In this document: piece after piece, positions 1 through 64,000 of the stretch
Position numbering within the stretch: the first letter of the stretch is position 1
Layout of the letters: each line of letters opens with the position of its first letter
NCBI GenBank assembly: GCA_025526915.1
Contig: JAHLKH010000035.1
Span: forward strand, 62,001 to 126,000
Direction of reading: 5' to 3'
DNA: 64,000 nt
DNA from: Entophlyctis helioformis
Lineage: Eukaryota; Chytridiomycota; Chytridiomycetes; Chytridiales; Chytriomycetaceae
Notes under the pieces: generated by a model
Seen by the model: only the letters and a program-made list of their open reading frames with translations
What the model was told of the DNA's origin: nothing
Database searches by the model: none
Made by a program: the position numbers and the translations under genes

Positions 1-986
1 CCACCATGGAGCCCATTGATCCAGAGTTCCTGGACGGCATTGTGGCATTCAACCACTACATGTTTGTTCGTAACGGCCAGTCGAATGACACGCTCCCAGG
101 CGCCTTTGACCGGTTTGCTGCGATCCTGTGCAAAGTGAACCAGAAGGCGGTCGACATTGTGATCCCCGTGTATCTGCCGTCGCGCAAGTGCTTCTCGGCC
201 ATCCTGGTGCAAGTCAAGAATCAGTCGGCAAAGGTTTCTGCTCAAGAGGCCCAGGAAATCACGGATGCGGCCGCCGACTTTTCATTTGGTAGGATACGCC
301 CTATCTGGTGCTGTTTCTCAGCATCCACAGAGATGACCCGAGTCTCATGTTCATTCAGCAAGACGCGGAACATGCCAATGTAGGTTTGCCTATAAGGCAT
401 GCCGGCATCCCTGCCTGTGGCTGATGTCTGACGCTCTTTGATGCATGTCTGGACAGCGGTCGATTCTCATGGCTCATGGACTGGCTGGACTCTACGACTA
501 TGACGGTTCATTCATGGACAAGTCGATCCTGGCCGACTTGGTTTGCCTTCGCGAGTCGCCCCGCATGAAGATCCCCCTCAAGGACAAGGCCAATTGGGAC
601 TTTTACGACCATGTCAACCCGCTCAGTCAGGTCCAGTCAGCATCTGCGGGGCTTGGAAGTGGCGCCATGGTTAGTTGGATGAACGGCGTTTGAGATATCG
701 CCTCTTTGTGATGGCCACTGACATGCAAGATTGTTGTGGCAGTCTGGTCCGAGTGGAGCGTCTCTGGCTGGAGCAAGCGAGGCAGGCCCAAGTTCGAGCG
801 AAGAAGGCGTCCAGGCTGGCCAAGCGCCAATATTGCCTCGGCGTCTGGTACGTCTCGAGCGGCAAAGAGAGAGTCTCTCGCCCCAGCTCGTGTAGCAAAG
901 CGTGGCCGTCGTTGATGGGCCTTTTGTTGCAGATGCGCGATGACAGACGTTGGCGCTCTTGCATTGCATCCCTTCCACTTGAATGA
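1..986 (+). CDS. Crinkler-type NTPase/nuclease, C-terminal part only (copy A)
   Basis: This is the 3' end of a gene whose N-terminal NTPase half lies outside the window; the first base coincides with the exon start seen in copy B. The first exon contains a PD-(D/E)XK-like nuclease core: an Asp in the strand DIVIPVYL, then the strand AILVQVKNQ with a Q-x-K in place of the usual (D/E)-x-K. A GT-AG intron (380-456) joins to a second exon with the family-like stretch around SILMAHGLAGLYDYDG. Compared with copy B, the segment 290-345 carries a 2-base and a 1-base difference that shift and then restore the frame. Another shift near 675 is needed to reach the last open stretch, which stops at 986 at the same residue as copy B. 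Known family: CR/Crinkler effectors pair a P-loop NTPase with a restriction-like nuclease. Whether this copy is functional cannot be judged. Confidence 0.6.
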
Positions 987-1189
987 AGATCTGATTGCCA
1001 GCTTCTGTTCTCATTCGAATGGCATCTTGAGATGCGGCATTGCATGCTCTTGCTGCGTGGCCACCTGTGCACGATCAGGGTCTGCCGCCTCTTGTTGCAA
1101 CTGCCGATCTGCGTCCAGCGGCAGACTGTCCAGCAATGCCAGGCGTGCCAAGCTTGGTGGCTGTTGGGATTGTGAATTGCATTTCCACC

Positions 1190-1224
1190 AGACATCACAG
1201 CAGACATCACAGCAGACATCACAG
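1190..1224 (+). repeat. 12-bp minisatellite in the left arm (3 units)
   Basis: About three copies of the unit AGACATCACAGC. The right arm has about five variant copies at 16031-16090, so the array length differs between arms. Confidence 0.85.
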
Positions 1225-1534
1225 AGCGTCCAGCTGCTGCTCCGTCGGCACATCCCCACCAACCCACCGCTCGTGCTCTTCTTGCCACACTCGCCACTCC
1301 GTCACGTGTCTTCTCACGTGTCTTCTCACGTGACCCAGCAGACATCCAGCCAGTTCCCACTTCAATTCATTTCATCAACGATCCTGCCGATCAACCAAGT
1401 GGGTCGCTGGCAACCGAGGTTGGTGGTGTGACGTCCTCGCAGATGTCTGTGTGTGTGCGTCGTCCACTGGCCGTCCATGCAGGCTGCTGACTCTTGGCCC
1501 ATGCATGGTACTCTGCCCGCATTGCTCCTCAAGA

Positions 1535-2145
1535 ATGACGACATCCGATCCCACGGCAGGCATGGACGCCTTGCTGGACCTCGAGACCATGTGCGTCGAG
1601 CCCACAGCCATGCCGACGCTCGCATACACACTCGCATATACACACACACAACTGACAGCTACGCACACACACACACACATACGCATGCAGGTTTGAGAAC
1701 TCGGGCTGGGAAGACGGATACAGAGACGGTGTCAAGGCCGGCCTGCTGGAAGGCCAGGTGTTTGGCAGCGAGAAGGGGTTCCAGTTTGGCTTCGAGGCCG
1801 GCTTCTATGGCGGCATGGCCGAGCTCTGGCGGCTGGTTCTGTCGACCAGCAGCAGCCCTTCCACACCGTCGTCTGATCTGGGGCTGCCGTCCAAGTAAGT
1901 CGGTCCGTTGAGCTGTTTGTGCACCAGAGGATACTGAGATGGCGTTGGTGGACAGGACGCTCAAGCAGGTCGAGTTGCTGGCCGAGAGCGCGGCCAGGTT
2001 CCCAAAAGACAATGCCCGCGACGCCGATCCGCAGCTGGATATCGAGCGGCTGCGTGGCCGGTACCGCACTGCAACAACGCTGCTCAAGGTGTCTGAGCCT
2101 GGATTCCGCCCAGCCAACACGCAGCAGCCAGGCCTTTCCTTCTAG
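1535..2145 (+). CDS. LTO1: LTO1/ORAOV1-like protein (Yae1-domain Fe-S assembly adaptor)
   Basis: Spliced from three exons (1535-1590, 1691-1894, 1956-2145), giving 149 codons plus stop with clean GT-AG borders. The middle exon carries the deca-GX3-type repeat typical of Yae1/Lto1 proteins: GWEDGYRDGVKAGLLEGQ, then GSEKGFQFGFEAGFYGG, with Gly every four residues. The third exon carries the C-terminal helix pattern with LDIERLRGRYRTATTLLK. In yeast Lto1 works with Yae1 to bring the ABC protein Rli1 to the cytosolic iron-sulfur targeting complex, serving ribosome biogenesis and recycling. In-frame ATGs at 1505, 1535 and 1562 are possible; 1535 lies just beyond the end of the inverted repeat. The gene converges on RIC1 with 97 bases between stop codons. 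Intron 1 holds an AC-rich microsatellite. Confidence 0.8.
1626..1684 (+). repeat. (AC)n microsatellite in LTO1 intron 1
   Basis: Broken runs of CA/AC dinucleotides immediately upstream of the intron 1 acceptor. Confidence 0.85.
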
Positions 2146-2242
2146 TCTCCCCATTCACTCCGACCGCCATGTGTATTTAACGGGCAATATGCAAGCGCCA
2201 AAGCTATGCCCCCTCCTTTTTATACTTGTCCCATTCAGTCGG

Positions 2243-5200
2243 TCATGGCACATGCGTCACAGAAAGCGCCAACGCATGCTCGAGATGCTTGGCGAGCTGG
2301 CGGTATCCGCGCGCCTTGGTTTTCATGAGCGCGTCTTTGAGGGATGGGAACATGGGCGTGGCAGCCTCTGTCTCGAGCACATCCAGAATGGCGTGGTGGT
2401 CCAGCAGCATCGCGCCAAGAAGAATGGCAAGCGCAGGGAAATGCCCGCGCAGTGTTGCCTTGAGCAGGTTGCTGTCGCGAGCCAAGGGGGTCAGTCGCAG
2501 AAACCACGCCAATCGTGTCAAGCATCATCAACGCACCGAATCTCTTCTTCGCGCCGGTTGGCTGGTCGCCGTGGTGCGCCGCGCGCAGATGGCCGGCGTC
2601 CCTTGCGTGGCATGCCAGGAACGTTGGGCTCGCTGTCATCCAGATTCGCACTGCTGCCTCCTCCCATGCCCGCACCGCTCTCAAACGCGGACGAGTGCAC
2701 AGACCTGCGGCGGACCGGGCTGGATCCAGCCGAAAAGTCGTCTGTCACGTAGAGCACTGCATGTCAGTGATGCGCGTCCAATGTGTGTGCGGTTGAACCA
2801 CCAAAGCGTACTCGGGAAGGGCCATCCGAACTGGTCATGCAACGCCATCAGTGTCTTGAACGTGTCCGTGACGAGTGCCTTGGTCGCCTCTCTGTTGATC
2901 CGCAGCCACCATCATCCTTGTCAGCATCCCCTTATCAGCGACACGGTCCACAGTGGCTTGGACACATACTGTTCCCGCTCAAGCCATTCGCCGAGGTTGA
3001 TCTGGAACAGCGTGGCGTAGTAGCCGAGGTCGCGGAACCGCTGATCAAGCAGAACGACCTTGGCATGGTCGTTGATGAGCGAGTCAAAGTACGCCTGTTG
3101 TACAAGTACGCGTATCGATACGGGTGAGCAAGCATGCACACAACCACGCGCCAATGCAAGTCCATCCATACAATGTCCAGCCCCTCGCTTGACTTGTCCA
3201 GCTGGTCGCTTCTGTTATGGCAATCAAGAGTGAGACGCAACACCCCGGCGAGTCCCAAACAGCAAAGTGGCATTACCGCGGCACATCTTGGCCAAGAGCC
3301 TGCATCTCAGCCTCATGCATGTTCTCTCCTTCTGCTTGCCATGCATGTGTGAGCGACGGATGCCAGCTTGTTGCTCAGCTACAGCCAACCCACCATCAAT
3401 ATTGCGCAAGAACCGCGCAAGCTCAGAGCCCATGTTGTAGTCGCGCATTTCAAACGACTTTTGCAGCAAGAGCACCGCGAGCTGGCTGCTGACAGCCGAT
3501 GTCTCGAGTGTCTGGATGATGATCAAGTACGATGTCGCTGTCCCGAGCAGTCCTTCGTCGAGCGATCTCTGCCAAGCCACGCATCTGCAGTGTCAGCCGA
3601 CGGCGTCCGACTGTCGCATGCGCAAAGCCACGCAAGACATGCCTGGAACATGGCCTTGGGATCGCCAACGACTGCGAAAAAGTACTTCCACAGCGCCATC
3701 TCGCTTTTACGAGCGCAGTTTCCAATGATCTCGAGATGGCGAGGGAAGCGCTGCACAAACCGAACCGTTCTTGTCAGCAGCGACTCTGTCAAACGCAAAC
3801 ACGAGACGTGTGTGAGCCATGACTATCCCAACCCATGCCAATAACAGCATGGCATCCGAATCAGGGACAACGCCACACACCAGAGGTCGCTTCAACCTTC
3901 TTGTCCGCCTCCTCCTCAAGGACGGTGTGCAGCAGGACTTCGAGCGCGTGGCTGAAATACTCGAGCGACTGGTAGTTGGACGAAAACACAAACGCCTTTT
4001 GCTCAAACCTGTGTTCCCAAAGCGTCAGTCTGGCTGCATGCACCCATTTCCCTCACAGAGCAGCACCATAGTTACCCAAGAATAAGCAAGTGGCGGATGA
4101 TGTACTGCAAGAACAAATGGCTCTGTCACAGGGCAAGCAACGCATGCGTCAAAACATCATCCGCGCGACAAGAGTCACGGCAAGGGGCAGACAAGCCAAC
4201 CTTTGCGTCTGTGCCAAACTGAGAAATGTCCAGCGATGTGCTCAGCGACAGACGCTTCTCGATGCCAACAAGCAGACCCTTTTGAATGAGAACGGCTGTT
4301 TGACCATGCTAGTCAGCCATGGAGCACAGATCCACTCTGCACATTCGCCAATGGGACGCACTCAGCGGGTAGTAGTCGACTGAAATGTTGAGTGCAGCGT
4401 CCAGAAACGAGCTGTCCACGCCCTCGACAGGATCGACAATGATGTTTGTCAGAATCTGTCCAACGCCACCAACAGTCAGCCAGTCAGCCAGCCAGCCAGG
4501 CAGTGAGAGTCACAATGGCGGGCATCACGGCAACCATCCATACTTTGACACTCGCGCCATTGAACGCCCACATGGTGTTGGAAAACTCCTCAATCTCATC
4601 CTCGTGTGCAGAGATCCAAAAGTGCTCCGTGTGCGTCGCAATCTGCAGTGCCTCCCATGCATCGCCACGCTTGGAGATCATGTGCAGGGACCCGTTGCGC
4701 AGCACAACAAACGGGTTGTGGATCATGGTCTCGATGGAAATCTCGCCTGGCGGCGGGAAGCGAGCCACGGCCTGCACGGTGCCGCCCCAGCCACCCACCA
4801 CATCTTGCATCGAAAAGGCCTGCTGCGGCCGAAGTTGAAGTCGGTGGCCTGTCGAGTCGCGTCAGACACCTGCCAGTTGGGATGGCAAACCACTCGAGAG
4901 GTCTGCTGAGCATGGGCATCGCCCTTACCGCTGGCAGACACATGGATCGAGTAGTATCGCACGACATGGTCGGCGCAGTAGAGCAGGAGATGCGAGTCTG
5001 TGTTGTTCATCACCAAGACGGGGTGCGGTAGCCGCTCGATATGCAGCAAGTTGGCATGGTCCAGCTTGGTCTCTCTTGAAAAGACGCGGATCTGTGTGCC
5101 ATCACCCCGCATCAGTCCTGGTCCAAGTGGTGCATCGACGGGTCGGACAGCTGCTTACTTCTGATGCGTGCGAGACGACATCTTGACAGGCGACAATCAG

Positions 5201-8014
5201 CATGCTTCGGAACCACAGCATCCCTCGGACAACAAAGCTTTGCTCCTGTTCGGGTGAACAGGGTCAGGCAGAGAGCGACATGCAGCCTGTCAAACCGTGG
5301 CGCATACCTGATGCTCATTGCCAAACAGCTTCCACTTTCCAGAGAGCGTGTTGTAGTGCGCAAGTCCTCGCGTTCCGGCGACTGCAATGAAATGCCCCGC
5401 AGAGTTGATGGACACATACTAGCACGTCAAAGCGCGTCAGCCTAACAACAACGGCAGCACGAGACGCAGCCTATCGAGCAAGGGACGCACACGAATCGGC
5501 CAGTTTTCGGCAAGGTACACACTGGGAATCTGCCGAGGCGACATCACACAATCGGCCAGTGAGTGCCTGCAATCTGCAGATCGCCAAAAAGGATGCAAAG
5601 CACGCTACCTGGATGGTCTCCCAGTTCATGGGATCGAGACTCGTGGCATCAACGTCTGTGTACAGACCCTCGTAGAGAAGAAGACGGTCGTCTTGCAACA
5701 GACAGACGTGGCGGCTGTTGCTCTGTGGGCATGGTTTGCATGGATCAGCGCATGCCGACTGACGGCGTCAAGATGAGCAGAGTGGGTGGCTTGCATACCC
5801 AAGAATCGCACGTGAGGATGGATGCCTTGGCGAATTGGAGGACGTAAATGTCGACAATGACCTCTGTCGTAAGCCGTGTCGGGAATATCAGTCAGTCGTC
5901 GGAGGGATCATCCAACCATCCGTGCCGACCCACCCTTTTCATATGGCGACGATGGAAGCACAAACAGATCGTGGCCGCTGTCGTCCCAGAACTGCAAGGC
6001 AAGATCAACGGAGCATCAGTGAGAGTCCATTGCTGGCTGCCGTATGTATGCAGTCGATACAAAACACACCAGTCCTGCGTGCCAGTGAAGAAGAGTTCGT
6101 TGGTGTTGTCGACAATGCCGTCACTGTCCGGCCATGGATAAGTAACCGGGACCAGCAGGGTGCTCGGCTGATGAGCACGTACGATGAATGCACAAACGTG
6201 TCTTCGGACACGGTGCTCATGAGAAGGCTTCCATAGACACTCCACACCGACATGCCGCCATAGATCCAAGCGACTGCGAGCGCATAGCCGTCATGCGTCC
6301 ATGACAATGCCGTTGCAGCGCTAAGGCGGATCGGCGCCTTGGCATCGCCCGGTTTGGATATGGCCATGTTGTGGGAATGCACGACTTGATGAACATCGTC
6401 TGGAAGGTCAAACACGTGCACAACGCCCTGCAAGTTTCCAACAGCAACAAGCGTAAAGGTTGGATTGAAGGAAATGGTCGTCGCAGGCACGTCGTCGCCG
6501 CTTTCGTTGTAGAAGCAATGTCCTGTCCACTGGTCCTGGCCGGGCGCCTCCATATCTGCGCTCATCTGAATAGCAGTTGGTGTCAGGAATGTCCCTGGTT
6601 TGACGTTTGAGAAGGAGCAGGCAAGCCGTACCTGCTGATCGCTAACGGTACGCTGTGCAACATATGCACGGCCCTCGAGAGACACAAGCCGAAGACGTAG
6701 CGTTCATCGTGTAGCACAATCTGCGTGATGGCTGGAGAGGCAGATGCACATTGGTCAGCATGTGCACGGAAACCGTGGCAGGGAGGCAACGACTTGCAGT
6801 CTTTTGGATCGACGATAAAGTCAAAGTCGGTCAGCGGAATGGTGCCCGCGATGTTGACTTCGCCAGACCAGAAGAGCGACAGGATGGACGGCGGGCTGTT
6901 CGTGCAGATGAGGATCTCTTCAGCAAGGCCGATGCCACTGGCAGGCGAACAGGTTGCATGAGAGCGAGCACGTCAGTAGTGCCGCGGCTTGAGCACGAGC
7001 AGGTGAGGAGCCACCGACCATTGAGTGCCCGAGTCGATCTCCAGCGCCATGCGGAAGCGCAGGACTCTGTTCATGAACGCCTTGTTCTCTCCAGGGCCAG
7101 GCGCCATGTGATGCGTCGAGCGGAAATAGCACTCGAACAGTTTGTTGTCGAGCTCAATGATGTCGTAAAAGTGCATGAAGCCCTCGTTGGTCTGTCGATC
7201 CCAGGTCAGCCATGGCCCAAAGCGATCAGAGCAGCAAGTGCACGCGCAGGTGCAAGTGCACGCAACGCCACGCACCAGAACAACGAGCTGCGTGCCGTCT
7301 GGCTTCCAGATGAGATCGGCGTTCTCTCCGTCCTCGTCAAGCGTCTCTTGGGTGCGTACGACCTTGGACAGAAGCACATCTGGCTGGGCATGCACGCAAA
7401 CAAGCCATCAGTCGACGCCACCGCTGCAGCCACAGCCGCCCAAAGGCGGCAACTCACACGAATGGACCACAGATGGACGGTGTTGTAGGTGATGGACGCA
7501 AACAGCTGCGCGTGCGGACACTTGCGGATGGCCAAGATGGTCGGCTGGTGCTGCTGGTTCTGCTGGTGCTGGTGCTGCTGCTGCTGGCCGTGGCTGCCGG
7601 GCTGCAAGTCCTTGCGGCGCCTTGTCTGCTTGCCTGCCGAACGAGGCGACGAGGCGACTCTGCGCCGCTTGCTGCTGGCGAGGCCAAGGCAGCGAGGGTT
7701 TCAGCGGCATCCTGGAAGCTGGTGGAGCGAGTGGAGGCAATGGTCTGCACGGTGGGCAGCAGCAGGTCAGCGGCAGCCGGGCCGTCGCCGGCAGCGGCGT
7801 CGGCGTCGGCGTCGTTAGGCACGGCCGGCGGGACAGCCGGCTGCGAGCGAGGGTTGGCGTAGTCGTCGTCCGAGAGCGACGACGAGGACGACGACGACGA
7901 CAGGCGGTTTGCGGCGGCGGTGGCGGCGGTGGCCGAGGAGGGCGGCGAGAAGGCGCCGTCGCGCTCGGCGAGGCGCTCGGACAGCACCCGCGGGGCACCG
8001 ACGGCAAAGTACAT
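2243..8014 (-). CDS. RIC1: RIC1, Rab6/Ypt6 guanine-nucleotide-exchange factor subunit
   Basis: A long multi-exon gene with many short introns. It begins with MYFAVGAP, matching the MYF-x-x-G-x-P start of RIC1, followed by a Ser/Ala-rich insert. The N-terminal WD40-like part includes FASITYNTVHLWSI, NADLIWKPDGTQLVVL, FVLAVGNLQGVVHVFDL-like and LSWTHDGYALAVAWI. The C-terminal RIC1 domain is clear: YFSHALEVLLHTVLEEEA, CARKSEMALWKYFFAVVG, SYLIIIQTLETSAVSSQ and LLDQRFRDLGYYATLFQ. With Rgp1 it forms the GEF for Ypt6/Rab6 on Golgi membranes in endosome-to-Golgi retrograde transport. Individual exon borders were not all resolved. The C-terminal exon ends in HALALSVTHVP. The gene is divergent from the DYRK1-like kinase, sharing a short upstream region of about 365 bases. 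Confidence 0.85.
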
Positions 8015-8378
8015 CTGCGGTCGTTGTTGTTGTACTTGTGGTTGTGCTCGTCGTGCTCGTCGTGCTCGTCGTGCTCGTCGTGGTCGTCTCTGTGCTCGCC
8101 GACGCCTCGTGCAAGATCGCCCGCGTTGGGCTGTTGAGCAAAACGCGACGAGCAGCAGTCGAACGCAGCACGCACGCAAACTCCGCTCGCCACGCACAAG
8201 CTTTTGGCCGCCACGGTCGCCTGGACTTGCCTGCCCCTTCTGGACTTGCCTGGACTTGCCCGGCCTCAGCAGGGGACGCACCCGCAGCAACCGACAGCCG
8301 CATCTGACAACGTCCAACAACGTCAACAACAACGTCAACAACAACAGCCTGCTGGACCGCCTGCCCGTGCTGCCCGCC
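8015..8378. promoter_or_regulatory. Shared upstream region between RIC1 and the DYRK1-like gene
   Basis: The 364 bases between two divergent start codons must hold both 5' leaders and promoters. It contains a 9-bp tandem array (unit GTGCTCGTC, 8037-8090) on the RIC1 side and CAACAACGT-type repeats (8308-8346) on the kinase side. No clear TATA box was seen. Confidence 0.45.
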
Positions 8379-12081
<3,703 letters not shown>

Positions 12082-12199
12082 GCAAACGGCACATTCTGCA
12101 GCATGTGGACAGTCACCCACTCACTCACTCACTCACTCGCTCCTCGCTCACAAGCCATTGTACACGCACACACATTCACGACTCGACACAACCCGCAGA

Positions 12200-12205
12200 A
12201 ATAAA
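12200..12205 (+). terminator. AATAAA polyadenylation signal of the DYRK1-like gene
   Basis: AATAAA lies 119 bases after the stop codon, preceded by a TCAC tetranucleotide run at 12117-12139. The MOV10-like gene ends on the other strand 88 bases further on. Confidence 0.5.
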
Positions 12206-12292
12206 AGAGCAATCTCAAGCCGCATGCAAGCATCGTTCATTATCACAAATAACATCCATCATATCAGGCAAAGGGAAAACAAGGTGATGCCG

Positions 12293-15200
12293 TCACTCGA
12301 AATCGCGCCAAGCCACTTCCGTGTTGGGCTCGACCTCTTCCAGCTCAGCCTGCTCAAACGCAACAGCTGGGCAGCAGACTCGGCATCGACGGGGATGAGC
12401 CCAGCATACGGATCCACGGCAACGGCAGACGCCTCCGCCTGGATCTTCTTGATCTCCGTGATGGCAGCTGCGGGCATGTTCTTGCACGCACTGCGCTCGT
12501 AGGCAAACGTGATCCACGCGCGCCACGACGGGTCGCGCAGGAGGATGTTGGCGTTGCCGACAATCAGCAGCAGCGACTTGGCGCGCGTGACGGCCACGTT
12601 GAAGCGCTTGGGGTCCGCCACAAAGCCGAGGGCGAAGCGCGTGTCAAACGCCAGGTTGTCCGGGTTGGACCGCACCGTCGAGATGATAATGACCTTGCGT
12701 TCCTGGCCTGTGCACCACGCGCAGTGGCATGAGCAGCTGGCACTGGACAGCAACAAGCAGAGTATGCGTCTGCAATCTTACCTTGAAAGGCATCGACACT
12801 GCCAACAGTGGTGTTCTCGAATCCCTTTCGCGCGAGCACCTTCCGCAGCTTCTCAGCCTGGCGGTTGTACGGCGTGATGATGCCCACGTCCGCGCCAGTG
12901 ATGGGCCGGAACATGCCGCGACTGTCGCGCAGCTTCTCGACCAGCTCGCAGACCATCATGATCTCGGGCACATTGAACCACGACGGCGAGTTGCCCTCGC
13001 GCTCGTCCTTGCCGTCCACATGGTAGAACATGAGCGGACACTCATCGTTGGGAAGCTCGGGCCAGGTAAGGTACTGGTTCGCCTGCATCTCGTCGGCACA
13101 TGGACGCAGCTCGCTGCGGTAAAAGAGCGCATTGGGAACAGACAGGATGTCTGGGTGCGACCGGTAGTTGTTGAGCAGCTTGACCGAGAGCACCGACATG
13201 GCCTTTTGGTACTGCTCCAGGTCGGATGCAGCGACCTTGAGACGCGGGTGGTGGCGGAGCTTGAGCTTGGGGTCGTACGTCACGTCATTGGGCGAGACAT
13301 AACCCATCAGCCGCTCAAGCAGCGACACGCCAAGACCAAAGTATGTCGCGACCTTGGAGTGGAGGATGGGACCGAGCTGTTTGTGGTCGCCTGCAAGAAT
13401 AAAGCGCGTTGTCGGCGGATACTTGAAGGTGTTGAGCGGGATCATGACCTCGGGCTCAAGACCCTGTCCAGACTCGTCCACAAACACGTGCGTGAAAAAG
13501 TCGTCTGGCAGACCCGCGCCATGCAGCATCGATGCAGAGCAGCACGTTGTGACCACGACACGGAACTTGAACAGATGGGCAAGGGGAGGCATGTCGTACT
13601 GGTTTTCGCTGTCAGCCTCGTGGTATGCAAAATCCTTCATGCCGGCCCAGCTCGACGGCTGCGTGCGGAAGAATGCGTTCAGACGCAGCATCTCGCGCTT
13701 GCCAATGTGTGTCGCCAGTCGCTCGAGAAGGAGATCGGCCGCCGAGTTGCTCGGTGCACAAACCAGCAAACGGGTGCGATTGTCGCGGAAAAAGATCTGC
13801 TTCATGGCCTCGACGAGCGTGACGGTCTTGCCTGTGCCTGGCGGGCCAAAGAGCAGAAACGGAAAGGGTGCGTGCAAGCCCTGCGTGATGATCGAGATGG
13901 CGCGACGCTGCTCGGCATTGCTTGTGACCGATCTGTTGTACGCCGAGAACTTGAACTTGTCGGCGGCCGAAATCTTGCCAGGAGCCAAGAGAGCCTCCAC
14001 GCGGATGTTGAGTTTGGCAAAGTCGTGGTCCATGCCGAGAACATGCTGGTACGAGGCTCGATGGCTTGGTGCATGCGGCGAAGGGCGACGCGGTTGAAAG
14101 TGAACTCGACAGAGTACTTTTGGCCCGCGATGAAGCTGCGGTTGAACGACGAGTCGAAGCTGAGAATGACATTGAGCTCCTCGACCTTGGAACAGACGCC
14201 CTCGAAGCATTTCGCGCTCGGATTGTTGGCTTCCTTGACCAGCACCTTGTCGCCACGGATCACCGACGGGCGCTTCTCAGCCAAGCCTTCGACGCGCAGG
14301 ACGTACTTGCCACCAGCCTGGAAAGTCAGAACTGCGTCCTTGAGCGAGTACTGCTTGATGTCGACCTCCATCTGGATCTCCTCGGCCCACAAGAGGTTGT
14401 TGTAGAGCTTGCTGTGCGCATCGGCTGCCGTCATGTCCTTGGGAATAAAGTTGGCCAGGAACTCGGACGAGCTGCTTTGGATCTTCTTCGACTCGTCGCG
14501 CAGGAGACAGTCACTCATTGTCGGCGGCACATCAAACTGATTGATATTGCGTGCCCATGGATAGCCACGGCCGCCTTGCTTTGGTGCCTTCACCATGTCA
14601 TTTGCATGAGCGCGCTTCAGGGACGTTGCAATGTCACGATCGTCGCGCTTGGGTCGCGTATCGACATATGGCGCGACCGGACGGATGGCATCGAGAATGT
14701 CCTTGTCTCCAATGAATGCCCTGAACTTGCGGCTGATGCCAAACTCGAAAGCACCCTCTGTCCGGAAGTTGAAGCGGAAGGCAATCTGCGCAAAGCCCAT
14801 GTGCAGCGGCGTGTACAGAAAGTGGATCGTGTCGATGCTGCCAGCCTTGATGACGCGTGGGAAGCCTTGGTCTCGCACTCGATTCTCATGCTGTCAAGGC
14901 GTGTCAGTTGTGCAAAGCAACCGATGGCAGCATGGGAACGGCAAAGATCACTGACCTGCGCGGCGTGCCATTGACCATGTCTGGGAACAGGATACTGGCA
15001 GACTCGTGGCCGGCATTTTTGATCTGGACGCCGAGACGGTAGCTGGCCCGAGCATCTGAATTGGAGAAGGGCACGGCATCGATCTCGAAGCTAGACTGCG
15101 GCGGCAGCTCGATGCCGCCCTTGACCGCCTGGCGCTGCAGCTCGGCCTGTGTGAACTTGTAGACACGCTCCTTCTTGTGTGCAGCGACGACACCATGTGG

Positions 15201-15714
15201 TAGGTGTGCGTCTTCTGTCCTTGCAGACGACGTTGCAGATCTTGCACTCGAGCGGGTTGGCAGGCCGAGCAGGGGCAGCCGAGCCATTGCTGTTGATGCC
15301 GAGCGAATTGAATGCATCAGCCAAACCGTCTGCGTCGGCATCCGAGGCGGCGCCATCCGAGCAGCAACGGCGGCCAGATGCTTCTTGGACCGGACTGGTC
15401 GGCCAGCGATCTTTGCGACGTGCACATGACGCTGCAGACGTCGCAGGTGAGGAGCGTATGGCCGAACGGGCAACCGGCGATGGTGCAGACGCCTGTTTCA
15501 GTCATGCGAAAGCACGGCACCCTGCAGGCCGTTCATCAAGCCACAAGGCAGGTTAGTCGCAGGTGATGGGTTCAATGGGCGTGCAGAAAGCCAAGCTGCT
15601 GCTGTTGCTGCTGCTGGCTGCTGTTGCTGCCATTGCAAGGCAGCAAGGCAGCAAGGCAGCAAGGCGATGTATGGCTCACCATCGCTTCGGAACATATTTG
15701 CGACCAATGGCCAT
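12293..15714 (-). CDS. MOV10/SDE3-type UPF1-like RNA helicase with N-terminal zinc fingers
   Basis: A short first exon (15714-15680, [12 protein letters not shown]) splices to an exon at 15521 that completes a CCCH finger (C-x8-C-x4-C-x3-H, ending [10 protein letters not shown]). Two U1/zf-met-like C2H2 fingers follow (CDVCSVMC and CKICNVVC), their second halves lying in neighbouring frames. The MOV10-type region ([13 protein letters not shown]) and SF1 helicase motifs come next: Q-motif AEQRRAI, Walker A GPPGTGKT, motif Ia [17 protein letters not shown] box [46 protein letters not shown] and FNVAVTRAK. An intron separates VDAFQGK from QERKVIIIS. Relatives are 5'-3' RNA helicases in RNA silencing and transposon control. 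Frame breaks without introns lie near 15400, 15200, 14060 and 12345. The chosen stop gives a C-terminus ending VAWRDFE. Confidence 0.82.
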
Positions 15715-15740
15715 GTCGAGCTTGTCCTGTTTCCCCAGCG

Positions 15741-17268
15741 AGAGTGCATGTATGGCCCAAGAGTCAGCAGCCTGCATGGAGGACAAGTGGAACGACGCAC
15801 ACACAGACATCTGCGACGACGTCACACCACCAACCTCGGTTGCCAGCGACCCACTTGGTTGATCGGCAGGATCGTTGATGAAATGAATGAAGTGGGAACT
15901 GGTTGAATGTCTGCTGGGTCACGTGAGAGACACGTGAGATGGACGTGCTGAGTGGCGAGTGTGGCAAGAAGAGCACGAGCGGTGGGTTGGTGGGGATGTG
16001 CCGACGGAGCAGAAGATGACGCTGTTGTATGCTGTGATGTCTGCTGTGATGCCTGCTGTGATGTCTGCTGTGATGCTGCTGTGATGTCTGTGGAAATGCG
16101 ATTCACAATCCCAACAGCCACCAAGCTTGGCAGCCTGGCATTGCTGGACAGTCTGCCACTGGACGTAGATCGGCAGATGCAACAAGAGGCGGCAGACCTG
16201 ATCGTGCACAGGTGGCCACGCAGCAAGAGCATGCAGTGCCGCATCTCAAAATGCCATTAAATGAGCACAGAAGCTGGCAATCAGATCTTCATTCAAGTGG
16301 AAGGGATGCAATGCAAGAGCGCCAAGGTTTGACATTGCACATCTGCAACAAAAGGCCCATCAACGACGGCCACGCTTTGCTCCACGAGCTGGGGCAGGAG
16401 ACTGTCTCGTTGCCGCTCGAGTCGTACCAGACGCCGAGGCAATATTGGCGCTTGAGCCAGCCTGGACGCCTTCTTCGCTCGAACTTGGGCCTGCCTCGCT
16501 TGCTCCAGCCAGAGACCTCCACTCGGACCAGACTGCCACAACAATCTTGCATGTCAGTGGCCATCACAAAGAGGCGATATCTCAAACGCCGCTCATCCAA
16601 CTAACCATGGCGCCACTTCCAAGCCCCCAGATGCTGACTGGACCTGACTGAACGGGTTGACATGGTCGTAAAAGTCCCAATTGGCCTTGTCCTTGAGGGG
16701 GATCTTCATGCGGGCGACTCGCGAAGGCAAACCAAGTCGGCAAGGATCGACTTGTCCATGAATGATCCCTCATAGTCGTAGAGTCCAGCCAGTCCATGAG
16801 CCATGAGAATCGACCGCTGTCCAGACATGCATCAAAGAGCGTCAACATCAGCCACAGGCAGGGATGCCGGCATGCCTTATAGGCAAACCTACATTGGCAT
16901 GTTCCGCGTCTCGGCAATGAACATGAGACTCGGGTCATCTCTGTGGATGCTGAGAAACAGCACCAGATAGGGCGTCTCACCAAATGAAAAGTCGGCGGCC
17001 GCATCCGTGATTTCCTGGGCCTCTTGAGCAGACACCTTTGCCGACTGATTCTTGACTTGCACCAGGATGGCCGAGAAGCACTTGCGCGACGGCAGATACA
17101 CGGGGATCACAATGTCGACCGCCTTCTGGTTCACTTTGCACAGGATCGCAGCAAACCGGTCAAAGGCGCCTGGGAGCGTGCCATTTGACTGGCCGTTACG
17201 AACAAACATGTAGTGGTTGAATGCCACAATGCCGTCCAGGAACTCTGGATCAATGGGCCCCATGGTGG
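15741..17268 (-). repeat. Right arm of the ~1.5-kb inverted duplication
   Basis: Reverse-complement counterpart of 1-1515. It covers the last two exons of the Crinkler-type gene and its 3' flank, and stops about 27 bases before the MOV10-like start codon at 15714. It has a longer minisatellite than the left arm and several small indels. Confidence 0.9.
16031..16090 (-). repeat. 12-bp minisatellite in the right arm (about 5 units)
   Basis: Variant copies of the same AGACATCACAGC unit as in the left arm, read on the minus strand. Confidence 0.85.
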
Positions 17269-19414
17269 CTAAAGCAGCATGTCAATGCCGTGAAGACGAG
17301 TCAACAGCCAGAGTCAAATGGCTTACCGCCTGCAGAGCGCGATGCGCGAGTTCGATGCGTCCTACCCATTGATTGGAGGTACTGTGTCGCTGCTCTACCC
17401 AGTGCGTTCGTGCCAAAGAGACCATTCAAGAACTCGCCGACGGTGATTGGCATAGTGCGGCTGCGGTACGTGGCCGACTTCTGTAGAACACCGTGGAAGA
17501 CAAACAGCAGCAGGATACACACAACCAGCTCGCCGCGTAATCCAGCATCAACAACAGCACCCTCCTCGACCGCCGCAATAAGAGAGGACATGAGCAGCTT
17601 CCAGATGCTTGTCTTGACAACGCCTTTCTCGGCAGCGCTACTGGTCGTGTCCTCCCGGAGAAGAGTCATCACGCCCTCGGCAAGGATGGGATCAGAGGGA
17701 TAGCCAACGACCATTGCATCGCGGCTCTCAGAGATCAAATAGCAGACCGCCATGTGGCTGGTTGTCATGTTCATGACAAGCTTGTGTGCTCCAGTTGTCT
17801 TCAGGCAGAGAACGGCAGTAGCCATGGCGAAGAGCGGCTGCTTGTTGGTCTCCGCCTTTGTCAGCTCGAGATTGGCGCTGCTGGAAACGCCGACGATCTT
17901 GCATCTCGCCAGATCAACCTGAGCCTCGCATCTCAGATCATTGCCGGCATCCATCCAGATCGGGCGTCCCTTGAACTTGTGCGTCGCCCAGATGGAGCAC
18001 AAAAGAGTGTCGTGATCAATTGGCCGTCTTGGATACAGTCGAGCCGAGTCAAACTGAGCCTGGATGAGTCGATGCACTGGCTGCTGCTCACTTGCCACGA
18101 GATCCCAGTAGCTGATCCGCCAGAAGGGACTAAAGAGCGTCAGGGCGTCGGCCTGGCGCAGCGACGAGACACTTGATGGTGGGGCTGAGGGCAAGAAGTT
18201 GGCTATCTTGATGTTCGTATCCGTAAAGATGGCCGTGACGGGATGCGCGTCGCTCCGTGGAAGGCATGACAGTACGTCGCGGAAGTAATCGAATGATGTT
18301 GGCTGCATGGAAAGCGCTCCAGGTGATATAGGACTCCCATGGACAAGTGACGACGCCTCATCCATAAAGAACACCAGACCAGGTCTGTGTTTCTGCTTCT
18401 GCTGTGCTGCTCTGCTGCTCCTGCTCCTGCTGCTGCTGCTGCAAATGCTCGATCTTGGCTTGGAGGTTGGCCATGGCTCTCTCCAAGTAACCCTCTGCCT
18501 TCTTCTTCCGGCCAGTTCCTGCAACTCAAAAGTCAGCAAGTGTCAATGCAGTCATCTGCAGATGCGCATCAGTACATCCGCTTGCCTGATCCACTAGCTG
18601 GGGCATCCTTTGGGAAACCATCGCTCTCGATCATGGCAAGTGCACTATCAATGTGCACCAAGGCGTCGTTCCAGAACTGGTCCACATCGACCTTGCGGCC
18701 AACCTGCAACGCGATCCATGCGCTTGGCGTCAACGCCGGGTTGCTCTCAATCGATGCCGCAAGATGGTTGATGCAGCCAAGCAGGAAGCCAATCGACCAA
18801 TGTGTGAACTGGCTGATTGGGATCACTTTGAAGCGGTCGGCGATGAGGCTGCGGAGGGGGTAGCCAGTGGACTTTTGGTCGCGCAGGTTGGTGTAGATGG
18901 CGAAGCGCTGCTTGGCCACCTCGATGCATGTGCGTGTCTTGCCCATGCCGCTGGACTGCACCATTGCGCCGTATGGAGCAACGTGCTGCATGCCACGGAT
19001 TGCCCAGGTCTCACTGATGTCGTCAATGTAGTTGTTGAACGACTCAACGCACTGGTGGGCATCAACGAGAGGTCGGTTGAGACCCTGAACGACCGATTCG
19101 CTGATGTTGCGTATGGCGGGCGCAGCAGTGTCACGGCTGCGGATGCGTGCCCTGACCGCTGCCAGATGTGCGCCAGTGGGCATGGGCAGGCCCATCATAC
19201 CAAGCTTTACGCCAAGAAGGACGTCGATAGCCTCGTCTGTCCAGTTGTCGGCGTTGCTGCTGAGGACTGTCAACATCGAAACAACAGCCGGCACAAACTC
19301 GGCAATGTCATCGGGCGTGGCCGCAGCCAGCTCCTGGACAGCAGGTGTGATCACGGCTGAGCCGCTTCCAGCCGCTGTGACATCAGTCGGCATGGTGTCG
19401 CTCAGAGATGACAT
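16289..19414 (-). CDS. Crinkler-type P-loop NTPase fused to a PD-(D/E)XK-like nuclease (copy B)
   Basis: The N-terminal exon runs from MSSLSDTMPTD (in-frame codons continue upstream, so the start is uncertain). It contains the family Walker A YGAMVQSSGMGKTRT about 150 codons in. A second block holds a Gln-rich coiled coil (GYLERAMANLQAKIEHL), Walker B LVFFMDEASSLV, and family motifs KFKGRPIW, MATAVLCL, DPILAEGVM and GLRGELVVCILLL. The last exons carry the nuclease core (DIVIPVYL, AILVQVKNQ). Known family: CR/Crinkler effectors, which combine an NTPase module with a restriction-like nuclease module and occur widely in chytrids, oomycetes and other fungi. The frame changes between the coiled coil and Walker B (near 18390), and a base missing relative to copy A near 16710 creates an early stop. 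It may be a pseudogene or affected by assembly indels. No secretion signal is evident. Confidence 0.7.
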
Positions 19415-19921
19415 TGTCGAGTTGGAGTGACAGTCGACGAAATGAAAGATCGATTTTGTAGCCACAACGCTTGAGAGTCTGGCTCTGATTGGCCAAGTCT
19501 CAGATTGAGAGTCAGGCGCTGATTGGCTGTCTCTGCACTTGTATCTGAGTGATGCCTGCACGAGTGGCACAGCAACGTCACTGGCACGATCATGCAGACA
19601 CAGATCTACCGCTATGGTACCTGCTGTTTGGAGACTGGCCGCTCTACTTGACGCACTCACGAGACGATGGTGATCCTACCATGCAGAAGCGCCTTGCAGC
19701 AAGTCCGCTCAACCGAGCACAGTCAGCCGACCTGCTCCGCATTGTGTGCTTCTGACAAGCGCCGGTTCCCACGTCAAGTTCGCTACGTCAAGTTGACTGC
19801 ACCATGGCATGCCTTGTCGGTGGACGTCCCACATTCCCACGCCTTGCAGTGGCACTTGTTGGACGATCGCGTCGAGTGGATCTTGTCCTCACAGCCACAA
19901 AGCGAGCAAACGGCTGTGACG
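19415..19921. other. Upstream region between the Crinkler-type gene and the ankyrin pseudogene
   Basis: The first half holds only short open stretches. From about 19680 the sequence resembles the regions upstream of the ankyrin copies at 27185-27530 and 52090-52315 (for example GCAGCAAGTCCGCTCAACC and TGGACGATCGCGTCGAGTGG). It is therefore family 5' sequence rather than unique spacer. Confidence 0.6.
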
Positions 19922-21310
19922 ATGAAGGCGGAGCGACAGGCGAGTGACAACGCAGACGCAGCAGCAGCCAGCCACGAGCATGTGCGCTGTCTGCAGAGCC
20001 AGCTGCAGAGCACAGCCGAGCAGTCGGCTGTTGTCGAGCAGGTCGTTGGAGCGAGTGGCAGCCAAGCCGTCGAGCCAGCAGCAACAACTGCACAGCCAGG
20101 TGTGCCTCACTATGTGGTACCGCCAGCCACCAGCGACCTTGCCTTTGGCAGAAGCCACTGGGACGGCAAGCCCGCCGATATCCACGCCATGATCCTCAAG
20201 TACGCCGGCCCACTCACTCGCTTCCTCATCGGCCTGCTCGGTGACACGGCCACACTCGACGACGCGACCAAGTTGGAGCTGTGGACCGAAGCGTTCAAGA
20301 TGGACTGGCAGGGCGATCTGGCGCTGCTGCCTGACGTTGACCTGACGGCCGACAACGGGCTGTTGCTCGCACATTCTCGCTCCATGTATCACCGTCTCTG
20401 CAAGCGCTTTCCCGATTACACCGATGCCAACTATGCGAGTAACGACGAGTACTACAACAACTACAGCGCGGACTCTTATGACGGTGACTGGGATGGACGT
20501 CGATTGCTTCTCATTCCCATGCGACACGGCTGGTTCGATCTGATCGACTTTACGTATCCGATCACACTCGCTCAGATGGCCATCCGCTTTGGATGCCTCG
20601 ATCTGCTCAAGCATCTCGACGACAAGTACAAGACGCTCCAGGACTGGATGGCCAGGCACGAGCCAACAAGCGACTACTGGGACGAGGCAGTCGACATAGC
20701 AGCAAGCAATGGACACCTCGATGTTATGCAGTACTTGTTTGATCTCGGTGTGGTATGCATGTCGAATACGATGGACTAGCGGCCGGCAACGGTCACTTCA
20801 TGTCGTCAAGTGGCTCACGAGAACAGGACGGAAGGATGCACGACGGGCAATGGATCGCGGCCGGCAACGGACACATGCATGTCCTCAAGTGGCTGCATGC
20901 CAACAGGACGGAAGGGTGCACGGCTGCTGCGATGGATCGCGCAGCTAAAAACGGCCACTTGCATGTGATTGAGTGGCTCCACGAGACCCGCGGGTTTGAA
21001 TGCACAACCGCCGCACTGGATGCCGCCATCCGCCGTGGACACTTGGACGTCATCAAGTACATGCACTCCAAAGGCGCTCGAGCATCAAGCGACACCATTG
21101 AGTCTTCTGTCCGCATAGGCAGTGCCAAGTTGCTGCAGTACTTGATGGAGTGCGGATACGCGGTTGAACTCAAGGCACTCAGCCGCGCCACGACTACCGA
21201 GATCCCATCTCCTGCTTGGCAGCCTCACACTCGACCAGGCACAGGCGCTGCTTGTCCGAGCGAACCAGGAGATGCCACTGAGGCCACTATCAAGGACTCC
21301 GAGCGACCAT
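19922..21310 (+). pseudogene. Decayed F-box-like/ankyrin-repeat gene (copy A)
   Basis: Homologous along its length to the intact copy at 52316-53812: acidic/Gln leader, F-box-like header (GKPADIHAMILKYAGPLTRF), then ankyrin repeats with the WLH pattern (NGHLHVIEWLHETRG). The frame is lost after MQYLFDLGV (near 20755), again within the next 100 bases, and once more near 21205, where the region matching LLGSLTLDQAQALL lies in another frame. Several independent shifts in one copy while its paralogue is open point to true decay, although assembly indels may add to the count. A reverse-transcriptase remnant lies antisense at its 3' side. Confidence 0.75.
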
Positions 21311-21312
21311 CC

Positions 21313-21400
21313 AGAAACTGGAAACATCAAGCAAGTGATGAATGGATCGCCAAGGGCTGCTTTTGGAATGAAGACGTGATTGCCGCACTTGTCCTCCATG
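21313..21400 (-). mobile_element. Reverse-transcriptase remnant (KCG region) beside ankyrin copy A
   Basis: Read on the minus strand this encodes DKCGNHVFIPKAALGDPFIT. That matches the segment DKCGNLIFIPTARLGNPFIT at the end of the larger LINE-type reverse-transcriptase fragment at 53815-54345, just past its ADD box. Only this short piece remains here. Confidence 0.6.
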
Positions 21401-21606
21401 CCGCCACCAGAACTGAGGGTTGATGGCTCAACTCACAGAGACACGAGTGGTTCATTCAATCCCGTGCACACAAAGGACAGATGGCAACTGCGACTCTTAT
21501 CACTTGGCAGAGACAGCCGCAACACGGAGTCTCACAGCCTCGCTACGCTTGGCAGTCGCGCCGCCGCCGTCAGGGAGATGTGACAGCAGGATGGTGCGGC
21601 GATCAG

Positions 21607-23827
21607 TCAGGATCTGGGACACGAGCCAGGAAGGCTCTTGTAGTACGCCTCGGCCTCGCTCTTGTTGCAGAACGCCACGATGGACACGCCGTTGTTGTAG
21701 TCAAACAAGTTCATGCCATCGTTGGTGGCATCGACGGCATGCTTGATCACAAAGTAGCCCTGGTCGCAGGCCAGGTAGATGTCAACGAGATCATCACGGG
21801 CTTCGGCAGGGAGGGTTCCTGGCAATCTCCTCGTACTTGTCAATGACGAGCTCGAGGATATCGAGGTAGATCGCCTTTTCGGAGATGAGCTTCTTGGCGT
21901 GCAGGATGGCCTCCTTCTCCTTTGTGAGATGGTCAACGGCTGCTATGGCGTTTGCCTCTGTTGTGGGTGCAGATTGGCTGCTGCCTCGGTCCCAGCAAGC
22001 TCCTCCTTCTCCTTGTGCGTCAGTCGCTCGTACTGCTCGGCATCGCTCCATGCTGCTGCCACCGCTTCCCGCGCAGATCCGCCGGCAGATCCGCCTGCAG
22101 ATCCCGCTGCTCCGCTTGTCGCAAAAGCCCCAGAAGGAGCCACCACATCCGGCTTGCCGATCCCGTTCCGAGACGCCTCTCCGTCGCCTCTGGTTCCGAT
22201 CTCTGCTTGTGCTCCCTCCAGCTTGATTCCGAGGCTCGCATGGCTGCCACCACTCGCTTCTTGAGCCACCGTTTTGCGTCGCTTGGCACTGCCGTTTCCG
22301 TCGTCAAGCGCTCCTCCTGCTGCTGTTGCTGCTGTGGTGGCTATATCCAACGCCATTGCCGATGCGGATGCCGTCCGCTTCATCCCAATCCCCACTCCTG
22401 CCTCACCTGCTGCCTCACCTGCTGCTGCTGCTGCGACGGGCACATTGTCGGCTGCTGGCAAGGTCGGTGTTGATGCCGCCGTTCCGCCCACTGGCGCTGC
22501 AATGCACCGCCGCACATACAGCACTCCGTCCTCGTTCGTCAGCTCGTGCGTCGCGGTCGAGGCGCTCTTGCCGCGCACATACATGAGCACTGGCCCCTGG
22601 CTGCCCAGCTGCACTGTGCTTTGCTGCCCCGCACTCCACGACTTGAGCACCCGTCGCGGCCCCTTTGGTCTGGCCACCGAGCCTGCTGCTCCTGCTGCTC
22701 CTGCTGCGGCGTCGGTCGGCTCGGGCTTGGGCTTGCACTCGACCAGCTCGATGATCGTCAACGCGGCTTTGGCTGTTGGTCCCAGCAGCACCGACTTGCG
22801 CATGCATAAGTAGATGGACGCTGCTTCCACACATGCACACTTGTCAGTTTCGCAACCCCCACCCCCAACTCCCCACTCCTCATACGCAGATCGGCAGACG
22901 CAGACTGAGCCTTACCGATCCGTGCGCCTGCATCTTGACAAACACGGCATCGAGCGCGTCCATGATGGCTGTCGTGGCAACAGTCTCGTGCTTGCCTGGC
23001 TCGCTCATCTGCAGCCAGCTGGCCTCGACTCTGGGGATCGTCACCCTGAACGTATCCGGCGGCACTTTGCCTCCCATCGTCAGGACATGCATGCGGATCT
23101 TGGCCGTGCCGAGGAAGCCCTGCGCCTCTTCTGGCGACCGCACGGCTTTGATGCTGCGTGCGAGCGCAACGCGCAGATTGACTGGTGTCGATGTCGGTGC
23201 CTGCGTGACGTAGACCTTGGACAGTGCTGGTGCTGGTGTCGGCGTCGCTGGCTGTGGCTGCAGACCAATAAAGAAGAGATACAGCCTGTCGTCTGCTGCC
23301 TCGCTCTCCTCGTCCTGCGGCTGCTGGTGCTGCTGCCTCCGCTTCTGCTTCTGCTTCTGTTGCTTCGACTGCTGCTTCGACTGCTGCTGCTTCTGTTGCT
23401 TCGACTGCTGCTGCGAGGCTGGACCGGCAGGAGTGGCAGACGCCGGCGGCTCGTCCAGCGGCTCGGCGGCATACAGAAACTGGAGTGCTTGCTCCAGCGC
23501 AACGCCGATGCTCGGGCAGCCTATCCAGTGCAGTCCCTTGAGATACTGGTGCCCGCAGCGTCAGCACCAACGAAGCCATATTGAGCCCCGCGCACTGACA
23601 GACTCACGTCGTCACCGTGCGGCTGGTCGGTCGCTGTGCAATAGAGGCGGGAGCTGTGCGGACTCTGGTGCAGCGTGTCCCAGTACGGCCCCCAGCGGAC
23701 AAGTGCGTCTGCCACAAGGCCCCGGGTGTTAGTCTCTCGCATGTCCCGATCTGGCGGTCTGCGTGACGGTCTGCTCATTGCACGAACCCTTGCTGGCACC
23801 GTCCAGAATGACCGCTGTTCGGACCAT
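21607..23827 (-). CDS. Unrecognised nuclear-looking protein with low-complexity linkers
   Basis: At least three exons are visible. The start MVRTAVILDGASKG leads by splicing to ADALVRWGPYWDTLHQS and LYCTATDQPHGDD, then a GT-AG intron to YLKGLHWIGCPSIGVALEQ. A Gln/Lys-rich segment (23340-23415) follows, then KIRMHVLTMGGKVPPDTFRV. After another intron come a Gly/Ala/Ser-rich linker with a basic cluster SAKRRKT and a helical C-terminus (HLTKEKEAILHAKKL) ending in the 21607 exon with DIYLACDQGYFVIKHAVDA. The VILDGA start followed by a conserved-looking core could be a degenerate von Willebrand-like fold. A faint likeness of the THELTNEDGVLYVRR part to Asunder/INTS13 was considered but is not convincing. 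No function is assigned. Confidence 0.5.
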
Positions 23828-24287
23828 CAAGGATGATCTGTGGAAAAGCTGCATATCACGCCCCACCAGCCATCGCGCAGGCTCGTTGTGGCGCGGGCTG
23901 GGATGCCGCTTCCCGTGGCAACTGCAGCCTTGAGTCGCTCGACGGCGTCTGCATGCCGAGCATGCACTGCGCTGCGAGCGGCTTGTTCTTGCGGGCAGAC
24001 ACACAGGGATGCCGCTGATTGTGCTTGTGGCTGGCCTTGTGTGCTGCGAGCGGAGCCACCGAGAACGGTCAGGCGGTGTGCTGGGGAACACGCACGAGTC
24101 GCGCACGGACGCGGAGCGCGTGTGTTGCAGGGAGCACACAGACGCGCCAGATCTCCGCTCGGCCGTCTTTCCCTCGTCCCCGACACCCTCTTGAACACAG
24201 AAGCAGCCAATCTGAAGCAAGAGCACGCACACACCAACGCACACATACCAACGCACAAAGCCAGTGCCAGCACCCTCCATCCAAGCA

Positions 24288-26141
24288 ATGGCCGGTGTCG
24301 TCTCCCTCCTCACGCGTCTGGTCCTCAAGGCCACGGTGGTGACCGCCCACACGCTATCGCACTCGTCCGGCAGTTACGCTGTGTGCGAGACCGGAGCTGT
24401 CGGCGCCGTCCCCCCACCGCTGTTCCAGGACATCAAGGGTGTCTTACTGAGCACCACGAACGCGGTCGTCCACTTGGCCATCCTCGTCGGCTCGCTTGTG
24501 CCTGCTCTCATCAATGCCTTCTTCGCCGTCTTGCCCCTTCTTTCGGTCAGTTGCGGTTGCAGCCGTCTGCATGTGTGTGCATGTTTCGTTGGGCTTGCCT
24601 GCTGCCTGCTTTCTGCTCCGCCCGGCCTGCCTGCCTGCCTGCCTGCTCTGTTCTGCCTGCTGCCTGCTGCCGCCCTTTCTGAGCATGCCGGTGTGGCTCA
24701 CGGGGGCGGCGTGGCTCACGGGGCGGCGGACAGGGTGGCTCAGAGTGTGGCTTGCACGCCCGTCGGAGTTTCGTGAGCGCGTCCAGCCCTGCGCGTCCTT
24801 GTTCGCATGTTCATGCAAGCTGCTCTCGGCTGACACATCCGCCTGCACCCTCCCGTCTTGCTGCAGGACAATGCCCGTCCCTTCCTGCTCCACCTCTTGG
24901 CAATGCTCATTATGGACGAGGTCCTCCTCATCGTCCGTGAAGTGTTCGTTGTCGTGGGCGGTGGCTGCCGTGCTGCGTGTGGCCTGTGCGCCAGTGAGTG
25001 TCCCGAAGGAGCTTCCTCGGGTCACTCCACTCGCAGCATCAGACCCACGCCTCACGCTGCAGCCACCGCCCACTGCGAGTGCCTGACGTTTGATGGCTGT
25101 CATTGCCTGGCGTGCCTTGATGACGCCCTTGCGTCCCTCGCCATCCTGCTGCGCGACATTGACGACGAGGCGTTTCGCAAAGAGTCAAGCGCAGCGGCCA
25201 ATGCTGCGGCCCGCGGGCTCGCCCGAGACTCTGGCCATTCTCTGCCTCCGCCTCGACCAGTCAACAGCTCCAAGTGGGCGTTGATTCGTTATGTCGCTCC
25301 AGACAAGTTCATTTTGTCGGCCATCTCGGCTCTGTTCCCCGCTTGCGACCCGATCTGTTCACCGATCAAACCCAAGCGCGTCCTGCCGGTCGAGCTCCCC
25401 CTTGTTCACCCTCGCCAGCTCTTCCCTCGGCCCTCTGCCGAGCGTGACTTATGGCAGGCCGTCACTGCGGCCATGTCGATCCTGATTCCTCTCGACGTGC
25501 TTCTACCTGAGCCGATTGCGCCTGTTGACAGCTCCAAGTGGGCAGTGATTCGTTACGTCACACCTCCTGATGTACTTTCAACAGCTAAAGACACGCCTGC
25601 CGTGGCTGCTGCTGCGATTGCTCCTGCTGCTGCCGCGACTGCTGCAGTAACCGTTGATGCACCACTGCAAGCCGTTCGGATGTACAAGCCGCAGTCACAT
25701 GCTTCGCTTATCCGTAACCTGGTGGACAGGCTCGTAAAGCGCATCCAAACCACCCACCTCCAGGCACCTACCACGCCGTTCGAGTTCGCCAATATCGCCA
25801 CGAACCTCCCGGATTTGCTCTCCAATCCTCCTGATCTACTCCCAATGGCCGAAGACACGCCTGCGGTGATTGATCCTGTGATTGCTCTTGCTGCTTCGAC
25901 TGCTGCTTTGACCATTTCTGAGAATGCTGCTGCCGCGACTCCTGCCGTCACCGTCGTCGCACCACTGCAAGCCGTTCGGAACTCCAGCCAGCAGCCACGT
26001 GTTTCGCGTGAGCGTCACCGGATGGCCAAGCTCGCGAAGCTGATCCGTATCAACCACCGTCAGGCACCTACCACGCCGTTCGTGTCGTTCAACAGCGCGA
26101 ACCACCGGCAGGATCTTCTGTTGAACCCTCGCCAGCATTAG
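24288..26141 (+). CDS. Unrecognised membrane protein with duplicated Pro/Ala-rich C-terminal repeats
   Basis: Exon 1 (24288-24544) encodes hydrophobic helices, including VVHLAILVGSLVPALINAFF. A GT-AG intron then leads to an exon beginning DNARPFLLHLLAMLIMDEVLL, giving two or three membrane segments before a Cys-rich stretch. The C-terminal half is repetitive. SSKWALIRYVAPDKF recurs as SSKWAVIRYVTPPDV. A ~90-residue unit starting EDTPAV/KDTPAV and containing APLQAVR and QAPTTPFEF occurs twice in tandem (about 25586-25850 and 25851-26141). I do not recognise the family. The start is chosen at the ATG of MAGVVSLL; an in-frame ATG lies eight codons upstream. An additional intron near 24970 is possible. 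Confidence 0.5.
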
Positions 26142-26354
26142 CCTGGGCACGTTTACCAGCGATGACCGACTGTGACAGCTGCTGGCAGCTTGTCTCGTCA
26201 TGTCATCCTCTCACCGACGTTCCTTCATCACCGTACATCCCTCTCTGCCTGCTCATACTCCACTTGTCCATTCGCCGCCTTGCCCTGCGTCCTGCCCCAC
26301 CGACCAAAGATCGCTCTCTCGGGTCTCCGCGGTCGTCACGGTCGCCTCCTTCCC

Positions 26355-26772
26355 TCACACACCTCTCTCCACCACACATTCTCGCTCATCGTTGTCGCAT
26401 TGGGTACTGTCCGATTGTTGCTGTTCAAGGCACGCGCTCATCGCCGCGCACTCCTTGGCAAGAGACTCGTCTTTTGCATCGACCCAGCAACAAGCAGTAC
26501 CGTCCGCACATTGCTTCGGGACGCAGATCAAGCTTCCCAGACCAAGACCACTGGGGTCATTCGACCCCCCAGCGACCTCGACAACCTCGCTCAACACTCA
26601 CCACCATCTGATTGCCCGCTGTTTGTTTCTCCCTGATCACGCTGCTGCTCGTCGTTGCATCCTCATGATACAGCACAACAAGCGCTGCAGCAAGGATCAG
26701 TCCGATCATCATCCCCATCACCCCAGCCGCCCTTTGTGTTTGTTTGTGTTTTTCGCGCTGGTAAGTCGGCAT
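26355..26772 (-). CDS. Possible small single-pass membrane protein with a Cys-rich tail
   Basis: A tentative two-exon model. MPTYQREKHKQTQRAAG precedes a hydrophobic helix (VMGMMIGLILAAALVVLYH). A GTGAGT donor after NQMV and a CCCAG acceptor join it to an exon encoding eight cysteines, including CVPKQCADGTACCWVD and ending ECVVERGV. The compartment order would be a short basic cytosolic end, one membrane helix and a Cys-rich outer domain. The opposite strand also has open stretches of poor composition. I do not recognise it. Confidence 0.3.
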
Positions 26773-27184
26773 CCCATCAGCACAGCATGCCAGCGACACC
26801 AAGCCACTGACACAGTGCATGCCGGTGACTGCACTACCAGGCTCTCCCCGTTTGTTTGTTTGTTTCTATCTGAATGTCCCTCTCGGTCCAAGTGGCAGCC
26901 ATTGCTTTGTGTTTATGAACAACAGGACAGCATGTTGACGTGCTGCCTGTTGCATCGCAAGCAATGCACTCACTTTGGATCGTTTGGTTTGGACTTGCTG
27001 CCTCTCTCTTATCTGGATGCACATTGACAAGGCTCAATGAATGCACGCATATCTCAAATCTCTGGCTCACTGGCGCATCTGATTACCACCTTCTAGATGC
27101 AAGCAGTGGAAGAATACGCAACCACCATAAGAGAGCGTCATTCCAAGTGTTCGTATGTTAAGCCATACCAGCCACGCCATTGGC

Positions 27185-27530
27185 TTGTTGGAAGCAATCT
27201 CGTAGGACCACTGCCCTACAGCAGGCAGTTTGTGTGCTCAGAGTTCAAGCTGGATCACCACCAGTGACGCTTGCAGCAAGTCCGCTCAACCCATCAGCCT
27301 CTAGGCTCCGCATTGTGTGCGTCGCCCCATGTCCTGCAGAGGACCATCCTGCATGCCACCACACCAGCCACACTGTGCACCTTGGCATGCAGTGTCTGGG
27401 GTTGTCCCACATTCTCATCTGTTGCAATGGCACTTGTTGGACGATCGCGTCGAGTGGATCTTGTCCTCACAACCACAAAGCGAGCAAGCGGCTGTGACGA
27501 TGACGACAACGCAGACGACAGTCAACAAAC
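27185..27530 (+). repeat. Fragment of the ankyrin-family 5' region (copy B)
   Basis: Matches the sequence upstream of and around the start codon of ankyrin copies A and C (CCACTGCCCTACAGC, GTGACGCTTGCAGCAAGTC, TGGACGATCGCGTCGAGTGG, CTGTGACGATGA) and then ends abruptly. No header or ankyrin coding sequence follows. It is a truncated family member or the remnant of an insertion event. Confidence 0.7.
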
Positions 27531-27565
27531 GTCGTAGATGGATGCACATTCACCTGCTGTTCATT

Positions 27566-29561
27566 TCAAAAAGCCCTCATGCACACATACACGTTACGCA
27601 GGACAACCAGCCCCGCACGCCTCCGCACGCCTCCACACGCCTCAGGGCTTTCTGTAAACTTCCATCGCCCCTCTGCCAACCCCTTGGTCGTGTCCACGAG
27701 CAGAATCTCTCGCCGCGACGACACATAGACCGTCTTGTCGAGCACCTGCTGCTTCATCTTGGTGACCGACTCGGGCTCGATGGGCTGCTCCAGGAGCTCC
27801 GAGAGCGCCTCGACGGCCATCTCGAGGTCCGACTGGTTGTCTTCAAACAGCTGCGTGGCGTTGTTGCGCTCGAGGTAGTACGCAAACGAGTACGTCCACT
27901 TGAGCGTCATGCGCGAGAGGAGGAGCACCTCGACCGCCTTGCGCAGGAACTGCACCTCGATCCACGAGAGCTCCGACGACTGCTGCATGTCGTCCATCTT
28001 GCGCTCCGTCTTTTCGTACAGCTCCTTGTCGAGCTTGGCCGACTGCTCGTGGTTGGCGTAGCGGTTATAGTACTGTTTGCCGTGCATGCGTCGGCGAGGG
28101 GGAGATGCCATTATGCCAACACGTGTCAGTCAGAAGCAGGCGTGTGCACAAGCCAACACGGCCAAGCAGGATCCAGCAGCACAACGTACATGGAGGTATC
28201 GCTCGAGTGCTGCGCGTGACTTGGCTTGTCCGTCGCGTGCGTCCACACTCGACTTTTCGTCAAACCGGTTGCACGAGTACCACGACGTGCCATGGTCGGA
28301 CCAAGGCCCCATGCACACCCAGCAGAACTAGGCCAGCCGATCAAATGCCATCAGAGTAGCCGTGTCAGAAGTGATGAAAGAAGACCAACGGCTGATCGGC
28401 ATACACAGCCATGCCATGCTATGCCACACCAAACTATGCAACAGTCCAGCGACGAGCGCAAGACCTCACCTCGTACTTGCACTTGCGGCACGTCATGTGG
28501 TTGCAGCCGCCATTCTTTTCTATCGTCGAGTTGCACTTTGAGCACTCCTTGGTGTTGGCCGAGATCCAGTTGGCCGTCTCCGAGTCGTCTTCGCACTTTT
28601 TGAGCCAGAGCTTGACCAGCGAGCAGATGCACGGCTGGTGGTTGGGCAGCCCGCATCCAAAGCAGAACACGTGGCCGCACTTGCAGGTGACGGTGGGCAC
28701 AATCTCCTTGAGCTGCTGCTGGCGCACTTTGCACTCGACGGCGTACTCGCAGTTGGGTGCGGGACACCAGCGGATAAACTGGCTGTCGTCGACATAGGTG
28801 CGCATGAGGAGATCGCCATACCTAGGACAGACGGACGGACGGCGGACGGATAAGACATGTGAGTTGCAGCACTCGGGTTAGATGCTGGCGATCGCAGCCA
28901 CCCGACAGACACGGGATGGCAGCATGCAAGACCGGACGCACTTTTTATAGGTCGCAGGCGACACGGACATCTCGACCGTCTTCTCGTCGACAATGATCTG
29001 GCAGCCCGACGCCGGGCAGCGGATATGGCGCGACTCGCCCTCCTCGGTGATCTTCTGCGCCAGGTACATGGAGTAGCAGTCGAGGCAGAAGCGGTGGTGG
29101 CACGACAGGGCCAGGGTGGGCAGGCCCGGCGCGTCGTTGCAGCAAATGTCGCACACGAAGCCGTCGACGGGCACGGCGCGCGGCCGCTTGGAGGCATCGT
29201 CCATGACGACGCCGGCGGCCAGCAGCACGGCGTCCGAGTCGTCCATGTACGACTCGATGAGCCGCTCCTTGTTCCAGCGGAAGTGGCGCATGAGGGTCGC
29301 GGCGGCGGGCTCGCTGCAGCCGAGGATGGCGGCCACCTGCGCGACCTCGGTGCGCTGGAAGGCCAGGATGTCGTCGGGCGAGTGGACGGTGAAGTCGACC
29401 TCGTACGGCTTGCGCAGCTCGCGGTCGGACACGACGGGCAGGAAGTTGGCGTCGGCGTCGTCCTCGTCGGCGTCGTCCTGCTCGAACTCGTCGTCGTCGT
29501 CAAAGGCGTCCGAGTCCTGCATGTCGATGTCGTCGTCGTAGTCGGTGGACTGGAGGGACAT
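27566..29561 (-). CDS. ARI1: Ariadne-type RBR E3 ubiquitin ligase (ARIH1/ARI1-like)
   Basis: An acidic N-terminus ([15 protein letters not shown]) leads into the UBA-like region and RING1 (CDICCNDA... [14 protein letters not shown]). The IBR ([23 protein letters not shown]) and RING2 ([19 protein letters not shown] then [13 protein letters not shown]) follow, and the C-terminal Ariadne domain has [21 protein letters not shown]2 contains the catalytic Cys of the GGCNHM motif. Exon joins are readable: 29561 to 28944, 28821 to 28470, then exons starting at FCWVC and at [13 protein letters not shown] ligases take ubiquitin from an E2 onto that Cys before transfer to substrate; Ariadne members cooperate with neddylated cullin-RING ligases. 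All zinc ligands look intact. The gene is divergent from the C5orf34-like gene by about 210 bases. Confidence 0.9.
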
Positions 29562-29772
29562 TGCTGGTGGTAGTCGAAGGTGGTTGACGGTGGTAGTTGG
29601 TGGTAGTTGGTGGTAGTTATCGGCGGTGGTTGTTGGCTGTCGTCGTAGCCGCTGCTCATACGAGTGAGTCAGCCACGGCGCAGCAGACGGCACCACGTCG
29701 CAGGCGTCATCCCACCTGTCTTGCCACACTCGGCCCTTGCGCTGTTAGTGTTCGATTGCGAAAGACTGTGAG

Positions 29773-31874
29773 ATGACGGCCGCCAAGACATCGCCGTCGC
29801 TGGCGTGGCATCGTATGACGCTGTTTGCCGACGGCGCCGTCGAGGGCCGCTTCCACGTGGCCGCACACACAGACGCACACACAGACGCATCGACGGACGC
29901 CTGGGCAGACGCCTGGGCAGACGCTGCGCCAGACTGCGGCTATGCGCATCTGTCGCCCGCCGGCCTGGTGCTCGTCATCGAGCCCAGCCTACTGTCGCTG
30001 GGCATGCACGGCGGCCACTCGCCCGACAGCACCGACAGCACCGACGGCCATGGCGGCAGTGCAGTACCAGTACCAGCAGCACCAGCACCAGCAGCACCAG
30101 CACCAGCAGCAACACCGCCCATCGACACGCCGCCCCTGCGCATGCTCGCATCGGCCGTGCCCAGCCGGTGGCGTCCTGTGGCCCGCGAGCTCGTGCGCTT
30201 CAGAAACAGGTTCGTGTCGGACGCGGCGGCCCACGTCCCGCTGGATCTGCTCGACCGCGACGAGCAGGGCCGGCTTCTCAAGGTGCGCTTCTGTGCACAC
30301 ACGCCGGTGCAGACACGCCAGTGCAGACACGCCAGTACAGATAGCGCAGCTGACTGCCATGGCTCCGACAGACTTCGTCGCCGATCGAAATGTGCCGATG
30401 GCCAACCAGCCTGTCCGACTCGAGCAGGCAGCGGCGTGTCGTCGAGTCGGTGGACGGGATCGTGCGGCTGCAGGTCGATGCCCACATGCAGACGTTTGTC
30501 GTGCGGTATCCGGCGCTCGTGGACACGCCTCCCTTGGACGCCGATCAGCAGCATCCATCGTCACTCACACGGCGTCGGCAGCCGCTCTTCACATACACGC
30601 AGATGGAGCAGTCGCATCCCGTGCGGCACCCTCCGCTCTGGTGTCGTCCTGCCCTCGCGCTTCTCGGCTTGTGCGACCCGATGCCGGCTGCGGCACACGC
30701 TGTCCAGCTGCCGTACACGGCGGTCTGGATCCCGCAAACACAGCCGGCCTTGTCGCATCCGTCCAACGCGGCATTCAACCCCTCCCATGCGGCCCATGCG
30801 GATCCGTCGTGTCCCAAACCCGTGTCTGTGGTCGCCACGCGGAGCGGCGTGTTCCGCGTGCTGCGACACCATCCGACCGCTGCCATGGAGGTCCAGGTGC
30901 TCCTCCACGCCGACCCGTCCGTGTGTCTGTGCACCAACGACGAGTTTACGTTCATCTCGCTCCACACTGCCCCGACGGCGTCTGCCGCAACCGTTGCTGA
31001 GCATGACGACGCGGCTGGAGAGGTCAAGACGACCATGACGCGGGCGAGACCATGGTGTACAAAATGTTTGATCCACCGCCCGTTGCGCACCATCCGCAGT
31101 CGGGAGCAGTCCTCCCGCTGCACGCCGTCATCCGCGAGTGCCTAGACATTTACTACAACACCACAAAGTGTGAAACGGCGTTGTGGACGCCCAAGTCGCG
31201 TGCGATCGCGGACCAACATCCGCTGGCCGACGCGGGCACGGTCGTCGAGACGGTCGAGGTGCCTGGACTCGGGCATTTCACAGCCTTTGGCGACGGTCGA
31301 GTGCGCGTGGCGTTTGACGACCGCGTGGTGCTTGAGCTGGATGCGAAAGCGAGTGGGTTCACCAGCTCGACGCCGCGCCAGGGACTATGTACAGTCATTG
31401 ACCGCTATGGCGATGAGGTGGTGGTGCGCGCTGAGCGGCCCGTCGGCTTTGTAAAGTAGGTGGCCATGATGCCGTGTGGTGCGAGCCGACTGGCGCTGAC
31501 ATGATGGCTCGTGTGTGTGTGAATGCAGGCACGTTAAAGCGGCAGTCGAGTTTGCGCAATGGGCATATGCGGATATGGCGCACCGTGCACGCATGCGCGA
31601 GTCGCGTCGAAGGATGGAGGAGCTGACCTCGCGCACGGCACTGCACTCGCGCGCGTTCCTTCAGTCGGCTGTCGCATCAAGCCTGCCGCACCACCGGTCG
31701 GCACACACTGGACAGGCACGGCTGTCCAACGACGCCATCGCGGCTGCACGGCAGCGCAACAAGCAGTTTCTGTCCAATATGCCAGACAGTGACGGGACTG
31801 CAACGGCTCGTTCATTGGCAGGGGGGCTGGCCCCTTCAAATCCCCGCAGTCACATAAACGGACGCGTGTCTTGA
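29773..31874 (+). CDS. C5orf34-like protein (DUF4524/DUF4520 family)
   Basis: The start MTAAKTSPSLAWHR leads to MTLFADGAVEGRF and YAHLSPAGLVLVIEP, resembling the N-terminal LFADDSVEV... LSPCG strand pattern of animal C5orf34. Exon 2 begins after a GT-AG intron with EMCRWPTSLSD and VVESVDGIVRLQVDAHMQTF (family: WPSL... GIVKI... DGHAYL). The C-terminal domain has VPGLGHFTAFGDGRVRVAFD, matching the family pattern GRFLAYSDDKVHAIF, then HVKAAVEFAQWA after a final short intron (31459-31528). A one-base frame change near 31035 has no intron explanation. The function of this family is poorly known. The stop codon is only 29 bases from that of the convergent cyclophilin gene. Confidence 0.6.
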
Positions 31875-31903
31875 ACCAGTCGCCTGTTGCTCGATGGGCT
31901 GCA

Positions 31904-33609
31904 TCATCTTGGCGTTGAGTAGCGCTGGTCAGGACAGAAGGAGAGATGGAGAGAGCATGTTAGTTCAGTTCAAGCGGGCAAGTCAGACAGATGGACCAAA
32001 GGCAGAAACCACTCACCAGCGTGCCACGGCCTTTGACAATGCGACCGCTGGCATCCGTCTGCGGGCGAACGGGCTCAGCACCCAGCCGTGACCACACATT
32101 GCCCCTTTGCGCATCGCCACTGGGAGCAGCCCGATCTCTGCTTCTCTCCCTGCTTCTCTCCCTGCCTCTGTCCCTGCTGCCGTCCCTTCCTCTGTCCCTT
32201 CCTCTGTCCCTGCTGCGGTCTCCATACCCGTAATCCAGCCGGTCTCGCTGGGCTTCCCGGCGTCGTCTCTCCTGCATAATCTGCTCACGAGTCTTGCGCA
32301 CAACACCACCGCGGTCCAGCCAGGTGCTCTTGGGCTCAACGAGGTCAGCAGGCAACGGCACGCCGGGATCTTCAACCTCTGCGACTGCTGCTGCTGCTGC
32401 TGTCGTTGTTGATCGTGTGGATGCTCTGGACGTCTTGGACTGCTTGCGTTTGCGGCGGTCGGCTCCCGAGTCAGACGAAGACGAAGACGAAGAAGAAGAC
32501 GAGGAAGAGGACGACAATGACGAGGAAGACGACGAGGAAGAAGAGGATGACGATGACGATGAGCTGCGTCTGCTGCGCTTTCGGCTTGACCGCGACACGC
32601 GCTTGACCATCTTCTTGCGTTTTCCAGAGCTGCGACGTCTGCTCTTTGAACGCGACGCCTCGGAATCGCTCTCGCTTCCCGAACTGCTCGTGCTCCGACT
32701 GTCGCTTCCGCTACTGCTACTGCTACTACTACTGCTGCTGGATGACGACGGGCTCGGCGATCTGCGGCTCTTTTTCCTCGACGACACTGTCCGCTTGCCA
32801 GCTTGCTTATTAGGGGCAGCAGCAGCCAGCAGCGGCAGCGGCAACCGGACGAGACGGCGACGGCGGACGACCGACGACGCGCTCCAGCTCGCCGCAGTTT
32901 GCAATCACCACGGCGTCGTGCGGCTGGTCCAGCTTGTTCGTCGGCAGGTTCTCGATGGTGCGGTACAGGTCCATGCCGGCGACGAGCCGGCCAAACACAC
33001 ATGCTTGCCGTCCAGATGCGGCACTGGTTTGGCGGTCACAAAGAACTGCGAGCCGTTGGTGTTGGGCCCGCTGTTGGCCATGGACAGGAGACCCTCGGCG
33101 TTGTGCGGGATGGACAGATCCTCGTCGGCGAACTTGCCGCCGTAGATGGACTCGCCGCCCTTGCCGTCGCCGCGAGTGAAGTCGCCGCCCTGGACCATAA
33201 AGTCCTTGATGATGCGGTGGAAGCGGCTGCCGCGGTACCACAGGAGCGCGCCAGACGAGCTGCGGCCGCGCTCGCCCGTGCAGAGTGCGCTGTGTGGAGG
33301 CGCAAGCCCGTGCGTGTGGTGTGTGTGTGTGTGTGTGGTGAGTAGGTGAGTGCCAGCAGGTTGGCAGCGACATGCAGCAGAGCGACTCACCGAAAGTTCT
33401 CTGCGGTCTTGGGCACTCTGTCGGCAAACAGCTCAAAGACCAGGCGGCCGGCTGGCGTGTGTGTACGGCGTGTGCGCGTGGGCAGCAGGCACGGTCAGCA
33501 CCAGTAGGCGCCAGTAGGAAGGCATGCGCCAGTAGGCAGGCAGCGTGCACGCACCTTTGTCGCCGCCAATGGTCACGTCTAGGAAGCACCGCGGGTTTCC
33601 TTGGACCAT
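31904..33609 (-). CDS. SR-rich nuclear cyclophilin (PPIG/SRcyp-like peptidyl-prolyl isomerase)
   Basis: [18 protein letters not shown] opens a cyclophilin domain with [29 protein letters not shown] and [16 protein letters not shown]. It is followed by long Ser/Arg/Lys-rich tracts with polyserine and a terminal RDRG/RERS region. The last exon, after a GTGAGT intron, ends GRGTLRYSTPR, typical of SR-cyclophilin tails (GRGxxRY). Active-site Arg, Phe and Gln of [12 protein letters not shown] are present. Such proteins are spliceosome-associated proline isomerases. Two single-base frame changes interrupt the model, one in the [12 protein letters not shown] region (near 33005) and one between the cyclophilin and SR parts (near 32830). 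Its start codon lies 23 bases from the VMA21 start on the other strand. Confidence 0.85.
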
Positions 33610-33632
33610 TTGCCGTGAATCTCGCAACGTTG

Positions 33633-34372
33633 ATGACGATGGAGACGGAAAGTCGCAGAGAGACAGAGGCGCCAGTGGCAGAGGCACCAGAGACAGAGGC
33701 CGGCGCAGTGCGGCAGCGCAAGGCAGCCAGAGGCGACAAGACGGACAAGGGCAGCGCACGGGTGCGGTCGCGAGGTACCAGCAGCAAGGGGCAGGCAGGC
33801 AGCATTGCAGGGCTCAACATCAGCAGGTGCGTGCCGGTGGCAGGCAGGCATTGGTGGCATTGGTGGCACTGGTGGCATAGGTGGATGGCATGGAAGTGCC
33901 TTGCTCACACGCAGCCCTGCGACCATGCGACCATACAACCCTACGACCATACGACGACACGCACGACACGCACGACTCGGCACGCACGACTCGACAGAGC
34001 GGCCGTGTTCAACGTCATCTTCTTCTCGGCGCTCGTCATCACGGTGCCGCTGATTGTGTTCTACCTGTGCCTCAACCTGTGGTTCAACGGTGTGTCTGTG
34101 TATCTGTCTATTGTGTGTCTACGTATCAGTTGTCTACGTATCTGTTGTCTGCGTATCTGCATATCTTCGTATCAGAACATCGACGGACTCACCGATCGGT
34201 GCACGCACGCGCCGCCACAGGAAACCCGACGTACGCAGGCATCCTGGCAGCGCTGTCGGCCAACGTGGTCGCCATTGTGTTTGTCATTGTGGCCTTTGCC
34301 GAGGAGGACGGCGAGCCGTCTTCGTCTGCGTCTGCATCTGCGTCTGCTTCTGCCCCCTCGCGTCAAATCCGA
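33633..34372 (+). CDS. VMA21: VMA21-like V-ATPase assembly factor
   Basis: A charged N-terminus (MTMETESRRETEAPVAEA) precedes two membrane helices, NVIFFSALVITVPLIVFYLC and then TYAGILAALSANVVAIVFVI followed by VAFAEEDGE, which is the VMA21 layout. At least two GT-AG introns are present; the first joins GLNIS to AAVFNVIFF. VMA21 is an ER chaperone for assembly of the V0 sector of the vacuolar H+-ATPase. The usual stop and C-terminal ER-retrieval motif are not seen: the frame continues through a Ser/Ala run straight into the SPC2 start Met. A one-base change in the TCTGCG run would instead end the protein at a TGA overlapping that ATG. The end given here is therefore the last codon before SPC2. 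Confidence 0.7.
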
Positions 34373-35491
34373 ATGAATACGTCGAGTGGTGCAACAAAGC
34401 GGCCTGCTGCTGCTGCCAAGACCGGTGCTGCCGGTGCTGCTGCCAAGGCCGGTGCTGCTGCCAAGGCCGGCACGTCGCTCGCCGCCCACAAGCCAGACGC
34501 CTCGCTCTTTCTGAAGCACAGAGGCAAGTGTGTCAGTCTCCAGCTGCTGCGTCTCTCGCACTGCGTCTGACGCTCGCCCGCTCTCTCGCCGCTCGCTTGG
34601 ACGGCGCCTGCACAGCGGACGACTCGCCCGTCGTGGTCAACAGGGCCGTGGCCAACGAGCTCAGGCACGCTGCCGACGACGCCATCAAGCAGGTGCGTCC
34701 GTGTCTGCCGTGTCTGCATCTGTGTCTGCCACCACCACCACAACGACCACATACGCACATCCGTTCTCACCAGGCGTCTCGCATCGCCCCTCCCCCGCCC
34801 AGATCCTCACCGACGACTTCAAGTTTGTCGAGAGCCACTCGATTGTCGACACCCAGCTGGGCCTGGGCTACCTGAGCGCCTTGCTCTCGGTCGGCGGCGC
34901 CGTCTACAGCTACCTGATTCCCTTTCACGAGTCCAAGACGGTGCTCGTCACCTGCCTGCTCACGTCAGTGCCGTGCCGTGCTGGATCTGCATCTGGATCC
35001 CACTGGCGTGTCGTGCCTGTCCACATGTGTGTGCCTGTCTGTCTGCGTATGACTGACGTGGGGCTCGACGCACAGGTACATGGCCGTGAGCGCGGTGCTC
35101 ATGGCATACAACTGGCTGGTTCGCAGCGACATCATGTTTGTCGGATCGCGTCGCGACCCTTCCGGTCTTGTACGTCGCTCGCTCGCATGTCCATCCGCCT
35201 CCTCCCGTCCCGCTTCGTGCCGTCTAACCACACGACTAGGACCCCGAGGTGCACCTGGTCATCCGCCACGGCTTCGACCGGTACTCGCACATGTACCCGC
35301 TGCGCTTCCAGCTGTCCAAGGGCAGACTCCCGCGCCAGTCGTCATCCAGCAGCAGCAGCCCGGCAACGACAGAGATCAAGCTCAACAAGTCGTTTGGCGA
35401 CTGGTTCGACGTGGACGGTCAGCTGGTTGCCGAACGTCTGTACGCCGACGTCGTGGACGCCATTGCCAGCGATCGTCTGCATGTGGAGTAA
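34373..35491 (+). CDS. SPC2: Signal peptidase complex subunit 2 (SPC2/SPCS2)
   Basis: MNTSSGATKRP opens a Lys/Ala-rich leader ending LFLKHR. A GC-AG intron joins it to DDSPVVVNRAVANELRHA. Later exons give FKFVESHSIVDTQLGLGYLS, IPFHESKTVLVTCLL, YMAVSAVLMAYNWL and MFVGSRRDPSG, matching SPCS2 (FGLIDGRL... HPFPESKPVL... HRKDPTG). The two membrane helices lie where expected, and the cytosolic tail ends SDRLHVE. SPC2 is a non-catalytic subunit that links signal peptidase to the Sec61 translocon. The preceding VMA21 reading frame enters it without a stop. It converges on CDK1. Confidence 0.85.
34524..34615 (+). other. GC-AG intron in SPC2
   Basis: Donor GCAAGT after CACAGAG and acceptor CACAG before CGGACGACTC. 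The join restores phase (AGA, then G with CG) and gives the expected SPC2 protein. No GT donor fits this position. Confidence 0.65.
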
Positions 35492-35722
35492 ACCACACCC
35501 TCCCGTGTGAATGGTATCTTCTTCCCATGCCATACACGATCCGTTGGTCGGTCCAGAGAGTCCGGCACATTCAGAAACGGTGCGTGTATTCAAGACAGAC
35601 AGGGCAGAGCGCAGTCGATGTGGATGGACGGGGTCGAGAGACGACGCGGGGCAGAAAGACACAGGAGAAGAAAGAGAGACATGGAAGTGGGCAGGTTGGC
35701 TGGCTGAGACGGAACAGCAGGC

Positions 35723-37225
<1,503 letters not shown>

Positions 37226-37449
37226 CCTCGCAGGTGTTGGTTGTGGTTGTGGTGGTGGTAGTTGTGGTGGTAGCTGTTGGTAGTAGCCGCTGGCAGGCGT
37301 ATCTGGACAAGAGCGAGCGAGTGTCCGCTCAAGTGTCCATGCACAGCCAGTCACGTGACCGCACGGTTTTCTTTTCTGGGCGACGGCGGCGACGGCAGCA
37401 CCGTCTGCGCACGCACACACCCGCACAGACCGCCCGCCCGCCCGCCGCC

Positions 37450-39669
37450 ATGTCCAAGAAGAACAAGAAGCAGACCATGTCGCTCGGCGACTTTCTCGCC
37501 AACGACGGTGCGTCTGCTTGTCTCGGCTGCTTGTCTACTACTCGGTCTGCTTGTCTGTTGGTGCTGACCGCTCTGGCTTGAACCGACGCTTGAACCGACG
37601 CTGGAACCGACGCTTGAACTGACGGCGCTGCCCTGTGTGCGACTGCCTGCAACTGCAACTGCGCCTCTGCGGATGCACTCTCACCTGCGGACACTCGCCT
37701 GCGCACACTCGCCTGCCTCGGCACCACCTGCAGAGTTTGGCAGCACCAGCTCGTGGGCCGACGACGCCGATCTTCCAACGGCCCGTGAGTGTTGCTGCTT
37801 GTCTGACTGGCTGCCTGCCTGCCTGCCTGCCTGGCTGCCTGGCTCGCTCGCTCGCTGCATCTGCCGCTGACTCACCCGTGCCTGCCTGCCCGCCTGCCCG
37901 CCTGCCCCGCAACAGCCGCTGCGGTCATCTCCGGCCAGACTGGCCACAGCGATGGCTGTAAGTGCCTCTTGGTGCACACTCGGCTCATACCCCCCAACGC
38001 CGCACTCACACCGCATGCTTGATGGCTGCACTTTGGTTTGCCAGACGCCCGCAGAGACTACGGCGGTAAGACCCACTCTCGATGCTTGCAGCAGCACCTG
38101 TCCTGCTGGCCGTTGCCCGCCGTTGCCCGCTCACAATGACGCTGGACAGATCGCTCCGAGATGCGCGGTGGCGACAACCGTGCCAACGTCCCCCTGCCGA
38201 CCCGTGCCCCGTTCACGGCCTACCTCGGTGGCCTGAGCTTCGACGCTTCCGAAAAGGACATTCAGTTCTTCTTTGGCGATCTCCAGGTGCGTGGCTCTCT
38301 CTCTCGTCTCGCTCGCTCGCTGCCTGCTGGAGCTGCGCGACTGACTCGTGGATTTGGTTGGAATGCACAGATCAAGAGCATCCGCCTGCCGCCTTCCCAG
38401 GACGGTGATGGCAAGATCCGTGGCTTCGGCTACGTCGAGTTTGACGACCTGGAGAGTCTTGTCGAGGCTCTCAAGCTCGACGGCCAGTCCATGCTCAACC
38501 GTCGCGTCCGCATCAATGTGGCCGAGGAGGGTGAGTGGTGTCTGGCCCCCTATCCCACAAAGTGCTGCTGCATGTGGCAGCCTGGCAGCAGAGGGCTGAC
38601 CCCCGTGTGTGGGTTATTTGGTTACAGGCCAGTCTCGCTCTGGTGCGTCGGATGACGCCAAGTTTACCTCCAACTGGCGCACGGCTGCCCGCGCAACTCC
38701 CTCTGCCCCCGAGAGCGACCGCGGCTTTGGCGCTCCTCGTGGCTACGGCGGTGACCGTGGCTACGGCGGCGACCGTGGCGACCGTGGTGGCTTTGGTGGC
38801 GGCTTTGGCGGCGACCGCGGCTTTGGTGCACCTCGCGAGTTCAGAAGACGCGAGGAGGCTGGTACGTGTTGAAGGGGTCTTACGTGTGCACCACACCGCC
38901 TGCAGACTGACGCGATTGCATGGACTTGAACAGCCCCTGCTGTCCGCACCAAGCTCGCCCTTGCTCCCCGCACGGCCCCTGTCGAGGCTGTCGACTCGGC
39001 TGCCTCTGACGCTGGTTCGGACGTGTCGGCCAAGAAGCCCTCGTCCAACCCCTTTGGTGCTGCCCGTGCCCGTGACGAGGACGCCATCCAGCGCGCTGTC
39101 GAGGAGCGTCGCAAGGAGCGCGAGGCTGAGCTGGCTGCCGAGCGCGAGGCCGAGCGCGTCCATAAGGAGGAGGAGCGCAAGCGCAAGGCCGACGAGGCTG
39201 CTGCCAAGCGCAAGGAGGCTGAGGAGGCAGAAGCCAAGAAGTGGGCCGACCTTGCTGCACGCCGCGAGGCTGCCAAGGCTGCTGCGGCTGCCGCCGCCGC
39301 TGCTCCCGTCGCACCGGCACCTGCACCAGCGGCTGCTGCCCCCAAGAAGGCCGACAAGGCCGACAAGGTCCAGGCTGCCCCTGCTGCCGATCTCCCCACA
39401 AACTGGCGTCGTCGTGGCGATGCACCTGCTGCTGCTGCCGGCACGGCTGCCCCCGCGGCACGCGCTCCCTCTGCCTTTGACCGCAAGCGCGGCCCCGCAG
39501 CCGGCGGCAACACTGCTGGCAACCAGACTGCTGCCAAGAGCGCGGACAAGCCTGCCGGAAGACGGCCCGAGAGCGCCAAGACGGCTGCCGGTGCTCCTGC
39601 TCTGCCGCTGCTCCTGCCGCTGACAAGGCCAAGAATGTGTTTGATGTCCTGGGCGACCAGGACGAGTAA
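37450..39669 (+). CDS. TIF3: Translation initiation factor eIF4B (Tif3)
   Basis: [20 protein letters not shown] matches the eIF4B N-terminal motif (KKxKKxKTxSLTDFL). After several introns comes the [29 protein letters not shown], then [20 protein letters not shown] and [15 protein letters not shown] Gly/Arg/Asp-rich DRYG-like tract ([18 protein letters not shown]), a long charged helix ([18 protein letters not shown]) and an Ala/Pro-rich C-terminus follow. A one-base change near 39600 is needed to reach the natural-looking tail [12 protein letters not shown] before the TAA. eIF4B stimulates the eIF4A helicase and 40S recruitment during scanning. Confidence 0.9.
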
Positions 39670-39900
39670 ATGCCTGGATAGAGACGGGGTTGGCGACTCG
39701 CAAGGTGCGATGATGGCCGTGTGTTGATGACGGATGTAGCTCGTGGTGCTGGTGGTATTGGTGGTGGTAGTGGAATGAATGCATCAAGCAAACAGGCAGC
39801 CTGCGTGGTGTTGGAGCGCGACGCCGCACGCCGTTTTTACAGAGCCTGGAGTGATCCACGGGCTTGAACGGCAGCATCGGCAGATCTGGCCGTGCAGTGA

Positions 39901-41860
<1,960 letters not shown>

Positions 41861-42003
41861 CTGCAACGTTTCGCGTTGTGCCGCGTTGTGCCGCCGTATC
41901 GTCGTACTTGACCAATACAACCCACATCCATCATGAAACTTTTATTGCCATGCATCGGCCGGATGTGTCCTGCCGGCCCACCCGCACCTCCCTCGTCGGC
42001 GTC

Positions 42004-45000
42004 CTACTCCTCGTCACTGTCCTCCTCGTCATCCTCGTCGTCATCCTCGTCCTCGTCGTCGTCATCGCTGTCCTCTTCAGCCTCCTGCAGCCACGTCACA
42101 AACGGCTCAACCCACTTGCGCAGCCGTCCGAGCCCGTCGTCGCTGGCGGCAGGCAGGCCGGCGTACCACCTGAGCACCACGTCCTCCTCGAGCACCTCAA
42201 TGTCGTACAGGAAGCGCACAATAAACACAAACGCCTTGCCGCGCGTGGCGGGAGCCGACATGCAGAACTTGGATACGACGCCAATGAGGTGCAGCTGGTC
42301 GGCCGACGAGTGCGTGAACTTGGCCATGAGCGGGCCCCAGCGCGCGATGATGGCCGACGTCGACGCCGCCGGCTTGGCCGTGTCGATGCGCGCGAGAATC
42401 GCCGGGAGCACCGTGTCGCGCAGGTCGGCAAACGTGATGTTCATGGCCATCTTGAGCGTGTTGAGCTCGAGGGCGGCAATGTCCACCGTGTGGTTCTCGG
42501 CAAACGCGCGCTCGATCGTCTGGTGCACCTCGGACACCCAGTCTGGCACCCCCAACACAACAGCCGGCGACATGTTAGGCGATGATCGAGAGGGGGAGAT
42601 GAAAGAGGCAGCGGCATGAACAACAGCATGTGCGGCGTGTCATGGCAGACACTCACCCGTCTCGTCTTCGTCGTCGCTCTGGGCACCCGTCTGGTCGCCG
42701 TCCGTGTCGGCAGCAGACTCTTCCGCCTCGGCTGCCTTGTTTCGTCGTAGCCTACGCATCCCCGCCAACGCCGGATCCAGCACGTCAGCCATGGCAACCA
42801 AGGACACGTGAAATGCCCACATCGACACCAAAACTCACCCAGGTATCCAGCAGCAACATTGCGGACATCTATGTCGTCATCGTCGTCCTCGTCGTCAACA
42901 TACACAAAGCCGACTGCATCATCGCCAAGGAAGCAGTCCGTGCTCTGCACCTCGTCGTCTGCCAAAACTAAGGGTGAGTCCAAACACGGCGTCCATCTGC
43001 ACCGCACATTGCCGCACATACCATCGCGGTGGGGTGTCTGGGTTGGGCTGTCCGTGTCAGACAGGTAGTCGTCTTCCTCCTTCTCGAGAGATATCTTGGT
43101 ATGCGGCGGCACAACCACATCAGGACCCACAACAACCTGCAGGGTCATCCAACGCATCACGATGCGTGCATGTCAGCAAGAATGCGTATGCCGCAGTGTC
43201 TGGTGACGCGGGCTGCCACTCTTACATTGTCGCCCAGAACGCATCCCTTGCTGAGCACGACATTGTCCTTGATAACCACGCCACTGCCAATGATGCACTT
43301 TGTGATCTCGCAGTGGTCGCCAATGGTCACATCGTCGAGCATGTACGACTGCTCGATCCACACGTCCTCGCCTAGTCGCCAGGCATCGCACGCCATCCAC
43401 GTCAGCCTCAAGCCGCCGTTTGGACCGTGCCGGCCCACAGCAGTCACGCTTACCAATAGTGCAGTTGCGGCCAATGACGGCCGTCTGGATGACCGTGTCC
43501 TTGCCAACGACCGTGTTGCGGCCAATCGTCACCTTCTCCCTCAGCTCCGTCGACCTGCCGCACACACAGAATACTTTCGAGTGAGCAGCAATTTAACAGC
43601 GCGTGATCAGACGGGCATTTCCCGCTGCGTACCCATCCAGTGTGACTTGCTCCTTGTAAATATAGGGCCGAGTGTGGCGGTAAAGCTCCTTGCCAGTGAA
43701 GCTGTTGTCCGGCACGAGCGGATATGTCCAACGAGCCATGATATCCTTGCTGATGACACCCCAGCTCGTCAGCAAACATCCGTGTCGTTTCCCAACCACA
43801 GCAGCCCGTGCCTCACCTGACAGCATCGTACATCTGCGGCGTCGACACGCGCGCAGCATAACCCTCCTCCAGCACGTGCGTGAAAATGGTCTTGCCAAGC
43901 AGATCCGACTCGAGAATGCCGCGCAGAAAGTCGCGACGGATGTCCTGGTAATCAAAGTTTTCCGTAAACAGTGCCGGCACCTGTCTCGACCAGCCAGACC
44001 CCACACATCCCATTTGCCGCCGCGATCAGTCCCAAGGCATGTCCAATGCCATACGATGCCATACCACGACATGCCTGCGAATGCGGCACTCACCTCGATG
44101 GAGCAGATGTCGATCTGGCAGTCAATGAGATCGTTTCGAACGAGCACCTCGTCGTGCGCCTTGAAGATCTGCGGGTCGAGCTTGACCTTGCGCTTGACAG
44201 GATACCGCGCAGACGACTCGTAGTGCACACATTCGTTGGTCTTGGCATCCAGCACAAACAGCTCCTCTTCGCCGCGCGTGCTGTAAAATCATCATTGACA
44301 TGGACGTGGACGTGGCGGTCCATCGCGTGTGTGAGCGATCTCCAGTCCCACCAAGCCAGCACGCCACATTTGCGGGGCATATGGATATAAAAAGCATGGA
44401 CCACACGCACCGTGTCGGATGGTTGGGCGACGCCTGGCGCATGAGCATGGTCATGATGGCATTCTTGTCCTTGAGCCGCCTGGCCTTGTGCTCCTCAATG
44501 GCCGCGGTCAGGTTGACATTGGACACGACATCGCCGCTCACGAGCACAAAGTCGGACTCGAGCACCTGCTTGGCGTCCAGGTCGCGGAGCACGTCGCCCA
44601 TGCTGCGCAGCTGCTGCGATACGATGACGGAGACGGTGGGCAGCACGGACTTGCCCCACCGCGACGATCTGTGCACGCCGGTTGTTGTTGTTGTGTGGTG
44701 GTGGTGTGGTGGTGGCCCTTGAGTCAGTCGATGCGCTCAGGCATGCAGACATGCAGACATGCATGCATGCAGGCAGACGCCCACGCAGGCAGGCAGGCAC
44801 CCACTTGATGTACTGCTTGATCTGGTCGGAATGGCTGCAGCACACCACAAAGACCTCCTGCACGCCCGACGTGGCCAGCAGCTCGAGCGTGTACTCGATC
44901 AGCGGCACGTTGACAAGCGGCAGCAGGCACTGCGAGTGCCGGGCGTTGGTGCGTTGGTGCGTTGGTGGTGCGTTGGTGGTGCGTTGTTGGCGTGCGGGCA

Positions 45001-45366
45001 TGCAGCCGTCAGTTGGGCAGTTGGAAAGCATGGCAGCCGGGCAGCCAGGCCGAGCAGACTCACTCTCGGCGTCTTGAGCGTCAGCGGACGGAAGCGGCGG
45101 TTGAAGCTGTCGGCAACGACGACTGCGCGCAGGATCTGCCGGTTGGACGGGGCCGGTGGTCAGCATGCAAGCGTGCGGTTGTATGCGTGCGGTTGTATGC
45201 GTGCGTGTGCGTGTGTGTGCACAAGCGTGCACAGCGCAGACGGCTGATAGGCGACGGCGGCGGCATGCAGCAGGCAGGCAGCGAGCGTGTGCACCTCTTC
45301 GGGCGCCAGGTTGCCCTTGTTGCCGCTGGCCTGCGGGCCTGCGTTGGCGGCCTGCTTGGGTGGCAT
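42004..45366 (-). CDS. GCD6: Translation initiation factor eIF2B subunit epsilon (Gcd6)
   Basis: The start [12 protein letters not shown] leads by splicing to [40 protein letters not shown] and [14 protein letters not shown], the nucleotidyltransferase-like domain. Next is the left-handed beta-helix of I-patch hexapeptides ([53 protein letters not shown]). The C-terminal HEAT-like W2 domain holds the GEF motif [13 protein letters not shown] and the aromatic-acidic box [19 protein letters not shown]. More than ten GT-AG introns are present and the frames connect well. eIF2B-epsilon is the catalytic subunit that exchanges GDP for GTP on eIF2, the target of the integrated stress response. It is divergent from protoporphyrinogen oxidase by 103 bases. 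Confidence 0.93.
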
Positions 45367-45469
45367 GTGTCGGTGCGGTTGTTCCTTGGCCTGCAAACAT
45401 AAACTAACAAATTTAACCACTTGAACTAACACCAACTACCAACTTGAACTACCAACCAACAACCGCAGA

Positions 45470-47257
45470 ATGCCCAAGTCGGTCGTGGTTGTCGGCGCAG
45501 GCGTCGCTGGCCTGTCGGCCGCGTGGTTCCTCAAGCAGCACGCCGCCCGCCACGCCCTCGACCTGGCCGTCACCGTCGTCGAGCGCGCGCATCGCATCGG
45601 CGGCTGGGTGCAGACCGAGCGCTCGTCATCGTCGCCATCGTCGTCGTCGCCCATCGTCGTCATTGGGCTCGGCCGATGCAGACTCGCATCTGCTCGAGCT
45701 CGGCCCGCGCACGCTGCGGCCCGTCGGCCGGCCCGGCCACTCGACGCTTGAAATGGTACCAAAGCCACGATCTCCACTCTGTCGCCTTGCTCTTGCCTGA
45801 TCGTCCCTGATCGCCCCTGATCGCCATGCCATGCCATGCCATGCCATGCGGCAGGTGTACCGCCTCGGCCTCGAGTCGCAGGTCCAGATCGTGCCCAAGA
45901 CGTCCGTCGCTGCCAAGAACAGATTCGTGTACTTTGACGGCAGACTCAACATGCTGCCGTCCAGCCTGGCCGGCCTCCTCACATCGCGCGAGCCCGTGCT
46001 CAAGGGCATCCTCGCGTCCCTCATCGCCGAGCCCTTCCGCCCGCGTGCACCTGGCGCACAGGCCGCCGACGAATCCATTGCGCAGTTTGTCGAGCGTCGG
46101 CTGGGCCGCAATGTGGCTGACAACCTGGTGTCGGCCATCGTGCACGGCATCTACGCCGGCAACATCGACACGCTCAGTGTGCGGTCCACCCTCAACGCCC
46201 TGTGGAAACTCGAGCACCAGTATGGATCCATTACTGCCGGTGTGCTCATGTCGGCATTCGCCGCTGCGAGCCCTGCGTCCGTGCCGGCCGGATCGTCGCG
46301 GTACCAGGCAGAGGTCGCTGCTGCTGACGCTGATTTCACGAGGCTGCTGGCAGAGGACGCGGATGTCGGCGCATTCATTGCTGGCATCGCCAAGAACGCC
46401 AGCATCTATTCGTTCAAGGGCGGACTGCAGACTCTGACGGATCGTCTGGCTGAGCGCGTGCGCGAGCTCGGTGTGGCCATCGTGCATGAGGGATGCACAG
46501 GCATCCACGTTCCGTCCAACACATCATCGGCAGACGCCAAGTCAAAGGTGGTCTTCCATCCATCTCAGTCGCATCCGTCTGCTTCACGCTCCTAACATGC
46601 ATGGCATGGCATGGCACACAGATCACCCTGGCCAACAAGACCGTCATTGAGGCAGATCGTGTCGTGTCGGCAGTGCCGTCTGCCGAACTCAGCCGCCTGC
46701 TTGCGCCATGCACCATCACGCCGCTCCTTGCCCACAATCCATCCGTCACGGTCGGTGTCGTCAATCTGGTGTACAAGGGCACAGACAACCTCCCTGTGCA
46801 AGGATTCGGCTACCTCGTTCCGCGCTCTCAGACCCACACCACCGACATCATCGGCTGCATCTTCGACTCGTGTGCCCTGCCCGACCAGGCGACCGCGCCG
46901 GGCTACACGCGTCTCACCGCCATGATGGGCGGCCACCTCTTCACATCAAAGTTTGGCCATCCCGACACGGTGTCGCCTGACCGCCTCACCGACACGGCCG
47001 TGCGCAGCATCGCGTCGCATCTGGGCATCCCGGCGTCGCGGCTCGCCTTGAGCCGAGCGTCCATCCATCGCGACTGTATTCCGCAGTACATGGTCGGCCA
47101 TGCGCAACGGATGGAGTCGGTTCACGAGTACCTCACGGGCGACCTGAATGGGCGGCTTAGCGTTGTCGGATCGTCGTACGAGGGTGTGGGTGTCAATGAC
47201 TGTGTCCATGGATCACGAGTCGCTGCTACGCGTATCGTCAAGTCACTTGTGCAATGA
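45470..47257 (+). CDS. HEM14: Protoporphyrinogen oxidase
   Basis: MPKSVVVVGAGVAGLSAAWF is the FAD dinucleotide-binding start. HLLELGPRTLRPVG follows after a Ser-rich stretch (family: ELGPRTLR). Further exons carry VYFDGRLNMLPSSL, IVHGIYAGNIDTLSVRST (family: HGVFAGDxxxLS), FKGGLQTLTDRL, and the C-terminal GRLSVVGSSYEGVGVNDCVH, the final FAD motif. A one-base frame change lies in the Ser-codon run near 45650; other joins are GT-AG in phase 0. It oxidises protoporphyrinogen IX to protoporphyrin IX in haem synthesis at the mitochondrial inner membrane. The first intron contains ATGCC pentanucleotide repeats. Confidence 0.92.
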
Positions 47258-47468
47258 ACCATCTTGCTCATGCCCATGTATTGCTCGTGTCTGTCCAAGT
47301 TGTCTGTGTGTGTGTGCAAGTGATTGGATGAACAAATGAAGGCATGTCTGCAGTGATGGTAGTGATGGTACACAAGACGTGTATTGTCGACTGTAAAAAC
47401 TATAGAAAATAGGGCCATAATAGAGAGAAGAGTGCCAGACGGATCCACACAAAAACCACGGGTGTGGT

Positions 47469-49651
47469 TTACAGGTTCTCGAGGAGCCAGACACCGTCGT
47501 CCTGGCGGACAACCAGGCGGCGGTGGAAGCCGGCGATCTTGTCGTGGGCAACGACAATGCACGTCACGCCGCGGGCAAACAGCTTGGCAAACAGGCGGGC
47601 CTCGACGTCGGCGGGGAGGGCAGACGTGGGCTCGTCGAGGAGGGCAAAGGCAGGTGCCTGGTACAGCACACGCGCAATGGCAAGACGCTGCTGCTCACCG
47701 GCCGAGAGGGCGAGGGCGAGCTCCTTGTTGACGGTGGGCTTCTGGTTGGGGTAAAGGGTGCCGGCGGCCTCGCGCTCGAGGAGATACTCGATCTCGGCGT
47801 CCTTGAACGCCTGCACGAGCTTGGCCTCGTCAATGGGCGACTCGGCGAGCGTGGCCGGGTAGACAATCTGCTCACGGAGCGAGGCGCCGCAAGCAAAGTA
47901 GGGCTTCTGCGGGACAAAGAGGGCCGGGGTGGTGGCGGCGTCCGGGAAGACGATCGAGCCGGCCTCGGTCTCGTGCGAGTTCCACAGACCGGCGAGCACG
48001 CGGAGGAACGACGACTTGCCGCAGCCCGACGGGCCCATGATGAGCATGTGCTCGTGGCGCTTGAACGTGAGCGACAGGTGCGACATGACCGCGTCGCCGG
48101 CAGGCGTCGAGAACGACAGGTCCGTGACCACAATGGCGTCCTTGTCGGCGGCAGACTCGCCCGAGACCGACGACAGCGGGGTGCGAGCGACGCGGGCAGC
48201 CTTGGCGCAGACGCCTCGTCGGACGCCTCGATCAGCTGGCTCATACGTGCCGTGTAACCGTACAGGTCAGAGATCTTCTCGGCAAGGTCAGACACCTTGG
48301 TGAACTGCGAGATAAGGTACAGGGCCATGGACGTGTTGAGCGACACAATCGTCGACACGGCGAACGGGTCCTCGGCCGAGATGGCGTCGTACTTGCCGCG
48401 CATGATGGGGATCGAGATGGCAATGTACGAGATGATCGAGCCAAAGTACGAGATGAACGTCGTGACAAACTTGAGCGGTGCCTGGAAGACAAACACCCAG
48501 AACTGCCACGTGAGCACCGTCTCGAGCGAGCCGTTGATCTGGTTGAGCTCGCGCTGAGCACCGCCCATAAAGGCGATGCCCTCGGCGTTGGTGCGTGCGC
48601 GGACGTGGAGGTAACGGAAGTTGCCCTCGGCGAGCTCGCGCTGGAAGATGCGCGGGAACACGGGCTGGATGAAGACACGGCAGATGAAGAGCGTGGCGGC
48701 AAAGAAGCCGTAGAAGATGGCGGGGCCGGTCGAGTCGTTGATCTCGGTGAGCTTGATGGTGTAGTAGACGATCAGAGCGGGGGTGATGACGAGACCCTCG
48801 ATGATGACGCGGACCTGCAGAGCGGGGAGAGGCATGGGATGGAAGGGCGTGGGATGGAAGGGCGTGGGATGGGATGGCAGGAAGAGGTGGTCAGTATTGG
48901 TGCACACGCAGCAGGCATTGGCATCGGATGGCATTGGATGGCATTGGATGGCGATGGCGGCGGCCAGTGAGTCACCGTCTGTTCTTGCGATCAAGTGATT
49001 GCAAGAAAAAAAGTGCCAGCCAACAAAGCCATGTGACAGCAACCAACGCATGCCAACAGACAGACAGCAACGGCAGCCCAATTCAACCAGGGACAAGCCA
49101 GCAGAGAGCGCACTCACAGAGTCGACAAAGACGGCAATGTCCTGCGTGATGCGCTGGTCAGGGTTGTCAAGATCGTGGCGGACGACAGCAAGCTGGAACA
49201 GGTTCGACGCCGAGATGTAGCCGGCCTGGAGGGCAACCGAGAGCTGGCGACGGGCATAGACCGAGAACCAGCCGGCGATAAAGTGGTTGATGGCGATGAT
49301 GAGCGAGATGAGCAGGAAGTTGAGGGTGCCCTTGCGCACGTTGTAGTCGAAGCCGGCCTGGTCCTTGTTGCCGAGCACCGTGTAAAACTCCGAGATGACC
49401 GCAAAGACGTCGGTGACGAGGTACTCGTACACGGATGTGAAGCCGATGAGGAGCAAGTACAGGACGATCGACTGCCACGACGAGAACATGATGCGGATCA
49501 GGCGGAGGGTGCGCATGAACATGCGCTGCGAGGGGCCGGCAACCGGGCGGTACGAGAAGAAGGGGCTCTTGGCGGCGTGGGCGGCAGCGCCGGCAGCGGC
49601 AGCTGCAGCGGCAGGCGCAGTGGCATCGACGGCGGTCTTGACGTCGGTCAT
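47469..49651 (-). CDS. Peroxisomal-type (ABCD family) ABC half-transporter
   Basis: An Ala-rich N-terminus precedes a six-helix membrane domain (IVLYLLLIGFTSVYEYLVTD, LISLIIAINHFIAGWFSVYA) with the ABCD signature NPDQRITQDI. The nucleotide-binding domain follows: Walker A MGPSGCGKSSFLRVLAGLW, Q-loop VPQKPYF, signature LSAGEQQRLAIARVLY (Ala in place of the usual Gly) and Walker B FALLDEPTSAL. One intron lies between AVFVDS and VRVIIEGLVI. A one-base frame change near 48205 separates the membrane and ATPase parts. ABCD proteins dimerise and import acyl-CoA or related substrates into peroxisomes; ABCD4-like members act at lysosomes. Substrate cannot be inferred here. Confidence 0.88.
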
Positions 49652-50474
49652 GGCGAGATGGCTGCCGGGCGAGGGCGGAATGGCCGCTTGTTTTAAGGCG
49701 GCGCTCCAAGTGCGAGCGTGTGACGGCGGCGAGTGCACAGCGCGCAGCGTCGTCGGCGCTCTTTGCGCTTTTCGCGATACTCGCCGGATGCAAATTTGCG
49801 GCGGTTTGTGCCGATGGGCGGCGGATGTTGGCGGATGTCGGGCGGCTGATCTGCGACCGCAAGTGGATTTGTCAGCAATGCGCTGTGCACCCTTGTGCCG
49901 CTGGCTGGCTGGCTGGCTGCTGCTGTCGCTCCACGGCTCGCTGCGGCACCTCCATGGCCAGCACGGTGTGATCCGCTGGGCATCATCCACGACTGCGTGT
50001 CGTCACCCATGACTGCGCAGACGCTCCACGCTCTTCCAGGCTTGGCGTCGCTGTTCTGTGTGTTGCAGACAAGGCTCGCGAGTTGCTGTTATCACATGGT
50101 GCGTGTCGGCTTGCTTAGTCAGCAACTGTTCATGCATTGCGCCGCCGACGCTCTCTGTCCTGCACGCAGCGCAGTCGGTGTGTCCAGCCTGGGAATCCTG
50201 CCTTGGACTGTCCGTCTGGCTGCAGTCTGGCCTGCCAGTCTGTCTTGCAGTCTGTCTTGCGAGTCTGGCTGTTGCCTCGCCATGTGGCGCAGGACACTTG
50301 CCAAAGCAGCCCGTTGAGTCCACCACAAGACTGCTTCTCTGCCCGGCCGACCACGCTGCCACGGCTGTGGTGATCGCCAACCGTCGGGTCCATTACGTAA
50401 GGCGGCTCAACGGCTGCCACTTTATATCTCACTCTCGCACTCCACTTTCTTACACACACTGACTGTCTGGCACA

Positions 50475-50544
50475 CTGACTGACTGGCTGACTGGCTGACT
50501 AAACTGACTGACTGACTGACTGACTGACTGACTGACTGACTGAC
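50475..50544 (+). repeat. (GACT)n tetranucleotide repeat
   Basis: Near-perfect GACT units, slightly interrupted in the first 30 bases. Confidence 0.95.
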
Positions 50545-50805
50545 AGATCCACGCTTGAGACGGCGAGAAGCAGCTCGTCAAGCACTCTTGCACACTGCGA
50601 GTGTGTGATGGCGGCGTGTGAGATGGCGATCGGTTGCTGGGCATCGTTCTCACTGTGGATGATCTTGCCATGCTGGACTGCACTGTAGTACACACGATCG
50701 TCGCACACCACGGCACGCTTTGGCTGGACGATCGGCTGTCCTTGCAGTCCATGCCGCGTTGCATCAACACGCAGGCAGCCAGAGCGTGTCGTGCTGTCCA
50801 GCAGT
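50545..50805 (-). CDS. Possible exon of an unrecognised gene
   Basis: The minus-strand frame reads LLDSTTRSGCLRVDATRHGL, then AVVCDDRVYYSAVQHGKI and SHAAITHSQCARVLDELLLA, a balanced composition unlike the shadow frames around it. It runs downstream into the GACT repeat (VSQSVSQ) and upstream meets a stop at about 50830. If it is coding, it is an internal exon or a decayed gene; no start or splice partners were identified. Unrecognised. Confidence 0.2.
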
Positions 50806-51606
50806 TTGTTGTGCGATGATCGTGTCCAGCCATCTCACAGCCGACAGTCGCCACCATCGTCCGTCCAGGGCAGCAAGGACGGTGTCCAACAAGCAAGCGA
50901 TCGCCCACAGACAGACCGCGCTCGTGTCCAGATGCATCGAGACCGCATCGCGATACGGCATGGACGTCGCCAGCAAGGCTGGACGGCTTCCTGTTTAATT
51001 GCCATGGCTCGCCACAAGCCACACACCACGATCGATCTGCCAGCGGATTTGGCTGTGATGGGACACCAATTTTCAAGGGCCGGCACAGTTGGAGTGGCGA
51101 CATGACTAAGCACGGTCGAGCTGCTCAGTGGGCAGCCGTGGACAGACTCGAGGGATCACAGCGGCACGACGCTCAGCAGTGATGCCATGGCTGCGTGCGT
51201 CGATGGCAAGTCGGGCTCGTCGTGGACACCAACAGGCAGTCTGTGGACAGACCAAGACTGCTTTGGGGAGGTGCACGGACAAGCAGCAACTGTGGGCAGC
51301 CAAAGAGGATGCGGGTTCGAGCAGGATGGAAGACGCACACGGTAGGATACACGGTGGGACGCACTGGCAGCAGCAGCAGCGAGACTGACAGCCAGATGGA
51401 CAGACACGGCGTCTGATTACGCGTCATTATGTAATCAGCCATGGAATGAAGCGAGCATCAACAGAGCACGGCCGTTGGAGCAGCGCAGTGGCATGGCAGG
51501 AGTGTCAAACGAGCATGCACGGACAGCATGCATGCGTGGCAGAGCGATGGCGGACATTGTCTGGTTTGGCAAAACGACAGCAGGCAGTCGCAGGGGGCAA
51601 AAGGAG

Positions 51607-51679
51607 TGGAGGACCTGGGCATTGATCCCAGTGCCTCTCGCATGCTAAGCGAGCGCTCTACCATTTGAGCTAGACCCCC
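51607..51679 (-). tRNA. tRNA-Ala (anticodon AGC)
   Basis: A 73-nt cloverleaf without intron. Acceptor GGGGGTC pairs with GTCCTCC, including the G3:U70 wobble that AlaRS recognises. D-arm GCTC...GAGC, anticodon stem CTCGC/GCGAG with loop TTAGCAT, and T-stem CTGGG/CCCAG are present; discriminator A. The A-box fits TAGCTCAAATGG. Oddities are a T6-T67 mismatch in the acceptor stem and a T-loop of ATCAATG, with A at position 54 instead of the near-universal T. It may be a slightly diverged gene copy. Confidence 0.88.
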
Positions 51680-52315
51680 TTCCTGTCCAAAAATCGGCTT
51701 GTGCCACTATGAACATTTGCTGCAGTTCAAAGTGGGAACGGATGGAAGTTGCGTTGAATGCATTGGTTGTTGCATTGGCCGTTGGTCGTCAGGCGCATGG
51801 TGCTGGAATGCTGAGCATGGCGAGTGCAAACATTCGTGATTGAGATCATTGCAGAGACTCCTTGTGGTCATGAGCACAGCCTGACGATCCACAAATCTGT
51901 CTTGAGCGAGTGCCTTGCTGCAGCGACACTCGGTCAACACGGCAGTCTGGTTCTTTGAGCCTGCTCCTTCATGGATTATGCTGCTTCAATCCAAGTACGT
52001 CCCACGAGCCATGGCACAGTCTCGTTGGCAACCATCTCACAGGACCACTGCCCTACAGCGTGCTGCTTGTGTTCCCAGAACTCAGACTGGATCATCCAAA
52101 GTGACGCTTGCAGCAAGTCTGCTCAACCCACCACAGCCAGCCCATCTGTTCCGCATTGTATGCTTCCGCCAAGAGCCAGTTCCCATGCCATGCCCACCAC
52201 ACTGAGCACCATGACATGCCGTGTCGGTGCATGTGTGTTGCGATGGCCCTTGTTGGACAGGCGCGTTGTGTGGATCTTGTCCTCACAGCCGCTTGCTCGC
52301 TTTGTGGCTTTGACA
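51680..52315. other. Upstream region of ankyrin copy C
   Basis: From about 51995 the sequence resembles the regions upstream of ankyrin copies A and B (CACTGCCCTACAGCGTG, GTGACGCTTGCAGCAAGTC, GTGGATCTTGTCCTCACAGCC). The frame of the protein stays open back to 51971 without a convincing start, so part of this could be an additional coding segment or a 5' leader. Confidence 0.5.
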
Positions 52316-53812
52316 ATGCAGTCGACGGACAACGCAGAGGCAGCAGCAGCAGCAGCCAGCGACGAGCATGTGAGCCGTCTGCAGAGCCAGCTGCAGAGCA
52401 CAGCCGAGCAGGCCGTTGGAGTGAGCAGCAGCCAAGCTGTCGAGCCAGGACAGCCAGCAGCAACGTCAGCAACGACCGCACAGCCAGGCGTGCCTCGCTA
52501 TGTGGTGCCGCCAGCCACCGGCGACCTTGCATACGGACGCAGCCACTGGGACCGCAAGCCCGCCGAGATCCACGCCATGATCCTCAAGCACGCTGGCCCT
52601 CTCACTCGCTTCCTGTGCGGACTGCTCGGCGACAAGGACACACTCGACGAAGCGACCGAGCTGGAGCTGTGGATCGAAGCGTTCAGGATGGACTGGCAGG
52701 GCGATCTGGATCTGCTGCCTGACGCCAACCTGACGGCCGGCAACGGGCTGCTCCTCGCACACTCTCGCTCCATGTACAACCGTCTCTGCAAGCGCTTTCC
52801 TCAATACACCGAGCGATACTATGAAAGAGAGGACGACTACTCCAACGACTACCACCTATCGTTCGATGTCACTATTTTTGACAGCCACCGGCTGCTTCTC
52901 ATTCCCATGTGGCAGGGCTGGCTCGATCTGCTCGACTTTTTGTATCCGATCGCACTCGCTCGCATTGCCATCCGCTTTGGATGCCTCGATCTGCTCAAGC
53001 ATCTCGACGACAAGTACAGCACGCTCCAAGACTGGATGGCCAAGCAAGATGTGACAAGCGACTACTGGCATGAAGCCGTTGATCAAGCAGCGAGCGATGG
53101 ACACCTCGATGTTATGCAGTACCTGTTTGATCTCGGTGTGACGGGATGCACGACGTGGGCCATGGACATCGCGGCGTATGGCGGCCATCTGCATGTCGTC
53201 AAGTGGCTCCATACCAACCGGACGGAGGGATGCACAGCGTATGCGATGAATTATGCGGCTGAGGACGGCCATCTGCATGTCGTCAAGTGGCTGCATGCCA
53301 ACAGGACGGAAGGATGCACGACTGTTGCCATGGACAAGGCGGCTGGTAACGGCCACTTGCACGTGCTGCAGTGGCTGCATGCCAACAGGGCGGAAGGTTG
53401 CACGGCAAAGGCAATGGATAAGGCGGCTGCCAACGGGCATCTGCATGTAATCAAGTGGCTCCACGAGACACGCGGCGAAGGGTTTCCACCTTGGGCACTG
53501 GGTGCCGCCATCAGCCGGGGACACGTGGACGTTGTCAAGTACATGCACTCCACAGGCGGCCGCGCATCAAGTGGTGCTGTTAGGTCTGCAGCCAGTACTG
53601 GCAACGCCGAGATGCTGCAGCATTTGTTGGAGTGCGGATACGCGGTTGACCTCGAGGCACTCAACGACGCCACGACTACCGAGATCGTTGATATTCTCCT
53701 TGGCAGCCTCACACTCGATCAGGCGCAGGCACTGCTTGCAGAAGCAAGACAAGTAGATGACGCCGACCAGACCACCATCGAGGACTCGAGTCGGCAATCA
53801 AGCAAATGCTAA
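52316..53812 (+). CDS. F-box-like header plus ankyrin-repeat protein (copy C, intact)
   Basis: An uninterrupted 498-codon reading frame. Residues 1-60 are acidic/Gln-rich. Residues 75-105 resemble an F-box (WDRKPAEIHAMILKHAGPL). About residues 215-445 form seven or so ankyrin repeats of the WLH type (GHLHVVKWLHANRTEGCTT), with near-identical units at 290-390. The C-terminus ends in a helix (LLGSLTLDQAQALLAEARQ). F-box/ankyrin proteins commonly act as substrate adaptors of SCF ubiquitin ligases; that role is inferred. Two further family members or pieces lie at 19922-21310 and 27185-27530. The intact frame contrasts with the broken copy A. A LINE reverse-transcriptase fragment lies antisense immediately downstream. 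Confidence 0.85.
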   Translation: MQSTDNAEAAAAAASDEHVSRLQSQLQSTAEQAVGVSSSQAVEPGQPAATSATTAQPGVPRYVVPPATGDLAYGRSHWDRKPAEIHAMILKHAGPLTRFLCGLLGDKDTLDEATELELWIEAFRMDWQGDLDLLPDANLTAGNGLLLAHSRSMYNRLCKRFPQYTERYYEREDDYSNDYHLSFDVTIFDSHRLLLIPMWQGWLDLLDFLYPIALARIAIRFGCLDLLKHLDDKYSTLQDWMAKQDVTSDYWHEAVDQAASDGHLDVMQYLFDLGVTGCTTWAMDIAAYGGHLHVVKWLHTNRTEGCTAYAMNYAAEDGHLHVVKWLHANRTEGCTTVAMDKAAGNGHLHVLQWLHANRAEGCTAKAMDKAAANGHLHVIKWLHETRGEGFPPWALGAAISRGHVDVVKYMHSTGGRASSGAVRSAASTGNAEMLQHLLECGYAVDLEALNDATTTEIVDILLGSLTLDQAQALLAEARQVDDADQTTIEDSSRQSSKC

Positions 53813-53814
53813 AG

Positions 53815-54345
53815 CCGGGCATGTGATGAATGGATTGCCAAGGCGCGCAGTTGGAATGAAGATGAGATTGCCGCATTTGTCGACACCAACGCCATCTGCC
53901 ACTTGTCTGCTCCATGCCGCACGCTTGCACGCGGCTGCCAATGCTGCATGCGACTCTGCGAGAATGTCCACATCGTCTGCAAGATCAGTCCACGGACGCC
54001 ATGACCGTCGGCCACGGCTGGGATGCTGATCTCGGGATCCATCGAGTATGTCATTGAGGAACAGCTTGGCAAGAGGCCAGACAGCGGGCAGCCTTGGCGG
54101 ACGCCTTGTCTGACGCTGAACGGCTAAGAGAGCACATTGCCTGATCGTGCACATGCAGTGGATGACGTGTAGAGTGCCTTGAGGAACTCGTACGTGCGTG
54201 GCAGGGGATGCCACCGGGCAGCCTCCACAGCAGCGCGCCGATCGGCACTGTGTCGAATGCCTTCTTGATGTCAGACGGCGTCAACCTTCGCAGCCGCGAG
54301 TCTCGATCGGCGACCAAATTTGTTTGATCGAGGTTTCCCCGACAG
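53815..54345 (-). mobile_element. Decayed non-LTR (LINE-type) reverse-transcriptase fragment
   Basis: On the minus strand, in order: DIKKAFDTVPIGALLW (RT block with the catalytic Asp and AFD), RQGCPLSGLL-like, AKLFLNDILDG, the active-site box LADDVDILAES, and WSRQVADGVGVDKCGN with the conserved KCG. Pieces lie in different frames, so it is dead. It occupies the gap between ankyrin copy C and UBC4, ending about 25 bases before the UBC4 start codon. No endonuclease domain, poly(A) tail or target-site duplication was found. Confidence 0.8.
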
Positions 54346-54369
54346 CACAACACTCGACAAAACGAAGAC

Positions 54370-56212
<1,843 letters not shown>

Positions 56213-56440
56213 AGCGAGGGGCCGCTCTGAACATTTGTGCTACGTGTGATGTCGAGCAGACGGGCCGCTTGCTTGTTTGCTGTGGGCAACTGAATAACGG
56301 CGGATTGTGGGAGCCACTCGTCTGCGTCTGCCAGCGTGCCCGACTCGGGATCCTCCTCGAGCCCCTCACTCTGAATGAAGGCGTCGTTGTTTCCAACACT
56401 CGCATCATCCACTCTTCCAAGCAGATTGACCACAGCAGCC

Positions 56441-57752
<1,312 letters not shown>

Positions 57753-57936
57753 GGCCCCACGGCCTGGCACACGGCCTGGCCCAAATGAACATTACCTTGG
57801 CACGCGTGGCAACCCTCTCGTGTTTCACAACCTCTGGTACTCGCCCTGAGCGACAACCATCGCGGCGACCATTCAGCCTCTGAAACTGCCGACGCCACAA
57901 AAACGCTGGCGAAAATATCTGCGCTTGCCCACAACC

Positions 57937-59503
57937 ATGACAACCATGCAGCACTCGGCATCGACCTCGGACGTCACGGCCACGCCTTCGACGGCGTCGG
58001 GCACGGCGCCCGCCTCGGTGGTCGGCCAGCAGCACCAGCTCAAGCACGCCAACCACTCGACGGCGTCGGTGCGCAGCGCCCGCTCGTCGCTCGAGCTGCC
58101 GCGCCTCCAGCGGCCCGCGAGCTGGCTGCCTCTGCCGAAGCTGGCCAACTACAACGGCCCGTTCAAGGTCGGCGTGGTCGACGTCGAGCCCCGCTCGTCG
58201 GCCGTCGAGAAGGGCCTGCTGCTGCGCATGTACTTCCCGACCGTCGACCAGCCGCACACGCCGCACGCCCGCTGGCTGCCCAAGCGCCTCATGTACTCGC
58301 TCGGCTACGCCGACTTCATGAGCATCCCCGCCCCGCTCGCCCTCTTCTTTGTGACGCCTGCGATGGCGCCCGTCGACACGCCCGGCTACTTGAATGCGCC
58401 GCTGCGTCCCGAGTCGCCCGCCACCGCTGCGACGCCCGCACTGCCCGGCAAGCTGCCCGTCATCTTCTTCTCGCACGGCCTCGCTGGCATGCGCACCACC
58501 TACTCCACCATCTGCGGCTGTCTGGCCGCAAAGGGCTTCATTGTCGTGGCCGTCGAGCACGGCGACGGCAGCGGTGCTGCAACGGCCCGCAACGAGTTCA
58601 CGACCCGCATCCCCTTCCGCCGCCCGACCAAGGAGGAGATCCAGCCGGGCGAGACCCAGGACGAGTACCTCAAGCGCTTCCGCAGCGGCCAGGTCCAGTA
58701 CCGTGCCGATGAGATCATGGCCGCCGTCGAGCTCATCAAGGCCATCAACGCCGGCACGTTTGACAGCAAAAAGGACAACATCCTCCACAACCAGACCTTT
58801 GACCTGACGAGCTTTTCTGGCCGTCTTGACCTGGACAACATGGCCATTGCCGGCCACTCCTTTGGCGTAAGTCGGTCCTCTTGTGCCTTGTGCTGCCTGT
58901 CGCTTGTCGCCTGCCGCCTCTGGCCATGTGTGCACCATTTGTTTCCCCGCCATGATACTCCGCACATTGCCGATCTGTAGTCTGACCCACACGCGATCTG
59001 GTCTCAAACAGGGAGCCACGACGCTCGAGGTGCTCTCGCGCGAGAACCACCCGTTCAAGTGCGGCGTCACGACCGACCCGTGGATGTTCCCGCTCCTGCA
59101 CCTGAACCGCGTCACGGTCCCCCACCTCACGATCCAGTCCGAGACGTTCCACTGGCGCGACAACATCAACGAGCTGTCCCAGATGCTCAAGAGCGCCAAC
59201 GCCAACCCCAACAACCGTGTCGGCATGATCAAGAACACGGCCCACAACGACTTTTCCGACTTTTCGGGCCTATTCCCGTCCACCCTGCGCCGCGTTGGCC
59301 AGACCGGAAAGGGCGATCCGCTTGTCTGCCAGCTCATCAACGACGAGTGGATGACCGAGTTCTTCCGCACCTTCCTGACCACGTCGCAGCTCGCCATCCC
59401 CGAGTTCCCCGCATACAACATCCACGATCCCGTCGACACACTTGACGTGGTGCTCAAGGACGAGGAGGCTCTGGATCACATTTTCGCCAACCTCAAGAAG
59501 TAG
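57937..59503 (+). CDS. Platelet-activating-factor acetylhydrolase (PAF-AH II / PLA2G7 family)
   Basis: Two exons joined by a GT-AG intron that splits the nucleophile elbow GHSFG|GAT. N-terminal motifs are VGVVDVEPRSSAVEKGLLLR and MYFPTVDQPHTP. LPVIFFSHGLAGMRTTYS supplies the oxyanion strand. The catalytic triad is Ser in GHSFGGAT, Asp in CGVTTDPWMFPL and His in NTAHNDFSDF, all placed as in human PAF-AH. No signal peptide is visible; the first 60 residues are Ser/Thr/Ala-rich, so a cytosolic enzyme is likely. It hydrolyses short or oxidised sn-2 acyl chains of phospholipids. No frame break was seen. Confidence 0.92.
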
Positions 59504-59820
59504 GCGACCCCTGTACCTTTGCGTTCGCACCAATAGATTCCATTTCTCTTTCACAGTTGTACTGCGGCATCGTCAGCCGAGCCAGCCAAGCCGGCCAAGC
59601 CGGCCAAGCCAACCGAAGCTTGGTTCCACCTCCAACTCCGACTGACGTGCAACCACCTGCGGCCAATCGTTTCGTCACGCCGTGCGCTGCTTGGCAGCTG
59701 CTTGGCAACTGCTTGGCAACTGCTTGGCTCCGCCTGCCGTGATGTGTGCTCACATAAAGGACGGATCGCCTCCTGCCGCACGCCGCCTGCCAGATCCAGA
59801 CCGAACAACCCCCTTGCAGC
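59504..59820. other. Spacer between PAF-AH and the next gene
   Basis: No gene seen. Contains GCCAAGCCG tandem units (59583-59613) and repeated GCTTGGCAACT units (59690-59730) close to the downstream start codon. Confidence 0.6.
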
Positions 59821-61472
59821 ATGACTCTCGACAGCTCGCCTGCCGTCGGCACATCCGCCGTCGTGTCCATCACCAGCTACGACACCGTCACCGTGTCGAC
59901 GCACTCTCCTGTCGCCGTCGCCTGCGTGCACTATGCCATCGAGAGCTTCGCAACGGCTGGCCTCAAGTCCGAGTCCAGCGATCCCGCCACCGGCACGCAC
60001 TCGTTCGTCCTCGCCGGCATGCTCAACGACTTTGACCTGTACACCGAGACGGCCCTCAAGCCGGGCAATCTGCCCGCTGTCAACTGGGGCACCAACGTTC
60101 TCAACTTCATGCTCGCCATCATCCGCGCCATGGCCGGCGCCGGCTGGCAGCTCGTCTCGTCGATCAAGCCCACGCCGATGGCCAAGGATGCGCTCGTGTT
60201 CGAGGACACTGGCGAGTACAGCCACCCCAATGACTTCTTCGCCATGTGGCCGCACGCCTTTATGCAGAACCCGGAATACGCCGAGCTCAACTTTTGTGGC
60301 ATCTCGCTGCACCCCGAGCTCGTCAAGGCCATCGAGCTCATCATCACCGAGGCCGAGCTGCAGCTGCAGCTCAAAAGGAAGGCAGTGACGATCGTCGAGT
60401 CGCCCGTCGAGTACGCCCGCTCCAAAGAAGGCCACATGGTCTTCTCGGACCTGTTCAGCCACCCCCAGCACGCGTCCCTCAACCACCTCATCGCGTACCT
60501 CGTTCACGGCTTGCAGCATCTTGGCTTCATGTCCATCGGCTGCAGTGACCAGCTCGACAAGCTCCACCTCAGGGAGCCGAGAGACTCTGTGTTCAACGCC
60601 ATGAACTACCTACCCGACCGACGCGAGATGGAGGTCATGCCCAAGGAGGTCGTCAGCAGCGTGTGGTTCTTCAAGGCATCACAAGCCTACGGTGGCATGT
60701 CGGCGATTGTTGACTCGCTGTCCAGGTCGACCGACTACTCCGCCTTTGCCAACGATGTCGCCTGTGTGTCGCTCGAGAGCACGTCGGCTGTCATGGTGTA
60801 CGGCAACACGATCACGCTGGATCGCTACAAGGTCGACCTCATCGCTGGGCCAGCCTCGTTCAAGACGGTCATTGACGAGACCATCAGGGCGTCTTGGCCC
60901 CATGGACTGCGCGACGGCCCGACCACCCATTCTGGCGCCATGACCAAGTGGAAGCTCAAGAAGGGCGGCATGTTTGCACCGGCTGGCAAGGACGACGTCC
61001 AAGCCACGCGTCTGTTCCTTGACATCATTGAGCGCGCATCGGCTGCAGGATGGCGCCACACGACGTCGTCTGTCATTGGTGGCAACGTGTACCAGCACTT
61101 TGTGCCCTCAACCTCCACGGCTGGTGCTGGTGCTGATGCTCCCTCGTCCTTGTTCGCGATCGAGGTAGTCGGCAAGAACCAGCTCCATCTGACCTGCAGC
61201 TCGGCTACTGCTGCTGCCAATGCTGGTGCACACGACGCGATTGCCGACATGATTGTCCAAGTGTTTGTCAAGCAGGGCATCACCATCACAAAGCCAGCCA
61301 AGAGCGCTGCCAAGGTCGATGGCGCGTCGCAGTGGACGGCGGCATCGGCATGTGGAACGACTCTGGCGTGAGCATGCCTCTGATGAATGCGCTTGCCCAC
61401 GGGTTCGATGATCTTGGCTACAGACTGCACAGCACGGCTTCCCATGGCCGCATGTTTGTGTTTACCAAGTAG
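59821..61472 (+). CDS. Unrecognised soluble protein built from internal repeats
   Basis: Essentially intronless, with about 550 codons. No signal peptide or membrane helix. A helical motif ending in an aromatic or hydrophobic residue before a polar strand recurs: LNFMLAIIRAMAGAGWQLVS, then LNHLIAYLVHGLQHLGFMSI, RLFLDIIERASAAGWRHTTS and, at the C-terminus, MNALAHGFDDLGYRLHSTAS. Each is followed by a strand such as DALVFED or MFVFTK, suggesting four to five divergent copies of one small alpha/beta domain. The end requires a one-base frame change near 61330 to pass into GGIGMWNDSGVSMPLMNAL and stop at TAG 61470. AATAAA follows at 61501. I do not recognise the family. Confidence 0.6.
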
Positions 61473-61500
61473 GAAGCGGCACAGTCCATGTTCACTATGC

Positions 61501-61506
61501 AATAAA
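61501..61506 (+). terminator. AATAAA polyadenylation signal
   Basis: Lies 28 bases after the stop of the repeat protein and 30 bases before the stop of the convergent coiled-coil gene. Confidence 0.55.
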
Positions 61507-61535
61507 ACACTGTTGATACAAGACTAGTCTGGCAT

Positions 61536-64000
61536 TTATTCAGGAACAGTCGACGAAGCACGAGTTGCGCCGTGCCGTCGCTTGGACTTTCTGCGGTGCG
61601 ACTTGCCCTCGTGCGGCACAGCCGCCGCGTCATTCAGCAGCCACTCAAACTCTTTTGTGTTGGCCAGCTGCATGTTGCCCAACTGCTCGGCCTGGGCAGC
61701 ATCTTGGCCAGCGCATTGAGGCGGTCATACTCGCCATGCAGGCCGCGGTTGACCTCGTTGAGCTTGCGGTCGCGGCGACGCCACTCTTCCAGCAGCTCCA
61801 TCTCGCGCGACGACTCGCGGCCCTTGATGTGCATCTGCATGCGCTCAAACTCGATGCGCAGCTTGCGCTCTGCTTGGTACTGCACGCGGTTTTCATGCAG
61901 CGCCGTCTCGAGCTGCTCGCGGTGCTGCGTCTCGCCGACAGCTTGATCTCCGTGACGGCCAGCTGCGTCTCGAGCGCTCGACCATGTCGGTGAACTGGCG
62001 GATCGTTGCGGCGTTGCGCACGTTTTCGGCGTTGGACCGCGCGAGCGCGAGCGTGAGCTGCTTGATCTCGTCGTTGCGCTCGCGGATCTCTTGCGCGCTT
62101 TCCGTGCGCAGCACCTCCATGGCGTCGCTGAGCTCGTCGATCTTGGCGAGCGCTTCCTGGTGCTGCGCGCGCACCACCGCATGCTCGCCCGTTTCGCGCG
62201 CGAGCTCGACCGTCAGCCGCTCATTGTCGGTCTTGGACGCCGCGGCCTCTACCCGCGACTCTGCAAGCTGCCGCTCCAGATCCGCTTGGTACTTTTGCAG
62301 CTGGTCCTGCTTCATCTTGAGCTTGACATTCATGTCCACGACGAGATGGTGCTTGACTTCGAGCGACTTGAACTCCTTGGTCAGCTGGCCGTGTGCACCT
62401 TGCAGGCTGGTCAGATCACGCCGCAGCTGCCCCTCGGTCGCCACGGCCTCGTCCCTGAACTTGGTAAACATGTTCTTGGTGCTCTCCAGCTCCTCCTCGC
62501 GTTGCCGCAGCTCGGCGCGCACAAACTTGATCTTCTCGGTCAGCTGGCGCTTGTCGTTGGACAGATTCTGCTTTGCGAGCGTGAGCTTCTCAATTTGCTC
62601 GTCCAGCAGGGCCGCCTTTTCGTCTGCCAGCCGCTTGATCTGCGTCATCTCAAAGTTGAGCACGTTGACGTTGGACAGCTCGCGGTCCAGCTGGTTTTGC
62701 AGATCGGTCGTCTGGAACATGAGCTGCTCCTTCTGCTCCTGCATCTTCTTGATCGTCTTGGCGTCCTCTGTCCGCAGATCGCCGAGCTCCTTGATGCGCG
62801 AGTCGCGGATCGATATCTCCTTTTCGTGCCGCTGCGACGTGGCCTTGGATGCCGCCTCCAGCTGGTCCTTGGACCGCGTCAGGCTCTTGAGCGCCGTTGT
62901 CAGCTTTTCGTTTTCTGCGCGGCTCGACTTGAGCTGCATCTCCAGCTCCTTGCGCAGGATCGTCGCGGCATCGTTCTCTTCGGTCAGCCGCGCGATCGTC
63001 ATGTCCTGCTCCTTCTTGACCGTCTCGGCATTGGCCTCGGCAAGCCGCAGATCAGCCTCGAGCTTGGACCGCTGCATGATTGTCTGTGACAACGTCTCTT
63101 GCGTCTCCTTGAGCTCTTTGCTTGTCTGGTCAAGCTCGGTCGAGATCTTGATGTTGAGCTCTTCCGACTTGCGCTTGGCCTCGCCCGTCGCATTGAACTG
63201 CTGCACAAGCTCCTCCAGCTCAAACTCGAGCTCGCGGATCTTGGTCTGTGCTGTGCTGAGCTCCTTGGCCGATTGCTCAAAGTCGGCAGACAGCTTCTCG
63301 AGATTCTTTTGCAGGATCATGTTGCGCGACTCGGCCGCCTCGGTGCCCTTTTGCGCCTCTTTGCGCAGTCGGTTCATGGTCTCGTCCATGGCCAGAAACT
63401 CCTTGAACGAGTCGTGCAGCTTGCCCTTCATCTCGTCCACGGACTTGTCGGCCTCCTTGACCTTGACCTCGCGACTGCGAATGATTTCCTGCAGCTGCTC
63501 AATCTGGAGATGCAACTGTTGCGCAGCACGCGCGTGTCAGCCCAACGACAGCGCGATCCCTTCTCCTGCAAGATCACAGCCACGCAGTCGCACCTTGCGC
63601 TTGTCTTCTTCGGCGTTGATGAGGAAAGCCATGAGCGACGATGTCTCTGCCTTGAGGTACTTGACGTCCGTCATCAGTCGCTGGCACTCGGACTGCTGCC
63701 ACTCTTCGGCGAACGTGTAATAGTACACCGACCGGTTCAATGCAGCACGCAGTCGCTGCACGTTTTGCGACTCAAACTGCTCCTTGCGCAGAGTGGAAAA
63801 CAGTTGCCCGCGCAGCTGGTGAATCTCGCGGTCCTTGGCATCCAGCATGCGTTTATACAGCGCGCCTGAAAAGGTGTTGCCCGTGGTGATGCCCGAGCCT
63901 TTGATGCGCTGCTGCGATGTGCTGGGAGACCCGGCGTTGCCACCGCCCACGCCTGCAACGGCGCGTGCAATCGCCTCTTCACGCACGCCTGCAGCCTTGT
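61536..64000 (-). CDS. Long coiled-coil protein, 5' end outside the window
   Basis: Almost entirely heptad-patterned, Glu/Lys/Gln/Leu-rich coiled coil. The visible N-terminal part has YKRMLDAKDREIHQLRGQLF and SVYYYTFAEEWQQSECQRL, a short intron at about 63515-63590, then a long exon (DKSVDEMKGKLHDSFKEFLA onward). The tail after RKLRIEFERMQMHIKGRES ends in a basic stretch SHRRKSKRRHG before TAA. Frame changes near 61975, 61935 and 61700 break the C-terminal 150 codons. The frame is open at the window edge. A ciliary/basal-body or cytoskeletal role is plausible in a flagellated organism, but composition alone cannot show it. Confidence 0.7.

Follow-up and report, generated by a model that had tools for sequence, protein, structure and literature searches.

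Mirror-image arms and the genes behind them

Why should two unrelated genes lie directly behind nearly the same DNA, set in mirror image? The question arises in a 64,000-nucleotide stretch of the genome of the chytrid fungus Entophlyctis helioformis (the window; C35:62001-126000), where two inverted arms end 20 and 27 bases before the start codons of LTO1 and of a MOV10-like helicase gene. The original prediction had read these distances correctly, and both gene identities find support. The LTO1 product matches Yae1_N (E 2.8e-5, 24.1 bits, below the Pfam cut-off of 27.5), and the helicase carries the Pfam domains MOV-10_beta-barrel, AAA_11 and AAA_12. That the two genes have nearly the same upstream sequence is equally evident: positions 1-1514 align in inverted orientation with 17268-15741 at 93.9% over 1546 columns.

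The similarity is longer than had been noted. Only part of the unit had been caught, since the left arm is cut by the start of the window; the left unit (C35:59686-63514, window -2315..1514) aligns with window 19533..15741 over 3872 columns at 95.3% identity, the two differing by 60 mismatches and 41 gap openings. Differences of this number over some 3.9 kb make it unlikely that one arm is an assembly duplicate of the other. The unit holds one whole Crinkler-like gene inside about 3.8 kb, and a third copy of the unit lies on another contig (C9:262493-266229). The relevant features of the window are as follows, P being the roughly 90-bp element described in the next section.

1..1514, plus strand: left arm, 3' part of the Crinkler-like unit, which extends leftward beyond the window to C35:59686
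3-383, plus strand: Crinkler-like gene, left-arm ORF piece
1303..1332, plus strand: three CACGTG boxes before LTO1 (1303, 1315, 1327), from the sequence
1432..1522, plus strand: P element before LTO1, 20-base core 1474-1493, matrix score 65 (training site)
1535..1895, plus strand: LTO1, start and second-exon region, with Yae1_N in 1656-1895
12564..15714, minus strand: MOV10-like helicase gene, start codon 15714
15732..15822, minus strand: P element before the MOV10-like gene, core 15780-15761, matrix score 26 (training site)
15741..19533, minus strand: right arm, whole Crinkler-like unit; similarity with the C9 copy extends to 19666
15920..15936, minus strand: two CACGTG boxes before the MOV10-like gene (15920, 15931), from the sequence
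16889-17263, minus strand: Crinkler-like gene, further right-copy ORF piece
17301..19414, minus strand: Crinkler-like gene, right-copy ORF pieces (18569-19414, 17301-18365), from ORF reading and alignment
19580..19684, plus strand: short repeat at the 5' edge of the right copy, 81% identical to a stretch of locus L090 (105 bases)

One-base indels separate the arms where they match the annotated gene model; one or both arm copies of the Crinkler-like gene are therefore broken. The name itself comes from motifs recognized by eye and from the original prediction, which had placed a Crinkler nuclease tail in each arm. P-loop-like and REase-like motifs can be seen in the protein in this way, and a review gives NTPase plus REase as a common C-terminus of Crinkler (CRN) effectors (PMC5289972); this is the likeness. 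The difference is that the gene has no relevant Pfam match up to E 1 (only two sub-threshold matches at chance level) and that none of the scored candidates outside the E. helioformis genome is a relative. Public databases contain two proteins close to that of this gene, both entered under E. helioformis. Within the genome there are 14 Crinkler-like places, namely these three units and 11 weaker relatives (34-50% identity) on 10 contigs.

The arm ends in a dispersed family

The genome searched comprises 29.6 Mb in 482 contigs. Apart from the three units, every other match to the arm (37 of 37, with 40 of 71 candidates scored) falls within its last part, 1314-1532. These last 220 bp or so, made up of CACGTG boxes, a variable linker and the 90-bp element P, belong to a dispersed family. 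When the matched loci are read, the same stretch of about 90 bp recurs, in most cases with the ATG of an unrelated gene close behind. The 20-base core of P, at up to three mismatches, occurs at 395 places (197 and 198 on the two strands), as against six for the reversed pattern. The search of the genome for this flank before other genes, proposed with the original prediction, finds it mostly ahead of unrelated genes. Patterns for the other modules behave similarly: 112 places vs none in the control for the 5' half of P, 44 vs none for its 3' part, and 176 vs 11 for the box module. Within the window, the P matrix scores only in the two arms, whose values are not independent since both arms are among the training sites; the maximum in ten simulated windows is -2.2.

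These counts bear on the simplest account of the arms, plain segmental duplication of a Crinkler-like gene whose shared upstream DNA would have no wider meaning. The three Crinkler units are indeed near copies of one another, but the approximately 400 core copies genome-wide, most of those sampled having an ATG a short way behind them, already contradict this account, which we regard as very improbable. The original prediction also offered a unit that captures promoters by insertion or gene conversion. A promoter-moving unit fits the data; its key part, however, is not the Crinkler tail and flank but an element present in about 400 copies, as against 14 Crinkler-like places. The Crinkler unit is one passenger of the cassette and not its essential part.

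No exact match was found in the viral and prokaryote contigs searched, and the excerpts of open-licence literature consulted contain no description of such an element.

Modules of the cassette

Most of what follows concerns 69 sites with at most three core mismatches, taken from 74 found at up to four mismatches in loci L001-L083; 18 of 70 further planned regions were taken into this locus sample. The five sites with four mismatches were left out, and some of them resemble true P, while one of the 69, on the minus strand of L022, is probably a chance match. The 69 are not a random sample: they were picked by likeness to the arm and as best core matches, and the invariance of the core among them is therefore partly by construction.

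Relative to the first base of the core, conservation at these sites spans about -42 to +48. With 66 sequences in a gapped alignment, P has an information content of about 90 bits, in which the share of the core is inflated by the search pattern. Further upstream lies a module of about 47 bp with two or three CACGTG boxes, often two boxes 12 bases apart. A CACGTG is present at -190 to -80 in 56 of the 69 sites (median position of the nearest one, -124.5); 71,389 downstream control bases contain eight.

The modules keep a rigid spacing. Co-location was counted among 100 of the 395 cores, 100 of the 112 P 5' halves and 100 of the 176 box modules, from which the 83 box modules with no or one mismatch were used, so the counts are lower bounds. 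At least 34 of the 100 listed 5' halves have a listed core within 100 bases, at a distance of exactly 37 in 25 of these 34. At least 25 of the 83 box modules have a listed core 112-138 bases downstream, and for none of the 83 does one occur at the mirrored position or, within 300 bases, on the opposite strand. Four box-module sites, which we picked from 12 drawn at random among the 47 lacking a listed P, were fetched as a check; P is present in all four, 115-148 bases away and scoring 19.5-71.5 (simulated windows as above), and is followed by an ATG as judged by eye.

Gapped pairwise identity among 43 independent sites exceeds that of shuffled letters by 0.33 in the core, 0.10 in the box module, 0.09 in the 5' half of P and 0.07 in its 3' part, as compared with 0.03 in the linker and 0.01 to 0.02 in the flanks. 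Local alignment scores between sites follow the same trend. That this excess is large for the core alone counts against the reading preferred below.

Start codons and downstream genes

Between the end of P and the start codon there are usually 0-25 bases, and most copies are in sense orientation. In 57 of the 69 sites, a frame of 50 codons or more begins with an ATG at +25 to +115, vs 22-41 of 68-69 in eleven control windows; if possible short first exons are counted (eight more sites), the figures become 65 of 69 and 27-45. The remaining four sites lack a plausible start codon by this test. The 137 downstream ORF pieces represent 52 Pfam families, each in at most two pieces, and the 25 families shown include Nop9, IFT140, Hsp90, glutathione synthase, TACO1, SPC12 and Fcf1; centrin (L013) and acyl-protein thioesterase (L022) were recognized by eye. 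The genes behind the cassette are therefore unrelated, and many have household roles.

Recent copying between genes

In five pairs of unrelated genes, recent upstream DNA is shared at 86-99% identity. The shared block ends at +28 to +49 of P on its 3' side and at -173 to -636 on its 5' side:

L075/L078: 93.8%, -627/-636 to +48/+49
L069/L070: 99.4%, -317 to +40
L036/L037: 88.3%, -313/-282 to +35
L027/L068: 86.1%, -234/-239 to +44
L059/L062: 98.0%, -173 to +28

The Crinkler trio is the longest case, with about 3.8 kb in common, ending at +34 to +46 of P. No similarity between the downstream proteins was found in the five pairs, nor in the trio for left against C9 and left against right. Wherever the DNA shared by a pair extends into P, its 3' edge thus falls in the last part of P, and its 5' edge is free.

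The pairs come from a list of 16 rows at 80% identity or more over at least 100 columns. Besides the five used, the rows comprise one self match, three for the Crinkler trio, two for the Crinkler 5' region, two duplicates of gene plus promoter (L045/L072 and L012/L082, which are gene duplicates or uncollapsed haplotypes), one match of 82% over 110 columns of P (L010/L017), and two recent common upstream blocks that stop short of P (L012/L062 and L054/L080). From the last two it follows that upstream DNA is also duplicated without P. Family-wide alignments at 60-70% identity were discarded as near chance under lenient scoring.

Beyond the junction, the three Crinkler copies differ yet stay P-like, with scores of 15, 10 and 22 where the 99th percentile of the background is 8. 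This would be expected if the target genes already had a P and the joint fell inside it. Neither member of L059/L062 has a P-like 3' side (scores 3 and 5), which argues against joining in P in that case.

DNA or RNA element, and nearby Fanzor-like sequences

A position just ahead of start codons is also where a 5' leader would sit, and P could act there as an RNA element (a structured leader, a conserved upstream ORF or a Fanzor-like guide-RNA scaffold) and not as a promoter. The consensus fold of P is weak (-0.95), yet only one of 60 column shuffles matched it; it consists of only four pairs, and only two column pairs exceed the null in mutual information, both in the outermost seven columns at the 5' edge. 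Single-sequence folds have a mean z of 0.11 over 40 sites, and Rfam gave no match at P in eight loci. A short upstream ORF can be seen by eye in many copies, but in several its start or frame is broken. The CACGTG boxes, moreover, are established DNA sites. We consider a DNA-level element the better reading and an RNA element improbable. In a search for a tRNA-derived element, which was rejected, ARAGORN found one tRNA in 16 loci, about 0.4 kb from P.

The guide-RNA variant of this idea draws on Fanzor-like sequences near some cassettes. Genes or remnants with the zinc-ribbon PF07282 occur above the Pfam cut-off in at least 150 places (150 of 205 candidates scored), one piece at L078 (positions 712-966) reaching E 8.5e-11. 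Fragments of this kind lie within 1.5 kb of eight of the 69 cassettes, all upstream and seven of the eight in the same sense, some of them weak; the other 61 have no Fanzor-like match within that distance. Among the 150 PF07282 places and 100 cores listed, at least five places have a core 186-340 bases downstream on the same strand (chance expectation about 0.13 within 500 bases), and one other pair falls within 3 kb, 2.25 kb apart on opposite strands. A guide RNA of the Fanzor/OMEGA kind would be a structured RNA 3' of the nuclease gene; the z of 0.11 and the lack of covariation above the null inside P do not show one.

The fungus Spizellomyces punctatus, a chytrid, offers a point of comparison. 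Two papers describe Fanzor from this species (PMC3627910, PMC10432273), and the zinc-ribbon genes upstream of some cassettes resemble such elements; the fold signal of P, at most weak, and the 61 cassettes without a match set the family apart. Fanzor-like fragments are read here as DNA carried along with the cassette; casting them as drivers of its copying is a bold reading and not the best one. In the window, a Fanzor peptide search gave no match at E 0.01. The L090 stretch matched by 19580..19684 shares a repeat with the Fanzor-like locus L078, and by eye that short repeat may be a Fanzor remnant.

Possible mobile-element ends and rearrangement

P could alternatively mark one end of a mobile element, either inverted-repeat or Fanzor-bearing, with insertion beside start codons and any promoter role incidental or secondary. 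On C150, outward-facing cassettes that are identical over 235 bp bound a stretch of about 8.3 kb, and similarity ends exactly at the 3' edge of P; a search finds the same arrangement on C472 and C475. The Crinkler unit on C9 likewise has a second P-like element (two core mismatches) at its opposite end. The C150 interior next to one end (1.5 kb read) nevertheless looks like a host gene (MoaD-like, by eye) and not like a transposase, and recent copies begin anywhere between -173 and about -3.8 kb on their 5' side, unlike a fixed element. We judge a mobile-element end unlikely, if slightly less so than an RNA element.

On C94 the MoaD-like end (by eye) of the C150 stretch adjoins the other of the two flanks. 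As far as sequence comparison goes, the two sets of flanks would fit an inversion between inverted cassettes, a haplotype or paralogue relation being the alternative.

A promoter-like cassette that probably spreads

The reading we prefer, at a probability of roughly two in three, takes the shared sequence as a promoter-like cassette found throughout the genome, which spreads from gene to gene as it is copied and carries upstream DNA with it. The cassette is dispersed, it holds its position before start codons, it is conserved in modules and it has recently been copied between genes; from position and conservation, we infer promoter activity. A bHLH-type factor would probably bind the CACGTG boxes, and a large complex on P may set the transcription start. 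The cassette would spread whenever a stretch of upstream DNA with P at its end is duplicated before another gene, perhaps by ectopic conversion or by break-induced copying anchored in P. The 3' edge would stay at P because any copy reaching further would import the start codon of the donor, leaving the 5' edge free; selection alone could fix the 3' edge in this way. On this reading, LTO1, the MOV10-like gene and the C9 gene share one upstream sequence because the Crinkler units are the longest such copies.

A more daring version would make the cassette a selfish or co-opted gene-conversion promoter. Breaks at P, perhaps made by Fanzor-like nucleases, would be repaired from another copy of P. 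The promoter of the new gene would thereby give way to the boxes, P and variable upstream DNA of the donor, and hundreds of unrelated genes would come over time under one E-box input. We hold this to be doubtful, about on a par with the RNA element.

Eukaryotic core-promoter motifs and E-box (CACGTG) regulons, such as Cbf1-type sites in fungi or motif 1 and DRE in Drosophila, offer a likeness to this promoter-like cassette in their fixed place before start codons, their many unrelated genes and the bHLH-type box. Known shared core motifs are short, about 6-20 bp, whereas P has 90 bp and about 90 bits, is paired with a box module and has recently been copied from one gene to another. Transposon-derived promoters and bacterial mobile promoters likewise disperse one promoter sequence to many genes, as the cassette is dispersed before many; it differs in that neither fixed element ends nor a transposase was found and in that its 3' edge is constant, close to where P ends, and its 5' edge is free.

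The cassette accounts for the mirror-image arms before LTO1 and the MOV10-like gene. If it is a promoter, hundreds of unrelated genes in one eukaryote would stand under one control sequence of about 200 bp that has been copied recently, and the family would allow a direct test of network rewiring by promoter movement rather than by point mutation. It would also provide a ready-made promoter for chytrid work.

Cassette arrangements

Identical cassettes, each a CACGTG box module joined by a linker to a P element, face outward on either side of a stretch of about 8.3 kb:

C150:60000-62100 and 68450-68706 (loci L088, L089 and L090), places of this arrangement; further contigs concerned: C472, C475 and C94

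At the MoaD-like end of this stretch, recognized by eye, the flanks differ between C150 and C94, which suggests either inversion between the inverted repeats or the presence of haplotypes.

Cassettes also occur as divergent pairs with 170-360 bases between members, and the two members may have their CACGTG boxes in common:

C5:210973/211192 (L040), divergent pair
C11:196667/196838, divergent pair
C18:24155/24510, divergent pair
C120:12637/12821, divergent pair
C206:6112/6473, divergent pair

Two gene-and-promoter duplicates (L012/L082 and L045/L072), 96-99% alike and on different contigs, are possibly uncollapsed haplotypes, in which case copy counts would be slightly inflated.

Other features of the window

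Stretches at 19693-21393 and 52107-53881 lie in direct orientation with 77-79% similarity; the former holds an ORF with weak, below-cut-off ankyrin matches. A protein kinase gene has its kinase-domain pieces on either side of a CA-repeat tract at 11320-11410.

Fanzor/TnpB-like sequences

Another P subtype, with GAACC 3' of the core, occurs at L059, L062, L066 and L034 (C9:262437); at L066 it lacks a CACGTG box and directly follows the Fanzor-associated repeat, a repeat common to the L090 stretch and L078.

The Fanzor/TnpB-like zinc-ribbon (PF07282) scores above cut-off at 150 or more places in this 29.6-Mb chytrid genome, with 150 of 205 candidates scored:

L078:712-966, example zinc-ribbon sequence (PF07282)

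Such numbers amount to a large amplification in this chytrid.
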